Part shown: in pieces, positions 1 through 64,000 of the stretch
How positions within the stretch are numbered: position 1 is the stretch's first letter
Layout: the number at the start of each line of letters is the position of its first letter
DNA from: Candidatus Thorarchaeota archaeon
GTDB lineage: Archaea > Asgardarchaeota > Thorarchaeia > Thorarchaeales > Thorarchaeaceae
Length of the DNA stretch: 64,000 bases
Direction: 5' to 3'
Assembly (NCBI GenBank): GCA_021498125.1
Contig: JAIZWL010000001.1
Coordinates: forward strand, 124,001-188,000
Position numbers and translations under genes: made by a program
The notes under the pieces: generated by a model
The model's database searches: none
The model's input: the letters and a program-made list of their open reading frames with translations, nothing else
What the model was told of the DNA's origin: nothing

Positions 1-554
1 TAGACAAAGATTTGGCCGCTAGACGATTCTTCCCCGCAATTAATACACTGACAAGTTATTCACTCTATCATAGTACACTTGAAGAGTGGCATAAAGAGCA
101 TCTTGGGCCCGACTGGCCTGAATTGGTAAAGGCCGCAATGGCAATTCTACAGAAGGATCAAGAACTTAGAGAGATCGTCCAGTTGGTTGGGCCTGACGCC
201 CTACCCGAATCAGAACGGGCAACCTTGGAGGCAGCACGAATCATCAAGGAAGACTTCCTCACCCAGAGCGCCTTACACGAGATCGATACCTATTGTCCTA
301 TTGGGAAGACATACCGAATGCTTCGAATTATTATCAACTTCGCACGCAAGATGTCTGAAATAGTTGATGTAGGTGCCAGTGTGCGGCGTATCCTTGAATT
401 TAGCGTCTTGGATAATATTGCACGGATGAAGATTGCACCATGGGATAGCTATGACTCGACAATGGATGCCATCGAGGAGAAAATGGAGCATGAGTTTCAA
501 GCTCTCTCAGAAGAACTGGCAGCGGCTGGCGTTGTTTCTCATGCTATGGAATAA
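1..554 (+). CDS. atpA: V-type ATP synthase subunit A, C-terminal part (5' end outside window)
   Basis: Catalytic subunit of the archaeal A/V-type ATPase, which couples ATP synthesis or hydrolysis to ion movement across the membrane. Only the last ~183 residues are present. The reading frame is open to the window edge (codons GAC AAA GAT TTG from position 3), reading DKDLAARRFFPAINTLTSYS, the conserved region just after the nucleotide-binding domain, followed by the helical C-terminal domain (QKDQELREIVQLVG, then YCPIGKTYRMLRIIINF). The apparent TTG at 12 is an internal codon, not a start. Subunit B lies downstream on the same strand but, unusually, two unrelated genes intervene. Family assignment is secure. 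Confidence 0.93.
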   Translation, partial: DKDLAARRFFPAINTLTSYSLYHSTLEEWHKEHLGPDWPELVKAAMAILQKDQELREIVQLVGPDALPESERATLEAARIIKEDFLTQSALHEIDTYCPIGKTYRMLRIIINFARKMSEIVDVGASVRRILEFSVLDNIARMKIAPWDSYDSTMDAIEEKMEHEFQALSEELAAAGVVSHAME

Positions 555-619
555 TTCCTTGAATGTCTGAGTAGGCCTCTGAGTTTATTACAAGCGGCTA
601 TGACTCTCAGTTGATAATT

Positions 620-1180
620 ATGGTGATCTCACAGCTAGATGCCATTCGCTCCGAAATTGCGCAGTGCACCAACTGTCCACTGCACGAGACTCGTCTTCAT
701 ACAGTGCCTGGAGAAGGATCCCCTACTGCTCGCCTGATGATAGTCGGCGAGGCTCCTGGAGCACGTGAAGACGAAACTGGTAGACCTTTTGTTGGCCGAT
801 CCGGGGAGCTCTTGACCACACTTCTCTCAGAAATTGGGATTTCTCGTGATGAGATTTTTATCACTTCAGTCATGAAATGCAGGCCACCGAAAAATCGTAC
901 TCCTCGACAAGGCGAGATTGCATCATGTATCCCCTATCTCTTTCGCCAGATCGAGGCGATTCGTCCTGCGATTGTTATGCTTGTTGGGGGCGTGGCAATC
1001 TCTGCTGTTATTGGTCCGTGGCGGCTCTCTGAGGCGCATGGACGCTTCTATGAGACAGAAGAGCAGAAATTCTTTATGACCTACCATCCAGCAGCGGCAT
1101 TACGTTTTCCAAAGACTGCCGATATCATACGTCAAGACCTTCAGATTATCAAGGCGGAGTTGGAATTGAGTGGTCATTAA
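620..1180 (+). CDS. Type-4 (Fe-S) uracil-DNA glycosylase
   Basis: Removes uracil from DNA, starting base-excision repair of deaminated cytosine. The 186-residue protein has the family-4 features: four cysteines to bind a 4Fe-4S cluster (C16, C19, C87, C103), the uracil-pocket motif GEAPGARED (43-51) and a C-terminal HPAAA motif (about 156-160). I prefer ATG at 620; a TTG at 611 would add only three residues. It lies between the A and B subunits of the V-ATPase, an odd place for a repair gene, probably simple co-transcription. Archaeal homologues usually have this length. Confidence 0.93.
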   Translation: MVISQLDAIRSEIAQCTNCPLHETRLHTVPGEGSPTARLMIVGEAPGAREDETGRPFVGRSGELLTTLLSEIGISRDEIFITSVMKCRPPKNRTPRQGEIASCIPYLFRQIEAIRPAIVMLVGGVAISAVIGPWRLSEAHGRFYETEEQKFFMTYHPAAALRFPKTADIIRQDLQIIKAELELSGH

Positions 1181-1213
1181 ATCCTCCTCTCAATACATAC
1201 CTTATGAATAGAG

Positions 1214-1738
1214 ATGGGGTTATCCGGTAATCAAGTACTACAACTTCTCCTACAACAGGTGACGAATCCTATTAGTGCTGGACCACTTCAAGGGCTTCTT
1301 GATAGTATGGGTGCGGCTCTTCATGTCTTGTACATATTCATTGTTCGCCTGTATTTTATCTTCATTGTACTTGGTTTCATTGTATATGCAACGACTCTTC
1401 ATGACTCGATGGCAAAGGTTCTAGTCAGCTTCGGAATCATTGCGTTTTTTGTTGGTCCCGTATTTGCAAGTCTTGCCACAGGATCTCCTATGGCAGCTGC
1501 CATTTTGGCTGATGGAGATGTCATGCTGATGGACTTGATCGGGATGAACGATGGCGACCTCATGTTCTTGTTACTGGCCTTTGCAGATCTGGTTGGAGCA
1601 ATCTGTATACTTGGTGGTGCGATTATGCGTTTCACTCAGCCCTCATCCGAAATGACTGAACGTGGTACTTCACTTATCGTGCGAGGTATCATTCTTCTAT
1701 GTGTTTGTGTCTTCATGTATACTCAACCATTTCTATAG
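1214..1738 (+). CDS. Four-helix integral membrane protein of unknown function
   Basis: I do not recognise the family. The 174-residue product has four likely membrane segments at about 33-60, 67-88, 115-138 and 153-172, with a short acidic loop (LADGDVMLMDLIGMNDGD, 98-115) between the second and third. There is no cleavable signal peptide. It starts with ATG 33 bases after the uracil-DNA glycosylase and ends about 100 bases before V-ATPase subunit B, so it is probably in the ATPase transcript. A role as an accessory membrane subunit is possible but is only position-based. The hydrophobic pattern does not resemble the canonical proteolipid c subunit. Confidence 0.7.
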   Translation: MGLSGNQVLQLLLQQVTNPISAGPLQGLLDSMGAALHVLYIFIVRLYFIFIVLGFIVYATTLHDSMAKVLVSFGIIAFFVGPVFASLATGSPMAAAILADGDVMLMDLIGMNDGDLMFLLLAFADLVGAICILGGAIMRFTQPSSEMTERGTSLIVRGIILLCVCVFMYTQPFL

Positions 1739-1837
1739 GTCTTCTCTTCGCCAATCATTTTGGCTCATAGGGGAATTCTTAAAACTGAAATGCCCGACCC
1801 ACTCCTGCGGCCGAACCCTGCCGTAGGCGGACTCGAT

Positions 1838-3244
1838 ATGAGCAAGGAAACATCAATCACTTATCGAACAGTTTCCGATGTAAGTGGCCCGCTCCTCGTA
1901 GTGGAAAACACACATAATGTCGCATATAATGAAGTGGTCAGAATCCGTACTCCCTCGGGTAAACTCCTTACAGGCACGGTTCTTGAGACTGGGCGTGGGA
2001 AGGCTGTAATTCAGGTCTTTGAGGGAACTAGTGGTCTTGACACAACTTTTACGGCAGTACGTTTTACTGGTGAGACCCTGAAGCTTCCAGTATCTACCGA
2101 AATTCTTGGAAGAGTTCTTGATGGCTCTGGTGATCCGCTGGATGATGGTCCTCCTCTTACTGCTGAGGACCACTGGGATATCTATGGTTCTCCTATTAAT
2201 CCCTACGCGCGACAATATCCGCGCCAACCCATTCAAACAGGTCTCTCAGTGATTGATGGTCTAAACACTTTGGTACGAGGCCAAAAGCTACCAATCTTTT
2301 CTGGTTCTGGTCTGCCTCATAATAGAATTGCAGCACAGATTGTTCGTCAGGCCAAGATCCCCGGAGAAGAGTCCGACTTTGCAATAGTCTTTGCGGCTAT
2401 GGGCATCACGGCAACAGAGGCTCAGTATTTCATCAAATCATTTGAAGAAACAGGTGCGCTGGAACATACCGCTCTATTTCTAAATCTGGCTGATGATCCT
2501 GCTATTGAGCGTATCATCACACCTCGTGCAGCACTAACAGCTGCTGAATACCTTGCCTATGAGTCCGATATGCACGTACTTGTTCTTCTGTCCGACATGA
2601 CCAACTATGCTGAAGCTCTGCGTGAGATCAGTGCGGCCAGGTCCGAGGTTCCCGGTCGTCGTGGTTATCCCGGTTATCTCTATACCGATCTAAGTATGAT
2701 ATATGAACGAGCAGGACGAATACATGGACGTAAGGGTACTATCACTCAGATGCCAATTCTCTCCATGCCTCAAGATGACATGACTCATCCAATTCCCGAT
2801 CTATCAGGATACATTACTGAGGGGCAGATTATCCTCAGTCGTAGTCTGCATCGCGCGGGTATTTACCCCCCCATCGATCCCGGTCCTTCCCTCAGCCGGT
2901 TGATGAAGGAAGGTATTGGTAAGGATATGACTCGATTCGATCACAAAGAAGTCCAGGCCCAGCTGTACTATGCCTATTCTGAGGGGCGCGACCTGCGAGA
3001 TCTTGTTGCAGTGGTTGGTTCAGAGGCTCTCACAGAACGCGATCAAAAATATCTCAACTTTGCTAACCGCTTTGAACATAAATTCATTAATCAAGGTGAG
3101 CATGAGGATAGGTCCTTCGAGGAGACCCTTGACCTTGGTTGGGCACTACTAAGCGAGTTTCCCGAACGAGAACTCAAACGGTGTGATCCATCTACAATCT
3201 CTTGGGCTCGGGATCAGGGAGTATACAGATACACTTCTCCCTGA
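1838..3244 (+). CDS. atpB: V-type ATP synthase subunit B
   Basis: Non-catalytic regulatory subunit of the A/V-ATPase headpiece. The 468-residue protein starts [20 protein letters not shown], matching the N-terminal beta-barrel of archaeal B subunits, and has the family motif [15 protein letters not shown] in place of a true P-loop, [17 protein letters not shown] and the C-terminal [12 protein letters not shown]. The frame is open upstream to a TTG at 1760 and an ATG at 1790, but those 26 extra residues do not look like the family, so ATG 1838 is preferred. No subunit D gene follows, although B-D order is common in archaeal ATPase operons; the next gene is on the other strand. Confidence 0.95.
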
Positions 3245-3332
3245 ACTCTACAGAGTGGCATAAGCAATTCACTATGAAGTTTCTTGGAACCTCTAATGAT
3301 GTGACTGGCGGCTATTCATTGTATATTCGTAA

Positions 3333-3671
3333 TCATTCTCCAATGCCGTGATGAAGATAGTAGTCACGTTCCTTTTTGGCGCCGAAGCTTCTAAGGCCTT
3401 CTGATTTGAGTTGTCTCTTGATAGACGATGCTTGGGACTTGGTAAGCTCCCCTCGTTTAAGCAAGTACTCAATAATCTCAACAGCCTGAGAAACAGTATC
3501 ACAACGGCGTATGTAGTCGACCACATCTGGTAGGTATGTTTCTTTCTCTCCAGGAGACCTTGACTCGTTCATTTCTTGACGAACTCCGGCAATTCTATAC
3601 GTCTTTGTTTCGCCAGTCGCCATCTCATCACTGAGTGCGGGAAATGCTTTCTCGAAGTCCTTTCTTTCCAT
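3333..3671 (-). CDS. DUF2095-like conserved archaeal protein
   Basis: A small 112-residue soluble protein of unknown function. The pattern MERKDFEKAFPALSDEM at the N-terminus, the central DVVDYIRRCDTVSQAVEIIEYLLKRGEL helices and the C-terminal LKSEGLRSFGAKKERDYYLHH resemble the archaeal family I know as DUF2095; this is from memory of the pattern. I chose ATG 3671; the frame continues ten codons upstream without family-like sequence. It is convergent with atpB and lies downstream of the radical SAM gene on the same strand, about 100 bases away. Confidence 0.65.
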   Translation of the reverse strand: MERKDFEKAFPALSDEMATGETKTYRIAGVRQEMNESRSPGEKETYLPDVVDYIRRCDTVSQAVEIIEYLLKRGELTKSQASSIKRQLKSEGLRSFGAKKERDYYLHHGIGE

Positions 3672-3775
3672 GAGGACCACCGGCTGACCGCGTACTCTCA
3701 ATAGTCACGGGTCGTTCTTACTAGTTTCTTCCAAATTATGCCTTATAATATATCTCCTGTTGGCCACTCAAGTCC

Positions 3776-5296
3776 TTATCTTATAAATGACCAAGGTAGT
3801 GTGTCTTGAAGTCTCTCCCCATTGTTGGCCAGATTGAAGAATTCAATCCCTGTTTCCTTTTCTCCACGCCTCCACCCACCAAGCCCTCCATATTGTGCGG
3901 CTTTCCATATGACCTTTGAGAGAGATCGGTCGCCCAATGATAATGCGGCCTGTATTCTTGCAAATCTTGGGTCTAATGACTCTATCGTGGAGTGAGGGAT
4001 GTTACGCAAGTCCTTTTCGACGATCCTTAGCCTCCGCCGAATCTCTGAAATGGGCAGTTGTGGTTCTCGCTCGAATCTTGTATGCGCCTTTGGAATAAAT
4101 GGGTTGGCGCTTACGGTGACTTTGAGTCCTGATATGTCAGAGATACGTCGGACCATTGTCCCAATACTCTTTACATCCTCTTCCGTTTCACCGGGTAGTC
4201 CCACGATGAAGTATAATTTGATTGCTCGCATACCTGCCTCAGTTGCCATTGCTGCGGCTCTCTCAATATGCTCATCACTAAGGCCCTTCCCGAGAGATCG
4301 CCTCAGCTCTTCTGATCCGGTCTCGGGGGCAAATGTCAGTGTACGTTGCCCCACCTTTGCTAATAGCTTCAAGGTGTTCTTGGTGATTCTATCTGCCCTC
4401 AGAGATGGTACAGAAAACTCTAGTTCTTTTTTTTCCATCCATGCCATGAGGTCTTCTAACTCATCCATGTCTCCTACTGAGGATCCAATGAGTGCGACCT
4501 TTCGTACTGGTGTCTTCTGGATTCCTTCGATAATGATATTCTTCACGCTTTCCAGCGATCTTGTTCTTCCAGGACGTGAGATATGTCCAATCAGACAAAA
4601 TTTGCATGAGTGTTTACAGCCTCGTGTGACCTCAACTAATAACGCCTTTCCAAAAACTGGCTCGCGTCTATCCCCATCTGGGACTATGGGCACCACTTGT
4701 TGTGTGGGATGGAATAGATCATCAATGTCCCTAATTATGCTTCTCTTAATGATTCCCTGCTCTATTGTTGGTACATAAACAGAGGGTATTGTGGCTAACC
4801 GCGAAATTGTCTCTCTGCGAGTATTAGAGCTTTTTGCAGCCTCAATGATTCCATGAATTACAAAGTCCCCCTCTCCAATTGCAAATGCGTCAACAAAGTC
4901 CCTATAGGGTTCCGGATTTCCGCTTATTGCGGGTCCTCCTACGATCACTATCGGGTCTTTTTCAGTTCGAGCTGTATTCCAGATTGGAATCTCTCCCATC
5001 TCTAACATCTGGACAAGATGCAAAATGTCGTTCTCGTAAGTAAGTGTGAACCCAATAATGTGGTTTGATCGAAGTGGGCGACCGGACTCGACTGAATGGA
5101 CGGGCGATCTTGTGTCATACCTAAAGTATCTCTCACATGACGTATCCGATCTCAAATTCAGTGCTGAATAAAAAAGGTGCGTTGCAAGACCCGTCATCCC
5201 CGCTCGATATGTTGAAGGATAACACATTCCGAAGAGTACATCGACGTTCCTAGAGTCCTTGAGGTACGCATTGTGTTCTTGAAATTCTTCTTGCAA
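3776..5296 (-). CDS. Radical SAM protein, B12-binding-like type
   Basis: Putative radical S-adenosylmethionine enzyme; substrate unknown. The cluster motif CKHSCKFC (C227, C231, C234) would hold the 4Fe-4S cluster. The N-terminal ~200 residues have the arrangement of a degenerate cobalamin-binding domain (VDVLFGMCYPSTYRAGM, IVIVGGPAISGNPEP), and the core carries APETGSEELRRSLGKG and YFIVGLPGETEEDV, typical of the TIM-barrel. Start is TTG 5296, supported by GAGGG nine bases upstream. The 506-residue length fits archaeal members. It is preceded on the same strand by the nucleotidylyltransferase gene with 15 bases between them, so they are likely co-transcribed. Confidence 0.85.
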   Translation of the reverse strand: MQEEFQEHNAYLKDSRNVDVLFGMCYPSTYRAGMTGLATHLFYSALNLRSDTSCERYFRYDTRSPVHSVESGRPLRSNHIIGFTLTYENDILHLVQMLEMGEIPIWNTARTEKDPIVIVGGPAISGNPEPYRDFVDAFAIGEGDFVIHGIIEAAKSSNTRRETISRLATIPSVYVPTIEQGIIKRSIIRDIDDLFHPTQQVVPIVPDGDRREPVFGKALLVEVTRGCKHSCKFCLIGHISRPGRTRSLESVKNIIIEGIQKTPVRKVALIGSSVGDMDELEDLMAWMEKKELEFSVPSLRADRITKNTLKLLAKVGQRTLTFAPETGSEELRRSLGKGLSDEHIERAAAMATEAGMRAIKLYFIVGLPGETEEDVKSIGTMVRRISDISGLKVTVSANPFIPKAHTRFEREPQLPISEIRRRLRIVEKDLRNIPHSTIESLDPRFARIQAALSLGDRSLSKVIWKAAQYGGLGGWRRGEKETGIEFFNLANNGERLQDTLPWSFIR

Positions 5297-5311
5297 GAAA
5301 TCTGTCCCTCT

Positions 5312-6589
5312 TTATGACTTCAGACTGATACTCTGTTTTGGTTGTTCGGCTATGACCAGTGTATGGGCTGGGATATCCCTATCAACGATCACGCCGATTC
5401 CTGTTCTGGCTCCCTGATGAATGACCACACCGGGACCTATTGACGTACCAATTCCCGTCTTGACATCATCCCCGATTATTGCCCCCATCTTTCGTCTACC
5501 GGAATCCATACGTTTCCCCTTGACTGTTACCTTTACTGACTTGTTATCATGACGTAGATTGGCTGTGATCGTCCCCGCCCCGAAATTGGAGTGTCTACCA
5601 ATTATACTATCTCCGACATACGAGAGATGGCCCACATTTGTTCCCTGCATAATGATTGAATTTTTGATCTCTACAGCATTACCGACCTTGACCTTGCGTT
5701 CGAGATATGTATATGGTCTAATGAAGCAGTTTGGTCCCACCACACACTCGGGACCAATGAATGCAGGTCCCATAATATATGCCCCACTTCTAATGATTGC
5801 ACTTGGATCGACAATAACGTTCCCTTTGATAGTCGCTCCTTCTTCGACTGTCCCCTCTATCCGGCGTACTGCATCTTTTAGAATCTGTTCGTTTGCAGTC
5901 AGTAGATCCCACGGTCGTCCTACATCAATCCACCAAGTCTGTATCTTGTATACATTGACCTGCCCTTGGTTGATGAGCATCTTAATGGAGTCGGTGATCT
6001 CATACTCCCCACGAGATGAAAGCCCCGTCTTTGCAATGGCCTCCCAGAGTTTTGGTCCAGCAATGTATATTCCCGCATTAACTAGATTACTTGGGATGCT
6101 CTCCTTTGGCGGTTTCTCAACGAGGTCAGTGGCCTTGCTTTTTTGATCTGCCACAACAACCCCGTATGAAGTTGGGTCCTCTTTGTATATTACCGCCATA
6201 GTCATGTGTAATCCGCTCTTGGAGTGACAGGCGATGAGATTCGTGAATTCGCCAGCACCCATCATTACATCCCCATTCATTAGAAGAATTTCATCATTCC
6301 CTGCAAATTCCTTTGCAAGAGCAGCAGCATGAGCGGTCCCCTTACGTTCTGTCTGCGTAATGTACTCTATTTTCATGGGGGTCCAGTCATGCTCGTTAAT
6401 TCCCCTTCTAAGATCCTCCTCTCTGTATCCTGTGATGATCAGAGTTTCTTCGATACCTGCTTCACGTAGCGCTCGGAGGGTATGAAAGATTAGTGGTTGA
6501 CCTGCCACCGGGAGGAGGTGTTTTGGCATGTTTGCTGACAATGGTGCCATTCTTGTAGAATAGCCAGCAGCGAGTATTGCGGCCTTCAT
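5312..6589 (-). CDS. Bifunctional sugar-1-phosphate nucleotidylyltransferase / acyltransferase (GlmU-like)
   Basis: Likely makes a nucleotide-activated sugar such as UDP-GlcNAc. The N-terminal ~230 residues are a nucleotidyltransferase domain (MKAAILAAGYSTRM then MPKHLLPVAGQPLIFHTL; NGDVMMGAGEF; VEKPPKE; INVGRPWD-like WWIDVGRPWD). The C-terminal ~190 residues form left-handed beta-helix hexapeptide repeats (EGATIKGNVIVDPSAIIRSG onward), as in archaeal GlmU-type enzymes with acetyltransferase activity. Start is ATG 6589, fixed by AGGAG five bases upstream; six more codons upstream are open but lie before that site. In this genome the product could feed the lipid-linked glycan pathway started by the transferase at 27360. 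Exact sugar is unproven. Confidence 0.88.
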   Translation of the reverse strand: MKAAILAAGYSTRMAPLSANMPKHLLPVAGQPLIFHTLRALREAGIEETLIITGYREEDLRRGINEHDWTPMKIEYITQTERKGTAHAAALAKEFAGNDEILLMNGDVMMGAGEFTNLIACHSKSGLHMTMAVIYKEDPTSYGVVVADQKSKATDLVEKPPKESIPSNLVNAGIYIAGPKLWEAIAKTGLSSRGEYEITDSIKMLINQGQVNVYKIQTWWIDVGRPWDLLTANEQILKDAVRRIEGTVEEGATIKGNVIVDPSAIIRSGAYIMGPAFIGPECVVGPNCFIRPYTYLERKVKVGNAVEIKNSIIMQGTNVGHLSYVGDSIIGRHSNFGAGTITANLRHDNKSVKVTVKGKRMDSGRRKMGAIIGDDVKTGIGTSIGPGVVIHQGARTGIGVIVDRDIPAHTLVIAEQPKQSISLKS

Positions 6590-6678
6590 TTTTGCTCCTG
6601 ATTTCATCTGACGCCGTGAATATAGATTTGATGGCGTTCAGGGCTCTTGGCAAGCGCGCCAAACACCACGGGCTAATA

Positions 6679-6701
6679 TATCGCGGTGGCAGACCGCGAT
6701 A
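6679..6701. promoter_or_regulatory. Perfect 8-bp-arm palindrome (candidate operator)
   Basis: TATCGCGG and CCGCGATA form perfect inverted arms around a 7-base spacer, and a further half-site-like TGCGATA lies at 6715-6721. It sits in the 231-base divergent gap between the GlmU-like gene (minus) and a small winged-helix gene (plus). A binding site for one of the two adjacent winged-helix regulators, i.e. autoregulation, is a reasonable guess. A hairpin in RNA is the alternative, but the spacer and location favour a DNA operator. Confidence 0.5.
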
Positions 6702-6820
6702 CAATTATCAAGCCTGCGATACATTAATATACTACTTGGGTATTATAGTGACTTGTGTCGTAACATTGATGCATACTTAATCAATCTATGACCTAATTAG
6801 ATAATGGAGATTCGATAAAA

Positions 6821-7066
6821 ATGATGACCGATGCAGAACTTAAGGAAGAACTTAAGGACATGAAACTAACCAAGAGTCAGATGATTGTACTTGATATTCT
6901 GCGAAGTAGTGGAAAAGACGGTGTCACCCCCAAACAACTCTTGGATAAGGTGTCATTTGCTCCACGGACTGTTAGATACGCACTTAGAAAACTGTTGAAA
7001 AAGAAACTGATCAAACGAGTACCCTGTCTTCAGGATATGCGGCAGTACATTTACATCCCTGCATGA
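6821..7066 (+). CDS. Small winged-helix DNA-binding protein
   Basis: An 81-residue protein that is almost entirely one winged helix-turn-helix: LTKSQMIVLDILRSSG, VTPKQLLDKVSFAPRTVRYALRKLLKKKLIKRV, then a short wing ending at the C-terminus. This arrangement fits a MarR/ArsR-like archaeal regulator. GGAG lies about 12 bases before the ATG. The gene ends 9 bases before the next regulator gene, so they form a two-gene unit, with the palindrome at 6679 upstream as a possible self-operator. Targets are unknown. Confidence 0.8.
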   Translation: MMTDAELKEELKDMKLTKSQMIVLDILRSSGKDGVTPKQLLDKVSFAPRTVRYALRKLLKKKLIKRVPCLQDMRQYIYIPA

Positions 7067-7075
7067 GGAAGGCAA

Positions 7076-7867
7076 ATGGAAACCGTTGAACGACGCCACC
7101 GTCACTCTTCCCACTCAGAAACTGACAAAACATCTGATGTGCTACACCTTCATGGGAAGATAACTGATGGCGCGTCCTGCATGACGGGTGATAGTGGGAT
7201 GGACTCTCTCAAGATCTTAACAGGCGAGGAAGCAATCTCTGCATTCAAGGCATTAGCCGATGAAAACAGACGACGTATCCTTCATGCTCTAAAGGCAAGA
7301 CGCATGTCTACATCTGAGATAGTAGAGTTTCTCTCACGTAAGGATCCTGATAAGGAGATCAAACCGCAGACCGTACGCTATCATCTCAAGGAACTTGAGC
7401 GTGCTGGTCTTATCAGACAGGACGGTTACGAGCCTGCTGGTAATGGTGATACACACATAATGCAGAAGCTGTGGCGCGCAACGGCTGAGAGTATCTTTAT
7501 TGCAACCGAACATCTTACAGGCATTCCTGAACGAAGAGCAGCGGATATTGCAATGGCCTACAATATTGTTTCAGTCATGAAGCAGCTTGGCTTTGCGATT
7601 CCAGAAGAACCTCGGCTCAAAGAGCTGACCGAACAATATGTTGAATGGGACAAGCTCTGGCGAAAGGGTCGGCGTCATGCTGAAAGCACTCTGCGCAGTG
7701 TTCCAATCCTTGATCCAGAGGTGTATATCGCCCTCAGGCGCCTTCTGAGTGTGATACATTTACACAATGAAGACTATGAACGCTATTGGGCTATTAGTAG
7801 AAGGGTTACAGACCAGATTCGAGAGGCGTACCGAAAGGGGGCCGGGAAGAATCCAGAGGTTTATTGA
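7076..7867 (+). CDS. ArsR-like winged-helix transcriptional regulator
   Basis: A 263-residue transcription factor. An unusual ~45-residue polar leader (RRHRHSSHSE) is followed by an ArsR/HTH_20-type winged helix (ISAFKALADENRRRILHALKARRMSTSEIVEFL; IKPQTVRYHLKELERAGLIRQDGY) and a long helical C-terminal region, perhaps for dimerisation or ligand sensing. GGAAGG precedes ATG 7076; an internal ATG at 7199 would remove the polar leader and cannot be excluded. It is convergent with Hef, leaving only four bases between stops. Confidence 0.82.
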   Translation: METVERRHRHSSHSETDKTSDVLHLHGKITDGASCMTGDSGMDSLKILTGEEAISAFKALADENRRRILHALKARRMSTSEIVEFLSRKDPDKEIKPQTVRYHLKELERAGLIRQDGYEPAGNGDTHIMQKLWRATAESIFIATEHLTGIPERRAADIAMAYNIVSVMKQLGFAIPEEPRLKELTEQYVEWDKLWRKGRRHAESTLRSVPILDPEVYIALRRLLSVIHLHNEDYERYWAISRRVTDQIREAYRKGAGKNPEVY

Positions 7868-7871
7868 CCTA

Positions 7872-10187
7872 TCAATTTTGATGAGTGGGATATTTCGTTC
7901 GTAATAGACGTTTAATGGCACTTGCAATCTTTGGCCCTACGCCTCTCACTCTCTTCAACTCTTTTTCATCCGTGTTAAAGATCTGTTCGAGGGTTCCAAA
8001 CTCCTCAAGTAGTGCACGTGATATTACCGTGTCCACCCCTGGAAATCCTGACAGAATATATTCTAGTGTCTGTGCATCACTTGCCTTTCTCTCCCCAGAC
8101 CTTGTCCTGAGAGTCTTTTTCTCCTCTCGCTGTTCAATCACTGCTATTCGGTATAGCAATTGTGCAGTCTCCTCAAAGTTCCTAGACCATAAAATTGGGA
8201 TCTGCAGGCGAATCGCTATTGACGCTAATGCACCATATATTGCGGCCGGATTCACTGCTCGCAGCCCAATGATCTGCTCCCCCTCAATGATCAGGACTGG
8301 TCTTCTATATGCCGCACGTAATGCACTCAGCTGGGTAAAGAGGCGACCATCAATTAACGATTGGATGAAATCATTGGCCTCCTTTCTCTCTATTGCAACA
8401 TCCTCTGAGGCAACATAATCTCCAATCTCAAGGGTCTCTCCTGAGATCTCTATATCTAGTCGTGCAAGTTCTCGTGCCACCCCTGTAGGCAGCTCACGCG
8501 AGTCCACAATCAATCGCACACGCCCCTCGGAAGAGGCTCGTGGTGAAGTGTGTCTAGTAGCTTTGGTCTCGGTAGTCTCTTCTTTCTCTTCTTCCTCCTC
8601 CACAAAATCCTCAAGATTTGTTTGAGTCTCGTCCATGGTGTCTTCCACCTCCCTCAAAGTTGATGCCATTCGTTTTAATTTACTAATTACACTCCAATGG
8701 TAAAACTCGTCATGAGTCCCCCTCGCCACAAAAATGATGACACGTCCCGGAGCGTGACGCCCTGTTCTTCCGCGTCTTTGAATATATGGTACGATTGATG
8801 GAACACAGTCATAAAAAACGACAAGATTGCACTCGGGGATATCGAGGCCCTCTTCTCCGACTTGAGTTGCCACAAGAACATTGAACTCGTTGTTCCTAAA
8901 GCCCTCGAGAACCTGGACTTGTTGTTTTTGACTAAAGCCCTTATCTAAACTTCGGGAACTCTGTCCGACAAACCTGCTGACACGGGCCTCGTCCAGTTGC
9001 CCCAAAATATCTGCGATCTCAATTGCAGTGTCACGAAACCTCGTGAAGACCAGTATCCTGGAGTCTTTATCTACAGATAATTGCTCGCTCACAATTTCGA
9101 GAATCATGTCCGCCTTGGGGTGTCTATGCCCCTTTGCAATCAGTGCCTGAAGTAGGTTCTCAAACTGCTTAAACTCGGAACGAGTGATCAGATCCTTTAC
9201 ACCTTTTGAACTCCGTTTGTTCCTGATCTCCTCGTACATACCCTGAATATACCGCAATGTTGGGGCAAGTCCTTGAGTGCCGACAAACTCGAGAAGCCCA
9301 TTGACTCTTAGAGCAGCAGTGAGATTTCTGATCATTATGAATAGATGTTTAGGTGGTTTGGTAAATGTTCCAATCTCTCTGCGAATCGAACCTTGCAGGT
9401 CAAGTATCTCTCTCTTACTCAATCTTCGCGGGTTAGAGAGCGAGTATCCATAGTTTTTCAGTGGGGCTATGTAGACGTTGAGTAGATCGTAAAGAATGTC
9501 CCGTAGCACCTCTATCTCTGATGGTAAGGTGATGTATCTGACATCGCTGTCGATAGATACGATATATTCCCGCACATCTGGACTATTGGTGTCACGGATC
9601 TCAATATTGTCAAGCCTAAGGTTTTCACATACCGTCTTTACCTGTTCCGCATCGTGTCCTGGTGATGCAGTCAGCCCCAGAGCGCGTCTGTGTTGACCAT
9701 GTTTTTCATACATCTCTGCAACAAACGTATAGGCATAGTTCCCAACTCCCCTATGTGCCTCGTCGAATACTATGAGTGATACATCATGCAGGTCATACCT
9801 TCCCTGAATGAGATCATTTTGAAGTGCCTGTGGGGTCATTGCAATGACCGTGCTTTGTTTCCAGATATCACATCGATCTGAGGGGCTGTCCTGACCGGTC
9901 AGGCAGACGATCTTCTCTTCGGGAATATCAAGTACACGTCTCATAAACCGTGCTTGTTGATCCACTAAGGGTCTTGATGGCGCCAAAAACAGAATCTTAC
10001 TGTCAGGGTACTTGTCAATTCTATATGCGGCAACTAGTGCTGCTATTACCGTCTTGCCTAACCCTGTGCTCAGAATGACTAGAGTGTCTTTTTGCGCGGC
10101 GGTCTTTGCTATATTTACCTGATACTTTCTGAATTCAATGGCCTGTTTTTTGATCAGAGCTTGTTTGATGTATGACACTTTAGTCAC
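7872..10187 (-). CDS. hef: Hef helicase/nuclease (FANCM/XPF family)
   Basis: Processes stalled replication forks and branched DNA. The protein has 771 residues, close to euryarchaeal Hef. N-terminal SF2 helicase: STGLGKT Walker A (40-46), DEAH box (142-145), and the late motifs QVGEEGLDIPE and QRRGRTGRHAPG. A charged acidic linker follows ([13 protein letters not shown]). The C-terminal ERCC4 nuclease (about 556-690) keeps the catalytic pattern VDSRE, GDY (589-591) and ERK (600-602), and tandem helix-hairpin-helix motifs end the protein (SGFPGVDTVISRAL, VRGVGPKIASAIKRLL). Both halves look intact, so both activities are expected. Starts GTG. The upstream 198 bases separate it from a divergent PRC-barrel gene. 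Confidence 0.95.
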   Translation of the reverse strand: MTKVSYIKQALIKKQAIEFRKYQVNIAKTAAQKDTLVILSTGLGKTVIAALVAAYRIDKYPDSKILFLAPSRPLVDQQARFMRRVLDIPEEKIVCLTGQDSPSDRCDIWKQSTVIAMTPQALQNDLIQGRYDLHDVSLIVFDEAHRGVGNYAYTFVAEMYEKHGQHRRALGLTASPGHDAEQVKTVCENLRLDNIEIRDTNSPDVREYIVSIDSDVRYITLPSEIEVLRDILYDLLNVYIAPLKNYGYSLSNPRRLSKREILDLQGSIRREIGTFTKPPKHLFIMIRNLTAALRVNGLLEFVGTQGLAPTLRYIQGMYEEIRNKRSSKGVKDLITRSEFKQFENLLQALIAKGHRHPKADMILEIVSEQLSVDKDSRILVFTRFRDTAIEIADILGQLDEARVSRFVGQSSRSLDKGFSQKQQVQVLEGFRNNEFNVLVATQVGEEGLDIPECNLVVFYDCVPSIVPYIQRRGRTGRHAPGRVIIFVARGTHDEFYHWSVISKLKRMASTLREVEDTMDETQTNLEDFVEEEEEKEETTETKATRHTSPRASSEGRVRLIVDSRELPTGVARELARLDIEISGETLEIGDYVASEDVAIERKEANDFIQSLIDGRLFTQLSALRAAYRRPVLIIEGEQIIGLRAVNPAAIYGALASIAIRLQIPILWSRNFEETAQLLYRIAVIEQREEKKTLRTRSGERKASDAQTLEYILSGFPGVDTVISRALLEEFGTLEQIFNTDEKELKRVRGVGPKIASAIKRLLRTKYPTHQN

Positions 10188-10385
10188 TTGACCACGCCTC
10201 AGATGTGTTCTTTATGATTTCTATACAAGTTCACCATATAGTTGGTTGACGTTCCTATTTCATCTACCAGATTTCATGTATTCGCTTGGCTTTATCGCTG
10301 GCAGAACATTACTGTTTGTATAGGTATCACGTAATACTCAGGGTAAAAAGTTGGATGTGGAATTCAATATCAGGAGCAAGTGACA

Positions 10386-10721
10386 ATGACAACTAAAGAG
10401 GCGTTACCCAGCATCGAGGCTGAACTGTATGAACTGAGTATGCCCGGAAGACTTCTGGGTAAAGAGGTCCTTGACAGCCGAGCCCGTCGAATAGGAATTG
10501 TCCGTAGCATTCGAATTGGTCTGCATCCAACTCGATCAGAACTTATAGTCAAGGGCGCTGAGGTCGAATTTCCCGTAGACTTTTCAAAAGTGGAGACCGT
10601 TGGCACTGTGATTCAGCTCAATTCTGAAGTCAAAGATGCGGAAGAGATCGAAGTGCACGATGTTATTCGTCTTCAAAAGGAAGTGCTCGATGATATTCGC
10701 AGTTATCTTGGGGGCCCATGA
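10386..10721 (+). CDS. PRC-barrel domain protein
   Basis: A 111-residue protein with a single PRC-barrel-like fold: LLGKEVLDSRARRIGIVRSIRIGLHPTRSELIVKG, a small beta-barrel found in RimM-like RNA-processing factors and in archaeal stand-alone proteins. Here no partner domain is attached, so its function is open. AGGAG at 10372-10376 suits ATG 10386 (9-base spacing); GTG at 10380 is too close. It is followed by deoxyribose-phosphate aldolase after about 60 bases. Confidence 0.7.
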   Translation: MTTKEALPSIEAELYELSMPGRLLGKEVLDSRARRIGIVRSIRIGLHPTRSELIVKGAEVEFPVDFSKVETVGTVIQLNSEVKDAEEIEVHDVIRLQKEVLDDIRSYLGGP

Positions 10722-10782
10722 TTCGCGTCGCTTTCGAAGCGGTTAATAGTGCTCTCATGTTCGGTGCATTGGTGCATCACGA

Positions 10783-11448
10783 ATGGAGCTAACTGTTACC
10801 AAATTGGCACAAATGATTGATCATACGGAACTCAAACCCGATGCTACTGAAGAGCGAATTCGTAGTCTTTGTTCCGAGGCTGTGGCACACAAATTTGGAG
10901 CTGTCTGTGTTAATAGCCATAATGTTGCCATTGCAGCCGAGGCCCTAAAAGGTACAGAGGTTAAGGTGTGCAGTGTTATTGGTTTCCCCTTAGGTGCCAT
11001 GATAACTGATGCTAAGGTCTGTGAGACCCGTGCAGCAGTCAAGAATGGTGCCGCTGAGATCGATATGGTGCTGAATATTGGTGCCTTCAAGTCGGGTGAT
11101 TTTGAAGCAGTACGATCTGACATTGCTGCGGTAGTAGAAGGTGCATCTGGTCATACCGTTAAGGTCATTCTTGAGACCGGGTATCTCACTACCGATGAGA
11201 TTGTACAAGCCTGCAAGATCTGTGAAGATGCAGGTGCTCACTTCGTAAAGACATCAACAGGGTTTGGTCCACGTGGTGCGTCTGTAGATGATGTCAAAAT
11301 TATGCATGAGACCGTGGGTGGGCGTCTTGGTATCAAGGCAGCTGGTGGAATTCGCACCTTTGAGGATGCACTTGCAATGATCAGTGCAGGAGCAACAAGG
11401 ATTGGTGCAAGTAAAGGTATCCAAATCTTGGCTGGTTTCCACGAATAA
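10783..11448 (+). CDS. deoC: Deoxyribose-phosphate aldolase
   Basis: Splits 2-deoxyribose-5-phosphate into acetaldehyde and glyceraldehyde-3-phosphate in nucleoside breakdown. The 221-residue TIM barrel has all signatures: IDHTELKPDAT (12-22), CSVIGFPLGA (63-72), the acidic EIDMVLNIGA (92-101), the Schiff-base lysine K156 in FVKTSTGFG, and K186 in GIKAAGGIRT. Starts ATG. The gene downstream begins 17 bases after its stop. Length and motifs are normal for archaeal DERA. Confidence 0.96.
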   Translation: MELTVTKLAQMIDHTELKPDATEERIRSLCSEAVAHKFGAVCVNSHNVAIAAEALKGTEVKVCSVIGFPLGAMITDAKVCETRAAVKNGAAEIDMVLNIGAFKSGDFEAVRSDIAAVVEGASGHTVKVILETGYLTTDEIVQACKICEDAGAHFVKTSTGFGPRGASVDDVKIMHETVGGRLGIKAAGGIRTFEDALAMISAGATRIGASKGIQILAGFHE

Positions 11449-11465
11449 TACAATCGATACTGGGG

Positions 11466-13424
11466 TTGCTTTTACTGACACGCAAGAAGAGACGAAAATT
11501 CCGAAGAGGCCATGCACCTTATCTGACTAAGATTCGTCTGTACTGGTGTGATCATTGTAATGCGCCTCGTTTTGAGAACACCCCATGTAGTGTCTGTGGA
11601 GAATTACCTCGCCGGGTGTCGATCTCTCCTCCGGGGGATCCTTTCCCCGCAATGGAGGGTCATCTCCGTCGCGTCATTGATACGGTTGACGATCAGTTTG
11701 GAGAAGGTGTTGGTTCCTCTGTATTCCCTTCTGACAAGCCCATCGTACTGAACAAGGTCTCATCTTTGGATGCAATGTATGAAGTCATAGTCGATGGATA
11801 TATTCTTGGTCGCCTTCGTTTTGAGATCCCTGATAGGCGTTACAAGTTTGTTCTCTCGTTGGAGGGAGGTCGCAGGATCTCAAAGTTCAGCCGGAGAAAG
11901 TGGGTCTCATGTTCGGATGATGCGATACCCTATCTCAAGGGTGGCGCAAATCTTATGGTGCCCGGAATAGTTGGGTGCGACTCCGAGATTGAGGTCGGTG
12001 ACGATGTCATGCTTCTCGACTCTATGGGCAGAGTCATTGGAGTGGGGATGGCACGCATGAGCGGTGAGGCTATGGCTCTTGAGCATCGTGGGTTTGCCGT
12101 TAAGATACGGGAGTTTGACGACTCTGAAGGGTCACATATCAATGCACAGACTGCTAGCTGGGACGATGTTGTACGGGCGAACGAACAGGATATTCTGGCG
12201 ATTGAGCAGGAGGCCATCCAGTTCATCAAGAAGATCACATACGACCGCAAGCTTCCTGTTGTAGTTGGATTTAGCGGTGGGAAGGACTCTCTTGTGACGT
12301 ATCTTCTTGTTGAGAAGGCTCTCGGTCACAGTCCGCCTCTCTTCTTCATGGATACGGGTCTCGAATTGCCTGAGACTGTAGCTCATGTTCATGAATTCGC
12401 AAAAGAGCATGGGGCCGACATCATCGGCGAACGTGCAGGGGACCAGTTCTGGGAGTCGGTGGAAGTATTCGGCCCACCAGCTCGTGATTTCAGATGGTGT
12501 TGTAAGGTACTGAAACTTGGTCCTGCTGCAACAGCAATTGCAGAGAAAATGGGCGGTGCTACTCTCTCCTTCATGGGGCAGCGTCGATTGGAATCATTTC
12601 AACGCTCAATCGAACCGCGTGTCACATCCAACCCTTGGGTACCTGGTCAGATATCTGCAAATCCTATTCAACGATGGAATGCCCTTGAGGTATGGTTGTA
12701 TATCTTTCGAGAAAAGACCACATTTAATCCTCTGTATACAAAAGGCTATCATCGCATGGGTTGCTATCTGTGTCCTTCATCTCCTCTTGCAGAACTTGAG
12801 CAACTTAAGACAACACATCCTGAGCTATATTCCCGTTGGCGGACAACTCTTCTAAAATGGGCAGACCGATATGGGTTCCCCCAAGAATGGGCGGATCTTG
12901 GTTTTTGGCGATGGAAGCATCTCCCTAAAGGACAGCAGGAACTTGCTAAAGGTCTTGGGCTTGCTCTGAAGAGCGATCGCGCGACCAGTTCTCAAGAATT
13001 CCGGCTTGATATCGTAAAAGGGGTTTCTCCCTGTGTCGCGTCTGGTTATAGTCTGGAGGGGCAATTCACTTCCGGAGTCGATTTTGATCGAGTCAAGCAG
13101 TTATTGCCAATCTTTGGTTCCGTAAAATCGTCAGAGGAACTTGGGGCTTTACGCGTTGAATCCGGCCCAGTAAGTATTACTCTCTTCAGTTCAGGATCGG
13201 TGGTAATACGTGGACCTGATGAGAAGACAGTTGAGCGTTATAGATCCCCGTTCGAGCGAGCTATGCGGCGTGCTCTATTTTGTCAAGCCTGTGGCTCTTG
13301 TATTCCGCAATGTAAGCAAAATGCATTATACATTGCAGATGATGGTAAGATCGCCGTAAATCCTTCTCTATGTATCAATTGTCTTGAATGTGATCTCTGG
13401 CCATGTCCTACATATTTGAGCTAG
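11466..13424 (+). CDS. Zinc ribbon-PUA-PAPS reductase-like-ferredoxin multidomain protein
   Basis: A 652-residue archaeal multidomain protein of unproven role. In order: zinc ribbon (C28, C31, C41, C44), a PUA-type RNA-binding domain (about 148-222), an adenine-nucleotide alpha-hydrolase/PAPS reductase domain with the PP-loop SGGKDS (270-275) and a cysteine-bearing CSWCCK-like segment (FRWCCKVLKLGP), and a C-terminal 4Fe-4S ferredoxin module (CQACGSCIPQC, CINCLEC). Archaeal homologues are often labelled PAPS reductase, but the PUA and PP-loop pairing is also compatible with RNA sulfur modification. TTG 11466 is the only reasonable start before the zinc ribbon. It closely follows deoC. Confidence 0.82.
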   Translation: MLLLTRKKRRKFRRGHAPYLTKIRLYWCDHCNAPRFENTPCSVCGELPRRVSISPPGDPFPAMEGHLRRVIDTVDDQFGEGVGSSVFPSDKPIVLNKVSSLDAMYEVIVDGYILGRLRFEIPDRRYKFVLSLEGGRRISKFSRRKWVSCSDDAIPYLKGGANLMVPGIVGCDSEIEVGDDVMLLDSMGRVIGVGMARMSGEAMALEHRGFAVKIREFDDSEGSHINAQTASWDDVVRANEQDILAIEQEAIQFIKKITYDRKLPVVVGFSGGKDSLVTYLLVEKALGHSPPLFFMDTGLELPETVAHVHEFAKEHGADIIGERAGDQFWESVEVFGPPARDFRWCCKVLKLGPAATAIAEKMGGATLSFMGQRRLESFQRSIEPRVTSNPWVPGQISANPIQRWNALEVWLYIFREKTTFNPLYTKGYHRMGCYLCPSSPLAELEQLKTTHPELYSRWRTTLLKWADRYGFPQEWADLGFWRWKHLPKGQQELAKGLGLALKSDRATSSQEFRLDIVKGVSPCVASGYSLEGQFTSGVDFDRVKQLLPIFGSVKSSEELGALRVESGPVSITLFSSGSVVIRGPDEKTVERYRSPFERAMRRALFCQACGSCIPQCKQNALYIADDGKIAVNPSLCINCLECDLWPCPTYLS

Positions 13425-13509
13425 GCTTCTCAGTTTTGACAAAACCTTAATTACTCCCCAATGGGCGTTCTCTCTAGAACGCTCCTACGTCGAAAGGTGG
13501 TCTTGCTAT

Positions 13510-14856
13510 ATGCTAAGTGCAATCTCGTTTAAGATTTATGAGATGCGTCGCTACCTTGTTCTGAGTCTGGTTATCTCTATGGTTGCAATTCCGATAGCAA
13601 ATATGTTTGTTATTGAGCGTGACCGTAATAGAAACGAGATGTATGGTGAGGCCTTCTGGATTTATGGGTTCAAAGTCTATGACATGACTGATCAGGAGCT
13701 TGTAGAATCACTCCCTCCAGAGTGGGGCTTCAACGATGGACAGCATACCCTCCCCTCTTATCTTGGGAATATTAAATACGAGTATCCAGTCTTTGGTCTT
13801 ATCTTCTTCGCAATAGCAGTATGGTTGTTTCCAGGGGTTAACGGTCTTCAACCTCTGTGGCTGAACTTTCTACTGGTATTGACATTCAATCTCAATCTTG
13901 TATTGATTGCAATTCTTCTTGGTGACAAGATATACAAAGTTCAATGGGCGCGAATGTTTTTTGGTGGCTATTTCGTCTATGGTCTGATTATGTCTGCCGG
14001 AGGTGGAAAATTAGAACCTATAGTCGACACGCTTCTATTAATGGCATTAGTCCTCCGCCAAGAAGGGCAACGCGGTAAGTCTATGTTTGCATTAGGTCTT
14101 GCGGTTCAGACGAAGATTTACCCTGCTATCGTCTTTCCACTAATGCTTATCGAGGCTCCTGTAGCTGCTGTGTGGTTCTTTGCGTCATTGCTTCTCACAA
14201 TTATCCCCTTCACATTATTGGGTGCAAACTTCGACTCTCTTATCAAACATTTTCTAAACACTTCAGACTACAGCAGTTACATAGTCAATCCTATGTATCC
14301 GGGATTAGGTCTAGCAAGTCCTATCCTTGGGACTGATCCCCTTCAGACATATTTCTGGCCCCCTGGATTTATTCCCATTATGATATACATCGCTTTTATG
14401 TTGCATACCCTTCCACTTTACTTGCCTAAGAAGACAGAGTTTCTGACTGCAACAATTAAGGATAAGATTCTCCTTCTAAAACCGCTCTATCTTTATCTTC
14501 TTCCAGGCATTCTCTTTGTATTTCGCTGGGTCATGCCTTGGTACCTCTTCTGGCTAGGATCCCTCATCTTTCTATTTGACGATGATGAACAGGCTATTGG
14601 ATATCTCAAAGAGATTACTATCGTGGGTCTGGTCTATTGGTTTGGAGTGACCTGTAATTGGCCCTATTTCATTAGCGGCCCCCTTGTTGATTTTATGACA
14701 CACTTCACATCAGGATGGTATACGCTCTTGGGCCTGACCCTTATGGTGGTAGTGACTGGTGTTTCTTATTTCATCTGGAAGAAAGAGTTTGAACGGCGGG
14801 AGCGAAAAGCTCAGATGTATCTCGAGGCGGAGGCGCGAGGTGAATTGATCATCTGA
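13510..14856 (+). CDS. Polytopic membrane protein, GT87-like glycosyltransferase
   Basis: A 448-residue membrane protein with roughly ten hydrophobic helices. The early extracytoplasmic KYEYPVFGLIFFAIA segment and the mid-protein QTKIYPAIVFPLMLIEAP resemble GT-C family 87 (DUF2029) enzymes, which transfer sugars from polyprenyl-phosphate donors. An acidic pair expected in the first loop is not clear to me. It probably acts in surface glycan or glycolipid synthesis. It starts ATG and is convergent with the RibL-like gene, the two stops meeting with no gap (14856/14857). Confidence 0.65.
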   Translation: MLSAISFKIYEMRRYLVLSLVISMVAIPIANMFVIERDRNRNEMYGEAFWIYGFKVYDMTDQELVESLPPEWGFNDGQHTLPSYLGNIKYEYPVFGLIFFAIAVWLFPGVNGLQPLWLNFLLVLTFNLNLVLIAILLGDKIYKVQWARMFFGGYFVYGLIMSAGGGKLEPIVDTLLLMALVLRQEGQRGKSMFALGLAVQTKIYPAIVFPLMLIEAPVAAVWFFASLLLTIIPFTLLGANFDSLIKHFLNTSDYSSYIVNPMYPGLGLASPILGTDPLQTYFWPPGFIPIMIYIAFMLHTLPLYLPKKTEFLTATIKDKILLLKPLYLYLLPGILFVFRWVMPWYLFWLGSLIFLFDDDEQAIGYLKEITIVGLVYWFGVTCNWPYFISGPLVDFMTHFTSGWYTLLGLTLMVVVTGVSYFIWKKEFERRERKAQMYLEAEARGELII

Positions 14857-15345
14857 TCATCTTGTGGTGCCATTTGCCTTGTAATACTCAATAATTCGTT
14901 TGCGGATGCGTGTGGATGAAGAGAGTCCATCCGCATCACGCTTTTCGAGTCGAACAATTTTGACAGCAAGCCCTCTCTTATCGAGTTGTTGTTGAAGTCT
15001 CTCAACATCAGTTTCCTGATCATATCCAAGTGCAATTACGTCCGGCTGTAGCACTTCCACAATACGAGCTCTATCTTGGGTTTCGTATCCAATGACCGCC
15101 CGTGTAACGGTCTTCAGAGATTCAACGAGTCTTCTTCGTTGTTCTTGTGGGAAGACAGGAGGTGCTCCACGTTCTCGTACAATTGTATCGTCTCTTGCGA
15201 TGACTACTACTAATTCCCCATCGGCTCCTGCAAGTTCCCGTGCCTGTTCCAAGTATGCAATATGTCCCAGATGCAGTATGTCGAACTTTCCGGCAGCAAG
15301 TACTTTCTTCCCCGCCATCCTGTCGACCTTCAACTTAGTCTTCAT
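14857..15345 (-). CDS. ribL: FAD synthase, archaeal cytidylyltransferase type
   Basis: Transfers AMP from ATP to FMN to make FAD. The 162-residue protein is one nucleotidyltransferase fold: GKFDILHLGHIAYLEQAREL (the HxGH motif), VVVIARDDTIVRERG, PVFPQEQRRRLVESLKTV, and LSSSTRIRKRI (the ISSTxIR-type motif), in the order seen in archaeal RibL. ATG 15345 overlaps the end of the upstream gene by 11 bases; ATG 15318, nine codons later with AAGGT upstream, is an equally possible start. Related glycerol-3-phosphate or ethanolamine-phosphate cytidylyltransferases are alternatives. Confidence 0.82.
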   Translation of the reverse strand: MKTKLKVDRMAGKKVLAAGKFDILHLGHIAYLEQARELAGADGELVVVIARDDTIVRERGAPPVFPQEQRRRLVESLKTVTRAVIGYETQDRARIVEVLQPDVIALGYDQETDVERLQQQLDKRGLAVKIVRLEKRDADGLSSSTRIRKRIIEYYKANGTTR

Positions 15346-15598
15346 CTACGGCCAGAAACTCGTGGGCCTCTGTGATAGTTTCAATTCTTCGTTTGGTCTT
15401 TGTTATCTGGCTGACATGTATCAAGCCATTGATCTCTAATTGCATAAGTGCGGTGTTCAATTCTGATGGTGCTGGTTGTCGCCCCACGATCTTCTTTAGA
15501 GCTCTCTCAAGTTCATCATCTAAAATGACACCGTGCCTCTTTTGTAAGACAGTCATAATCACATTCTTGAGAGGCATTGCATTCCATGTACTCAACAA
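15335..15598 (-). CDS. Small winged-helix-like archaeal protein
   Basis: An 87-residue protein, LKNVIMTVLQKRHGVILDDELERALKKI then SELNTALMQLEINGLIHVSQITKTKRRIE, with a winged-helix pattern in which the second helix would be the recognition helix. I do not know a named family. Start TTG 15598 is set by AAAGGAGG with five bases spacing; ATG 15577 is in frame but lacks a site. It lies 12 bases after cdc48 and overlaps ribL, so all three are one operon. Confidence 0.68.
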   Translation of the reverse strand: MLSTWNAMPLKNVIMTVLQKRHGVILDDELERALKKIVGRQPAPSELNTALMQLEINGLIHVSQITKTKRRIETITEAHEFLAVDED

Positions 15599-15609
15599 AT
15601 ATTCCTCCT

Positions 15610-17841
<2,232 letters not shown>

Positions 17842-18037
17842 TCAGAAACAGGAATGACTGTAGTTCAGGCATACCTTTTGTTCTATGTGCCTCTCGAAAG
17901 GTCAGTTAATGAGTTTATCTCTATTGTCAAATTAATTATAGTCTTATTCATTTCGCGCCAATCTCAAGGTTTCAGACCCTTATCGGAGAATATTGTATTT
18001 CTCCAGAGTAATGATTGGACTGAATTTTCGACTACTT

Positions 18038-18304
18038 TTACATTCGTGAGACCATTTCGACCTCTACTTGTGCGACACCCTCAAGGGCCATAATTGCCTT
18101 TTCGATGTCGTCTGGGCCACCCATCGATTCCTCTCGGGCAACATTCATTCTTAAAGCCTTGAGGCCAAAAGCAATTGGCACAATTTCTGTTGCGCGAACA
18201 TCAGTTCCCTCAGGAATGCTCTCCTTGATTCTCTCACGTAGGTCTTCTAGATTTACATCTACGTCTTCAGGCATAATTTTCAACGTCATGACTACTCTGG
18301 CCAT
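18038..18304 (-). CDS. ef1b: Translation elongation factor aEF1B (EF-1 beta)
   Basis: Nucleotide exchange factor that recycles aEF1A by swapping GDP for GTP. The 88-residue ferredoxin-like domain shows VVMTLKIMPEDVDVNLEDLRERI, IVPIAFGLKALRMNV and GVAQVEVEMVSRM, as in archaeal aEF1B. GGAG precedes the ATG. The gene for a zinc ribbon protein is immediately upstream (18 bases), a neighbour relationship widespread in archaea. Confidence 0.94.
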   Translation of the reverse strand: MARVVMTLKIMPEDVDVNLEDLRERIKESIPEGTDVRATEIVPIAFGLKALRMNVAREESMGGPDDIEKAIMALEGVAQVEVEMVSRM

Positions 18305-18322
18305 TAGTTTTCACTCCACGTT

Positions 18323-18490
18323 CTAAGGTCCTTCAAAACCACAGTTGGGGCATACATATTTGACAGAAAATCTTCTGCATGTTTCACATCTACGGATGGT
18401 GAATGCACCACAGTTGGGACATTCAAATTTTACACTATCCTCTTGAGGTGATATTGACCTATGACAAGAGGTGCATCGGATTGCTTTCAT
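18323..18490 (-). CDS. Archaeal zinc-ribbon protein (DUF1610-like, HVO_2753 type)
   Basis: A 55-residue double zinc ribbon: CTSC, CPNC, CETC and CPNC, eight cysteines, ending GFEGP. Such proteins are common next to aEF1B in archaea and are thought to bind RNA, though the function is not settled. ATG 18490 is taken as start; TTG codons at 18499 and 18508 are in frame and possible. It is divergent from FEN1, sharing a 150-base region that includes TTATAAG (about 18556). Confidence 0.82.
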   Translation of the reverse strand: MKAIRCTSCHRSISPQEDSVKFECPNCGAFTIRRCETCRRFSVKYVCPNCGFEGP

Positions 18491-18643
18491 CGACGACAAG
18501 GAATTCACCAGATAGTCCTTTTTCTGACTGGTTCTTTGCCTCCCTGAGGTGAGAATCTTATAAGCCTACCGAAGGTGACCGAATAATGCGGCACTCAATT
18601 GATATAGGACTTGTTCATTCTATACCTGCCGGGAGCTGATACC

Positions 18644-19681
18644 GTGGGAACCAAACTTGGCGATATAATCAAGGCGGAAGTAATCTCTCTTCAAGACTTG
18701 AGTGGGAAGGCTATTGCCGTGGATGCGTTCAATACACTGTACCAGTTTCTCTCCACAATTCGCCAGCCTGATGGCACCCCCCTCCAAGATCGAAAAGGAC
18801 GTGTCACAAGTCACCTTAGTGGACTGTTCTATCGAAATCTGAATTTGATAGAGAATGGTATCCGTCTAGTCTATGTCTTTGATGGCAAATCTCCCAAACT
18901 CAAGTCCGCTGAACAAGATCGTAGACGAAGCATTCGAGTTGCCGCCCAGGAGGAATGGGAACGTGCTCTAGAAGAGGGCCGTTTAGAAGACGCACAAAAA
19001 GCGGCTCGTAAAAGTTCACGATTGACCTCCGATATGATTGACGAGAGTAAGAGTCTTCTCACCGCCATGGGCATTCCTGTTATTCAGGCCCCCTCCGAGG
19101 GAGAGGCATTAGCAGCAGAGATGACGCGTAAAGATCTTGTATGGGCGAGTGCAAGTCAAGATAATGATTCACTACTCTATAATTGCCCTCGAATGATCCG
19201 TAATCTCTCCGTATCTGGCAGGCGAAAACGATCACGTTCCAAGTCCTACAAGATAATCTATCCCGAACTTATCGATCTCTCAATCAATCTACGTTTATTG
19301 GGTATCACGCGAGAACAACTGATTGATATTGCCATTCTTATTGGGACCGATTATAATAATAAAGTGCCAGGAATCGGTCCAAAGACTGCTCTCAAACTAA
19401 TCAAACAATACGGTAATCTTGAAACAATACAGAAAGAGAAGGGTATTGCGATGGACTTTCCACTTGAAGAGATTCGTGAGATATTCCTCAATCCCCCGTC
19501 TATAGAACTCCCTCATCTAGAATGGCATGACCCCTCTCCTGATGATATTCGGGCGATTCTTTGTACTGAACACGATTTCAGCGAGAGCCGAATTACAGCA
19601 GCCCTCGACAGACTTGGTGCGCGTCTAGAGGAGTTGGCAGAATCTTCAAAGCAGAGTTCTCTGACCGATTTCTTCGAGTAG
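18644..19681 (+). CDS. fen1: Flap endonuclease FEN1
   Basis: Cuts 5' flaps during Okazaki fragment maturation and long-patch repair. I place the start at GTG 18644, giving VGTKLGDII (the conserved post-Met glycine N-terminus) and preceded by GGGAG eight bases upstream; an earlier frame extension to 18611 is not family-like. Signatures: AVDAFNTLYQFL, VYVFDGKSPKLK, APSEGEALAAEM, ASQDNDSLLYNCP, GTDYNNKVPGIGPKTALKLI. The C-terminus SSLTDFFE with preceding KQ is a canonical PCNA-interacting peptide (QxxLxxFF). 345 residues, normal length. Divergent from the zinc ribbon gene. Confidence 0.96.
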   Translation: MGTKLGDIIKAEVISLQDLSGKAIAVDAFNTLYQFLSTIRQPDGTPLQDRKGRVTSHLSGLFYRNLNLIENGIRLVYVFDGKSPKLKSAEQDRRRSIRVAAQEEWERALEEGRLEDAQKAARKSSRLTSDMIDESKSLLTAMGIPVIQAPSEGEALAAEMTRKDLVWASASQDNDSLLYNCPRMIRNLSVSGRRKRSRSKSYKIIYPELIDLSINLRLLGITREQLIDIAILIGTDYNNKVPGIGPKTALKLIKQYGNLETIQKEKGIAMDFPLEEIREIFLNPPSIELPHLEWHDPSPDDIRAILCTEHDFSESRITAALDRLGARLEELAESSKQSSLTDFFE

Positions 19682-19806
19682 ATTCTTTACGAATCATTAT
19701 GGTTACCGTATCGTAGTTTCTGCTTATTAGAAGAGTCTTTATAGCCTGAGCATGGAATCAGTCTTGAGACTACTCACGTAGTTGTTATGAGCTGGTGTTT
19801 CGCCCG

Positions 19807-20517
19807 ATGAAAAAAAGAATGACTGCCATTCGTTGTGAGGTCTCCGATATTATCAATGGAACTTTTGATAAAGAAGACGGCCCACGAGTGATATCTCCTT
19901 ATGGTGTGGAGATGCGCCGAGTTGCCCTGATTGGATTTGTTGTTGGGCAATACTCGTCTGAAGGGTTTTCAAGTATAACACTTGATGATGGTTCAGGTAC
20001 GATTAGATCAAAGGGTTGGGGTGGTGATGCTCAGGCCCTCAGCTCAATTGCGCAGGGCAGTTTTGTGTTGATCATCGGAAAGATCCGCGAGTATGAAGGT
20101 GAACGATATATCGCTCCTGAGATTATTCGATCCGTAGATGACTCAAATATACTAACTCTGCATAAACTTGAACGATTGCGGACACTACTTCAGCGGAGCG
20201 GTGTTCCTGGAATCGAGTCATCCGGTAGTGAAACAGGTGACATGTCATCTGATAGCGGTCTTGTTGTGGCGACCCCCTCAGCCGAGCCAGATACACCCGC
20301 ACCACCGCCCACTTCTGAGAAGATCTCTTCTACTGCTCCTTTAAGACAACAGATTCTTCAATTTATTAAATCAAAGGATGCCCCTGTTTCTAGCGAAGAG
20401 GTGTTGTCCTATTTTGTCGAAAAAGGATTTCAGAAGAAAGAGCTTACCCATCGTCTTCTTGACCTTTTAGAGGACGGCTCTATTATTGAGGATCCAATCG
20501 GTGTCTTTAGGTGTTAG
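19807..20517 (+). CDS. RPA32-like single-stranded DNA-binding protein
   Basis: About 236 residues: an OB fold (VALIGFVVGQYSSEGFSSITLDDGSGTIRSKGWGGD... cut here; continuing SFVLIIGKIREYEGERYIAPEI, N-terminal 120 residues), a low-complexity Ser/Pro linker, and a C-terminal winged helix (LRQQILQFIKSKDAPVSSEE onward). This order matches the eukaryotic RPA32 subunit and archaeal RPA-associated proteins. It should bind ssDNA or protect it together with a large RPA subunit not found in this window. ATG 19807 is preferred to GTG 19795. It begins about 125 bases after FEN1 and 40 bases before aIF2beta. Confidence 0.78.
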   Translation: MKKRMTAIRCEVSDIINGTFDKEDGPRVISPYGVEMRRVALIGFVVGQYSSEGFSSITLDDGSGTIRSKGWGGDAQALSSIAQGSFVLIIGKIREYEGERYIAPEIIRSVDDSNILTLHKLERLRTLLQRSGVPGIESSGSETGDMSSDSGLVVATPSAEPDTPAPPPTSEKISSTAPLRQQILQFIKSKDAPVSSEEVLSYFVEKGFQKKELTHRLLDLLEDGSIIEDPIGVFRC

Positions 20518-20556
20518 AACAGAAGCTTCAATAGCAAACTATGGTGGAAGATTTGT

Positions 20557-20970
20557 ATGGACGAATACGAGAAGCTGCTTGAACGTGCAAGGTCCCAAGT
20601 GCCAGAGGATGCATTCAAGAGATCTGGGGAACGCTTTCAAGTTCCCAAGGTGCAGATCATGGTTCAGGGCAATAGAAGTATTTGGCAAAATTTCCAGGAG
20701 ATCGTCAACATTCTCAATCGACCTGGTAAAGAAGTCCTGAAGTTTGTGGCTGGTCAACTTGCAACAGCAGGCACTTTCGAGGGCAGTACGGCCGTATTCA
20801 ACGGAAAATTTCCGGCAGAGATCGTCAATGAGGTACTTAATCGCTACATTGAGGCATATGTCATCTGCCCAGTCTGTGGTAGACCTGACACAGCAATTGT
20901 CAAGCATAGTAATGTATACTATCTGAATTGTTCCGCCTGTGGGGCTCGAACATCTATTCGTCCAATATAG
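20557..20970 (+). CDS. eif2b: Translation initiation factor aIF2 beta
   Basis: Beta subunit of the heterotrimeric factor that delivers initiator tRNA. The 137-residue protein contains the alpha-beta core (VQIMVQGNRSIWQNFQEIVNILNRPGKEVLKFVAGQL split: IWQNFQEIVNILNRPGKEVL, then GTFEGSTAVFNGKF) and the C-terminal zinc ribbon CPVCGRPD ... CSACGARTSIRPI. ATG start. The DUF424 gene starts 13 bases after the stop. Length is typical. Confidence 0.95.
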   Translation: MDEYEKLLERARSQVPEDAFKRSGERFQVPKVQIMVQGNRSIWQNFQEIVNILNRPGKEVLKFVAGQLATAGTFEGSTAVFNGKFPAEIVNEVLNRYIEAYVICPVCGRPDTAIVKHSNVYYLNCSACGARTSIRPI

Positions 20971-20983
20971 TTGCGTGAACAAC

Positions 20984-21283
20984 ATGACCTCTGTGTATAT
21001 GCGCGTCCGTGAGACCATAGAACACTATGTTGTTGCGATCTGTGATGAGGACCTGTTAGGTAAGACCCTGACCCAGGGCAGCATCAAATTTACAGTCAGT
21101 GAGGAATTCTATGGTGGCGACTTGGTGGATGTGTCCACGTGCATGACTCATATCAATCGTGCCACTATTGTTAACATGATTGGCAAAGTCACAGTGCAAG
21201 CAGCAATAGATGCAGGAATCGTCCACAAAAATGCAGTCATCTATATAGATGGTCATCCTCATGCTCAATGGGTGCGTCTGTAA
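20984..21283 (+). CDS. DUF424 family protein
   Basis: A conserved archaeal protein of about 100 residues, function unknown: MRVRETIEHYVVAICDEDLL, KFTVSEEFYGGDLVDV, ATIVNMIGKVTVQAAIDAGIV and the end GHPHAQWVRL match the DUF424 pattern. In many archaea it follows the aIF2beta gene, as here, which hints at a translation-related role. ATG 20984 is used; ATG 20999 is also possible. It converges with the DUF134 gene, with only five bases between stops. Confidence 0.8.
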   Translation: MTSVYMRVRETIEHYVVAICDEDLLGKTLTQGSIKFTVSEEFYGGDLVDVSTCMTHINRATIVNMIGKVTVQAAIDAGIVHKNAVIYIDGHPHAQWVRL

Positions 21284-21288
21284 CCGCA

Positions 21289-21729
21289 TCATTTAGTGTC
21301 TTTTTGTTCTTCCTTGTCATCGTCCCAACGTAGCCAACGTATCCGCTTGGATCCACAATTTGGACATGTGTGAGTATTTTCTGCATTAGGATCAATGACC
21401 GCTCCGCAGTCTTGGCAGACAAGCATCCCGCTGCCATCAGAAAGAAGGTACTTTCCTCCCTCGATACGAAGAACACAACCCTGAACAAGTCCCCGCGCGA
21501 TCTTGCCTCGTGCCGAAGAAAGAATTCTGTTAAAGGTTGGTTGGCTCACATTCATCACTGTACTGGCATCGCGTTGACTCATACCTTCATAATCCGCTAA
21601 CCGTATTGCCTCGAACTCGTCAACGGTGATCAGTATCTCTTCCAAGACATTTGCAGGGATTCCTGCTGGCTTGAAGACCTGGACAGAAGGTTCTTGGGAG
21701 ACTCGTCTCCAGCGTTTTCCACGAGGCAT
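21289..21729 (-). CDS. DUF134-type helix-turn-helix and zinc-ribbon protein
   Basis: A 146-residue putative DNA-binding protein. The N-terminal 100 residues show MPRGKRWRRV, then ILITVDEFEAIRLADYEGMS and the sigma-70-like helix-turn-helix QRDASTVMNVSQPTFNRIL, the DUF134 pattern. A C-terminal zinc ribbon (CQDCGAV ... CPNCGSKRI) is added. ATG start. It is divergent from NMD3 with a ~100-base shared upstream region. Regulatory target unknown. Confidence 0.82.
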   Translation of the reverse strand: MPRGKRWRRVSQEPSVQVFKPAGIPANVLEEILITVDEFEAIRLADYEGMSQRDASTVMNVSQPTFNRILSSARGKIARGLVQGCVLRIEGGKYLLSDGSGMLVCQDCGAVIDPNAENTHTCPNCGSKRIRWLRWDDDKEEQKDTK

Positions 21730-21831
21730 AAGTTATTCCATGTTTGCCTACACAAATAGATTCTGTTGTGCGATTTCTTGTCACATTTGCAAGTTGTTTT
21801 AAGTAAAGCCTTCTCAGGGCTGCCGATTGTG

Positions 21832-22923
21832 ATGACCGCACCGTGCTACGTTTGCGGTGCAGAGGCTGTTATCGATGGTCTCTGTGCTGACTGCTATGCA
21901 AAGGCACATCCCCTTATGGCAGTTGATACTCCGCTCACATTGTTGATCTGTCGCCGGTGTGGTGCAGTAAAGGTTGCTGGTGGGTGGCATTCACTTGTTC
22001 CCCGGCCATCTAATGCTGACGATATGCTTGATCGGCAAATCGATGTTCTTCTATCGCGGGAAGTACATCTAAGTAATCCACATATTGAGGTCGGTCTCAC
22101 AGTACTTAATCGTCTGGACCGGGTTCTCATAACGGAGATTGAGGCCACTGGCAGATCCCACCCGGATTTGCCTGTTCATACCGAACGATTACCTCTAGAG
22201 ATACGGCTTCACTATGCCACCTGTGACACTTGTGGTATGATGAGTGGGGGATACTACGAATCAATCTTACAGATACGTGCAGATGGACGTTCCATGACGG
22301 ATGAAGAAGTCGATCAGATTGTTGAAATCGTCACGCAACGAACAATTGCGGAATATGGCAAGGATGTCAAGGCTTTCGTCACAGGAACCTCCCGTACCAA
22401 ATATGGAATCGACTTCCAAATAGGTTCGGAGCATCTCTCTCGTAAAATTGCTGATGAACTTGAGTCACTATTTCTTGCGGAGCGTAAAGAGAATTACAAG
22501 CTTGTCACTCAAGACCGCGGTGGCAAACGAAAATACCGTGTGACCATTCTCTTACGATTGCCACGGTATCATCAGGGTGACTTCATTAGCGTTTCAGACC
22601 ATCCCTGTTGGATTCTCTCTCTTGGTAAGGGTGGGGTGAGCTGTTTTGATCTGGTCGAGCAGTCTAGATTTACGGTGGGTCCACGTAGTGCCAAATGGCG
22701 GACTATTCAATATCTGGGCTCTGCGAGCGATTTTCGTGAATTCAGTGTTATCGCAAAAGGCTACAATCAGCCTTATCACCTGATGGACTCGGTCACATTC
22801 GAGACCATTGAAGTTGAGGCGACTGAATCTCTCTCATCTGTGCAAGTGGGTGACACAGTACGGGCATTTCCATATGAAGGGAAACTATTTTTCTTACCAC
22901 CACAAGAATTCATAGACGAATGA
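21832..22923 (+). CDS. nmd3: NMD3 family 60S/50S export-adaptor homologue
   Basis: Archaeal homologue of eukaryotic Nmd3, which binds the large ribosomal subunit during late assembly. The N-terminus has treble zinc motifs (CYVCGAE, LCADC, CRRCGA, CDTCGMMSGGYYE), followed by RADGRSMTDEEVDQIVEIV, a segment with FVTGTSRTKYGIDFQIGS and SHLSRKIADEL, then a beta-rich C-terminus (SL domain-like, YRVTILLRLPRY). ATG 21832 gives MTAPCYVCG; longer forms have no family similarity. 363 residues is usual for archaeal NMD3. Neighbouring translation factor genes fit the role. Confidence 0.9.
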   Translation: MTAPCYVCGAEAVIDGLCADCYAKAHPLMAVDTPLTLLICRRCGAVKVAGGWHSLVPRPSNADDMLDRQIDVLLSREVHLSNPHIEVGLTVLNRLDRVLITEIEATGRSHPDLPVHTERLPLEIRLHYATCDTCGMMSGGYYESILQIRADGRSMTDEEVDQIVEIVTQRTIAEYGKDVKAFVTGTSRTKYGIDFQIGSEHLSRKIADELESLFLAERKENYKLVTQDRGGKRKYRVTILLRLPRYHQGDFISVSDHPCWILSLGKGGVSCFDLVEQSRFTVGPRSAKWRTIQYLGSASDFREFSVIAKGYNQPYHLMDSVTFETIEVEATESLSSVQVGDTVRAFPYEGKLFFLPPQEFIDE

Positions 22924-23011
22924 TTTTACCTTTCAATACGCTTAAATGGTTGTGCCGAGAGTTCTTCTCTATAGGCCTTTAATTTAGACTTAATTTACAC
23001 GGAGGATTATT

Positions 23012-23332
23012 TTGGCACGAGGTAGAAGACCCACACCCAATCCAGATGCACCAGTTCGAGTACGTACTCCTAATCGTGATGATGGCGAGATGTTCGCTTT
23101 TATTATTCAGATGCTAGGACATGATAGGGTCCGTGTCCGCTGCGAAGATGGTGAGATTAGAATTGGACGAATCATCGGGAAGTTCAAGAAACGAATCTGG
23201 TTGCGTATTGGTGACCTAGTTCTCATTGTTCCATGGGACTTCCAGACGGATGAAAAATGCGATGTAGTATGGCGATACCGTAACAATGAGGTCGATTGGC
23301 TTCAACGCCATGGTGTTCTCAAGACGTTTTGA
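23012..23332 (+). CDS. eif1a: Translation initiation factor aIF1A
   Basis: Occupies the ribosomal A site during initiation. The 106-residue S1/OB fold protein contains EMFAFIIQMLGHDRVRVRCEDG, RIGRIIGKFKKRIWLRIGD and LVLIVPWDFQTDEKCDVVWRY, unmistakable aIF1A. It begins at TTG 23012, six bases after GGAGG (23001-23005). A T-rich stretch follows the stop and may terminate transcription before rio1, although the next gene is 76 bases away and could still be co-transcribed. Confidence 0.96.
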   Translation: MARGRRPTPNPDAPVRVRTPNRDDGEMFAFIIQMLGHDRVRVRCEDGEIRIGRIIGKFKKRIWLRIGDLVLIVPWDFQTDEKCDVVWRYRNNEVDWLQRHGVLKTF

Positions 23333-23408
23333 ACATCAGAGCCTTTTTCTAAATACACATCTATTAATTCGTGCAGACGAATTTCTGTGATAGTGAAGGT
23401 GCTATTTC

Positions 23409-24191
23409 ATGAAGCGAGTAGAGACAAAACGAAAGCGAATCGAATCCGAATTTGAACGGCGCAAGCTAAAGCGTCGGCATGATTCAGACGAGTTCAAAGT
23501 AGTCGAGGGTGTAATTGATACAGCCACCCTTAAGACTCTCTACAAGCTACTCAATCGTGGTGTGCTCTCTGCGCTTCATGGTGCAATAAGCACCGGAAAA
23601 GAGGCAAATGTCTACTATGGCATAGATTCTGATGGTGCTCCTGTTGCAGTGAAGATCTACAGAGTCACAACCGCCGAGTCTGACTATATGCTGGAATATA
23701 TTTTGAGCGATCCGCGATTCCAGCATGTCAAGCGAAAATCACGGTCTCTTATACCACTGTGGGCCCTGAAAGAGTTCAAGAATTTATTGCGTTACCACGA
23801 AGCAGGGATACGCGTCCCGCGCCCGATCGATATAGCACGTAATATTGTCGTGATGGAATTCATAGGCGACCTTGAGACTGGCCTTCCGGCCCCTCTGCTA
23901 AAGGATGTACGGCTCTCTGATCCTTCTGAAGTATTCAACAAGATTATCGATATGATTGAGATGGGTGTTCGTAAGGCGAACTTAGTGCATGCGGATTTGA
24001 GTGCCTATAACATACTGTGGTTGGGCGAGCCTATCTTTATTGATGTATCACAATCGGTCTTGATGGAGCATGATAAGGCCCGTTTGTATCTATATCGTGA
24101 TATTCAAAACATTACGGCCTACTTCCAGAAGCTTGGTGTTGAAACAGAGGATCCCCGGACGATATTTGATTACATTCTCTCAGGTGAATAA
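23409..24191 (+). CDS. rio1: RIO1-type serine/threonine protein kinase
   Basis: Atypical kinase needed for small ribosomal subunit maturation. The 260-residue protein has GAISTGKEANVYYG (P-loop-like), the lysine in VAVKIYRV, the catalytic loop VHADLSAYNILW and the metal-binding IFIDVSQSV. The N-terminal arginine/lysine-rich tail is usual for RIO1. Its TAA stop overlaps the ATG of the next gene by one base (TAATG), indicating coupled translation with Dim2. Confidence 0.95.
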   Translation: MKRVETKRKRIESEFERRKLKRRHDSDEFKVVEGVIDTATLKTLYKLLNRGVLSALHGAISTGKEANVYYGIDSDGAPVAVKIYRVTTAESDYMLEYILSDPRFQHVKRKSRSLIPLWALKEFKNLLRYHEAGIRVPRPIDIARNIVVMEFIGDLETGLPAPLLKDVRLSDPSEVFNKIIDMIEMGVRKANLVHADLSAYNILWLGEPIFIDVSQSVLMEHDKARLYLYRDIQNITAYFQKLGVETEDPRTIFDYILSGE

Positions 24192-24760
24192 TGATGTCAA
24201 TGCAAGAGATTGTGCGTGTGCCTGTTGATCGGGTCGGCGTGATTATTGGTCATAATGGACGTGTCAAAAAGCGGATTGAAAAACTGACTAATGTCCAACT
24301 AGAAATTACTGCGGAGGGTGTGGTCTCTATCACTGGGTCTCCCGATCCTGAGGACCCCATTCTGATCTGGAAGGCTCGCGATATCGTACGTGCTATTGGT
24401 CGCGGTTTTAGCCCTCACAATGCTTTATCTCTCATAGATGAGGACGCACGGTTGCTTGTCATCTCTTTACGAGAGCTTGTTGGTACATCCCCTTCGCAAA
24501 TTCGTCGGGTTGCGGGTCGTATTATTGGGGAGCATGGGCGTACTCGCCGTGTCATTGAGGAAATTACTGATACTAAGATCTCCATCTATGGTCGTACCGT
24601 TTCTCTCATAGGTTCTGACCCTGGGCTTGACTATGCTCAACGTGCTGTTCAAATGTTGATAGATGGCGCCCCTCATAATGCCGTCTATCGTTATCTTGAG
24701 CGAATGCGCCGTGAGATCAATAGGATGCGTCTAGAGCTTTGGGACTCTGATGTTCAATAA
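24191..24760 (+). CDS. dim2: KH-domain RNA-binding protein Dim2/Pno1
   Basis: Ribosome assembly factor that binds near the 3' end of 16S rRNA. Two KH domains: RVGVIIGHNGRVKKRIEKLT (first) and RRVAGRIIGEHGRTRRVIEE with ITDTKISIYGRTVSLIGS (second), each with the GxxG loop. 189 residues fits the archaeal family. It is translationally coupled to the upstream RIO kinase, its physical neighbour across archaea. Confidence 0.93.
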   Translation: MMSMQEIVRVPVDRVGVIIGHNGRVKKRIEKLTNVQLEITAEGVVSITGSPDPEDPILIWKARDIVRAIGRGFSPHNALSLIDEDARLLVISLRELVGTSPSQIRRVAGRIIGEHGRTRRVIEEITDTKISIYGRTVSLIGSDPGLDYAQRAVQMLIDGAPHNAVYRYLERMRREINRMRLELWDSDVQ

Positions 24761-24806
24761 TACGCCGACTCTAATACTTCTATACAATTAGGATATTTGG
24801 TCTGCA

Positions 24807-26318
24807 ATGGCACACCGGGACTCGGACAAATTTAGCAGCATCTCTCCCGCAGAGTTCTTCTACAGAAATCGTCAGATGGCGGGATTCGGAAATCCCACTC
24901 AGGCGCTCTTTTCTACAGTACGCGAACTAGTAGAAAACAGTCTTGATGCCTGTGAAGAGATATCCGTTGCTCCACTGGTGCACATCACAATCTCGCGCAT
25001 TGATATTGGTATTTACAGAGTGATGGTTTCAGATAACGGCATTGGAATCCCTGCTGCAAATGTGCCGGAATCCTTTGGTCGAGTTCTCTACGGGAGTAAA
25101 TATGACATTAGACAGCGTCGCGGCACCTTTGGGCTCGGTGTGACAATGGCAGTCCTCTATGGGCAAATGACTACTAACAGGCCAACTCGCATTCATACAC
25201 AGCAGGGTCTATCCGGCGGTCGCTCTTTCAAGGTGTTCATTGATATCGAGTCGAATCGACCAGTTGTGGACGAGTCTATCGCCCTTGATAGGCCCACCTC
25301 TGGGACGACTGTTTCAATTGATCTAAAGGCCGATTTGCGCCGCTCCAAAGAACGCATTATTGACTACATCAAACTTACATCTATAGGATCGCCCCATGCA
25401 AAATTGGTCTTACAGATCGAAGACGATCCTCCATTGACTGTGGGCCCATGGGTCAATAAACTTCCTCGGCCCCCCTCTTCTGTACTGCCTCACCCTCGTG
25501 CTGCTGATGTGGAATTCTTGAAGCGTCTGGTCATGAGAAGTAGTGATCTAACTTTGAACGAGTTCCTAATACGCTCATTCCAACAGGTGGGTATTCGTAC
25601 TGCTGGACGAATTTTGCGTTTCATAGGTCTGGATCCAAGACGATTAGCTCATTCACTAACACGAGACGAATTGGTCACCCTTAGCAGCACCCTACGGAAC
25701 TTTGATGGTTTTACTCGGCCCGATAGTGCCTGTCTCAGCCCCATTGGTAAGGATCATTTTATTGCTGCGCTTAATGGTCTTGTTACTCCGCAACAGATCG
25801 TTTACTCTACAAAGGGGCCTTTGGAATGGTCTGGAAATCCCTTCATTATCGAAGGGGCGCTCATTATTGCCTCCACTCATCGTAGTGCCAATGATGTTCC
25901 TGATCTGGTTCGTTTTGCTAATCGTGTTCCGCTGTTATACGATGCAGGGGACGATCTTCTCACCAAGGTTCTGAAGCAGGTCTCTTGGAATCGTTATGGA
26001 ATCTTTGATCTTGGGCCTCCAATTTTGTTTATTCACTTGTGTTCGACGCGAATACCGTATCGAGCAGCTGGTAAACAATCGATCGCGCATATTCCCGAGA
26101 TAGAGGTGGCGACGCTGGCACTCTTCCGAGAGCTTGGACGTAAGATGGGTCGTCATTCTCGTAAACATAGGTTGGCCTCTCGCGACCTGCGGAAACGGCG
26201 CGAGTTTGAACGAATGTTTCAATTGGTTGTGCGTTTTGGTGCCGAACTTGCAGAATGCACCCCTCCCTCCATTGATCCATTGGTTCGATCCCTCTTCGAG
26301 GTGAATGACGATGAGTGA
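24807..26318 (+). CDS. top6B: DNA topoisomerase VI subunit B
   Basis: ATPase subunit of type IIB topoisomerase. GHKL motifs are present: VRELVENSLDACEE, MVSDNGIGIP, RRGTFGLGVTMAVLYGQM and SGTTVSIDLKADL. A helix-two-turn-helix region follows (RIAGR-type; GIRTAGRILRFIGLDPRRLA), then the transducer domain with IYSTKGPLEWSGNPFIIE. At 503 residues it is slightly short compared with Saccharolobus but similar to several euryarchaeal forms. Its end overlaps the start of subunit A. Confidence 0.96.
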   Translation: MAHRDSDKFSSISPAEFFYRNRQMAGFGNPTQALFSTVRELVENSLDACEEISVAPLVHITISRIDIGIYRVMVSDNGIGIPAANVPESFGRVLYGSKYDIRQRRGTFGLGVTMAVLYGQMTTNRPTRIHTQQGLSGGRSFKVFIDIESNRPVVDESIALDRPTSGTTVSIDLKADLRRSKERIIDYIKLTSIGSPHAKLVLQIEDDPPLTVGPWVNKLPRPPSSVLPHPRAADVEFLKRLVMRSSDLTLNEFLIRSFQQVGIRTAGRILRFIGLDPRRLAHSLTRDELVTLSSTLRNFDGFTRPDSACLSPIGKDHFIAALNGLVTPQQIVYSTKGPLEWSGNPFIIEGALIIASTHRSANDVPDLVRFANRVPLLYDAGDDLLTKVLKQVSWNRYGIFDLGPPILFIHLCSTRIPYRAAGKQSIAHIPEIEVATLALFRELGRKMGRHSRKHRLASRDLRKRREFERMFQLVVRFGAELAECTPPSIDPLVRSLFEVNDDE

Positions 26319-27363
26319 ACGTGATACTGCAATTGAACGCCTCCGAAGCCTTGGGGTCAATATAATCTCAAAGATTCAACAGGACACTTTTCCCAAGATT
26401 GAACTGCCTGATAGAGGTACCTCGAACATTGTTTTTGATACAGAGAAGAATCAATTTGTTCTAGGCCCAGCTACATCTGTACGAGACTCGAGTAATCTCC
26501 GCCACATACGAAGCTTTACGCAGCTTCTATGGGTTGCCTCATATGCAAAGAAACTTCTCAAGTCCGGGCGCACAAGTTCTCTTCGTGACCTTTACTATTC
26601 AAGTGAGGCATTTGGAATATCCTTCAAAGACCAAGCGGAATCGGATCGAATAGTTGCTGATTTAGAATGTGTAGTTGGTCTGGCTCGTGAAGACTTCGGT
26701 ATCTTTCCTGAGGAGCATTCTTCTATCTATGGTCCTGTGATCATGCGTTATACCGTTGCAGGTTATCAGGGTCGAGAGATTGATCTGACAATTAGTCCTG
26801 ATGGTCTTCCTATAGGTCCGGCATTGGTGACAGCCGATCCCATTCATACTGATGCAAGAATAATACTTGCAGTCGAATCGGGGGGTATGTTCTCACGTTT
26901 GATTGAGACCAATGCATGGAAGAAGTTTCACGCCATACTTGTACATTTGGGTGGACAGGCACCCCGCTCTACCCGGCGATTAATGCGGCGTCTTCACGAC
27001 TCTCTCAAATTGCCTGTTTTCATATTTACTGATGGTGATCCTTGGGGGATGCATATTGCCCGGGTGATAATCTCCGGCAGTGCTAATGCAGCTCATGTTG
27101 AAGGATTGACTGTACCTGACGCTCAATGGATTGGTGTCACACCCTCTGATATCACAAAGTATGGTCTTCCGACCGAACCTATGAACGATGCTGATCTTCG
27201 TCGTTTAGATGAGCTGGCACGCGACCCTCGATATTCCGATGATGAATGTCAGGCGCAAATTCGTGCCTTTCGCCAACTTCGTCAAAAGGCCGAGCAACAG
27301 GCCTTTAGCAGGCATGGGATTGATTTTGTAGTGGATCAATATTTGCCTGCGAAGTTACATTAG
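26305..27363 (+). CDS. top6A: DNA topoisomerase VI subunit A (Spo11 family)
   Basis: DNA-cleaving subunit. The winged-helix domain has the catalytic tyrosine in SLRDLYYSSEAFGISF (either Tyr of the pair). The Toprim domain shows ILAVESGGMFSRL (metal-binding Glu) and FTDGDPWGMHIARVI (DxD). ATG 26305 overlaps the subunit B stop by 14 bases; an ATG two codons later is equally possible. 352 residues, normal length. Its stop overlaps that of the convergent glycosyltransferase gene. Confidence 0.96.
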   Translation: MTMSERDTAIERLRSLGVNIISKIQQDTFPKIELPDRGTSNIVFDTEKNQFVLGPATSVRDSSNLRHIRSFTQLLWVASYAKKLLKSGRTSSLRDLYYSSEAFGISFKDQAESDRIVADLECVVGLAREDFGIFPEEHSSIYGPVIMRYTVAGYQGREIDLTISPDGLPIGPALVTADPIHTDARIILAVESGGMFSRLIETNAWKKFHAILVHLGGQAPRSTRRLMRRLHDSLKLPVFIFTDGDPWGMHIARVIISGSANAAHVEGLTVPDAQWIGVTPSDITKYGLPTEPMNDADLRRLDELARDPRYSDDECQAQIRAFRQLRQKAEQQAFSRHGIDFVVDQYLPAKLH

Positions 27364-28412
27364 ATCCAGCCTATGCCAAGTGGTATGCCTATCAACAATA
27401 CAGCCACGGCGCCATACGCAACTATTGCCTGAATTAACCACAGTAGACGAACATTTCGTTTCTCATCAATTCGCATGAAATGCGGTAAGACCCAATACAT
27501 GGTGAACGGCCCCACTACCGATAGCGTTCCATCCTCACGAGGGGTTGCAAATTTTTGATATTCGATGCCTGTTCTCTTAACGTATAATTTGTAGATGATG
27601 AACAGGATAAAGTTGATCCCGAATGGGAAATAGAGAATGATTGCCATTCTGTCCATGTTTCCAAGTATCAACGCGGCCGCAATTGTTGCTCCAATCGGTA
27701 ATCTCCCCACATCACCGGGAAGTACTCTTGCAGGGAACTTGTTGAATATTAAAAATGCCAGAGTGGCACCAAGTAGTGCTCCTGCAATGATTCCTGCATC
27801 GAAATTGGTCGATGACATACTCTCATGCGAGAAAAATGGTGAGAACAGCACAAAGAGAATTATCGCAGATGAATTGATTGCCGCCAGTCCTGATTCAAGA
27901 CCATTCATACCACCATACATGTTTGTAGAATCAATGATGAATGTCATCAGGAGTGGAATCACAACTAAGGGGTAAATAATCCCCAGATTAATCGTACCTA
28001 TGAACGGAATGCTCATTGTTGAGGTTCCCACTTGCATTGCCGCCATTGGGATAGATGCAATTAGTGGTAAGATGATCTTTGTTCTATTTCTAAAGTCAAA
28101 GTCGTCATCAAGCTGACCGATAAGTCCAGCCATCAGAATGGACACTAGTGCGGCCAGTAACCCCGGATTAACGCTTCCATTTCCAAGTGTTGTTGCTCCG
28201 ATTATGATTAGTAACGATGTGACGATTGCGAAGAGCACCACAAATCCCGCGCCTTTTGCGACTTCCGGCTTCTCTATCTTATGGACATCGGTGCCAGTGA
28301 TCCCCTTTTCCTTGAGCATTTTAATGGTGTTCGGCATTGTCAATAATACAATAATGAATGCAATGATCCCTGTTGCAATGATCAACAACAATCTTGGCTC
28401 ACTCCGGGCCAC
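27360..28412 (-). CDS. MraY/Alg7-like UDP-GlcNAc-1-phosphate transferase (GPT family)
   Basis: Membrane enzyme expected to transfer GlcNAc-1-phosphate from UDP-GlcNAc to dolichyl phosphate, the first step in lipid-linked glycan assembly. Ten or so helices; the key family motifs are GLIGQLDDDFDFRNRTKI (the DDxxD motif), NMYGGMNGLESGL (NxxxxxNGLE) and LPGDVGRLPIGA (the GDxG motif). The start is GTG 28412; a TATA-like CTATAAAA lies about 22 bases upstream, so the mRNA is nearly leaderless. It is divergently arranged with the ribophorin I-like gene across a perfect inverted repeat. MraY-type, WecA-type or AglH enzymes are alternatives; the sugar is unproven. Confidence 0.85.
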   Translation of the reverse strand: MARSEPRLLLIIATGIIAFIIVLLTMPNTIKMLKEKGITGTDVHKIEKPEVAKGAGFVVLFAIVTSLLIIIGATTLGNGSVNPGLLAALVSILMAGLIGQLDDDFDFRNRTKIILPLIASIPMAAMQVGTSTMSIPFIGTINLGIIYPLVVIPLLMTFIIDSTNMYGGMNGLESGLAAINSSAIILFVLFSPFFSHESMSSTNFDAGIIAGALLGATLAFLIFNKFPARVLPGDVGRLPIGATIAAALILGNMDRMAIILYFPFGINFILFIIYKLYVKRTGIEYQKFATPREDGTLSVVGPFTMYWVLPHFMRIDEKRNVRLLWLIQAIVAYGAVAVLLIGIPLGIGWI

Positions 28413-28434
28413 TCGGATAACGTCGTGTCATTTT

Positions 28435-28486
28435 ATAGTTTCGGAGCGACGCCTGACCAGTACAGCCCTTAATCCTCCGAAACTAT
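28435..28486. promoter_or_regulatory. Twin divergent promoters formed by a perfect 12-bp inverted repeat
   Basis: ATAGTTTCGGAG (28435-28446) and its exact reverse complement CTCCGAAACTAT (28475-28486), 28 bases apart. Each arm reads CTCCGAAACTAT followed by AT-rich sequence (AAAA or TTTA) toward one of the two divergent genes, so each resembles a BRE plus TATA box pointing outwards. The positions fit TATA to start distances of archaeal promoters, giving a near-leaderless message for the transferase gene. Common control of both glycosylation-related genes is inferred. Confidence 0.65.
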
Positions 28487-28575
28487 TTTAACTGCCCTGA
28501 ATGCTGGGGCGCAGCGTTTGCAGTACAATCCATACTCTACTTTAGAGAAACCAACGTATTGCATCAGGGTGATAC

Positions 28576-31539
28576 ATGTTGAACCATCTGCGTAGACGAA
28601 TTATGACTCTTGCATTATTGACTATGTTCGTTGTCAATGGCCTTATGATGGCGTCTGTATCATCAGACCCAAATGGTATGCTATCAACGGCGACAACGGC
28701 AATTAGAGAGCCTTCGAGATCACTTGCAGCATCAGACGTCAATGTGTCTATTCCGTATGTGGACACGCACTATGGCTATGCGGATGGTATTATCGATCCC
28801 ACCGAATATGCTTACAACTTTACAGATTCTACAACTGGGGTCACCGTATTTATGGAGCATAATTCTTCGGTTCTCTTTGTGGGACTTGAAGCACAGACAT
28901 CTGGCTGGGTTGGCCTCGCATGGAAGCATCCTGGTGAGAACTATACCGTTGAGGGTATCACCAATGCAGATGTTGTTCTTGGCTGTGCCCCTGGGACCCC
29001 ACATGAAACCTACCCCCGAGTAGTTAATACCTCAGTTATACGGGTGCACTATACTCTTTATGCACGTAATGGTACACAACTTGAGGAAGGTTATGCTCCC
29101 GATGGCACTTCTGACACTCCTCTCTACAAGGAATCATTGCTTGATATGTACAAGGACGCACTATTAGGAATGCGTGTGGGCGAGACAAAACACTTCATCA
29201 TTCCTGCCGAATTCGGTTATCCCGAAGGTAGCCACATGTATGGTGAAGATCTCGAGTTTGTGGTCACAGTGGAGCAGATCGGCCCCAGTTCTGACAATCC
29301 TGCTGATAGCAGTCAGATTGTTTATGCCGATGCACACGGCATCAAGACGCTTGATCATGCTACTGATGGAAACCAGAGCAGAATTATTGCAGCAAATGCC
29401 AGTGACACAGGTACTATCACACAGATTGAATACTTTATTCGACTGAATAGTACCGATTCCGATGACATTCCACTTTTGAACTCAACGACCCTTCGTTATC
29501 CCTTTGTGATTTTAGTTGGGGCTACTGATGATTTAACTACTCTACCAAACAGTCACACAGATTGGGCACATCCATTGCTTGTTGGATTTACTCCTGATAC
29601 CGCCCCGATAATTGATCCCGTCACACCAAAGGAAAATGGTACACTTGAGTGGCTTGTGACTCTACAACTAAATGCTAGCGATGATACTATTGTTCGCAAG
29701 GCCGGATTTCGGCTTGATAATGAGAGTTGGACCAGTCTTCATTATAATTTTAAGACTGATTTTTGGGAATACACGCTTGATGTTTCCGAATACGAGTCTG
29801 GTTCTCAGCATGTTATATGGTTCAATGCGACTGACGGATCCAATTCGACGACTGTGGTTTCGTTTAACATTACAGTGACTATCCCCTATATCCCAATAAT
29901 GGGTGCATCGGTTTCAGTCAGTCGAACAATTGCCACATTGATGTATCATACTACCAAGATTACAGATGCATTCGTCATTGACAACTCTAATGCAGTACCA
30001 ATATCTGCAATTGAGTTTTATCTCCCCTGTGAATACACATCTAATTTCCTCTCCGTAGAGGCGTCTGATTCATCAGAGAACCCACTGGAAATTGTAGAAC
30101 TTCCCGCGAATAATGGAATGTTACATTGGCGGGTCATTCTCTCCACTCCTGTAGAACCCGGTGACAGATACGAGTTTACTGTCACTATGTACCTCCACTC
30201 CTTGCACATAATTACCGACTTTGATAATAACCTCTACAAATTCAAATTCCTTAAGGCCCCTGTTCTTCCATATATCATCAAGAGACTTGCTGTTTCCATG
30301 GCGCTTCGCAGCGGTGATTCCCTGCACAGTGGTGTCAATCCAGAGGGTGTATACTACAATATTGCGCCTATGACCATAGATACTTTCGATATTGTCTTGA
30401 GTTCAGTCACACCATTGCTTGTAGCCACTCGAACTACACAAGTCACAGTTGATCCGTGGGGCTGGTTGCACTATAAGGAAACAATTCACATTGAAAATAT
30501 AGGCCCCTCTAAGGAACTCGACATTAGTTTCAAATTCCCTGCATATGCGACTAACATCAAAATCTATGATGATGTTGGAATTCTCGCGGGGTCGATGCCT
30601 CAAGAGCATGACTGGAATGAAACCCTTAATCAACGAATAAATCTCAAAGGCGATAGATTTGGCGATCGCGGGTTCTGGCCAGGTTACAAGTATACATTCA
30701 GTGTGGACTTTAACCTATATCTCCCTGAGTATCAGACGCAGACTGGTGACGGCGAACTCCTTACCATCCCAATGGCGACCACAGATGAGATTTTAGTCAC
30801 GTGCCATACAATTGATGTAGTTGTGCCTATTGGAGTCAATCCTCTTCGCCCCTCTGATGGGTATAGGCTTCTCTATGGAGTCTTTGATGCGACCTTGAGA
30901 TACACGGTATATAATACGACGCAGGAAAACACACCCCAACTTACTCTCCTCTATCAATTGACTCCTGCAATCATGGCCCGCCCATTAGCAATTGCTCTAA
31001 TTCTCGGCCTTGTTGCAGCTGCATATGTTTCAATTAGAAAGGTCAAGATGGTTGCAGAGGGTGAAGAAGGTATTTCTGCAGAAACCGGTTCCACAGTGTA
31101 TCAGAGTGGCGCACCACCAGAGCTGCTGAGCGAATTCGCGAAATTGTACTCCAAGAAGACTGCGTTGAACCTCGATCTTGACAAACTTGAGTCCTCACGT
31201 AAAAGAGGCAAAGTTTCCAAGCGCGAGTTCATGAAACGCGAACGTGACATTAAATCGCAGCTTGCAGAGCTTGACACAAAGCTTGCTACTCTAAAGGGGC
31301 AGCTCATCACATATGGATCCCGATATCGTGATGTCGTAGGCCAGCTCGAGCTCCAAGAGGAACGGATGGAAGGTGCAAAAGCCGGGCTCCGTCAATTGCT
31401 CATTCGAAAGAAGAAACAGAAGATCAGTCGTGGCGCATTTGAGAAAACACGTCAAGAGTATCTCAAGACCGTCAAGCAGTCAGTGACCGCGATAGACCGT
31501 ATTCTTCTGAGCCTTCAAGAAGAAGCTGGCGAAATTTAG
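28576..31539 (+). CDS. DOMON-FKBP-ribophorin I (OST1)-like membrane protein
   Basis: A 987-residue exported protein, single-span at its C-terminus. Order: N-terminal signal peptide (about 1-27); DOMON-like domain (about 61-136); FKBP-type domain (about 153-236: VIRVHYTLYARNGTQLEEG, LLGMRVGETKHFIIPAEFGY); Ig-like domain (about 345-437); and a region resembling eukaryotic ribophorin I (about 441-987). The last includes RVILSTPVEPGDRYEFTVTM, DPWGWLHYKETIHIENIGP, IKIYDDVGI, GYKYTFSVDFNLYLPEYQTQ, a transmembrane helix (803-822) and a helical cytosolic tail. Ribophorin I is a subunit of the oligosaccharyltransferase, so the tail end may dock to or chaperone the STT3 homologue. Many NxS/T sequons are present. 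The ribophorin match is by eye. Confidence 0.78.
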   Translation: MLNHLRRRIMTLALLTMFVVNGLMMASVSSDPNGMLSTATTAIREPSRSLAASDVNVSIPYVDTHYGYADGIIDPTEYAYNFTDSTTGVTVFMEHNSSVLFVGLEAQTSGWVGLAWKHPGENYTVEGITNADVVLGCAPGTPHETYPRVVNTSVIRVHYTLYARNGTQLEEGYAPDGTSDTPLYKESLLDMYKDALLGMRVGETKHFIIPAEFGYPEGSHMYGEDLEFVVTVEQIGPSSDNPADSSQIVYADAHGIKTLDHATDGNQSRIIAANASDTGTITQIEYFIRLNSTDSDDIPLLNSTTLRYPFVILVGATDDLTTLPNSHTDWAHPLLVGFTPDTAPIIDPVTPKENGTLEWLVTLQLNASDDTIVRKAGFRLDNESWTSLHYNFKTDFWEYTLDVSEYESGSQHVIWFNATDGSNSTTVVSFNITVTIPYIPIMGASVSVSRTIATLMYHTTKITDAFVIDNSNAVPISAIEFYLPCEYTSNFLSVEASDSSENPLEIVELPANNGMLHWRVILSTPVEPGDRYEFTVTMYLHSLHIITDFDNNLYKFKFLKAPVLPYIIKRLAVSMALRSGDSLHSGVNPEGVYYNIAPMTIDTFDIVLSSVTPLLVATRTTQVTVDPWGWLHYKETIHIENIGPSKELDISFKFPAYATNIKIYDDVGILAGSMPQEHDWNETLNQRINLKGDRFGDRGFWPGYKYTFSVDFNLYLPEYQTQTGDGELLTIPMATTDEILVTCHTIDVVVPIGVNPLRPSDGYRLLYGVFDATLRYTVYNTTQENTPQLTLLYQLTPAIMARPLAIALILGLVAAAYVSIRKVKMVAEGEEGISAETGSTVYQSGAPPELLSEFAKLYSKKTALNLDLDKLESSRKRGKVSKREFMKRERDIKSQLAELDTKLATLKGQLITYGSRYRDVVGQLELQEERMEGAKAGLRQLLIRKKKQKISRGAFEKTRQEYLKTVKQSVTAIDRILLSLQEEAGEI

Positions 31540-31561
31540 TATCAATAATTCTTTGACTACT

Positions 31562-31592
31562 GCGGAGGATCTCCTCCGCTCACTTCTCTTTT
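31562..31592 (+). terminator. Perfect palindrome followed by T-rich tract
   Basis: GCGGAGGATCTCCTCCGC (31562-31579) is an exact 18-base palindrome, able to form a 7-8 bp hairpin, followed by a pyrimidine-rich stretch with five consecutive T. It begins about 20 bases after the stop of the ribophorin-like gene, so it most likely marks its 3' end. A protein-binding site upstream of the HD gene is possible instead. Confidence 0.55.
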
Positions 31593-31658
31593 TATTGGTT
31601 TATTCCATAATGCTTATCTCCTATTCTTCACCTCGTTTATGTCTCTTGTTGGTGAAAT

Positions 31659-32525
31659 ATGATGAACACCAAAATTGTTTTTGACAGGTCGAAAATACAG
31701 GTTCTGGATCTATTGCAGCCAGGAACAAAGGCTATGGAGATGTATCAATATCTAAAGAACTCACCACGAGTCCAATCATATCTCCGCACTGCTAATAGAA
31801 TGGCGGTTTCACGACTCGGCTATACTGATCATGGTCCTATCCATGCAGAGGTGGCAACATGGAATGCGCTGAAGGCATTTGAAATTCTTGAGAAATCGTT
31901 TATCCCCAATGTTGTTGCCGAGGGGATTGGTGATATTGACGATTCGCGAATGGTTGTTCTTGCCTCAACATACCTCCATGACATTGGTATGGTCATCCAT
32001 CGTAAAGAGCACCCTCAAGCAGCAGTTCAACTTGCACGACCCATTCTTGAATCAAAACTGGCTGATCTCTATGACAATCCTGGTAAGGCCACGGATATAC
32101 TGTCCTTTGCACTCCATGGTATCTATGCGCATGATGATGATACAATGTGCTTGACCTTTGAAGCTGGCATGACCAAATTAGGTGATGGCTGCGATATGAC
32201 CAAAGGTCGGACGATTATCCCTTATCAGAAGGGGAAAGTGGATATTCACTCAGTTAGCGCCCTTGCAATTAATGATGTGGTTTTGGAACCGGGTGATGAT
32301 ATTCCTCTAAGAATCACTGTTGCAATGGATAATCCGGCTGGAGTCTTCCAAGTCCAAGCAGTGTTGCAGAAGAAAATATCTACTACTGGCCTGAAAGATC
32401 ATGTTGCAGTTGATGTACTTGTAAATGGTGAACGTCTGGTTCTCTCCCAAGTCAAGCGTCTATTTAGAACGCATATTGCCGAAGATGCTGAAATCCCCAG
32501 CATCAAAGAGCGCACCTCTGAGTAA
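31659..32525 (+). CDS. HD-domain metal-dependent phosphohydrolase-like protein
   Basis: A 288-residue protein with an HD fold: TDHGPIHAEVATWNALKAFEIL (first His), ASTYLHDIGMVIHRKEHPQAA (the HD pair), FALHGIYAHDDDTMCLTFEA and LGDGCDMTKGRTIIPYQKG (distal Asp), so all metal ligands appear to be present. Substrate is unknown; similar archaeal proteins are described only as HD-domain phosphohydrolases. The C-terminal ~90 residues form a beta-rich extension. ATG start (two in tandem). A tRNA-Gln gene lies just downstream on the other strand. Confidence 0.82.
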   Translation: MMNTKIVFDRSKIQVLDLLQPGTKAMEMYQYLKNSPRVQSYLRTANRMAVSRLGYTDHGPIHAEVATWNALKAFEILEKSFIPNVVAEGIGDIDDSRMVVLASTYLHDIGMVIHRKEHPQAAVQLARPILESKLADLYDNPGKATDILSFALHGIYAHDDDTMCLTFEAGMTKLGDGCDMTKGRTIIPYQKGKVDIHSVSALAINDVVLEPGDDIPLRITVAMDNPAGVFQVQAVLQKKISTTGLKDHVAVDVLVNGERLVLSQVKRLFRTHIAEDAEIPSIKERTSE

Positions 32526-32578
32526 GATTTCCAGCAGGTATCTTCTGCTGCATACCACGCTCACATCTGCAAAAAGAG

Positions 32579-32654
32579 TGGTAGCCCCGCCAGGATTCGA
32601 ACCTGGGTCAGCGAGGCCAAAACCCGCTATGCTGGACCACTACACCACGGGGCT
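32579..32654 (-). tRNA. tRNA-Gln (UUG)
   Basis: 76-base cloverleaf on the minus strand. Acceptor AGCCCCG pairs with CGGGGCT, discriminator A, encoded CCA. Anticodon stem GCGGG/CTCGC encloses the loop TTTTGGC, giving anticodon TTG. T-arm carries TTCGAAT. There is no intron, unlike most tRNAs in this window. It lies between an HD-domain gene and the Trm112 gene. Confidence 0.95.
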
Positions 32655-32663
32655 ATATTTCAT

Positions 32664-32984
32664 CTATTGAGGTTCAGCAAGGCCAAAAGGCTTACCTTTC
32701 TCTAATATTCCCTTCGGAATTCGATTTTTCCAACGCTCGAGAAAGTGTGTTTCTTCAGTATGCTGCTTTCTGGTCATCCGAAGATTGTCAGGCAACATGC
32801 ATGCAATCCCGTCAATGACCGGATACCATCGTCCACACTTGGGACACGTGATGAGCGCTTCATCGATCTCTTCCTGTTCTTTTCCATCAATCTCCTCGGT
32901 ATGTGAATCGAAGATCTCCAACTGCAGGCTGCTCTTGCAGTCGGGGTCAGGACATGCAATAATCTCCATGAGCCATTTCTTCAT
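32664..32984 (-). CDS. trm112: Trm112-like methyltransferase activator
   Basis: Small zinc-binding partner that stabilises SAM-dependent methyltransferases acting on tRNA, rRNA and eRF1. The 106-residue protein has MKKWLMEIIACPDPDC, CPKCGRWYPVIDGIACMLP and cysteines C11, C16, C47, C50; residues 72-106 form a short helical tail. This is the Trm112/UPF0434 pattern. The ATG at 32984 is preceded by an unremarkable leader. It sits next to a tRNA gene, but that need not be functional. Confidence 0.88.
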   Translation of the reverse strand: MKKWLMEIIACPDPDCKSSLQLEIFDSHTEEIDGKEQEEIDEALITCPKCGRWYPVIDGIACMLPDNLRMTRKQHTEETHFLERWKNRIPKGILEKGKPFGLAEPQ

Positions 32985-33138
32985 TCTTTCTTGTCTCCGA
33001 GAGGTATTCGTTGCTATTCCTGTTGGATTTAAAAATGATTCTTAGTGGCTCTGGATACGCAGGTTGTGCATAAGCGAAAGGCTATCTGAGACAGCCTGTT
33101 TACCTCTATATCGCCAATAATGGCTGGTGATGTTGGTC

Positions 33139-34536
33139 ATGACGTTAAGACATCCCTACCTTCCGACAACCCCGGAGAACGAAGATGAAATGCTACGGTC
33201 AATGGGCCTTAAATCTCTTGAAGATCTGTTTACCAATATACCCAAACAGTTCCGGTTGAATCGAGACTTGAATCTGCCTACACCACATAGTGAACATGAG
33301 GTGTTGGCCCGTCTGCAAAAGCTGGCAAAAAATAACTCAACTTTGCTTGATACGCCTTCTTTTCTTGGTGGAAGTGTTGCTCCTCATTATATCCCCGCCA
33401 CGGTATCCTCGCTGGGAGGGCGTTCGGAGTTTGTAACAGCATACACAAGTTATCAACCAGAGATTAGTCAAGGTATGTTGCAGACCCTGTTCGAGTATCA
33501 AAGCCTCATGGCCGAAGTTCTTCAAATGGATGTGGTCAATAGCAGTCTCTACGATCTCTCAACCTCATTAGGGGAGGCGGCACGTATGGTGATACGTGTC
33601 AAACGACGCCGGAACAGGTTTCTTGTTCCTGGTACTATCAATCCCACCTATAAGCAGGTTCTTGAAACATATACTTCCCCTGCTGGAATCAAAATAGATG
33701 TGATTGATTATGATTCTCATACAGGTCTCATGTCTGTTGAGGACTTGAAGTCCAAGCTAGATTCTACAGTTGCGGGTGTATATGTGGAGTCGCCAAGCCC
33801 TCTTGGATTCTTCGAAACCCAACTTGATGAAATCTCCTCCATTGTACATGATAATGATGCACTTCTTGTGGCTGGGGTCGATGTTCTATCATTAGGTATC
33901 ATGCGTCCGCCTGGTGATTATAATGCCGATATTGCAATAGCCGAGGGGCAATCACTTGGGAACCCGATGTCTTACGGAGGACCATTATTGGGTGTCTTTG
34001 CGTGTAGAAATGACCGAAAATTGATTTATCAGATGCCGGGTCGGCTTGTTGGACTAACTACTACCATTGAAGAGCCTCATGAACGTGGCTTTGTTCTCAC
34101 GCTAAGTGCACGTGAGCAGCACATTCGCCGAGAGCGGGCAACGAGTAACATTTGCTCAAATCAGGCATTAATGGCGGTCCGCGCGGCGATCTATCTCTCT
34201 ACTATAGGTGCTACCGGAATACGCGCCATTGCTGAGTCAATTGCGTTCAAATCCAACTATGCTGCAAAAGAACTTGGCAAAATCCAAGGTGTGACCTCTC
34301 CCGCAATTGGTGGTCCTATCTGGAAAAACTTTGTAGTTCAATTCGAGGGCATCACGGCACAAGAGGTCCATGAAGGCCTACTGGCACAGGGTATTCATGG
34401 TGGCAAGTGCCTATCAAAAGACTTTCCCGACTTTGGGGAGAGCATGTTGTTCTCAGTGACCGAACTTCATGATCGCGCAACAATCGGCAAAATGATTGCC
34501 GCTGTCGAGGCGGTCATTACTGGAGGTGTCGCATAA
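33139..34536 (+). CDS. gcvPA: Glycine dehydrogenase (decarboxylating) subunit 1
   Basis: N-terminal half of glycine cleavage P-protein, which decarboxylates glycine using PLP. The ~465-residue chain shows FLGGSVAPHYIPATVSSL, TAYTSYQPEISQGMLQTLFE, YVESPSPLGFFETQLDE and EGQSLGNPMSYGGPLLGVFA, all expected. ATG 33139 (MTLRHPYLPTTPE) is preferred over ATG 33130 or GTG 33127. The next gene begins immediately at its stop; the two subunits form the heterotetramer usual in archaea. Confidence 0.95.
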   Translation: MTLRHPYLPTTPENEDEMLRSMGLKSLEDLFTNIPKQFRLNRDLNLPTPHSEHEVLARLQKLAKNNSTLLDTPSFLGGSVAPHYIPATVSSLGGRSEFVTAYTSYQPEISQGMLQTLFEYQSLMAEVLQMDVVNSSLYDLSTSLGEAARMVIRVKRRRNRFLVPGTINPTYKQVLETYTSPAGIKIDVIDYDSHTGLMSVEDLKSKLDSTVAGVYVESPSPLGFFETQLDEISSIVHDNDALLVAGVDVLSLGIMRPPGDYNADIAIAEGQSLGNPMSYGGPLLGVFACRNDRKLIYQMPGRLVGLTTTIEEPHERGFVLTLSAREQHIRRERATSNICSNQALMAVRAAIYLSTIGATGIRAIAESIAFKSNYAAKELGKIQGVTSPAIGGPIWKNFVVQFEGITAQEVHEGLLAQGIHGGKCLSKDFPDFGESMLFSVTELHDRATIGKMIAAVEAVITGGVA

Positions 34537-36078
34537 ATGGGCAAGTTTCATCAAGCACGATGGGCCGAGCCTCTAATTTTCGAGCTGGCCCTCCCTGGAA
34601 CAGTGGGCCACACGATTCCCCCCGTTGACTTGAAAATAAAAGAGTCAGTTGGAGATCTTGATTCTATAATTCCGTCAGCTCTCCATCGTAAGGCTCCTCC
34701 CAATCTTCCTGATGTTCCTGAACAGCAGATTGTGCGTCATTTTACACGGCTCTCACAGATGAATTATGCAGTTACAGTTGGTACTTATCCACTGGGCAGC
34801 TGCACAATGAAATACAACCCACTGATCGACGAAGTGGTTGCCGAGATGCCGGAATTTGCATGGCTTCACCCGCATCAAGATCCTAAGACTGCTCAAGGTG
34901 CACTTGAATTAATGTGGGAACTTGAGCGTTGGATCGCAGAGATCACTGGGATGGATGCTGTGACCCTTCAGCCCTCAGCCGGCGCCCATGGCGAATTCAC
35001 TGGGGTCATGCTTATGCGCGAGTATCATCGTCAGGTGACCAAAGAATGGGATACACGCAATGAGATGCTCATTCCTGATGCAGCACATGGTACTAATCCC
35101 GCCTCTGCAACAATGGCTGGCTATCGAGTTGTTGTGATCCCCTCTAATGATGAAGGTCTCGTTGATCTTGATGCGCTCAAAGAGGCAGCAGGCCCAAAGA
35201 CTGCAGGATTGATGCTCACCAATCCAAACACCATTGGCGTCTTTGAAAAGAACATTGAGGAAGTGACTGGTATTGTCCATGATGCAGGAGGTCTGGTCTA
35301 TTATGATGGGGCTAATCTGAATGCTATCATGGGAATCGTTCGTCCCGGTGATATGGGCTTTGATGTTGTCCATGTGAATCTTCACAAGACCTTTTCGACC
35401 CCACATGGCGGTGGAGGTCCCGGTGCGGGGCCTGTCGGTGTCAAGAGCGAACTAGAAGATTTTCTCCCAATTCCGCGGATTGTTCGTGTAGATGATGGTT
35501 CTTTTGATCTCGATTATGATCGTCCCCGCTCCATTGGTAAAGTGCATGGATTCTATGGGAACTTTGGGGTGCTTGTTCGTGCATATGCATACATCTATGC
35601 ACTTGGGGCCACTGGTCTCAGACGATCCTCCGAGCTTGCTGTCTTGCATGCCAATTATGTTGCGCATCATGTCAAACAGATTCCGGGCTTCTCATTGCCC
35701 TATTCCCAAGATGATCCCCGAATGCATGAGTGCGTGATCTCGGCCTCGGGCCTCAAAGAGGACACTGGAGTCACTGCTATGAACGTTGCAAAGCGTCTTC
35801 TTGATCTTGGTATACATGCTCCAACTGTCTACTTCCCTTTGATTGTAGATGAGGCTCTCATGATTGAGCCTACCGAGTCCGAATCAAAACGCGAGCTTGA
35901 TCTGTTCATAGCCGCAATGAAACAGGTGTCTGATGAGGCTCATACATCACCAGACATTGTCACACATGCGCCGACACGCACAGCCTTGCCTCTGTTGGAC
36001 GAATACAAGGCCGCACATCCAAGTACACTGACACTGTCATGGAGAATGTATAACGAAAAAGATCAGGGCACTGACTGA
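34537..36078 (+). CDS. gcvPB: Glycine dehydrogenase (decarboxylating) subunit 2
   Basis: PLP-binding half of the glycine decarboxylase. HVNLHKTFSTPHGGGGPGAG contains the Schiff-base lysine, and other motifs are YPLGSCTMKYNP, LQPSAGAHGEFTGVMLMR and PDAAHGTNPASATMAGY. 513 residues, slightly longer than usual. It directly abuts gcvPA. The H and T proteins are not encoded in this window. The next gene (LpdD-like) follows after 30 bases. Confidence 0.95.
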   Translation: MGKFHQARWAEPLIFELALPGTVGHTIPPVDLKIKESVGDLDSIIPSALHRKAPPNLPDVPEQQIVRHFTRLSQMNYAVTVGTYPLGSCTMKYNPLIDEVVAEMPEFAWLHPHQDPKTAQGALELMWELERWIAEITGMDAVTLQPSAGAHGEFTGVMLMREYHRQVTKEWDTRNEMLIPDAAHGTNPASATMAGYRVVVIPSNDEGLVDLDALKEAAGPKTAGLMLTNPNTIGVFEKNIEEVTGIVHDAGGLVYYDGANLNAIMGIVRPGDMGFDVVHVNLHKTFSTPHGGGGPGAGPVGVKSELEDFLPIPRIVRVDDGSFDLDYDRPRSIGKVHGFYGNFGVLVRAYAYIYALGATGLRRSSELAVLHANYVAHHVKQIPGFSLPYSQDDPRMHECVISASGLKEDTGVTAMNVAKRLLDLGIHAPTVYFPLIVDEALMIEPTESESKRELDLFIAAMKQVSDEAHTSPDIVTHAPTRTALPLLDEYKAAHPSTLTLSWRMYNEKDQGTD

Positions 36079-36107
36079 CCGATTGGATCGAACTGAGGTA
36101 TTCCTTT

Positions 36108-36482
36108 ATGAAACTCGAACGACGGGCGGGACCACATCTCATCAATATCGAGTCACGATGGATTGGCAGCGATTTACTTGTGACTATTTATGGCGGTGAT
36201 GTCCCCCATGTCGGTTCGGTCTCAGTAGCCTCTGTTTCGAAAAGTCCATTTCGTATAACCGATACTGTAAGTGTGAGCACCGTGTCACAGCCGGGACACA
36301 AGGATTACGTCCTCTCTGGTCGAGTCGCAGAGCAGCTGGCCCGAAAATTAGGCGTGTCGGTCATTACTACCGTTGGGATACACATCAATGATGCAACGCA
36401 ATCAGACATAGATGCTATCATCGAAACGGTTGAGGCCCTTGTAGAAGAACTGGTACTGCGGATGCAGGAAGATAAATTGTAG
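36108..36482 (+). CDS. Conserved archaeal protein, LpdD-like
   Basis: A 124-residue alpha/beta protein: GPHLINIESRWIGSDLLVTIYGG, FRITDTVSVSTVSQPGHKDYVL, then RVAEQLARKLGVSVITTVGIHINDATQSDIDAI. The pattern resembles the domain described as prenylated-flavin chaperone (LpdD-like); I am only moderately sure. It could help assemble a prenyl-FMN-dependent decarboxylase, but no such enzyme is in the window. Part of the gcvPA-gcvPB-to-eMtaB gene string, 15 bases from the next gene. Confidence 0.55.
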   Translation: MKLERRAGPHLINIESRWIGSDLLVTIYGGDVPHVGSVSVASVSKSPFRITDTVSVSTVSQPGHKDYVLSGRVAEQLARKLGVSVITTVGIHINDATQSDIDAIIETVEALVEELVLRMQEDKL

Positions 36483-36496
36483 CGGAGGTCCACGTC

Positions 36497-36781
36497 TTGC
36501 AAATTCTATTCAAATGTTTTGGCCCAGTACGTAGGGTCTGCGAGTCTAGTGAGATCCTTATTGATGTAAACGCTGGTGCCACTGTTCATGATGTGATTAT
36601 GCATGTCATTGATAAGTTCGGGCCGCCACTTCGTGATTTACTGATGAATGGGTCTCATGTGAGTGGTAATTTTATTATCATGCTGAACAAGCACGATGTG
36701 AATACACTTGGCGGAATGAATATTATAGTGCACGATGGCGATGAGGTTTCAATACTGCCTCATGTACAGGGCGGTAGGTGA
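36497..36781 (+). CDS. MoaD/ThiS-like ubiquitin-fold protein
   Basis: A 94-residue beta-grasp protein: MQILFKCFGPVRRVC, VHDVIMHVIDKFGPPLRDLL, HDVNTLGGMNIIVHDGDEVSIL, ending PHVQGGR. Members act as sulfur carriers for molybdopterin or thiamine or, in archaea, as protein modifiers. The usual C-terminal Gly-Gly is followed here by one Arg, because the AGG codon bridges the TGA stop. It overlaps the eMtaB start (GTGA), so the two are coupled; a sulfur donor role for the methylthio reaction is possible. Confidence 0.78.
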   Translation: MQILFKCFGPVRRVCESSEILIDVNAGATVHDVIMHVIDKFGPPLRDLLMNGSHVSGNFIIMLNKHDVNTLGGMNIIVHDGDEVSILPHVQGGR

Positions 36782-38079
36782 CTCTTACTGTGAGATTTTA
36801 TCTTGAAACCTATGGATGTGCACTTAATGCTGCAGACTCGGACATGATGGTTGGTCGTCTTCATCAAATGGGTGCAGAACGGGTGGATTGTCTTGAGGAG
36901 GCTGATGTTGCCATCGTCAATACGTGTGGTGTCAAAGAACCTACCGAAGACAGAATCATCTTTCGGCTAAGTGAATTGTCCAAATGTGGTGTTCCTGTCA
37001 TTGTGACAGGCTGTCTTCCAAAGATATCATTATCACGAGTTAAGGCAGCAATTCCCAATTTTGCTGCTATCCTTGGGCCACAATCTATTGATTCCCTCGG
37101 GCCAATAGTATTGCAAGTCCTTGAAGGGCAGCGTGGGATCTTGCATCTCACGTCTGATATGTCCTCTAAATTACAGTATTTTGAGGGTCCTCCCAACAGT
37201 GTAATCTGTACCATCCCCATCTGTGAGGGCTGTCTTGGAAACTGCGCTTATTGTGCGGTTCGTTTGGCGCGGAGTGTTGTACGTAGTTATTCTATTGACG
37301 AGATTTTTCAGGTCGCTCTTCGCTCGGTGCATAATGGTTATCGTGAGATTCGGCTTACTGCGCAGGATGCGGGTGCCTTTGGTCATGATTCTGGTGAGAC
37401 CCTTGTGAATCTCTTGGCACGGCTTGATACAATTCCAGGGGAGCATCGTTTCAGACTGGGTATGTTTAATCCCAACTTGATACTTGATTCATTATCGCAA
37501 TTACTTGATATCATGAGCTCAAACCACTTCTTCAAGTTCTTTCACATTCCTGTTCAATCTGGTAGTAACAGCATACTACGTTCCATGCGCCGTAGATATA
37601 CTGTTGAAGAATGGATTATGGTGGTCGAGACTATTCGCAAGAGATTTCCAGAGGCCTCTATTGCAACAGATATCATTGTTGGTTTTCCTGGCGAAACCGA
37701 TGCTGATTTTGAGGCAACTATTGAGGTCATTAGGCAGACCCACCCCCAGATTGTCAATATATCCAAGTATGGAGATCGTCCCGGGACAAGCGCCTCGAAG
37801 GCCAAGAATAAAGTAGATACCTCTCTCAAGAAACAACGCAGTCGCCGACTCTCCCTCTTGGTTCACGATCTGGTCTTACAGAACCATCAAGCATGGCTCG
37901 GGTGGTCTGGATTGGTCCTGACAACCGATCACGCTTCGCGTGGTGGCGTTCTTGCTCGTACTGACTCCTACGTTCCAGTAATAATATCCGAAGACGTTGA
38001 GGTGGGTATACATCTACCTGTGGAGATCATTGGGGCTGAGCGAACGCATCTTCTTGGGCGCCCTCAGCCTCGCGCTTGA
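36778..38079 (+). CDS. Archaeal tRNA t6A methylthiotransferase (eMtaB/CDKAL1 type)
   Basis: Radical SAM enzyme adding a methylthio group to t6A at tRNA position 37. The 433-residue protein has the UPF0004 N-terminal domain (YLETYGCALNAADSDMM, VNTCGVKEPTEDRI, TGCLPK with three cysteines), the radical SAM core CEGCLGNCAYCAVRLAR, VGFPGETDADFEATIE, HIPVQSGSNSILRSMRRRYT, and a C-terminal TRAM domain. GTG start overlaps the MoaD-like stop by four bases. Its 3' end overlaps the convergent oxidoreductase by 16 bases. Confidence 0.9.
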   Translation: MTLTVRFYLETYGCALNAADSDMMVGRLHQMGAERVDCLEEADVAIVNTCGVKEPTEDRIIFRLSELSKCGVPVIVTGCLPKISLSRVKAAIPNFAAILGPQSIDSLGPIVLQVLEGQRGILHLTSDMSSKLQYFEGPPNSVICTIPICEGCLGNCAYCAVRLARSVVRSYSIDEIFQVALRSVHNGYREIRLTAQDAGAFGHDSGETLVNLLARLDTIPGEHRFRLGMFNPNLILDSLSQLLDIMSSNHFFKFFHIPVQSGSNSILRSMRRRYTVEEWIMVVETIRKRFPEASIATDIIVGFPGETDADFEATIEVIRQTHPQIVNISKYGDRPGTSASKAKNKVDTSLKKQRSRRLSLLVHDLVLQNHQAWLGWSGLVLTTDHASRGGVLARTDSYVPVIISEDVEVGIHLPVEIIGAERTHLLGRPQPRA

Positions 38080-39059
38080 ATTTCCACATCAACGATTCGT
38101 CCCAACTTTGCACTCTCTCTTGCGGCCTCAACGACCTTTAGGGCAGCAACACCGTCGTCTAAACTAACACGTGGTTGGCTATCTGTTTCTATTATTTTGA
38201 TAAAATCGCTGATGACCTCTCCGACTGGTTCGCCGTAGACCTTGATTGTTGCGCCTCGCTCGGGCAAGTTAATGGTCCGACTATCTGCTGATGGTGCTTT
38301 GTCCAAATCTTGCACCTTGATTATCTGTCCAAAGAGATCAATTGAGAGTGTTCCTTTTGTACCTGAAACGTCCATCGATCGTTTTCGTCCAACATATTGT
38401 CGTGAGAGATGGAACACATGTGCCTTTCCGCTCTTAAATTTAACAATGACAGTGGCTGAATTGTAGACCCCTTGTTCGGTGATACACTGAGCATAGAGTG
38501 TAGCAGATCCACTGCTGACCCTTGCCATAATGTCAAAATCGTGGACCCCGATGTCTTCAAAGATGTCTCCTAATGATGGAATTCGTTTAGGTGGAACAAA
38601 ACCCCTTCGATCATGAATGACCGTTCTGATATCGCCTACAGCGCCATCATGAATTAATGAAAGTGCTCTGTCAACAACGGGGTTATAGATTTCAGAGTGC
38701 GATACAATTGCTTTGATGTTTTTTCTCTTTAGTAATTCAGCTACATGTTTTGCATCTTTGTACGTGCTGGCCAGAGGTTTTTCGATAAGGATTCCTTTCA
38801 CATCATACTTTTCAGCGATCATCTTTGCGATTGATGCATGAGTTGATGTTGGAGTGGATATGATAATCCCATCAAGGTTCATCTCATCAAGCATGGACTC
38901 TATATTATCAAAGGCTCGGACTCCGTAAATGTCTGCAATGGCCCTAGCTCGAACGGCATCTAAATCGGCGACGGCTGCAAGCGAACGTTGATTGTTTAAA
39001 ACGCGTGCATGAATCCGACCCATATTACCGGTTCCAACGATTCCTATTTTCAAGGTCAT
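38064..39059 (-). CDS. Gfo/Idh/MocA family NAD(P)-dependent oxidoreductase
   Basis: 331 residues: N-terminal Rossmann fold (IGIVGTGNMGRIHARVL, AVADLDAVRARAIADIYG), the central EKPLASTYKDAKHVAELL with the conserved EKP lysine, and an alpha/beta C-terminal domain (DIFEDIGVHDFDIMARV, with the usual DxxxHxxD-like site). Such enzymes oxidise sugars, inositol or related substrates; the substrate cannot be named. ATG start. Converges with eMtaB and lies upstream of tRNA-Leu. Confidence 0.87.
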   Translation of the reverse strand: MTLKIGIVGTGNMGRIHARVLNNQRSLAAVADLDAVRARAIADIYGVRAFDNIESMLDEMNLDGIIISTPTSTHASIAKMIAEKYDVKGILIEKPLASTYKDAKHVAELLKRKNIKAIVSHSEIYNPVVDRALSLIHDGAVGDIRTVIHDRRGFVPPKRIPSLGDIFEDIGVHDFDIMARVSSGSATLYAQCITEQGVYNSATVIVKFKSGKAHVFHLSRQYVGRKRSMDVSGTKGTLSIDLFGQIIKVQDLDKAPSADSRTINLPERGATIKVYGEPVGEVISDFIKIIETDSQPRVSLDDGVAALKVVEAARESAKLGRIVDVEIQARG

Positions 39060-39199
39060 GCTCTGTATCCACCTGTGAGTACACGACCTAGCTCACACAT
39101 ATTGGTAATTATACATTGCCTTTTCATTCAGATGGGAGTTTATCCTGTAGAAATATGATTGCCCGAAGCCAAGATGCTCATTGCAGAAGAAGGTCCAAA

Positions 39200-39287
39200 T
39201 GGTGCGGAGGGCGAGATTTGAACTCGCGAATCACTACTGAACCAGGCCCTCAACCTGGCGCCTTTGACCTGGCTTGGCAACCTCCGC
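39200..39287 (-). tRNA. tRNA-Leu (GAG)
   Basis: 88 bases on the minus strand. Acceptor GCGGAGG/CCTCCGC with discriminator A and encoded CCA. Anticodon stem CCAGG/CCTGG, loop TTGAGGG, anticodon GAG. A long class II variable arm (TTCAGTAGTGATTC) separates it from the T-arm GCGAG-TTCAAAT-CTCGC. No intron. Confidence 0.95.
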
Positions 39288-39699
39288 ATTGTTCCGGCGC
39301 CGTGTATTAGTCGCTCACGTTAGGCTTTTTATCTTTTCGGACTTGTTCCTCTCAGATCTGCGTCAGTGGTAAGTCATTACTTCAAGCAGCATAGAATATG
39401 CTCCTCTTTCAATCTGGTGATCTTGGTTTGTATTTGGCTGTAAAACAAGTATTGCGGATTCTGATGGTAGACGTAATACTACCATCGTTCCGCTTTGGCC
39501 TATGGCCGTATTATCTGGTTGCTGCTGCAAACCACTCAAAAGGGGGGAGTGGTTTCGTGCGTGCGCCTTTCTTGTCTTTTTTCTTACGTTTTTTCATTTC
39601 TTTCACCTCATGTCTTTAATTTCATGGTAAATTCTGTACTTAATGTTATGCAAGTCTGCACAACCTACGAGATGAATTTACAGTACGAATAGAATGAGT
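39288..39699. other. 412-base region between tRNA-Leu and tRNA-Thr
   Basis: Contains no large gene. A small minus-strand ORF with a good ribosome-binding site is described separately (39511-39597). The rest is AT-rich with several TATA-like motifs, probably promoter sequence for the downstream genes. A plus-strand 73-codon ORF at 39398-39619 is considered spurious because it lacks a ribosome-binding site and runs over the minus-strand candidate. No repeats or tRNA remnants are seen. Confidence 0.5.
39511..39597 (-). CDS. Candidate 28-residue basic small protein
   Basis: MKKRKKKDKKGARTKP then LPPFEWFAAATR, preceded by GAGGTG six bases before the ATG, an excellent Shine-Dalgarno. The first half is almost all Lys/Arg, as in short ribosomal proteins such as eL41, though it is not eL41 itself. 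The second half is hydrophobic/aromatic. Function unknown. The gene lies alone between tRNA-Leu and tRNA-Thr, both on the same strand. Existence is inferred from the translation signals only. Confidence 0.45.
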   Translation of the reverse strand: MKKRKKKDKKGARTKPLPPFEWFAAATR

Positions 39700-39804
39700 T
39701 GGAGCCCCGGGCGGGAATTTCGCCTGATGTGTAATCCACAAAGGATTCGAACCCGCGGTTTTCTGCTTACGAGGCAGACGCCTTAACCACTAGGCCACCG
39801 AGGC
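39700..39804 (-). tRNA. tRNA-Thr (CGU) with a 29-nt intron in the T-loop
   Basis: Minus strand, 105 bases including encoded CCA. Acceptor GCCTCGG/CCGGGGC with discriminator T, anticodon stem TCTGC/GCAGA, loop CTCGTAA (anticodon CGT). The T-stem GCGGG (39752-39756) and CCCGC (39711-39715) are separated by 36 bases (39716-39751) instead of seven. Removing 29 restores a standard T-loop such as TTCGATT or TTCAATT. The insert can fold into a hairpin (CCT...AGG with TGTG/CACA), consistent with a bulge-helix-bulge substrate of the archaeal splicing endonuclease. Exact splice sites are ambiguous. Confidence 0.88.
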
Positions 39805-39880
39805 TCTCTTTCGGCGTAAGTGGCTTGGGGTGAGTTATAAAACTTTATGATGGTCCTACACAATGCAATGCTGAAGTGCA

Positions 39881-40873
39881 ATGAAGACTAACGAGTTTGG
39901 TGAACGACAATTCTTGCGGATGATCTCCGGGCTAGTCAGCAGGTTGCCTGGCTCTCGATTGCCATGGAATGATGATGCATCTGACTTCCCTATTGATGAA
40001 CATCGACATGTAGTGATCAATGTTGATACTTTCGTGGCCTCCACAGATCGGCTACCTGGAATGACGGATGCACAGATGGGACGAAAACTGGCTGTCATGA
40101 CCATGAGCGATATAGTTGCTAAGGGTGTGACCCCAACGGCTATGATGCTTTCCCTTTCGGTCCCCCCTGAGTATGATCAACAATTGGCACAAGAGATTAT
40201 CAGAGGCTTTTCACAATATTGTATCAAAAATTCGATTGCCTTCATTGGAGGGGACACTGGAACCGCAATGGATGTTGTATTGACTGGAGTGGGCATGGGT
40301 GTCGCCCACCCCGACGAGATCGTGGCGCGTGGCGGTGCACAAGTTGGGGATGTCATTGCCGTTAGTGGTCTTTTTGGACTGACCGCTGTGGCCTTTCAGA
40401 TGCTGCTTAAAGGAATTAACGTGGACGGATCTCTTGCGCAGCGTGCCACAATTGCGGCCTTCAAACCTGTTATCGATTACACCCTTGTTCAAAATCTTGT
40501 TCGTGCGCATGCGGTGACCTCATCCATGGATAGTAGTGATGGTCTTGGCATCACACTAAACACGATGGCCGAGCTAAGCGGTGTTGCTTTCGAGCTTGAC
40601 AAGCTTCCAATAGCTGGTGGTGTCAGCCAGTTTGCGAAGAAGCATGGCCTGGATCTCCTATCATTGGTTTTAACAGGCGGGGAGGAGTTTGCTCTTGTTC
40701 TAACAATTCCACAAGACAAGTGGTCTACGGCACAGGAGATCGCCAAGAGTGGGGTTTTTGGCTTACGTGCCATAGGCCGTGTTGTTGAGGGTACAGGTGT
40801 CACTTGGCAAAGTCCCGATGGTCCAGTTCCGATTCCTGCTACTGGTTATGATAGTTTCATGGAGTGGAAATGA
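39881..40873 (+). CDS. thiL: Thiamine-monophosphate kinase-like protein (ThiL family)
   Basis: ATP-dependent phosphorylation of thiamine phosphate to the diphosphate cofactor. The 330-residue PurM-like protein shows FLRMISGLVSRLPGSRLPWNDDASDF (metal-binding Asp pair), VVINVDTFVASTDRLPGM, FIGGDTGTAMDVVLTGVGMG and SSMDSSDGLGITLNTMAEL, then LTGGEEFALVLTIP. The N-terminal DD motif differs a little from the textbook GDDAAV, so another PurM/ThiL-type kinase is possible. ATG start. The following radical SAM gene starts right after the stop. Confidence 0.82.
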   Translation: MKTNEFGERQFLRMISGLVSRLPGSRLPWNDDASDFPIDEHRHVVINVDTFVASTDRLPGMTDAQMGRKLAVMTMSDIVAKGVTPTAMMLSLSVPPEYDQQLAQEIIRGFSQYCIKNSIAFIGGDTGTAMDVVLTGVGMGVAHPDEIVARGGAQVGDVIAVSGLFGLTAVAFQMLLKGINVDGSLAQRATIAAFKPVIDYTLVQNLVRAHAVTSSMDSSDGLGITLNTMAELSGVAFELDKLPIAGGVSQFAKKHGLDLLSLVLTGGEEFALVLTIPQDKWSTAQEIAKSGVFGLRAIGRVVEGTGVTWQSPDGPVPIPATGYDSFMEWK

Positions 40874-40888
40874 CTGAAGCGTATTGTC

Positions 40889-42592
40889 TTGGTAGATGGC
40901 TATGTGGACGAGCCCACATGTCTGGGAGTGCCCCCATATGTGAGCATCTATCCCCGGTATATTGCTGGTGCTATTTGGAGCCATGCACCACAGGCTGAGA
41001 TTGTCTACCAGACCATCGATCAAGTCCGCGAGAGCTTCGAGAGAGCATGGCGAATCTGGGCCACTGCCGATGCTGTACTTCTCATTGCGGGAATGATAGT
41101 TCCCGGTAAATACATCGGAGGCACACCTATCTCAGTTCGAGAGGCCAAAGAGCTCTTTTCAGAGCCGCGTCTATCGTCTATTCCTAAGGTGTTAGTTGGT
41201 CCATGGGGCCGTTTTGGAGTTGGTCGCGAGGGTGGCAAGGTCTCCCTCACATCCGATGTATTGTCACCACCATTTGACTATATTGTGCACGGCGACTCTG
41301 AACTGGTCATCGCCCAAGCGATTCAGTCCGATGATTTTTCTTCTGTTGATTTGGGTTTCAGACGCACTGATCCAAGTGAGATTGAACCCTACATTCAACG
41401 CGGTGCCGAGATTGTAAGACAATATCCCGGGATAGAACGTGGCTACATCCTCTGCGAGATCGAAACCTATCGTGGGTGCCCACGGTTCGTAACTGGTGGT
41501 TGTTCTTTCTGTGTGGAACCAGCTTATGGATTGCCTCAGATGCGTAGTATCAATGACATTGTACATGAAATCGAAATTCTATATGATCTTGGGGTCCGGG
41601 CATTTCGTGTTGGGCGACAGGCTGATCTCTTTACTTTCGGCTCCTCGGAGATCGGTGAGGAAGAGTTTCCCACCCCTGTACCTGCACAGATTGAAGAGTT
41701 GTTCTCAAAGATTCGCAAGGTTGCACCTGATTTACGTGTCTTGCATATTGACAACGTAAATCCTGGTACCATCGCTCACCATCCTGATGAGAGTCGTCAG
41801 GTTGCAAAAAGCATAATCAAATATCATACAACCGGTGATGTTGCAGCCTTTGGTATCGAATCACTGGATCCAGAGGTCATTCGACGGAATAACTTGAAAG
41901 TCAATATGGAGGAGGCTATTACTGCTGTTAAAGTCATTAATGAGGTGGGACGAAGCGCCCCTCCTTGGGAGTTGCCTCATCTTCTCCCCGGCATTAACCT
42001 TCTTTACGGTCTCCCCGGTGAGAGCGCACGGACCCTGGAATACAATATGACTTTTCTTGAGACTCTACTTGAAGAGGATTTACTGGTGCGACGGATCAAC
42101 ATCCGTCAGGTGATTGGATTTGGTGGCACTCGCCTTGGAACACACCATCGAACCCGCCTGAAACGCCACCAATTCTTTCGACACAAGTCTGAGATACGAG
42201 AAAAAATCGATCTCGAAATGCTTCGCCGAGTTGCGCCACATGGAACCATTATTCACTCCGCATTTGTGGAACAACAAGATGGTAATGCATTATTGCTTAG
42301 GCCACTTGCTTCCTATCCACTACTCTGTCATATGCCCTCCGATGGAACCAGTTATACTATGACCGATGTATTCGTTGTAGATCATGGCCCCCGGTCTGTC
42401 ACAGTGCTTCCGTTTCCCTTCAAAACTAATACGGCAAGTCTCTCGCAATGGCGATGTATCCCTGGTATCGGCGCCAAGCGCGCTGCTCGAATAAAGGCCG
42501 GTGGGCAATTGCGTGATGTTGCAGATGTAGAGTCACGGCTCGATTATCCATTGCCTGATTGGCTCTCTCGTACGATGATCTTCGAAAATTAA
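40889..42592 (+). CDS. Radical SAM protein with C-terminal helix-hairpin-helix
   Basis: A 567-residue protein. N-terminal: GYVDEPTCLGVPPYVSIYPRY and FDYIVHGDSELVIAQA; radical SAM core with an unusually spaced motif GCPRFVTGGCSFC; then HIDNVNPGTIAHHPDESR, FGIESLDPEVIRRNNL, GINLLYGLPGESARTLEYN; C-terminal helix-hairpin-helix SQWRCIPGIGAKRAARIKAGGQLR. Archaeal homologues exist, function unknown; the HhH suggests nucleic-acid contact. TTG 40889 is the first ordinary start, but the upstream in-frame codons (CTG AAG CGT ATT GTC) read LKRIV, matching the first beta strand, so CTG 40874 immediately after the ThiL stop may be the real start. Confidence 0.82.
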   Translation: MVDGYVDEPTCLGVPPYVSIYPRYIAGAIWSHAPQAEIVYQTIDQVRESFERAWRIWATADAVLLIAGMIVPGKYIGGTPISVREAKELFSEPRLSSIPKVLVGPWGRFGVGREGGKVSLTSDVLSPPFDYIVHGDSELVIAQAIQSDDFSSVDLGFRRTDPSEIEPYIQRGAEIVRQYPGIERGYILCEIETYRGCPRFVTGGCSFCVEPAYGLPQMRSINDIVHEIEILYDLGVRAFRVGRQADLFTFGSSEIGEEEFPTPVPAQIEELFSKIRKVAPDLRVLHIDNVNPGTIAHHPDESRQVAKSIIKYHTTGDVAAFGIESLDPEVIRRNNLKVNMEEAITAVKVINEVGRSAPPWELPHLLPGINLLYGLPGESARTLEYNMTFLETLLEEDLLVRRINIRQVIGFGGTRLGTHHRTRLKRHQFFRHKSEIREKIDLEMLRRVAPHGTIIHSAFVEQQDGNALLLRPLASYPLLCHMPSDGTSYTMTDVFVVDHGPRSVTVLPFPFKTNTASLSQWRCIPGIGAKRAARIKAGGQLRDVADVESRLDYPLPDWLSRTMIFEN

Positions 42593-42593
42593 G

Positions 42594-42733
42594 TGGCGGG
42601 CCCGGCCGGATTTGAACCGGCGACCTCTAACTGTCAACGAACTCATACATAGCATGAATCCATAGAAGGCTAGCGCCCTATTCTTCTCCCAGGCAAGTGT
42701 TTCTTTCCCGGGTCCAGACTAGGCAACGGGCCC
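42594..42733 (-). tRNA. tRNA-Arg (UCU) with two introns (D-loop and anticodon loop)
   Basis: Minus strand, 140 bases; the mature tRNA would have 78 including encoded CCA. Acceptor GGGCCCG/CGGGCCC, discriminator G. D-stem GCC(T)/GGGC; a 32-base insert at 42681-42712 lies in the D-loop after AGTCTGGA, with its own stem (CCCGGG/CCTGGG). Anticodon stem CTAGC/GTTAG, loop CTTCTA then a 30-base insert at 42633-42662 and A38, giving anticodon TCT with the intron at the canonical 37/38 site and an 8-bp stem GGATTCAT/ATGAGTTC. T-arm GCCGG-TTCAAAT-CCGGC is uninterrupted. Reading the loop as GAC or TGA was rejected because position 37 and the variable region would not fit. Confidence 0.88.
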
Positions 42734-42825
42734 TTGACTCTAGTGCCAAGCTGTGCAGACATAAAGTTTTCCGCGTGGCATATATCTCCGAATTATATTT
42801 GCATTAACGAGTGTGTAGCAGTCGA

Positions 42826-42875
42826 AATGAGAAAAAATAATGTTGAGGAGCGAGCAGGGTTCAGCCCACTCGCTC
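42826..42875 (-). terminator. Hairpin and T-tract after the ribosomal stalk operon
   Basis: GAGCGAG (42848-42854) and CTCGCTC (42869-42875) form a 7-bp stem, extended by GGG/CCC in the loop. On the minus strand the hairpin is followed by ATTATTTTTTCTC. It lies about 40 bases after the P1 stop codon, so it probably terminates the uL11-uL1-uL10-P1 transcript. Confidence 0.6.
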
Positions 42876-42915
42876 TGAACACATAGGAGCTTTTGAAGAA
42901 GTTCGCCCAGCTCGT

Positions 42916-43230
42916 TTATCCAAACAGACTACCAAGCCCAGCTGTGAACTCTTCTTCCTTTTCTTCTTCTTCTTCTTCCTTCTTTTCCTCAGAGGCTCCA
43001 GGAGCTGCCTCGGTGGCGCCTGCACCAGCAGCAGGAGCGGCTGCCATAGGCATAGCCACTGCGCTCTTTAGGGCTTCATCAATATCAACGCCCTCGAGGG
43101 CAGCGAGTAGGGCTTTGATCCTACCCTTGTCCGCCTTAACGCCTGCTGCGGTGAGAACGGCCTCCATGTTCTTTTCGTCAATCTCCTTACCTGCCTTGTG
43201 GAGCAGAAGGGCCGAATATACATATTCCAT
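42916..43230 (-). CDS. rpl12: Ribosomal protein P1 (archaeal L12, stalk)
   Basis: Stalk protein that recruits translational GTPases to the ribosome. The 104-residue product has [19 protein letters not shown], an Ala-rich hinge ([16 protein letters not shown]), an acidic block and the conserved C-terminal tail [11 protein letters not shown] use ATG 43230 since the first 12 codons of the longer frame are unlike the family. It is last in the operon with uL10, uL1 and uL11; P0 stops 20 bases upstream. Confidence 0.96.
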
Positions 43231-43249
43231 TTTTGTTACCTCTTTTTGA

Positions 43250-44269
43250 TTATCCGAACAGGCCACCGAGGCCTGCTACAGCATCGTCTTCATCCTCTTC
43301 TTCCTTTTCAGGTTCTTTTTCTTCTGTTGCGGACTCACTTGTGGATGCTGCAACAGCACTGGCCGCTTGTGCCTGAACCTGACTCAGGACTTCAGAGGGT
43401 ATTGCGTCTGGATTCTTTTCAGCCAGCACGGATGAGAGAGCAAGTGCCTCTGCATTTGCCTTGCTTAGGAACTGGGCCAATAGGTCCGGTTCAAAGAAGT
43501 CAATATTGAGAGCAAGGGTTCTTGCCTCCATGTCTGCCTTGGCGATGATCAGTGGGATGGTCTCAGTAGTCGGGTATCCACTGTTAATGGACAAATTGAT
43601 CGCATACTGGTGTCCCATGATGACCTGTTGGAATAATTTCTCCAAGTCAACATCAAGGCTCTCACCTGTAAGTACAGAACCGTCCGTGTAAGCCGCTACC
43701 AGTTTCAGTTGGAGTTCCATTGGTTCTATTCCAAGTCTTGCAAGCATCTGTGCCATCGCATTGGAGATGACATCTCCCGCCTTGACGGCAACAGTTTCCT
43801 CAGTAACATGGATCACTCCACCCTTGACCCGTGATGGGATCTTCAATGCCGCCAATTCGCTGATGAACGGACCAGGTGCGACACCCGTGTTCATCGCAGG
43901 AATGATAATGTCCTTTGGCGACACTTGGCCTCCCTTTGCTGGGGCCGAAGTCTTGTTCTCACTAAGGAATTTGCCTAAAATGAAAGGATCTTGGTCACTG
44001 AAGATAAAGGCGACAGGTCCTCTTACATGATTCACAAGTTCATCGAGACCCTTGACTTTGGCCGCTTTGAGTGCTCTGATCATCAGAGTGTTTCTTGCCA
44101 TTCGTATGGTCGCGCTGCCTCGCAAGCTCTTTCTGATATTGTCAAGCTGTTTGGCACCAACTCCCTCTACGTTGACGAGACCTATCATCTTACTCTTCTT
44201 GATAGAATCAACGAGATTCTGGACCTCCGCTATCTTCCATTGTGGTACATGGCGTTCTTGGATTGCCAT
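43250..44269 (-). CDS. rpl10: Ribosomal protein uL10 (P0)
   Basis: Stalk base protein binding 23S rRNA and P1 dimers. The 339-residue chain starts [20 protein letters not shown], has [20 protein letters not shown] and the long archaeal C-terminal spine with the acidic end [15 protein letters not shown], which shares the P1 tail motif. ATG 44269 is preceded by AGGTGAT. The frame is open a few codons upstream but those lie in the tail of rpl1 (short overlap). Confidence 0.96.
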
Positions 44270-44274
44270 TAGAA

Positions 44275-44937
44275 TCACCTCCACGAGGTCACCTTGACCG
44301 ATGGCCCCATGGTCGTCTTGATTACAAGATTCCCAATCTTGTCCAGCTGTCCCTTTCCATCAACAAATCCGAGGATTGCAGTCACATTCTCTGCGATTTC
44401 ACGATCTGACATACGCTCATGACCCACCTTCACATGGAAGGTCGGGGTGTTCCGCATTCGAACTCGGACAGTGCGATGATATTGATTCACGATGGGCTCC
44501 AGATTGGCTTGAGGTGGGAATGGCTTTGGCATCTTGCCCCTTGAACCAAGTACCTGCCCAAGGTATCTACCAACGAGTGGCATTGAATCGATAGAGGCAA
44601 TGAAGAAATCATATGCCTTTGCTAATGCCTTGCGCGTTTTCTTTTCCTCGGCCAATTTGGGAATTTCTTCTTTCGAGACCACCTTTTCGGCTCCAGCAGC
44701 CTTTGCCTTTTCTGCGAATTCTCCATCTCCAAATGCACAGACCTTTGCTGGTGGATAGAGTGCATGAGGGAGAATCACTTCTTGGTTGAGCCGGTTCTCG
44801 GGTTTGGATACGTCTACTTCTCTCTTTCTGAAGTTGACTGCAAGGTCAAAGCTCTGTTCAAACTTAATACCTCGTTCCTTTCCTTTTGCCCTAGCCTCTG
44901 CCACTGCGGCTTCAATCTTGTCAATATTGAACGACAT
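44275..44937 (-). CDS. rpl1: Ribosomal protein uL1
   Basis: Forms the L1 stalk at the E site; in many archaea it also represses its own operon. 220 residues: KFEQSFDLAVNFRKREVDVS, PAKVCAFGDGEFAEKAKAAGA, DFFIASIDSMPLVGRYLGQV, LGSRGKMPKPFPPQANL, RNTPTFHVKVGHERMSDREIA and ending MGPSVKVTSWR. ATG start just after the uL11 stop. Confidence 0.96.
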   Translation of the reverse strand: MSFNIDKIEAAVAEARAKGKERGIKFEQSFDLAVNFRKREVDVSKPENRLNQEVILPHALYPPAKVCAFGDGEFAEKAKAAGAEKVVSKEEIPKLAEEKKTRKALAKAYDFFIASIDSMPLVGRYLGQVLGSRGKMPKPFPPQANLEPIVNQYHRTVRVRMRNTPTFHVKVGHERMSDREIAENVTAILGFVDGKGQLDKIGNLVIKTTMGPSVKVTSWR

Positions 44938-44941
44938 TGCT

Positions 44942-45451
44942 TCATTCCTCCCTCAGTGGCTCTGCGAGCTGTTCATCCCATGTGCCCTGACGAACCTCTG
45001 TTTGGAACTCCTTTGCGGGTTTCCCCTCAATAGTGACTCCCATCGAAACGCAAGTTCCTGAGATGATCATTACTGCGCTCTTCATATCGAGCGCTGACAG
45101 CTCTGACTCCTTGGCTTTTGCTACATTCTTTAGCTGGTCGATCGTCAAATTACCAACGTAATCCGTATTTGGTGTCCCTGACCCCTTTGCAGCTCCCACC
45201 TCTTTTAGGATGAGTGCGCTTGTCGGTGGAACACCGACTTCGACCTCGAATGACTTTGTTTCTTGGTCTACAATTATTTTGACTGGTACTTTCAGTCCGG
45301 TATAGGGCTGGGTCACCTCATTGATCTTAGTGACGACCTGAAATATGTTCACTCCTGTTGGGCCCAGTGCAGGGCCAATCGGTGGGCCTCCAGAGGCCTT
45401 GCCACCTTCAACTAGAGCTTCTACGGTTATTTTGTCACCCAAAACAATCAC
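44942..45451 (-). CDS. rpl11: Ribosomal protein uL11
   Basis: GTPase-centre ribosomal protein. 169 residues: ITVEALVEGGKASGGPPIGP, ALGPTGVNIFQVVTKINEVT, SFEVEVGVPPTSALILKEVG, then the C-terminal NTDYVGNLTIDQLKNVAKAK with GTCVSMGVTIEG. Start is GTG 45451 with GGAG a few bases upstream. This GTG overlaps the stop codon of a short upstream ORF (GTGA), indicating coupled translation. Confidence 0.96.
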   Translation of the reverse strand: MIVLGDKITVEALVEGGKASGGPPIGPALGPTGVNIFQVVTKINEVTQPYTGLKVPVKIIVDQETKSFEVEVGVPPTSALILKEVGAAKGSGTPNTDYVGNLTIDQLKNVAKAKESELSALDMKSAVMIISGTCVSMGVTIEGKPAKEFQTEVRQGTWDEQLAEPLREE

Positions 45452-45558
45452 GACTCCTGATGCAGTTCCCTTGGTACGTACGCAACGCTACCAATGTTGT
45501 CGACTCGCAGGACAGAAGTAGTATCAAGTCCAGCAATATCTACTGCATACTCTATCAT
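45448..45558 (-). CDS. Candidate 36-residue small protein upstream of uL11
   Basis: MIEYAVDIAGLDTTSVLRVD then NIGSVAYVPRELHQES. Its TGA overlaps the GTG of rpl11 (GTGA), as coupled genes do, and GGGGTG lies seven bases before the ATG. The frame extends further upstream through a CxxC (CQGCRK), and a TTG at 45579 would give 43 residues with these two cysteines. No family recognised; it could be a regulatory leader peptide of the stalk operon or a tiny protein of its own. Confidence 0.45.
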   Translation of the reverse strand: MIEYAVDIAGLDTTSVLRVDNIGSVAYVPRELHQES

Positions 45559-45686
45559 CTTTCTGCACCCCTGACACAACGTCTCTGCGTCTATGTCAAA
45601 TTAAGGGACTTGAGCAGCCCACTGGGAGTCTTGTTTTAAGGATTGCGGAGTGACGGAAATGATTAGTAGATTTGAATAATTCTTGT

Positions 45687-46358
45687 CTAATCCTTGCGTG
45701 CCCAGAATGAGTCTTCGTCTTCTATTTCCTCTTCCTCTGTTGCACCCTCGCCAGAAGGCTCCTCTTTCCTTTCATGTACTGTTTTTTCAACCAATTTGAC
45801 GAAATCCGCATGGATTCGCATTGGGATTGTATGAGGGCTATCAATAAGTTCCACAATGAGTTCTTCTTTTGCGGAATCCACTCGTGTGACCTTGGCGCGT
45901 TCACCTTTGAATGGACCTGAGATGATCTCCACGATATCGGTGACAGCTATTCCTTCTGCTGCTGGTTTAGGTATGAGATATTTGTCAATCTCATCTAGGG
46001 AGACTTTGCCACCAACTCTACCGCGTACATGGGGTACTCCTGAGATGGCAATCTCCACATCACGATACTCTTCGGTCTCGATGAATACATACCCTCGGAG
46101 GGTTTCAGGTACGAGAATCGCTTTTACACGTCCGATTAAGAGGTTGCGAGAAACAAGCTTTGGCTCACCAGACTTTTTCTTTTTCGGACATTTTTTCATA
46201 TGTTCTTTCGTGAGCACTTCTGAAGTGAATTGTTCCTTGCACCATGGGCACTCCCAAATATCAGGCTCTCCGACCACTGCTGTGGTGATCAAATCAGTCA
46301 CGCTTCTCTCTTGTCCAATTGTAGTTCGAACTGCAAATATACTTGTTTTAGGAGCCAT
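45687..46358 (-). CDS. spt5: Transcription elongation factor Spt5 with inserted zinc finger
   Basis: Partner of Spt4; binds the RNA polymerase clamp to aid elongation. The 223-residue protein has a split NGN domain: SIFAVRTTIGQERSVTDLI (6-24), then a C2HC zinc finger (C37, C40, H53, C57: CPWCKEQFTSEVLTKEHMKKC region) and a lysine patch, then IGRVKAILVPETLRGYVFIE (75-94) and GVPHVRGRVGG. A KOW domain follows (ISGPFKGERAKVTRVD). The C-terminus is an acidic tail. Ordinary archaeal Spt5 is about 150 residues and has no finger. ATG 46358. It sits between SecE and uL11, the universal order. Confidence 0.92.
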   Translation of the reverse strand: MAPKTSIFAVRTTIGQERSVTDLITTAVVGEPDIWECPWCKEQFTSEVLTKEHMKKCPKKKKSGEPKLVSRNLLIGRVKAILVPETLRGYVFIETEEYRDVEIAISGVPHVRGRVGGKVSLDEIDKYLIPKPAAEGIAVTDIVEIISGPFKGERAKVTRVDSAKEELIVELIDSPHTIPMRIHADFVKLVEKTVHERKEEPSGEGATEEEEIEDEDSFWARKD

Positions 46359-46401
46359 TTTGAGTGCCTCGTTTAATTAAACTCAATGATGCCATTGAGA
46401 A

Positions 46402-46584
46402 TTATGTGCCAACCCAATTGCCTGTGATAATGGTCATGAGAACTTGGATGAGGTAACTAAGCATTCCTACAAGAAACATTGCCAGAATGCTGACCTTTGT
46501 GTTCATCCACATCTCTTTTTTGGAGGGCTTTGTTGCCAACTTGAGGATTCTTCTACTATCATTCACGAACTGGCTGATTCCCAT
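46402..46584 (-). CDS. secE: Preprotein translocase subunit SecE (Sec61 gamma)
   Basis: Small clamp subunit of the Sec translocon. 60 residues: an amphipathic N-terminal helix FVNDSRRILKLATKPSKKEMW followed by one membrane span (about 31-54). Pattern and position between FtsZ and Spt5 are standard for archaea. Confidence 0.93.
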   Translation of the reverse strand: MGISQFVNDSRRILKLATKPSKKEMWMNTKVSILAMFLVGMLSYLIQVLMTIITGNWVGT

Positions 46585-46688
46585 AGCTGCTCATTCCTGC
46601 CTGCGGCTTGGTCAACTAACTACAGGCCTGTATGAATTCTTCCGTGGTTGGCTTTTAATGCTTCCTGCGTGGTCAAATGGCTATCAGA

Positions 46689-47822
46689 TCAGATTTTCGC
46701 AAGACCCAGGTCGTCCTCAAAGTCATCGGCCAGAGGTCGTACTGGCTCCGATCCGGAATCGAAGATATATGGTGAGTTCACTCCTGACGCAATGATGGTC
46801 ACTCGTAATCTGTCCTCGAGATCTGGGACTATCAATGCACCGTAGATCACTTCTGCATTAGGATTGACCTGTTCTGTGACAAGCTCTACAACCCTCTTGG
46901 CCTCAGCAAGCTGAAGGTCTGCACTGCCACTGACGTTTATGAGAATATTACGTGCATTCTCAATAGATACGTCGATGAGCGGGTTCTGAAGTGCATTGTA
47001 TACAGCCTCTTCAGCTCTGTCCTCGCCCTGTCCCTCACCCAGTGCAATTATCGAAACTCCACCATTTCGCATTGTAGTTCTGACATCTGCAAAATCAAGA
47101 TTCACCAGCCCTGGTCGCGAGATCAATTCGGCAATTCCTTTGACCGCACGTACCAATACCTCATCAGCGACCATGAATGCCTCAGAAAGGGCAAGATCCG
47201 GTGCAATCTCTAGAAGTTTTTCATTAGGGATCGCAATGAGTGTGTCAACATGTTCCATGAGATCACTAAGTCCACGAGTTGCGTTTTTCTTTCGTGTGCT
47301 CCCTTCAACTTCAAAGGGAAGACAGACAATCGCTACTGTGAGAGCTCCATTCTCTTTTGCGGCCTTTGCTATTAATGGGGCGGCACCAGTTCCAGTACCT
47401 CCTCCCATTCCCGCAGTTATGAATACAAGATCCGCCTGAACGGACTCCTTTATCATATCATAGGTCTCCAAGGCGGCAGCCTGCCCCACATCGGGGTTAT
47501 TCCCAGCTCCTAAACCGCCACATCTCTCTCGTCCTAGAAGTAACTTGTGATGAGCATTGCAATAATAGAGATCCTGTGCATCGGTATTTGCAGCAAGGGT
47601 TTCTGCGCCTTCAACGCCCACTTCCATCAGTCTTGTGATGGCATTATTTCCAGCGCCTCCTACGCCAACTACAAGGATTCTTGCAGTAACTGAATGAAGT
47701 AGATCTGCCAACTCTTCATCAGTAGTTTCCCTTTTGCTTCCGCGACGGGATAGTCTACTGGTATGAATGTCTTTTCTTCCACCTGACGGACTGCTTAGAA
47801 CCTCTTCTAGGAGTGGATGCAT
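46689..47822 (-). CDS. ftsZ: Cell division protein FtsZ
   Basis: Tubulin-like GTPase that forms the division ring. 377 residues: [17 protein letters not shown], the [15 protein letters not shown] loop, tubulin signature [12 protein letters not shown], the T7-loop region [16 protein letters not shown] ~45-residue polar N-terminal tail precedes the core and an acidic C-terminal tail ends it. Many Asgard genomes carry FtsZ alongside ESCRT. ATG 47822. First gene of the FtsZ-SecE-Spt5-uL11 string. Confidence 0.96.
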
Positions 47823-47905
47823 TATTTACACCTTCTAGTATCATTCTCACTACTGTATTGTATTAACAAAAAATGGAATACTACCCACGTATTATGTGGT
47901 CCTAC

Positions 47906-48865
47906 TCACTTGCGCCTATGTTTCTTTGGTCTAAACGTTCTGAGTATCAAGTTAATTGACACATTATGCTTGGCCAGAAGTGATGCGGCTTCATCAAGGG
48001 TCGGTTGGCCATTTTGTGCTCCACGTTTCTGAATCGTGAGTGCTGCAACACTATTGGCCATATGAAGTGCCTGTTCTATTCTTTCTGACCGCGACCATGC
48101 TGTTATGAAACCTGCGGCAAAAGAGTCTCCCGCTCCAATTGTGTCAACCACGTTTACTGGAAACGCCTGTGATTTACAGTATTCAAAGCCATCGGTCGCA
48201 ATTGCACCTTTCTCTCCCAATTTGACAATGAGAATGCCTGGAAACGTCTTTGCAAACGCTCTAAGTTGCGCTTCTTTTGGTTCGAGACCTAGATAGGTCT
48301 TGAGCTCCCTCTCGTTTACAAACAGAAGATCCGTATGGGGTAAGATCTCTCCGAATCTCATATTTTCTGCATTGTGACCTGGATCATATGAAAAGATGAT
48401 TCCATTCCTAGTCGTGATTTCAGCAGCCTGTTTGGCCATCATTGGGAACCCACTTGTCATATGTATCACTGTAGCCTTGCCCAAAATTGTTTCATCGAGG
48501 ATATGTTTCTCAACGAATCGATTCGCCCCCGGTTGTGCTATCACCATCTGTTTTCCCGTTCTATCCGAGATCGTGACAAAAACTCCCGTTGGCTGGTTCT
48601 CAAGAACAAGAATGTTGCTTGTATCAACTCCCACCTTGGAGAAATCCCGGAGCATATTTTGTCCGTGGATATCATTTCCCACACAACTAATGAGACCTGT
48701 CTTTACTCCCAACCGCGCCATCTGTGAAGCGAAATTCGCAGCAGACCCCCCTGCGGAAATACATCCCTCATTGGTCGTCCAATGGCCCTCTTGTCTGGGA
48801 AGTTGGTCTACTCTTAAGCATACGTCGATATTGATTTTGCCGATTGAGTAGACCTCCACAGACAT
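47906..48865 (-). CDS. PfkB-family carbohydrate kinase
   Basis: Sugar or nucleoside kinase of the ribokinase family, 319 residues. N-terminal GKINIDVCLRVDQLP, GCISAGGSAANFASQMARLG, C-terminal ATP/anion-hole motif VVDTIGAGDSFAAGFI with catalytic Asp in DTIGAGD. The substrate cannot be named; ribose, nucleosides and fructose phosphates are possible. A basic C-terminal end (RTFRPKKHRRK) is unusual. ArgF lies upstream on the same strand after 10 bases, so they are probably co-transcribed. Confidence 0.88.
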   Translation of the reverse strand: MSVEVYSIGKINIDVCLRVDQLPRQEGHWTTNEGCISAGGSAANFASQMARLGVKTGLISCVGNDIHGQNMLRDFSKVGVDTSNILVLENQPTGVFVTISDRTGKQMVIAQPGANRFVEKHILDETILGKATVIHMTSGFPMMAKQAAEITTRNGIIFSYDPGHNAENMRFGEILPHTDLLFVNERELKTYLGLEPKEAQLRAFAKTFPGILIVKLGEKGAIATDGFEYCKSQAFPVNVVDTIGAGDSFAAGFITAWSRSERIEQALHMANSVAALTIQKRGAQNGQPTLDEAASLLAKHNVSINLILRTFRPKKHRRK

Positions 48866-48875
48866 ATTTTTCCTC

Positions 48876-49805
48876 TCACATTAATAATGCCAAAATGGCC
48901 TTTTGTGCATGAAGTCGGTTTTCCGCCTCATCGAATACAACACTATGGGGCCCATCCATGACCTCATCGGTTATTTCTTCGTTTCTATGGGCCGGAAGAC
49001 AGTGCATGACGATAACATCCCGTTTTGCTGCATCGACAAGTGCTTGATTGACTTGGAATGGCATCAGTGCTGCTTCCTTTGCCTCTGAGCGTTCTTGTCC
49101 CATGCTGAAGAACGTGTCAGTGTAGATCACATCTGCATTCTTTACAGCCTCAAAGGGATCAGTGACGACCTCTAGGGTTGTATCGTATTTCTCACTTAAT
49201 TCAGTTGCGCGTTTCATTATATCTTCTGATGGTGTATATCCCTTGGGTGATCCGATTGTCACATCCATTCCCATGATGGTGCAGCCCTGCATGATTGAAT
49301 TGCTGACGTTGTTAGAGTCGCCAACATATGCAATCTTTAAGCCTTCAAGATGACCTTTATGTTCCTCGATTGTCATCATGTCGGCCATGATCTGACAGGG
49401 GTGCAAAAAGTCTGATAGGCCATTGATAACAGGAACGGTGGCGTGTTTGGCAAGTTCGACAATATCGTCATGACCATAGACGCGAGCCATGATTGCATCA
49501 CAATATCTGCTCAAGACCTGTGCAGTATCGCCAACGGTCTCACCACGTCCGAGCTGTGTTCCACTTGGTTGTAAATACAATGCATGACCACCAAGTTGTG
49601 TCATTCCCACCTCAAACGATACTCTTGTCCGGGTGGATGACTTCATGAAGATCATAGCGAGGCTCTTTCCTCGAAGTATTTCATGAGGCTCACCACGCAT
49701 CTGTTTGCGTTTGAGATCATGACCTGTATTCAGAATTCTACGCAGCTCGTATCTCTCAAAATGGGATAAATCTATGAAGTTTCTTCCTTTAAGGCTCAAT
49801 TTCAT
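48876..49805 (-). CDS. argF: Ornithine carbamoyltransferase
   Basis: Makes citrulline from ornithine and carbamoyl phosphate in arginine synthesis. From ATG 49805 (MKLSLKGRNFIDLSHFERYE) the protein has 309 residues, the normal size, and the start is backed by GAGAGGT just upstream. A longer frame to 49952 lies in the end of ftsY. Motifs: FMKSSTRTRVSFEVGM (carbamoyl phosphate site), HPCQIMADMMT and MHCLPAHRNEEITDEV (ornithine site). The only amino-acid biosynthesis gene of its pathway here. Confidence 0.95.
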   Translation of the reverse strand: MKLSLKGRNFIDLSHFERYELRRILNTGHDLKRKQMRGEPHEILRGKSLAMIFMKSSTRTRVSFEVGMTQLGGHALYLQPSGTQLGRGETVGDTAQVLSRYCDAIMARVYGHDDIVELAKHATVPVINGLSDFLHPCQIMADMMTIEEHKGHLEGLKIAYVGDSNNVSNSIMQGCTIMGMDVTIGSPKGYTPSEDIMKRATELSEKYDTTLEVVTDPFEAVKNADVIYTDTFFSMGQERSEAKEAALMPFQVNQALVDAAKRDVIVMHCLPAHRNEEITDEVMDGPHSVVFDEAENRLHAQKAILALLM

Positions 49806-49878
49806 TACCTCTCCATGTGAAGGCTTGTTGCTTTGCACCTGTGAGCCTTGTAATAAAATTGACCATGGGACCAGTGAA

Positions 49879-50790
49879 TCACATTCCACCAACCAATCGC
49901 TGGGCAAACCACTCAGAATCGAATGGTCTAAGATCCGGATATTCTTGGCCAATTCCTACATACACAATTGGGCTGCCGGTCACAAAGGCGATTGATAGGG
50001 CAGCGCCTCCTGATGGGTCAGCATCAACCTTTGTCAAAATTGCCCCGTCGATCTGAATGGCTTTATGAAATTCTTGGACTTGAGACAGAACATCATTTCC
50101 GGCCAGCGCATCGCCTACAAAGATCTTCAAATCCGGTTCTGTCACTCTTGCTATCTTTGCCATCTCGGCCAAGAGGTTCTTGTTGTTCTGCATTCTTCCA
50201 GCAGTATCAATGAGTACTACATTGATTCTTTTTGCTCTGGCATGAGCCACTGCATCATATGCCACAGCAGCCGCATCTGCTCCATAGTCTTGTTTTATCA
50301 CTCTGACCCCTAACCTCTGGGCATGGGTCTCGATCTGTTCGATGCTTCCTGCACGGTATGTATCAGCTGCTGCTATCACGACCGAGAATCCATTATTTTT
50401 GAGCAGATACGTCATCTTTGCAAGGGTTGTTGTCTTTCCTGTACCATTGACCCCCACAAACATAAGAATGGCCGGTTCGCCCTGTGCTTTCTTCTGCTGG
50501 ACAAACTCAAGAATATCGACCGGTCTCTCAGGAGTGAGTACCTCAAGAATTGCCTCATAAATTGCGTTCTTGAAGAGTTTGACTAGATTCTCGAAACGCC
50601 CCGTTCTGGTTCCCAGTATCCTCTGTTTTGTGAGATTGCAGATGCGTTCAGCCACTTCCACAGCCACATCATTTTGTATCAATACCATCTGCAGCTCCCA
50701 GACGGCATCGGCGAGATTCTTCTCATTAAGCTCTTTAGTCGTGGCCTTTGTGATTGCAGAATCAAGTGCAGTTCGCATCTTGTCGAACAC
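49879..50790 (-). CDS. ftsY: Signal recognition particle receptor FtsY
   Basis: SRP receptor GTPase that delivers ribosomes to the translocon. From GTG 50790 it has 303 residues: N domain helices, G domain with GVNGTGKTTTLAKM (G1), DTYRAGSIEQI (G2), VLIDTAGRMQNN (G3), LTKVDADPSGGAA (G4) and the C-terminal GIGQEYPDLRPFD. GGAAGTGA lies upstream of the GTG. It begins four bases after the prefoldin stop. It lacks a long acidic A domain, as in other archaea. Confidence 0.94.
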   Translation of the reverse strand: MFDKMRTALDSAITKATTKELNEKNLADAVWELQMVLIQNDVAVEVAERICNLTKQRILGTRTGRFENLVKLFKNAIYEAILEVLTPERPVDILEFVQQKKAQGEPAILMFVGVNGTGKTTTLAKMTYLLKNNGFSVVIAAADTYRAGSIEQIETHAQRLGVRVIKQDYGADAAAVAYDAVAHARAKRINVVLIDTAGRMQNNKNLLAEMAKIARVTEPDLKIFVGDALAGNDVLSQVQEFHKAIQIDGAILTKVDADPSGGAALSIAFVTGSPIVYVGIGQEYPDLRPFDSEWFAQRLVGGM

Positions 50791-50794
50791 GAAA

Positions 50795-51226
50795 TCACTT
50801 CCTGGGCTGAACTTTCGCGAGCAAGTCTCTAAGTTGAGTGTCCAGATTAGTTGCGTGTGCAGTGAGCTTCTCCAGTTCTCTCTCAAGATTCTGATACTGG
50901 CTCTCAAGGGTCGCAATCAGTTCTTTTGATCGTTCTATTGCTTGGTCTATGGTCGCCTCGATCTTGACACCGCTTCCTGCATCCCTTATGACCTTCCCCG
51001 GTTTAACAAGCTTTGCTGTAACAAGCATTCCTCCACCTATGCTCATGAGGACTTCCTCGTCGGCCTGATGGCTCTTGAGTTCATCTAACGTTCTTAGTCC
51101 CATCTGCATATCATGCAAGTATGCTCGTGTGATATCCATCTGTTGACGGATAAGGTCGATATTCGAAGTGACAAATTGTTGCTCCGCCGAGAGTTGTTGA
51201 AAAGCCCTCTGCTGCTCTTCTGTCAT
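50795..51226 (-). CDS. pfdA: Prefoldin alpha subunit
   Basis: Chaperone subunit that passes unfolded proteins to the thermosome. 143 residues: two long coiled coils (LSAEQQFVTSNIDLIRQQMD and IEATIDQAIERSKELIATLE) flanking the beta hairpins SIGGGMLVTAKLVKPGKVIR. Its ATG overlaps the L18a stop by one base (TAATG). The rpl18a-pfdA-ftsY order is common in archaea. Confidence 0.93.
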   Translation of the reverse strand: MTEEQQRAFQQLSAEQQFVTSNIDLIRQQMDITRAYLHDMQMGLRTLDELKSHQADEEVLMSIGGGMLVTAKLVKPGKVIRDAGSGVKIEATIDQAIERSKELIATLESQYQNLERELEKLTAHATNLDTQLRDLLAKVQPRK

Positions 51227-51468
51227 TATTGGGTGCTCTCCACTCCAAGTAATCTTCGCAATTCTAAACTGTGCGCTTCTTCAGGTTTGATCTCTTTGAT
51301 ATCTTTGATCCTGATATCTCTTCGCTTGACTCTGTGTTGGCTACCAAGCTCTGAGAGAACTCTCTCTCTTGCTCGTTCTTTGTTCATAGATACCAGTTCT
51401 TTACTGAACGCGAATTTTCTCTTTAGTTTGAAATACTCGCCAGATACGCGCCACACTTTTGCACTCAT
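51226..51468 (-). CDS. rpl18a: Ribosomal protein eL20 (L18a/LX)
   Basis: Small large-subunit protein, 80 residues: MSAKVWRVSGEYFKLKRKFA, ALNERARE-type helix NKERARERVLSELGSQHRVK, RRDIRIKDIKEIKPEEA. Start ATG 51468. Gene string aIF6, L18a, prefoldin alpha, FtsY is the standard archaeal order. Confidence 0.92.
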   Translation of the reverse strand: MSAKVWRVSGEYFKLKRKFAFSKELVSMNKERARERVLSELGSQHRVKRRDIRIKDIKEIKPEEAHSLELRRLLGVESTQ

Positions 51469-51481
51469 ACTATTCACCTCT

Positions 51482-52156
51482 TTAGACGAATCCTAAGGCC
51501 TGTGAGATGTTTGCTAGCTCAACACCTGTGGTCTCAGAGCCCGCAATCATCCCTTCACTATTGGCCACAATTCCCAGATGGATGTACGGACTGCCTCTGT
51601 TCACAGTCCCCATCTCTACATCCACTTTTAACAGCTCTGTTACAAGTTCCAGTTCTTCTGTAGTTGTCAATGGATGTGCCACCGCCCCATTGGCCGTTGC
51701 TATCGTGTTCGATCCCACAATAGGCAGTCTGGCCACGGTTCCTGGCACAACTTCTACATCTAGCACATCCGCTATTTTGCGTTGTGCAGCCTTGTCGAAA
51801 TCTGGATGGCAAATTGCGCCATTGTCATTTGCCAAAACAATATTGCCAAGCGCAGTCATCTTGCTGTCAATCCAGTCGACTATAATATTCTCAGCCTCCC
51901 TCTTGAGTGTGGCCAGTTCCTCATCAGATACTGTATACGGGAGAATAATTCCGTGAGAGTTGGCGCATGCCATTATTCCGACGGCATCTAATGTTGCCAC
52001 AGTAGATTGTATCAGTGGGAGGTCTAGAAACGTGTCTCTGATTATCCCTAATGACTTCTCAGACATGTTTGGGGAGACGAACACGAATCGGTCAGTGGCG
52101 ATCGCAAAAGCGCCAACATTCGAATCGCCCTCGAAGTCCGTACGGGCGATTGGCGT
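51482..52156 (-). CDS. eif6: Translation initiation factor aIF6 with probable ACG start
   Basis: Anti-association factor on the large ribosomal subunit. The core ATLDAVGIMACANSHGIILP, IVLANDNGAICHPDF, VVPGTVARLPIVGSNTIATA is clear. The first ordinary start is GTG 52084, but the in-frame sequence upstream continues the family's conserved N-terminus (IARTDFEGDSNVGAFAIATD). No ATG, GTG or TTG occurs between this and the TAG stop of eL31, which is in the same frame. ACG 52156, eight bases after GGAGG, gives PIARTDFEG and 224 residues, the usual length. Either ACG is the start or an ATG has been misread. Confidence 0.92.
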   Translation of the reverse strand, partial: TPIARTDFEGDSNVGAFAIATDRFVFVSPNMSEKSLGIIRDTFLDLPLIQSTVATLDAVGIMACANSHGIILPYTVSDEELATLKREAENIIVDWIDSKMTALGNIVLANDNGAICHPDFDKAAQRKIADVLDVEVVPGTVARLPIVGSNTIATANGAVAHPLTTTEELELVTELLKVDVEMGTVNRGSPYIHLGIVANSEGMIAGSETTGVELANISQALGFV

Positions 52157-52159
52157 AGG

Positions 52160-52570
52160 CTATCCCTCCGCTAGATATACTCGCACGAGGTTATCTGTAT
52201 TCTTGGTCACCCTGATGCGAATACGGCGAGGCGGTTTCTGAATCCCGCGAGACCAAATTCTCTCATTGACATCTGGATGGATGTTGAGTTCCTCCGGCTT
52301 CATGTGTCGCTCGACAAACTCTTTGAGAATCCGTACAGCTCGTTTTGCTCTACGGAGTCTGCTTCCGGTCCAGTATGCCTTGCGCAGTGGAACAGTATAG
52401 ATCCGTTCTTCGACGATCTCTTCCTCTTCTTCCTCTTCCTCTGGCGCTTCTGCGGGAGCTTTAGTGGCCTCAGTCTTCTTCTCTTCTGTGGGCGACTCTT
52501 CAGCCTCTATCTCCTCTGTCTCAGGGAGTTCTTCCAGCTCTTCCGTTTCTGTTGATTCTTCGGGAGTCAT
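52160..52570 (-). CDS. rpl31e: Ribosomal protein eL31 with acidic N-terminal extension
   Basis: Located near the polypeptide exit tunnel. The C-terminal ~85 residues are typical (IYTVPLRKAYWTGSRLRRAK, EFVERHMKPEELNIHPDVNE, IRIRVTKNTDNLVRVYLAEG). The N-terminal ~50 residues are an unusual extension, almost entirely Glu/Pro/Ser/Thr with a run of eight Glu. Archaeal and eukaryotic eL31 have no such tail as I know them. ATG start. Coupled to eL39 upstream and aIF6 downstream. Confidence 0.94.
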   Translation of the reverse strand: MTPEESTETEELEELPETEEIEAEESPTEEKKTEATKAPAEAPEEEEEEEEIVEERIYTVPLRKAYWTGSRLRRAKRAVRILKEFVERHMKPEELNIHPDVNERIWSRGIQKPPRRIRIRVTKNTDNLVRVYLAEG

Positions 52571-52584
52571 TTCTTTTCACCAGG

Positions 52585-52740
52585 CTACCGCTTCAGTTTT
52601 GTCTCGCGCCAGTTCCGCTGCGCGGGTGTTCTTCTCAGTTTCCCACCTGATTTCATGACAACCCATGTGGGAACGCTGTTGTTACTCTTTAGGGCCTTGG
52701 CCAGCCTCAATTTTTTCGCCAACGGCTTATTTCTTGCCAT
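52585..52740 (-). CDS. rpl39e: Ribosomal protein eL39
   Basis: 51 residues: [50 protein letters not shown]. Lies in the exit tunnel. ATG 52740 preceded by GAGGTG. Standard size and neighbours. Confidence 0.95.
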
Positions 52741-52766
52741 ATCTTCACCTCGTGCAGCTAACACGT

Positions 52767-53108
52767 TCATCTGAATGTGATTTTTGGTTCACGTTCTTTT
52801 CCTGCAATCTGTTGCAAGAGTTTCTTTAATTGTTCGTCTGTGACTTTTTCTCTGAGTCTGCCTGCACTAGCCAGCTGGATAAGCTGGAGTTCGATCTGTT
52901 CGGCAAATTGTGGTTTCACCATTCTGACGTTTGTCAGACGAGCTCGTGCCTCTGGAGTGAGAATTTGTCTGAGTATTGCCTCTTTTTGTGCATCTATCTC
53001 AGCAGCTCTCTGCTCAGCCGCCTGCTGGTGAAGTGCTTGCTCTTTAAGAGCCGCAATCTTTCGCTGACGAATGGCCTCAAGCTCATCTTCACTCACTTTG
53101 TTCACCAC
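52767..53108 (-). CDS. PDCD5-family DNA-binding protein
   Basis: 113 residues, helical, basic: [80 protein letters not shown]. The archaeal members (MTH1615-like) bind DNA; eukaryotic PDCD5 acts in apoptosis-related pathways. The family consistently sits beside eS19 and eL39 in archaea, as here. Start codon (GTG 53108) is uncertain because no ribosome site precedes it. Confidence 0.88.
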
Positions 53109-53116
53109 TTTGTGGA

Positions 53117-53569
53117 TCAGTACCTACTTAATTCCGGAATAGCCTTCTCGAGTTCTTGTTTGATCATTGATGCCAGCTTGTCCATAAACGACCTGCCGAT
53201 ATCTGTAAGTTCTCGACCCTTATTGCCTCTACGCTTTACGAATCCTGCTCGTTCTAGTTGTTGCAGAATATTCCTGACAATTGCGCCACTGCCTTTTTGA
53301 AACCTGTTTGGTTTAGTACCTCGTCTCTTTCGGCCACCGTATTCAACGCGTAACCTCTGTGTACCAATCGGTCCTCTCAAGTAGATCTTTCTAAGAATGC
53401 TGGCACTTCTGGTGTACCACCACTCGGTATCATCTGGCGCTCTCTCTTTATGAGCACCTGTCTTCACATAAGAGGCCCATTCAGGCGGTTGAATCTCCTT
53501 ACGGGTCTTCAGCTCCTGAGCGAGTCGGCGAATGAGAATGTTGGCCGGTATATCATAGATCGTGGGCAT
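53117..53569 (-). CDS. rps19e: Ribosomal protein eS19
   Basis: 150 residues: PTIYDIPANILIRRLAQELK, EIQPPEWASYVKTGAHKERA, TEWWYTRSASILRKIYLRGP, YGGRKRRGTKPNRFQKGSGA, IVRNILQQLERAGFVKRRG and LTDIGRSFMDKLA, the archaeal and eukaryotic small-subunit protein. ATG start. Upstream lies a 125-base structured region, then the CRM-domain gene. Confidence 0.96.
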   Translation of the reverse strand: MPTIYDIPANILIRRLAQELKTRKEIQPPEWASYVKTGAHKERAPDDTEWWYTRSASILRKIYLRGPIGTQRLRVEYGGRKRRGTKPNRFQKGSGAIVRNILQQLERAGFVKRRGNKGRELTDIGRSFMDKLASMIKQELEKAIPELSRY

Positions 53570-53584
53570 TTGTCAGTCACCATT

Positions 53585-53663
53585 TTTATTGAGCGAGGGC
53601 ACCGCACATTAACTGGGCAGGCAGCCCACCTCAGAAGGCTGGACTCGCAACCTAGAGTCCGCA
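53585..53663 (-). other. Structured intergenic segment upstream of eS19
   Basis: In the 125-base gap between the CRM gene and eS19 three hairpins can be drawn: GGACTC/GAGTCC (53641-53660, 8-base loop), TGGGC/GCCCA (53614-53628), and an alternative CAGCC/GGCTG pairing with the same strand. The segment is GC-richer than its surroundings. A 5' leader structure or a small RNA is possible; no known class (tRNA, C/D or H/ACA) was recognised. Only visual inspection of pairing. Confidence 0.35.
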
Positions 53664-53694
53664 TAAAAGATTATCGTTGAGACCTGTTTTTATC

Positions 53695-53976
53695 TTATCG
53701 TAACCTGTAGATCACTGCTGTGTTGCCTCGTACTCCCGCGAGTTCAGCTCCAGTACGTTGGCAGAGTTCTTCAAACAGAGTTCGTTTATAGTGCTCGTCC
53801 GTTGAAGTACGGAGGGCGCGAACCTTGATGTATCTGTGCTTCTTGAGAAGACGCTTTGCCTCTTTGACGATTCCGTCAGTGAGACCCGCCTTACCGATCT
53901 GCATCATTGCGCTCTCTTGCCAAGTACTGCCAATTTTTTCTGTGTCGGGCTTCCGCTTGTCTGTCATGGCTGTCAT
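53695..53976 (-). CDS. CRM (YhbY)-domain RNA-binding protein
   Basis: About 93 residues: ESAMMQIGKAGLTDGIVKEA, KRLLKKHRYIKVRALRTSTD, TLFEELCQRTGAELAGVRGN, ending AVIYRLR. The GxxG-like loop and order match the CRS1/YhbY domain, which binds pre-ribosomal RNA. ATG 53976 is chosen because the longer frame overlaps the Rpp21 stop; ATG 53967 also possible. Confidence 0.83.
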   Translation of the reverse strand: MTAMTDKRKPDTEKIGSTWQESAMMQIGKAGLTDGIVKEAKRLLKKHRYIKVRALRTSTDEHYKRTLFEELCQRTGAELAGVRGNTAVIYRLR

Positions 53977-53998
53977 GCAATCTTGAACAATTGCTTGA

Positions 53999-54325
53999 TT
54001 AACGTTGTCTTCTGACCGGAAATCTCCGAATTGCACCACATGTGAGGCAGGTGACAGTAACATGTGTTGCTCGATTATGTCTCACACGTACTCGGCAATT
54101 GTGCCCCGGAATCAAGACAGTTCCACATCTTCTACATACACGCCTTCCGATCTCTCTTGGAAGGCTCTTTCTCACTTTTCTAGAGATGCGTCGTGCTGTT
54201 GCCACTTGTTGGCGTGCCAATTCCGGATTCTCTTTTGCTTTTGCCTGTGCCAGCTTCCAAAGAATATCTACTCTTTCGCGAGCAAGCTTCTTAGTATTGA
54301 TTTTTGGTTTTCTCCTTGCTGGCAT
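53999..54325 (-). CDS. rnp4: Ribonuclease P protein Rpp21 (RNP4)
   Basis: Zinc-binding subunit of archaeal RNase P, processing tRNA 5' ends. 108 residues from ATG 54325 (PARRKPKINTKKLARERVDI): helical N-terminus and zinc ribbon RRVCRRCGTVLIPGHNCRVR ... THVTVTCLTCGAIRRFPV. AGGA lies upstream. A longer frame to 54409 is unlikely. Divergent from Nep1. Confidence 0.93.
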   Translation of the reverse strand: MPARRKPKINTKKLARERVDILWKLAQAKAKENPELARQQVATARRISRKVRKSLPREIGRRVCRRCGTVLIPGHNCRVRVRHNRATHVTVTCLTCGAIRRFPVRRQR

Positions 54326-54407
54326 CCATTCGTTCCTCAGTTTCTGTTCAATGTGCTCAGTGGTCAAAGTCTTAATACTGTTTACATAATTATAGAAGGG
54401 ACTTACC

Positions 54408-55118
54408 ATGCTCCATATGATTCTTCTAGACTCTGCTATTGAAGTGATCCCCGCTGAAATCCGGTCACTAAAACCAATTCAACAATATTGTTCTCGTCGA
54501 AAGAAACGGCCCAATACGGTTCTTCTTGATCAGAGTCGCCATGGGCAGGCAATGGTCCACCTGCCGGATCAGGAGCGAAGGGGCCGACCCGATATTGCTT
54601 TCCTGACTCTTATGGGCCTTCTTGAGACCCCCCTCTGTAAGGCCGGACTTCTCACCATCCATTTACATCTTCAGGACGGTCGTATCATTGAGATTCGGCC
54701 TGATGTGCGTCTTCCCCGTCATTATGATCGTTTTATTGGCCTTCTCGAACAGCTCCTCACTGTTGGCAGAGTTCCGCCTACTGGCGAGCCATTGCTTCGT
54801 ATAATCGATCTTACGCTTCCTGAATTACTTACCTCCCTCAAGGCGGAACATACTGATGCTCAGGTCTTTCTTGCATCCGAGAATGGTACTCCCACAACCT
54901 TACACGATCTTGTTGATCACTTTCCAATAGACCCGTCACTACCTGTTATCTTCGGAGTAGGTGCCTTTCCTCATGGTGATGTCGATCCTTCAATCGCCAC
55001 TTTGTTCGATAAGGCTGTGTCCCTTGATTCTGAAACCATGATGACCTGGCATGTCTGTTCAGAGATATTATGGCTCTATTCTTATCGATTGAAACTGGGA
55101 TCCTCTCGTTTCACATAG
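54408..55118 (+). CDS. nep1: rRNA small-subunit pseudouridine methyltransferase Nep1 (Emg1)
   Basis: N1-methylates a pseudouridine in 16S rRNA helix 35. 236 residues: ILLDSAIEVIPAEIRSL, VLLDQSRHGQAMVHLPDQER, GRPDIAFLTLMGLLETPLC, LTIHLHLQDGRIIEIRPDVR, LPRHYDRFIGLLEQLLTVGR, VIFGVGAFPHGDVDPS (SAM-binding knot). ATG 54408 or ATG 54417. A TATA-like stretch about 25 bases upstream suggests a very short leader. tRNA-Gly follows on the same strand. Confidence 0.95.
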   Translation: MLHMILLDSAIEVIPAEIRSLKPIQQYCSRRKKRPNTVLLDQSRHGQAMVHLPDQERRGRPDIAFLTLMGLLETPLCKAGLLTIHLHLQDGRIIEIRPDVRLPRHYDRFIGLLEQLLTVGRVPPTGEPLLRIIDLTLPELLTSLKAEHTDAQVFLASENGTPTTLHDLVDHFPIDPSLPVIFGVGAFPHGDVDPSIATLFDKAVSLDSETMMTWHVCSEILWLYSYRLKLGSSRFT

Positions 55119-55244
55119 TGTGACATTGAGGCGCGGTATGGGAAATCGCACAACTATCAATATGCTTAAATCTACAGCATCGAGAGCATCTCTTGCCTAC
55201 CTCTTCCATAGGAGATCCGATTCTAAAATTGGATGCGTCCTATA

Positions 55245-55349
55245 GCGGCCGTTGTCTAGGGGTTAGGATGCAGGCCTTCCAAGCCTGTGGCTCGGGTTCG
55301 ATTCTCCGCATAAATTCTGTGCGGAGCGAGTTTCCCGACGGCCGCACCA
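55245..55349 (+). tRNA. tRNA-Gly (UCC) with a 30-nt intron in the T-loop
   Basis: Plus strand, 105 bases with encoded CCA. Acceptor GCGGCCG/CGGCCGC, discriminator A; anticodon stem CAGGC/GCCTG, loop CTTCCAA (anticodon TCC). T-stem TCGGG (55292-55296) and CCCGA (55334-55338) are 37 bases apart. Removing 30 gives a T-loop TTCGATT. The insert folds as a perfect 7-bp hairpin (CTCCGCA/TGCGGAG). Position matches the T-loop inserts in tRNA-Thr, tRNA-Gly(GCC) and tRNA-Val. Confidence 0.9.
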
Positions 55350-55500
55350 CTTCTTGTTTCTTATCAGTCATCCGAAAGCTTTGGCATCACCACTTATAAT
55401 GGCATGAACACAATGCTTTTGTTCTTGCACTTTTTGCGTGTTTTAAGATGTGCAATGGCATCCAGTAGTACCATATGATTCACATCCCGGCGGGAAAACC

Positions 55501-57516
55501 ATGAAGTCACTCAAGCATAATGGCATTCTTGTTGTTCAACCACCTTCTCCGCGTGGTCTGGAGATTGTCGCCCGTGGTCAAAAGATTGTTTTGGACCAGC
55601 TACAAGAAGAAATGGCAGTTGCTTGGGTCAAAAAATTAGGCACGCCATATGTAGAAGATCCGGTCTTTGCTAAGAACTTCATGATTGACTTTAGCGCCGC
55701 ACTAAACATTGATCCACCTCTTAGTGTTGATGAAGTTGATTTCTCTTCGGTCATTGAAGTCGTTGAGGCTGAGCGTGCAGCAAAAGAGGCCATGACTAAA
55801 GAAGAGAAGAAGGCAGCACGAGAGAGTCGAAAAGCCGAGCGTGAACGGCTCAAAGAACAATATGGCTATGCGATTGTTGATGGTGAACGAATGGAATTGG
55901 CCACCTACATGACTGAACCCTCGGGTATCTTCATGGGACGTGGTACGCATCCACTCCGAGGCCGCTGGAAGCAAGGTGCACGTGCTGAGGGCATCACGCT
56001 GAATTTGTCACCTGATGCAGATGTTCCCCCTGGAAATTGGAAGGAGATCATCTGGGCATCTGACTGCATGTGGATTGCCAAATGGACTGACAAGTTAACC
56101 GGGAAGACCAAATACATCTGGCTGCATGACAGTACTCCTATCAAGCAGGCACGAGAATCTCAGAAGTTCAATAAGGCCCTCAAGCTCGGTAAACAGATTG
56201 ACATCATCCGGCAGCACATTATGGATGGCCTTCAATCTGATAATCCCCGTACTCGGGAGATTGCCGCAGCCTGCTATCTCATAGATAGACTGTGCATGCG
56301 TGTCGGTGACGAAAAGGACTCCGACGAGGCCGACACTGTTGGAGCAACCACTCTTCGTGTGGAGCATCTCACTATAAAGAGAAACTCTGTTGTGTTTGAT
56401 TTCTTAGGGAAGGATAGTGTTCCGTGGCACAAAGAGTTAGAGATGCCTCCTGAAGTACTACAGGTCTTTCAGGAGTTGTATACTAATGCTCAGGAGCGGC
56501 TAAACTCCTTTCGGGGCCGAGGTGGTGGTTCAAGCAAGGCTGACCCGAAAAAGGTTGCCCAGATCTTCTCCAAAATCGGTAGTTCTCATGTAAACAAATT
56601 TCTCAGTCAGGTTGTACCTGGACTTACTGCCAAGGTCTTCCGAACTTTTCATGCAACATCAACTATGAAGGAACATCTTGCCCAGAGTCGAGTTAAAAAA
56701 CCCGATCCTGACTTTCTCAAGAAGGCTGCGGTGAAGAGGGCAAACCTAGAAGTCGCAAGGGTCATGAACCACACCAAACAGGCACCGAAAGGCTGGCCCA
56801 AGACTGAGGCCCGGTATAAGGAACGAATCAGTAAAGCGGCTGCTAAGATCAAGAAGGCCGAACAAGGGGTTGCTGAGGCTAAGAAGAAGCTCACCGCCCG
56901 CAGAAAGAAAGAGCGATTTTCTCTAGATTCACGTAAAGCCGCAATCGAGAAGCAGAAGGGTCTTGTAGAAAAATACAAGTCCTCTGTCGAAACATGGCGC
57001 CAAAAACGTGACAATGCCAAGCTCGCATGGGACCGAGCACGTGAGCAGCGCCGTCAGATACGTGAGAGTTCTCGTAAGGCTTCTCGATCTAAGAAGGAAC
57101 GTCTTTCAGATGCCCAAGAACGTGTGGTTCGTGCCAAAGAACGGTATGATGCGGCTGTGAAGTCACTGGCCAAGGCACGCCAACGGTATGAAAATAGTAA
57201 GGCCTCACTGGAATCAAAGCGCAAAGCACTGAAGGATTTTCATGCAGCCTCTGCTGAACGTATCGCTCGTGCACAGCAGGCTGTTGAACGTGCTAAGACC
57301 CGTCTACAAAAAGCAAAACTGGCCAAGCAAAAAATAGAGACCGATTTGGCGCTTGCTAAATCAAGTCGCACTTGGAATCTTGGAACTTCTCTCAAGTCAT
57401 ATATTCATCCAAAAGTCGTTTACTCGTGGTGCCAACGTGTCGATTATGATTGGCGTAAAGTGTATTCCCGAATCCTACAGCGTAAATTTGCGTGGGTCGA
57501 GTCCGCCTCGTCTTGA
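55501..57516 (+). CDS. topIB: Eukaryote-type DNA topoisomerase IB with extended linker
   Basis: Relaxes supercoils by a 3'-phosphotyrosine break. From ATG 55501 it has 671 residues: N-terminal core MKSLKHNGILVVQPPSPRGL, RGTHPLRGRWKQGARAEGIT; catalytic core YLIDRLCMRVGDEKDSDEAD, FDFLGKDSVPWHKELEMPPE, FRTFHATSTMKEHL, VARVMNHTKQAPKGW; C-terminal SLKSYIHPKVVYSWC with catalytic Tyr (about 634). Between NHTK and the tyrosine domain lies a ~200-residue charged coiled-coil linker, against roughly 80 in human Top1. Archaeal IB enzymes are known mainly from Thaumarchaeota relatives. The longer 55450 start cannot be excluded. Confidence 0.94.
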   Translation: MKSLKHNGILVVQPPSPRGLEIVARGQKIVLDQLQEEMAVAWVKKLGTPYVEDPVFAKNFMIDFSAALNIDPPLSVDEVDFSSVIEVVEAERAAKEAMTKEEKKAARESRKAERERLKEQYGYAIVDGERMELATYMTEPSGIFMGRGTHPLRGRWKQGARAEGITLNLSPDADVPPGNWKEIIWASDCMWIAKWTDKLTGKTKYIWLHDSTPIKQARESQKFNKALKLGKQIDIIRQHIMDGLQSDNPRTREIAAACYLIDRLCMRVGDEKDSDEADTVGATTLRVEHLTIKRNSVVFDFLGKDSVPWHKELEMPPEVLQVFQELYTNAQERLNSFRGRGGGSSKADPKKVAQIFSKIGSSHVNKFLSQVVPGLTAKVFRTFHATSTMKEHLAQSRVKKPDPDFLKKAAVKRANLEVARVMNHTKQAPKGWPKTEARYKERISKAAAKIKKAEQGVAEAKKKLTARRKKERFSLDSRKAAIEKQKGLVEKYKSSVETWRQKRDNAKLAWDRAREQRRQIRESSRKASRSKKERLSDAQERVVRAKERYDAAVKSLAKARQRYENSKASLESKRKALKDFHAASAERIARAQQAVERAKTRLQKAKLAKQKIETDLALAKSSRTWNLGTSLKSYIHPKVVYSWCQRVDYDWRKVYSRILQRKFAWVESASS

Positions 57517-57624
57517 TCACCAGCCCTCTCCGTTTTCAAGACATAGTGGTTCCGCTCTTTTGCAATCTTTATTATGTCATTCAAGTTCAGGTCTGATGAA
57601 TCAGTCATTGTTTGTGAGAATAAG

Positions 57625-57760
57625 TGGTGCGCCCGCCGGGAGTATCGCTCTGCATGGTATTCATGCAGGGTCTCGAACCCGGGCCGGATCCGTTCTGCTG
57701 ACCTTAAGAAGTTCCTAAGGTATTGGCAGGGATCCATCATAGCCCCTAGACAACGGGCGC
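57625..57760 (-). tRNA. tRNA-Gly (GCC) with two introns (anticodon loop and T-loop)
   Basis: Minus strand, 136 bases; mature 75 including encoded CCA. Acceptor GCGCCCG/CGGGCGC, discriminator A. Anticodon stem GATCC/GGATC; the loop with intron (57692-57729) begins CTGCCAA, anticodon GCC, and holds 31 extra bases at the 37/38 site with ACCTTA/TAAGGT pairing. T-stem CCGGG/CCCGG; T-loop region 57641-57677 has 30 extra bases containing a 7-bp hairpin (CTGCATG/CATGCAG). Both removals leave normal loops. Confidence 0.88.
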
Positions 57761-57886
57761 TTGCAATTGTGAACATTGTTGATATGGTCCAAGACCATAA
57801 TGAACGCAGTTCTACGGAATGAGCGCTACGAGTATCGTTAAAAAGTTTGCCGAAGTGACGCGATACGCAAAGAGGCTAACAGGATA

Positions 57887-58957
57887 ATGAACGTAGAATC
57901 TGTATCACGTTTTCGTTGGATTGATGGCACGAAAGGTCTCGGGATAATCGCAGTAATGATTGTCCATTCCATGATTCCTATGGTGAACGTGATTACTACG
58001 CATCTTAGTGCATTTGCCATACAACTCTTCTTTGTCGTGACTGGTTTCACGTACCATAATGAAAAATATCGGGAGCAATTGCGTCGTTTATTTGTAGTAC
58101 GAGGACGGCAGCTGCTCATCCCCTACGTGTTGCTCTACGCATTAGTCATTATTCTGTTTATTCCCATGGCACCATATATTGAGACCTACCTCACTCCCTC
58201 ACAACTTGTCTTCTGGTTTCTCTATGGGAGCGGTCCGCCAATGTCCTCTTCACATCTATGGTTTCTCCCCGTCCTCTTCTTTGGATTGGTGGTCTTTGCG
58301 GTACTCGATAAGCTCTCTGCGAGAATTGCCCGGCCCGTTCGACTTCTATGGCTTATTCTTCTTTCTCTTCTTGCCTGGTGGATCAAGTCCCTATTTGGAT
58401 CGGCTCTTGTTCCATGGCATCTAAATGCCATTCTTATCGCTGCCGCCTATATGTTCCTAGGCAATGAGATACGCCTTGTCCGTAAGGATCGTTTGGATGT
58501 TATCTTTTCCCCCAGAAGGAACGTGATCGTCATCTTGTTGAGTGTTCCTACATTCTTAGTCATCTCAACAATTAACGGTTTCACTGATTTGGCGGTAGAT
58601 AATACTGGTATCAGCATTTGGCTATACATGATAGCTGGTCTTCTTGGATCAATCATGTGCATTTCTCTCTCACAGATTATCACATATTACAGTGGTTGTT
58701 TGGATCGGTTGATGACGCTCTTTGGAAAGCATTCCCAAGTTGTCTACGAACTTCATCCATTGGTCTTCTATCTCTCCCCTCTAGTAGTGTTTCTTGTGGG
58801 GCTCGCTCTTGGTGATGGTGATGTTAGTGCCATTGCGGTCTGGCCGATTCGTCTGCTCCTTGCAACTACTCTCACACTGCCGCTCGTTCTCTTCGTAATA
58901 GAGCGCCATGCACCTCTGCGACTTCTCTTTAGAGGCACTACTAAGGAGCGTTCCTAA
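57887..58957 (+). CDS. Acyltransferase family 3 membrane protein
   Basis: 356-residue integral membrane protein with about ten helices. N-terminal RFRWIDGTKGLGIIAVMIVH (the catalytic-type RxxxxDGxKGLxIxxVxxxH) and IQLFFVVTGFTYHNE are characteristic of acyltransferase 3 (OafA-like) enzymes that acylate sugars or lipids. It may modify surface glycans. ATG start. It ends 16 bases inside the end of the convergent minus-strand gene. Confidence 0.82.
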   Translation: MNVESVSRFRWIDGTKGLGIIAVMIVHSMIPMVNVITTHLSAFAIQLFFVVTGFTYHNEKYREQLRRLFVVRGRQLLIPYVLLYALVIILFIPMAPYIETYLTPSQLVFWFLYGSGPPMSSSHLWFLPVLFFGLVVFAVLDKLSARIARPVRLLWLILLSLLAWWIKSLFGSALVPWHLNAILIAAAYMFLGNEIRLVRKDRLDVIFSPRRNVIVILLSVPTFLVISTINGFTDLAVDNTGISIWLYMIAGLLGSIMCISLSQIITYYSGCLDRLMTLFGKHSQVVYELHPLVFYLSPLVVFLVGLALGDGDVSAIAVWPIRLLLATTLTLPLVLFVIERHAPLRLLFRGTTKERS

Positions 58958-59843
58958 TGATCTGTTTTATTTGTAGAGCTCGGAAAGTCGACTCGTATTC
59001 AAGTGCATTCGGTTCATGTGAACGATCATCAAATGCCATGTATGCTCCGTCAATCCACATGCCCTCTTGCTTTTCTGGCAAGGCGGGCTCGGGGAATCTA
59101 TAGCGACCGTACTCAGTCCTGTACTTCTCTACATTATCCAGCAAGGTCTTGAACCATTTACTCTCTCTGATCACATGCGATCTTGCAAGTGTTTCTATCA
59201 AGACGAGTGTCTGTGGCTGTATCTCTGGTACTGGCAACAGGAGTCTGGTCTGCCCGCTGATAACGTCCTCCAGTATGGCCTCTGCCTTGGATCTCCATTC
59301 TGGTTCACTCAATATCGGTTGGGAATGAAATATTCCCACAATATCCAACCATGTCGCGGAGAGCGCTAATGAACTGTCATCTACCTTACCTGGTCTCCGA
59401 TCATAGAGCAGGTTCAGTCTATACCTCAGAATCTTGTCCACGTAGCGTGTCTGGGCATATCCCGCCAGTGAGAGATGATTGACAACCACCATCATTGACT
59501 TGGTCACACGAATTCTCTCGTCACGCTCAATTGCATCAGTCAGCCATGCACGTGCTGGAAGACACAGCGAATCGAATGGCTGCAGTCCGGCTCTCATACC
59601 TATCTGAACCAACTTCCCCATGACATTGCCGAAAGATGTTGGTTGCTGTGACCAGATCACACTTGTTTTGAATCCTTGTTCTAGACGATTTAGCCAGGTC
59701 TTTACAATAGGTGAGCTGTGTAACTGATCAAGTGCATAGGCAACCTGTCCTACGTCCTGCGATTGAAGCAGGTCTACGATAGTCCTGAATCTGATGATCG
59801 GTCCTGCTGATTCAAGAAGCCAGTAGATTGACTCTTCGACCAT
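58941..59843 (-). CDS. Hypothetical helical protein
   Basis: I do not assign a function. 300 residues, all-alpha by pattern: EESIYWLLESAGPIIRFRTI, VDLLQSQDVGQVAYALDQL, then repeated helices. The N-terminal 'LLESAGPIIRFRTIVDLL' pattern resembles proteins of unknown function that look like degenerate terpene-cyclase or alpha/alpha toroid folds. No catalytic motif, signal peptide or membrane span is seen. ATG 59843. Divergent from the OPRT-like gene with an 80-base gap. Confidence 0.6.
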   Translation of the reverse strand: MVEESIYWLLESAGPIIRFRTIVDLLQSQDVGQVAYALDQLHSSPIVKTWLNRLEQGFKTSVIWSQQPTSFGNVMGKLVQIGMRAGLQPFDSLCLPARAWLTDAIERDERIRVTKSMMVVVNHLSLAGYAQTRYVDKILRYRLNLLYDRRPGKVDDSSLALSATWLDIVGIFHSQPILSEPEWRSKAEAILEDVISGQTRLLLPVPEIQPQTLVLIETLARSHVIRESKWFKTLLDNVEKYRTEYGRYRFPEPALPEKQEGMWIDGAYMAFDDRSHEPNALEYESTFRALQIKQIIRNAP

Positions 59844-59937
59844 GTTGTTCTCTATTAGTTCGATTCCTTATGACTGCGGCTGTTCATAGCAATCTTCTTG
59901 TGTTTCAAATTATTGCCTCTCAATGAGGCTATTACTC

Positions 59938-60621
59938 ATGTCTATCAGGACCTCCCTCAAGCAAGATATCATTCGTGACATCTATTATGGTCGTATGCTT
60001 CTTACCTCCGTACGAGATCGACCTGATGGTTGGACACTACACTCCGGCAAATGGAGTCCGTTCTATATTCAACTACGCCTCATCAGTTCGTTTCCCGAAA
60101 CGCTGCGAAAGGTTGCTCAAGCTATGACTACACTGATTCGTGAGGAGATCCCAAATGTCAACAAATTAGTCGGCATTGCTTTTGCTGGGATACCAATTGC
60201 TACCGCCATTTCTCTGGAGTCCGGCCTTCCAGCCGTTCACACTCGTAAATTAACAGGAGTACGGACTGAGGACGACCTTACTCAGGCTCTAAAAGAATAT
60301 GGTCAGCACTCCCTTGTTGAGGGTATTCTCGAGGATGGTGATGTCCTCTGTCTTGTTGACGATCTTGTGACAGGTCTTGAGAGTAAACTGGTTGCACGTG
60401 CACAGGTACTGGCTGAGGTAAAGGCACGAGGGCTGAGTAATGTACAATGCGACGATATTGCGGTACTCATCGATCGTCAGCAGGGTGCAGACGCCAAAGC
60501 GCGTGAGGCTGGTCTGCATCTTCATTCGGTCATAAAATTCGTTGATGAGGGGCTGCCACTTCTAAAGGACCTGATGAATGACCGCGAGTACGACATTATT
60601 TGTAAATATCTTAATTGCTGA
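59938..60621 (+). CDS. pyrE: Orotate phosphoribosyltransferase-like protein
   Basis: About 227 residues of a PRTase fold: TLHSGKWSPFYIQLRLISSF, KLVGIAFAGIPIATAISLES, GLPAVHTRKLTGVR, and the PRPP motif DVLCLVDDLVTGLESKL (the expected VxDDxxTxG pattern with acidic pair). This fits OPRT of pyrimidine synthesis or an archaeal PyrE-like homologue. ATG 59938 gives MSIRTSLKQD; ATG 59923 would add five residues. Followed after about 30 bases by a ferritin-like gene. Confidence 0.82.
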   Translation: MSIRTSLKQDIIRDIYYGRMLLTSVRDRPDGWTLHSGKWSPFYIQLRLISSFPETLRKVAQAMTTLIREEIPNVNKLVGIAFAGIPIATAISLESGLPAVHTRKLTGVRTEDDLTQALKEYGQHSLVEGILEDGDVLCLVDDLVTGLESKLVARAQVLAEVKARGLSNVQCDDIAVLIDRQQGADAKAREAGLHLHSVIKFVDEGLPLLKDLMNDREYDIICKYLNC

Positions 60622-60652
60622 TACGAATACATCAGCGAAAGTCATTTGACTG

Positions 60653-61126
60653 ATGGATGTACTACTCTCAACTATGAGAGAGGATGTTAGTCCAGTCCAA
60701 CATATGCTTAGATTGGCCCTTGCAACTACACTTAATCACTACAAGTTCTATACTGATGCGTCAAAGGTCGCTCAGACAACCACCGTGAAAGCCCTTCTGA
60801 CCCTGCTTGCCGAGTCAGAGGAGGAATTAGCCAGCAAGATTGAGGATATGATGGCTCGCGGTATTGTCGAGGCCGTTGAACTCGCAGGCCATCTCTCTGG
60901 TGAAGAAACACCAGATCCTACTCCTTTCGATCTTGCTCGTGCTGAGACCGACCCTCGTCTGTTCGTCTGTAACAAAGCTCTGGATCAGGAGCTCAAGGCC
61001 TATACATTCTTCCTGTCTATTGCAGCCCGTGCCCGTTCCGAAGTCATCAGTAGATTGTTTCACTATTTTGCTCATGTAAAGGCTGAGCAAATCGTGCGTA
61101 TTCGTAACGTATGTGAGACCTTCTAG
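60653..61126 (+). CDS. Ferritin-like helical protein, metal site doubtful
   Basis: 157 residues, two helical hairpins: VQHMLRLALATTLNHYKFYT, TVKALLTLLAESEEELASKI and NKALDQELKAYTFFLSIAAR, LFHYFAHVKAEQIVRIRNVC. The arrangement resembles rubrerythrin-type four-helix bundles, but the first ExxH pair is missing (EEELASK, no His), so a di-iron site is doubtful. Function unknown. Followed by a run of eight T (61146-61153), possibly its terminator. Confidence 0.55.
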   Translation: MDVLLSTMREDVSPVQHMLRLALATTLNHYKFYTDASKVAQTTTVKALLTLLAESEEELASKIEDMMARGIVEAVELAGHLSGEETPDPTPFDLARAETDPRLFVCNKALDQELKAYTFFLSIAARARSEVISRLFHYFAHVKAEQIVRIRNVCETF

Positions 61127-61145
61127 AACTCTCCTTGTGTCACTC

Positions 61146-61153
61146 TTTTTTTT
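61146..61153 (+). terminator. Oligo-T terminator candidate
   Basis: Eight consecutive T about 20 bases after the stop of the ferritin-like gene, without a clear preceding hairpin; archaeal termination at T-runs is well known. Low confidence. Confidence 0.35.
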
Positions 61154-61201
61154 GATCAATATCTTCCTATCTCTCTTTTCATTTCGCGCCATTTGTATTT
61201 A

Positions 61202-61213
61202 GAACACGTGTTC
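61202..61213. promoter_or_regulatory. GAACACGTGTTC palindrome
   Basis: Perfect 12-base palindrome in the 169-base gap upstream of the 61296 gene; likely a dimer-binding operator but no regulator is linked. A half-site-like ATACTGTAT (about 61287-61295) at the start of that gene resembles half of the PadR palindrome at 63541. Confidence 0.35.
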
Positions 61214-61295
61214 CAATTAGCTTACTTTTATCAAATATAACTCGAAATGAATAAAAGAACCAATATGTTTATATGTAGTTTAGTATATACTGTAT

Positions 61296-61781
61296 GTGCG
61301 CGGGCAGGAATGCCTTGCGGCGCCCCAAATCCTCTCCGTGTTCCATTGGAAACGAAGGGGTGGGAGGGTAGCAAAGAAAGACAGTGAATTGGTGAGAAAC
61401 GTGAAACCGGAAACAAGTGTTTACATTCCTCCTGTAAGTCTTGAGAGTATTGAAGACTTCAGAAGATATGCCAGAGCAGCAGCGCTCGTTACCTATGCAC
61501 CGGAGTATTTCCGTGGGCCGTTTATTGACGATCATAAGCGTCTACGGCGGGTGACGCTGGTGGCTGTGGGTGTTCCTATCCGCGGGATACCTCTTACATT
61601 CAAGTATACGCTCGACTACAATGACCTCTACGATCCATCTCGTGGTTGGGAGGAGCAGACTACTGAGATTGATCTTTTACTATCCCAGTTGATTAGTGGT
61701 CTTGAGTCAGAGACCCCCATTGTTCGAGGCACAGTCGAGACTGATGCTCCGCTTGGTGAAGTATTGTCGGTTCGACCATGA
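61296..61781 (+). CDS. Hypothetical protein
   Basis: A 161-residue soluble protein with no recognised family. Distinct patches: NVKPETSVYIPPVSLESIED, FRRYARAAALVTYAPEYFRG, LVAVGVPIRGIPLTFKYTLD and LLLSQLISGLESETPIVRG. The start is uncertain: GTG 61296 lies close to TATA-like sequence, giving a nearly leaderless message; in-frame TTG 61389 or GTG 61392 would shorten it to about 130 residues and begin near the conserved-looking part. Confidence 0.55.
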   Translation: MRGQECLAAPQILSVFHWKRRGGRVAKKDSELVRNVKPETSVYIPPVSLESIEDFRRYARAAALVTYAPEYFRGPFIDDHKRLRRVTLVAVGVPIRGIPLTFKYTLDYNDLYDPSRGWEEQTTEIDLLLSQLISGLESETPIVRGTVETDAPLGEVLSVRP

Positions 61782-61877
61782 ATTTGGCGCTAAGCACACG
61801 TATGCAGTAGTACAAGCACGTTCATGCCCACGTGACTCACCAATAGGCTAATCTGGATTTACGTTCTTCACTATCAC

Positions 61878-62408
61878 ATGACCAAGGCGAATGAAATAGA
61901 ACCGGCCGAAGAAATCATTGAGCGCATTATGAAACAATATTCTCAGGAGCCAAGAGGCTGGCATGTTCTCAATACACCGACTGGAGATCTGCTTGTCCTC
62001 GGACCACATTCTACATTTCAATTACGCCTTATTGATCTAAATCCCACTGAATTCACGGGAGTCGGCATGGAGCTACGTACTCCCCCTGAGAGTATCTCCC
62101 ATCTCAGATCCGCACCGGATTTTGGGCTGCGTGGCCTATCTAATACAGATCTTGGTAATCTGGTCAAGGCACTTCATGGTGACTCACTGGCAATGGAACA
62201 GGCACGTGATATTCTAAAGCGGGAGCCGCTCCATCCCTCCGAAGTCGAGAGTAAGAATATTGATCACATTCTAAGTGGTCCTGTCTTTACTCGTCCTGAT
62301 CTTGTAACTCTTGATTCTACTATCGCATCCATCACACACCAACTGTCAGAATCAGCTCGGGATCTCTTTCAAAAGAAGTATCCTCTGCGTAGTGGTATGT
62401 TCTATTGA
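61878..62408 (+). CDS. Hypothetical protein
   Basis: 176 residues, no known family: AEEIIERIMKQYSQEPRGWH, TGDLLVLGPHSTFQLRLIDL, FGLRGLSNTDLGNLVKALHG and C-terminal SITHQLSESARDLFQKKYPL. Soluble, mixed alpha/beta. ATG start without a strong ribosome site. It precedes tRNA-Val, which is on the opposite strand. Confidence 0.55.
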   Translation: MTKANEIEPAEEIIERIMKQYSQEPRGWHVLNTPTGDLLVLGPHSTFQLRLIDLNPTEFTGVGMELRTPPESISHLRSAPDFGLRGLSNTDLGNLVKALHGDSLAMEQARDILKREPLHPSEVESKNIDHILSGPVFTRPDLVTLDSTIASITHQLSESARDLFQKKYPLRSGMFY

Positions 62409-62451
62409 GTGAAAAAATCAATTCTCTGGCATTATAGAATGTTTCAAAAAT

Positions 62452-62558
62452 GGTGGGCCGGGCCGGATTTGTTCAGCATGAACCAGAGTTCGATGCTTTT
62501 GAACCAGCGATCCCCGCACTGTCAATGCGGGATCATAGCCGGGCTAGACCACCGGCCC
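62452..62558 (-). tRNA. tRNA-Val (GAC) with a 30-nt intron in the T-loop
   Basis: Minus strand, 107 bases; mature 77 including encoded CCA. Acceptor GGGCCGG/CCGGCCC, discriminator A; anticodon stem CCGCA/TGCGG, loop TTGACAG (anticodon GAC). T-stem GCTGG/CCGGC flank 37 bases (62468-62504); removing 30 gives TTCAAAT-type loop. The insert folds as AGCAT-C-GAAC with GTTC-ATGCT. No other intron. Confidence 0.88.
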
Positions 62559-62732
62559 AATGGATTGGCAGCCAGTAGCGGCTCGCCAAGGTCTGAAACC
62601 TGTTGCAGGATTAAAAAGTTTACTACTTGTAAACATTATTGGTCGCGATTACAACGTGAGTATGCAATTTTTCCGATGACCTTTAATAGGGGCATCTAAA
62701 GGGAACTAGTAAACGTATTTGGGGATGTAAAT

Positions 62733-63020
62733 GTGGACGAATCTCCCGTAGATGAGATGTATCGACTTGCTCCAATAGTGCAAGACTATGATGAATTTCT
62801 CTTTGGAAAGACTATCCGTGCTGCTTTAGACACCGGTATCTCCGAGATTGATATTACTGGTTGGTCCTTTGAGGCAGTGAGGACACTGTTATCGATCATA
62901 CGATACATGAACTTTCCACCTGTTCTTAAGAGTGGTGAGAAGATTCACATTTTTGTTCGTCCACCTTTTGCTGAGATGATGGATCCATTTGCTTTGCACC
63001 TTGTCAGTGATCCTTGGTGA
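62733..63020 (+). CDS. Hypothetical small protein
   Basis: A 95-residue acidic protein: MDESPVDEMYRLAPIVQDYD, EFLFGKTIRAALDTGISEID, RTLLSIIRYMNFPPVLKSGE, HIFVRPPFAEMMDPFALHLV. No family recognised; probably alpha/beta. GTG start. It converges with the dUTPase gene (two bases between stops). Confidence 0.5.
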   Translation: MDESPVDEMYRLAPIVQDYDEFLFGKTIRAALDTGISEIDITGWSFEAVRTLLSIIRYMNFPPVLKSGEKIHIFVRPPFAEMMDPFALHLVSDPW

Positions 63021-63022
63021 CT

Positions 63023-63466
63023 TTACATTCCTGTACTTCCAAATCCTCTTTCGCCTCTCTCAGTTTCAGAGAGGGTATCTGTCTCTACCATCTGAACATT
63101 CGGAACGGGTCTAATGGCAAGCTGACTGATCCTCATGCCTTTCTCGATGACGAACGGATCAGTCCCAAGATTGATCAAGATCGACTTGACCTCTCCACGA
63201 TAGCCACTGTCAATAGTTCCTGGTGAGTTGAGAACAGTTATGCCATGCTTGATTGCAAGGCCACTTCTGGGTCGGACTTCTCCCTCATACCCCTCAGGAA
63301 TCTCAATACTGATTCCTGTTGGAACTGCAAATCGCTCTCCTGGCTGCAGTGTATATTCAACTGACGAATAGAGATCAAAGGCAACATCCCCTGCTCTCGC
63401 TCTTGTCGGCACCTTTGCATCGGGGTGTATCAATTTGACCTTGACTGTGATCTGGTCTTTCTTCAT
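63023..63466 (-). CDS. dut: Trimeric dUTPase
   Basis: Hydrolyses dUTP to keep uracil out of DNA. 147 residues with all five motifs: I AGDVAFDLYSS, II VRPRSGLAIKHG, III NSPGTIDSGYRGEVK, IV-like KGMRISQLAI, V ERGERGFGSTG. ATG start. Works alongside the uracil-DNA glycosylase at 620. The homotrimeric type is widespread in bacteria and archaea. Confidence 0.95.
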   Translation of the reverse strand: MKKDQITVKVKLIHPDAKVPTRARAGDVAFDLYSSVEYTLQPGERFAVPTGISIEIPEGYEGEVRPRSGLAIKHGITVLNSPGTIDSGYRGEVKSILINLGTDPFVIEKGMRISQLAIRPVPNVQMVETDTLSETERGERGFGSTGM

Positions 63467-63517
63467 GCAGATTGCCTCATTGAGAATCGTTCCAATGCCA
63501 TAAATATCTCTGGTGGC

Positions 63518-63570
63518 CGCAAACCTTATATATCACATACTACTGTATGATATACAGTATAATGCATTAT
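63518..63570 (+). promoter_or_regulatory. PadR promoter with palindromic operator
   Basis: A BRE/TATA-like CGCAAACCTTATATA (63518-63533) is followed about eight bases later by TACTGTAT-GAT-ATACAGTA (63541-63559), a perfect palindrome, and by ATAATGCATTAT (63559-63570), another. These would cover the transcription start of the PadR gene, so autoregulation is likely. Confidence 0.6.
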
Positions 63571-63606
63571 ATACTACAGAATAACGCATAGCAAGGTCTG
63601 TTAACA

Positions 63607-63966
63607 ATGTCGAAACACGTACAGGATGAGATTGTGCGATGGACTAAGGAGATTAAGCGAGGAGCTGTCACCTTGGCAATAATGGCACTATTGGCTCGTA
63701 GCAGAGCGTATGGCTATGAGCTTGTGAAGAGTCTTGGCGAAAAGGCACCTTTTCTTGCGCTTGAGCAGGGGACGGTGTATCCATTATTGCGACGCATGGA
63801 GAAAAGAGATCTTTTGAATGCAGAATGGGACTACGATGATCCGGCCAAACCTAAGAAATACTATACACTAACGGATGATGGCCGTGCTGCTTTAAGTGAA
63901 ATGTGTCGAATTTGGTCTGAGATGTCCGAGGGGATGGCAGCCGTCATTGAGGAGGTGTCAACATGA
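63607..63966 (+). CDS. PadR-family transcriptional regulator
   Basis: 119 residues: KRGAVTLAIMALLARSRAYG (helix), YELVKSLGEKAPFLALEQGT, VYPLLRRMEKRDLLNAEWDY with the winged-helix recognition segment, and YTLTDDGRAALSEMCRIWSE helix for dimerisation. PadR proteins repress nearby genes and respond to phenolics, drugs or stress. ATG start. The stop overlaps the start of the next gene (ATGA), so the downstream gene is its partner. Confidence 0.9.
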   Translation: MSKHVQDEIVRWTKEIKRGAVTLAIMALLARSRAYGYELVKSLGEKAPFLALEQGTVYPLLRRMEKRDLLNAEWDYDDPAKPKKYYTLTDDGRAALSEMCRIWSEMSEGMAAVIEEVST

Positions 63967-64000
63967 ATAACAACAGAGCAATGAAGGCAATCGATGATTA
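63963..64000 (+). CDS. Gene downstream of PadR (3' end outside window)
   Basis: Only MNNNRAMKAIDDY is visible. ATG overlaps the PadR stop by three bases of ATGA. In PadR operons this place is often taken by a membrane protein or a DUF1700/HAAS-type protein starting with a similar helical leader; the short fragment does not allow more. Confidence 0.6.
   Translation, partial: MNNNRAMKAIDD

Follow-up and report, generated by a model that had tools for sequence, protein, structure and literature searches.

The question raised by this locus was whether a single archaeal gene joins a subunit of the oligosaccharyltransferase (OST) to a folding domain. Thorarchaeota are Asgard archaea, relatives of eukaryotes, and Asgard OST1 was already known (PMC10307638, PMC11417166). 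The window, which is the whole stretch of 64,000 nucleotides that was analysed, carries at 28576-31539 on the + strand a single intact ORF with an ATG start, 987 amino acids and no internal stop. An initial annotation, made from sequence alone, had read its product as a ribophorin I-like protein preceded by a signal peptide and by DOMON, FKBP and Ig-like domains. Our analysis showed, for both the architecture and the OST1 fold, that the product is a Thorarchaeal ribophorin I (OST1) whose N-terminal extension comprises a DOMON domain, an FKBP inserted in it and an Ig-like domain.

Identity of the C-terminal part

An AlphaFold2 model of the full protein was built from 21 orthologues and had a mean pLDDT of 81. 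Its pTM was 0.44, so the placement of the N-terminal module relative to the OST part was unreliable. The model was compared with the PDB using Foldseek. The seven best matches were human and yeast OST1 chains (E 2.5e-30 to 2.6e-19), and the eighth match was eight orders weaker than the seventh. For 6s7t_E, the TM-score was 0.73 of the target over 446 columns with an rmsd of 4.2, and for yeast 8agb_E it was 0.69.

Sequence comparison was consistent with the structural matches. Among PDB sequences, phmmer ranked 8whn_A first (E 1.8e-8, residues 842-980); this entry is the cytosolic domain of ribophorin I from MK-D1. A profile comparison of the cytosolic bundle with 8whn gave E 8e-11. A profile made from six shorter homologues of other Asgard families matched human RPN1 (6s7o_E) over its full length at 5e-31, 8whn at 9e-23 and yeast Ost1 (6c26_1) at 6e-17. 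The Pfam family PF04597 (Ribophorin_I) matched neither the fusion protein itself nor anything else in its own genome. It matched 6 of the 21 fusion orthologues (best 5.5e-8) and five of the six homologues from other Asgard families (best 6.5e-27), and the miss was thus resolved through the homologue profiles and the structure. On the Foldseek matches, the match of the tail to 8WHN and the family profile to RPN1, residues 440-987 are ribophorin I.

The ribophorin part begins with paired extracytoplasmic beta domains at residues 440-795 (29893..30960, +), which were identified by Foldseek to human and yeast OST1 and by the profile to RPN1. They are followed by a single transmembrane helix at residues 798-822 (30967..31041, +; hydropathy maximum at 798-816, model helix at 798-822) and by a cytosolic four-helix bundle at residues 843-987 (31102..31536, +), which is homologous to MK-D1 OST1 (8WHN) and has four helices in the model. 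With a signal peptide and a single span in both hydropathy and model, the protein has the type I topology of ribophorin I. Ribosome binding has been demonstrated for the cytosolic domain of MK-D1 OST1 (PMC11417166). By analogy, the bundle of the fusion may be a ribosome-binding domain, which rests on this homology without binding data for the fusion.

The proposal that the C-terminal ~550 residues are ribophorin I-like therefore held, and the predicted structure matched OST1 better than any other PDB entry. The proposed closeness to eukaryotic OST1 did not hold, since the likeness is remote, with an identity of only 14-16%. The single span was confirmed, with its extent corrected from 803-822 to 798-822, and the proposed cytosolic coiled-coil tail was corrected to the four-helix bundle of OST1.

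An FKBP inserted into a DOMON domain

The signal peptide occupies residues 1-27 (28576..28656, +), with a hydrophobic stretch at 9-27, a model helix at 3-23 and disorder after it. In the alignment of orthologues, a variable linker extends from there to residue 52. The first half of the DOMON domain lies at residues 52-146 (28729..29013, +), where beta strands were modelled with a pLDDT of about 90, and it can be aligned to the opening half of Asgard DOMON proteins that have no interruption. The FKBP domain follows at residues 147-238 (29014..29289, +) in a loop of the DOMON. Both fold and family score identified it as an FKBP: Pfam FKBP_C matched residues 149-231 above the curated cut-off (E 2.7e-7) and was found in 21 of 21 orthologues, and Foldseek matched FKBP2, FKBP11 and SlyD. 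The sole NCBIfam match to the fusion was BamJ, far below threshold and on the FKBP part. The second half of the DOMON lies at residues 239-335 (29290..29580, +), and the Ig-like domain lies at residues 340-436 (29593..29883, +), where Pfam Big_7 matched 348-412 above cut-off and was present in 16 of the 21 orthologues.

The DOMON assignment required more care. The fusion protein scored below the cut-off of Pfam PF03351, and module orthologues were matched only below threshold (8/22, best E 0.00025). With the two DOMON halves joined, hmmscan returned weak DOMON matches and nothing more, and a PDB profile search gave nothing useful. An AlphaFold2 model of the module alone was well determined (pLDDT 89.7, pTM 0.84), and its top 50 Foldseek matches were all FKBPs because the FKBP dominates the search. 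The assignment therefore rests on uninterrupted Asgard proteins. A profile of the joined halves (52-146 plus 239-335) found, in other Asgard families, stand-alone DOMON proteins that lack an FKBP. They align to the profile without a break at the join, and their best PF03351 score is 5e-29. Since these proteins are continuous across the join, the FKBP was inserted in a DOMON loop; it is nested inside the DOMON, not in tandem with it. All the domains proposed ahead of the ribophorin part were thus confirmed, and only their order was refined.

In one genome (G020), a paralogue of 586 residues (L054:3130-4890) lacks the ribophorin part and bears the DOMON-FKBP-Ig module on a C-terminal anchor of its own. 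In the tree, the FKBP of this paralogue falls within the fused copies, so the paralogue probably derives from the fusion.

Distribution, conservation and gene neighbourhood

We surveyed 228 genomes of the phylum, 47 of which belong to the same family as the host. The fusion was unbroken in 39 of these 47, in independent assemblies, and a further six carried it in pieces at contig ends (45/47 counting pieces). The possibility that relatives would lack the DOMON/FKBP part, which would have refuted the initial annotation, was thereby ruled out. The fusion was absent from two of the 47 genomes (G022 and G207), which also lack the adjacent GT4 gene, so that the region is missing there. Among Candidatus Thorarchaeota, the two closest homologues were 77% and 59% identical over the whole protein, and a partial third was 65% identical over 399-987. 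No FKBP/DOMON fusion was seen in the ribophorins of any other Asgard family searched; homologues there were ORFs of about 540-760 aa whose alignment was restricted to 424-985.

The first DOMON half had a mean pairwise identity of 0.62, the FKBP one of 0.57 and the second DOMON half one of 0.51. The values were 0.45 for the extracytoplasmic part of ribophorin and 0.67 for the cytosolic bundle. The first DOMON half and the FKBP are more conserved than the extracytoplasmic ribophorin part, which indicates that the module is under constraint.

The divergent neighbour of the fusion (27360..28412, -) encodes a GT4-family polyprenyl/dolichyl-phosphate sugar-phosphate transferase of the AglH/Alg7/MraY superfamily (Pfam Glycos_transf_4, E 2.8e-27). 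It adjoined the fusion in all 12 same-family neighbourhoods read, which shows synteny of the fusion with a gene for an enzyme of N-glycan-pathway type. The order RIO1, KH, Top6B, Top6A, GT4 (divergent), fusion, HD-like, Trm112 was kept across these 12, except at L048, where no Top6 pair lies between KH and GT4. GT4 homologues were also located near OST1 in three other Asgard families (L050, L053, L056), and glycine-cleavage genes adjoined OST1 in four further loci (L049, L051, L052, L055). These shared neighbours support orthology. STT3 is encoded in the same genome with an OST3/6-like membrane part.

Further side observations were made. The GT4 gene is a possible lead to the enzyme that initiates the N-glycan in Thorarchaeota. 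Downstream of the fusion, 31659-32522 (+) encodes a conserved protein of 288 residues with the HD-like motif TYLHDIGM; it has no Pfam or NCBIfam match, is 67-85% identical in relatives and is constant in position. The OST3/6-like membrane part is an ORF of 160 aa about 2 kb upstream of STT3 (G000:C1:52058-55620).

N-glycosylation sequons

N-X-S/T sequons were counted and compared with shuffles of the same sequence. The module contained 16, compared with 3.9 in shuffles, and none of 5000 shuffles reached 16. The ribophorin part contained 2, compared with 2.8. Summed over the 21 orthologues, the module had 279 sequons versus 88 shuffled and the ribophorin part 71 versus 58, and the cytosolic tail was sequon-free in 19 of 21. 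The N-terminal module is thus four-fold enriched in sequons. That these are in use and the module is heavily N-glycosylated is inferred.

The FKBP pocket and its relation to other FKBPs

Several pocket positions of FKBP12 were replaced in the 22-sequence alignment. F36, D37, R42 and F46 became L/I, Q/E, P and S. The family as a whole keeps its replacements: position 42 is P in 22/22 sequences, position 46 is S in 20/22 and position 90 is Y in 22/22. Y26 and Y82 were invariant, W59 was replaced by Y, F99 was Y/F, and H87 was mostly retained. The aromatic floor and walls (Y26, Y82, and aromatic residues at 59 and 99) were invariant or nearly so, suggesting that a binding groove was retained. Isomerase catalysis is uncertain because the pocket is altered.

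Other Asgard families encode small proteins with a predicted signal peptide, an FKBP and one span, often with a cysteine-rich tail (f17, f18, f14), and the small FKBPs of f26 have an N-terminal anchor instead. The YTxPxHxLYG region is common to the anchored Asgard FKBPs and the fused FKBP to varying degree. In the tree, cytosolic Asgard FKBPs and human FKBP12, FKBP2 and FKBP11 formed one clade (99/98), apart from the membrane-anchored and fused FKBPs. The alignment had 93 columns only, and deeper forks were weak or unresolved. The human FKBP12 and FKBP11 sequences, and FKBP2 in part, were not database copies. Within these limits, and with human FKBP11 of the OST-A translocon on a different branch, the fusion seems to connect FKBP and OST physically in a way that arose independently, which is an inference.

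FKBP11 was also considered as a homologous precursor of the fused FKBP. The tree, though on a short alignment, speaks against this. FKBP11 is in the other branch, so its parallel with the fusion is a functional analogy only.

As a separate observation, anchored extracytoplasmic FKBPs laid out like human FKBP11 occur in other Asgard families (L060, L063-L067, L070-L073, L075, L076, L083). Many have a cysteine-rich (zinc-ribbon-like) tail, and one genome (G068) has several copies.

Proposed function and alternative explanations

Gene fusions indicate proteins that work together. Human FKBP11 binds ribosome-associated translocons with OST-A, where it was placed only recently, and it is seen with RPN1 in a secretory translocon structure (PDB 9n9j; PMC12804085). 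Homology to OST1 would place the fused FKBP at the channel exit, next to STT3. The explanation that we favour, with moderate confidence and without activity or complex data, is that the protein is an OST1 subunit whose extracytoplasmic DOMON-FKBP-Ig module acts at the OST/translocon. The cytosolic bundle would dock the ribosome beside Sec61 and STT3, and the module would be placed on the cell membrane's outer face, where the channel opens and the OST active site lies. There the FKBP may bind or isomerise proline-containing nascent chains during sequon scanning, and may keep them unfolded or aid folding after glycosylation. The fusion would then achieve covalently what human cells do at the OST-A translocon with FKBP11, a separate protein that has its own membrane anchor.

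Isomerase or chaperone action on nascent chains was ranked as the most likely role of the FKBP, in the absence of activity data. The coupling of glycosylation to folding by the attached isomerase, as initially proposed, is plausible as an inference; with several residues of the FKBP12 pocket replaced, activity as an isomerase cannot be taken for granted, and membership of an STT3 complex is itself inferred. A bolder reading, which we consider slightly less likely than not, is that of a Thorarchaeal covalent OST-foldase, in which the FKBP acts as a chaperone where nascent chains are N-glycosylated, and which arose independently of FKBP11. If this were true, glycosylation and folding would be coupled co-translationally at the translocon outside eukaryotes as well.

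The main rival, which remains possible, is that the FKBP is a catalytically weak or dead adaptor which, like FKBP11 with CCDC134, brings a chaperone or a substrate-specific factor to the OST translocon. The family-wide conservation of the pocket replacements (P 42, S 46, Y 90) and the precedent of FKBP11 support it: in the GRP94 structure, CCDC134 buries the FKBP11 catalytic site, and the authors argue against a nascent-chain isomerase role (PMC12804085). Against it, the conserved aromatic residues suggest a retained groove, and the fused FKBP is not known to have a partner protein.

An unlikely rival is that the DOMON and Ig-like domains have the main function, as an OST tether to the cell-surface glycan layer or in sugar or haem binding, with a minor role for the FKBP. 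Described DOMON domains bind sugars or haem; there are no ligand data for the fusion. Stand-alone Asgard DOMON surface proteins exist, and the G020 paralogue retains DOMON-FKBP-Ig without ribophorin, so the module can function away from OST. However, the FKBP is about as conserved as the DOMON, its loss from the module was never seen, and the paralogue, nested among fused copies in the tree, also retains it. That two unrelated genes were joined by an error of assembly or gene calling is excluded: metagenome-derived genomes are misjoinable in principle, but no evidence for this was found, the ORF is unbroken in 39 independent assemblies, the flanking genes on both sides are constant in the 12 neighbourhoods, and the two genomes without the fusion also lack its neighbouring gene.

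Comparison with known systems

The favoured reading, an OST1 subunit with a module acting at the translocon, can be set beside known proteins. In the literature searched, which did not include subscription papers and preprints, we came across no description of Asgard OST1 with an attached FKBP or DOMON.

Human RPN1 and yeast Ost1 share with the fusion the paired extracytoplasmic beta domains, the single span and, in human, the cytosolic helical bundle, in identical order. The fusion differs in that it has about 400 extra N-terminal residues (DOMON, FKBP and Ig), shares only the remote identity given above and is inferred to lie on the cell membrane, whereas RPN1 and Ost1 lie on the ER. MK-D1 OST1 (8WHN, PMC11417166) and other Asgard OST1s have the gene family and the cytosolic bundle in common with it, and in several families they are syntenic with glycine-cleavage P genes. 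Those examined are shorter (ORFs of about 540-760 aa) and have no FKBP. Stand-alone Asgard FKBPs (e.g. L060, L064) have the same FKBP subfamily, the YTxPxHxLYG motif and a predicted extracytoplasmic topology. In contrast to the fusion, they are 150-260 aa long with their own anchor, often with a cysteine-rich tail, and have no DOMON and no ribophorin.

FKBP11 at human OST-A resembles the fusion in being an FKBP anchored in the membrane at the channel exit, next to RPN1/STT3A. It is a separate protein, dynamically recruited, and belongs to the FKBP12-type branch, whereas the fused FKBP belongs to the Asgard extracytoplasmic branch. In these archaeal relatives of eukaryotes, OST1 is joined to an FKBP from a branch separate from human FKBP11. 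This suggests that placing a foldase next to the translocon that glycosylates is a solution that recurs and that predates the ER or extends beyond it. The fusion also offers one compact protein for testing the coupling of N-glycosylation and folding.
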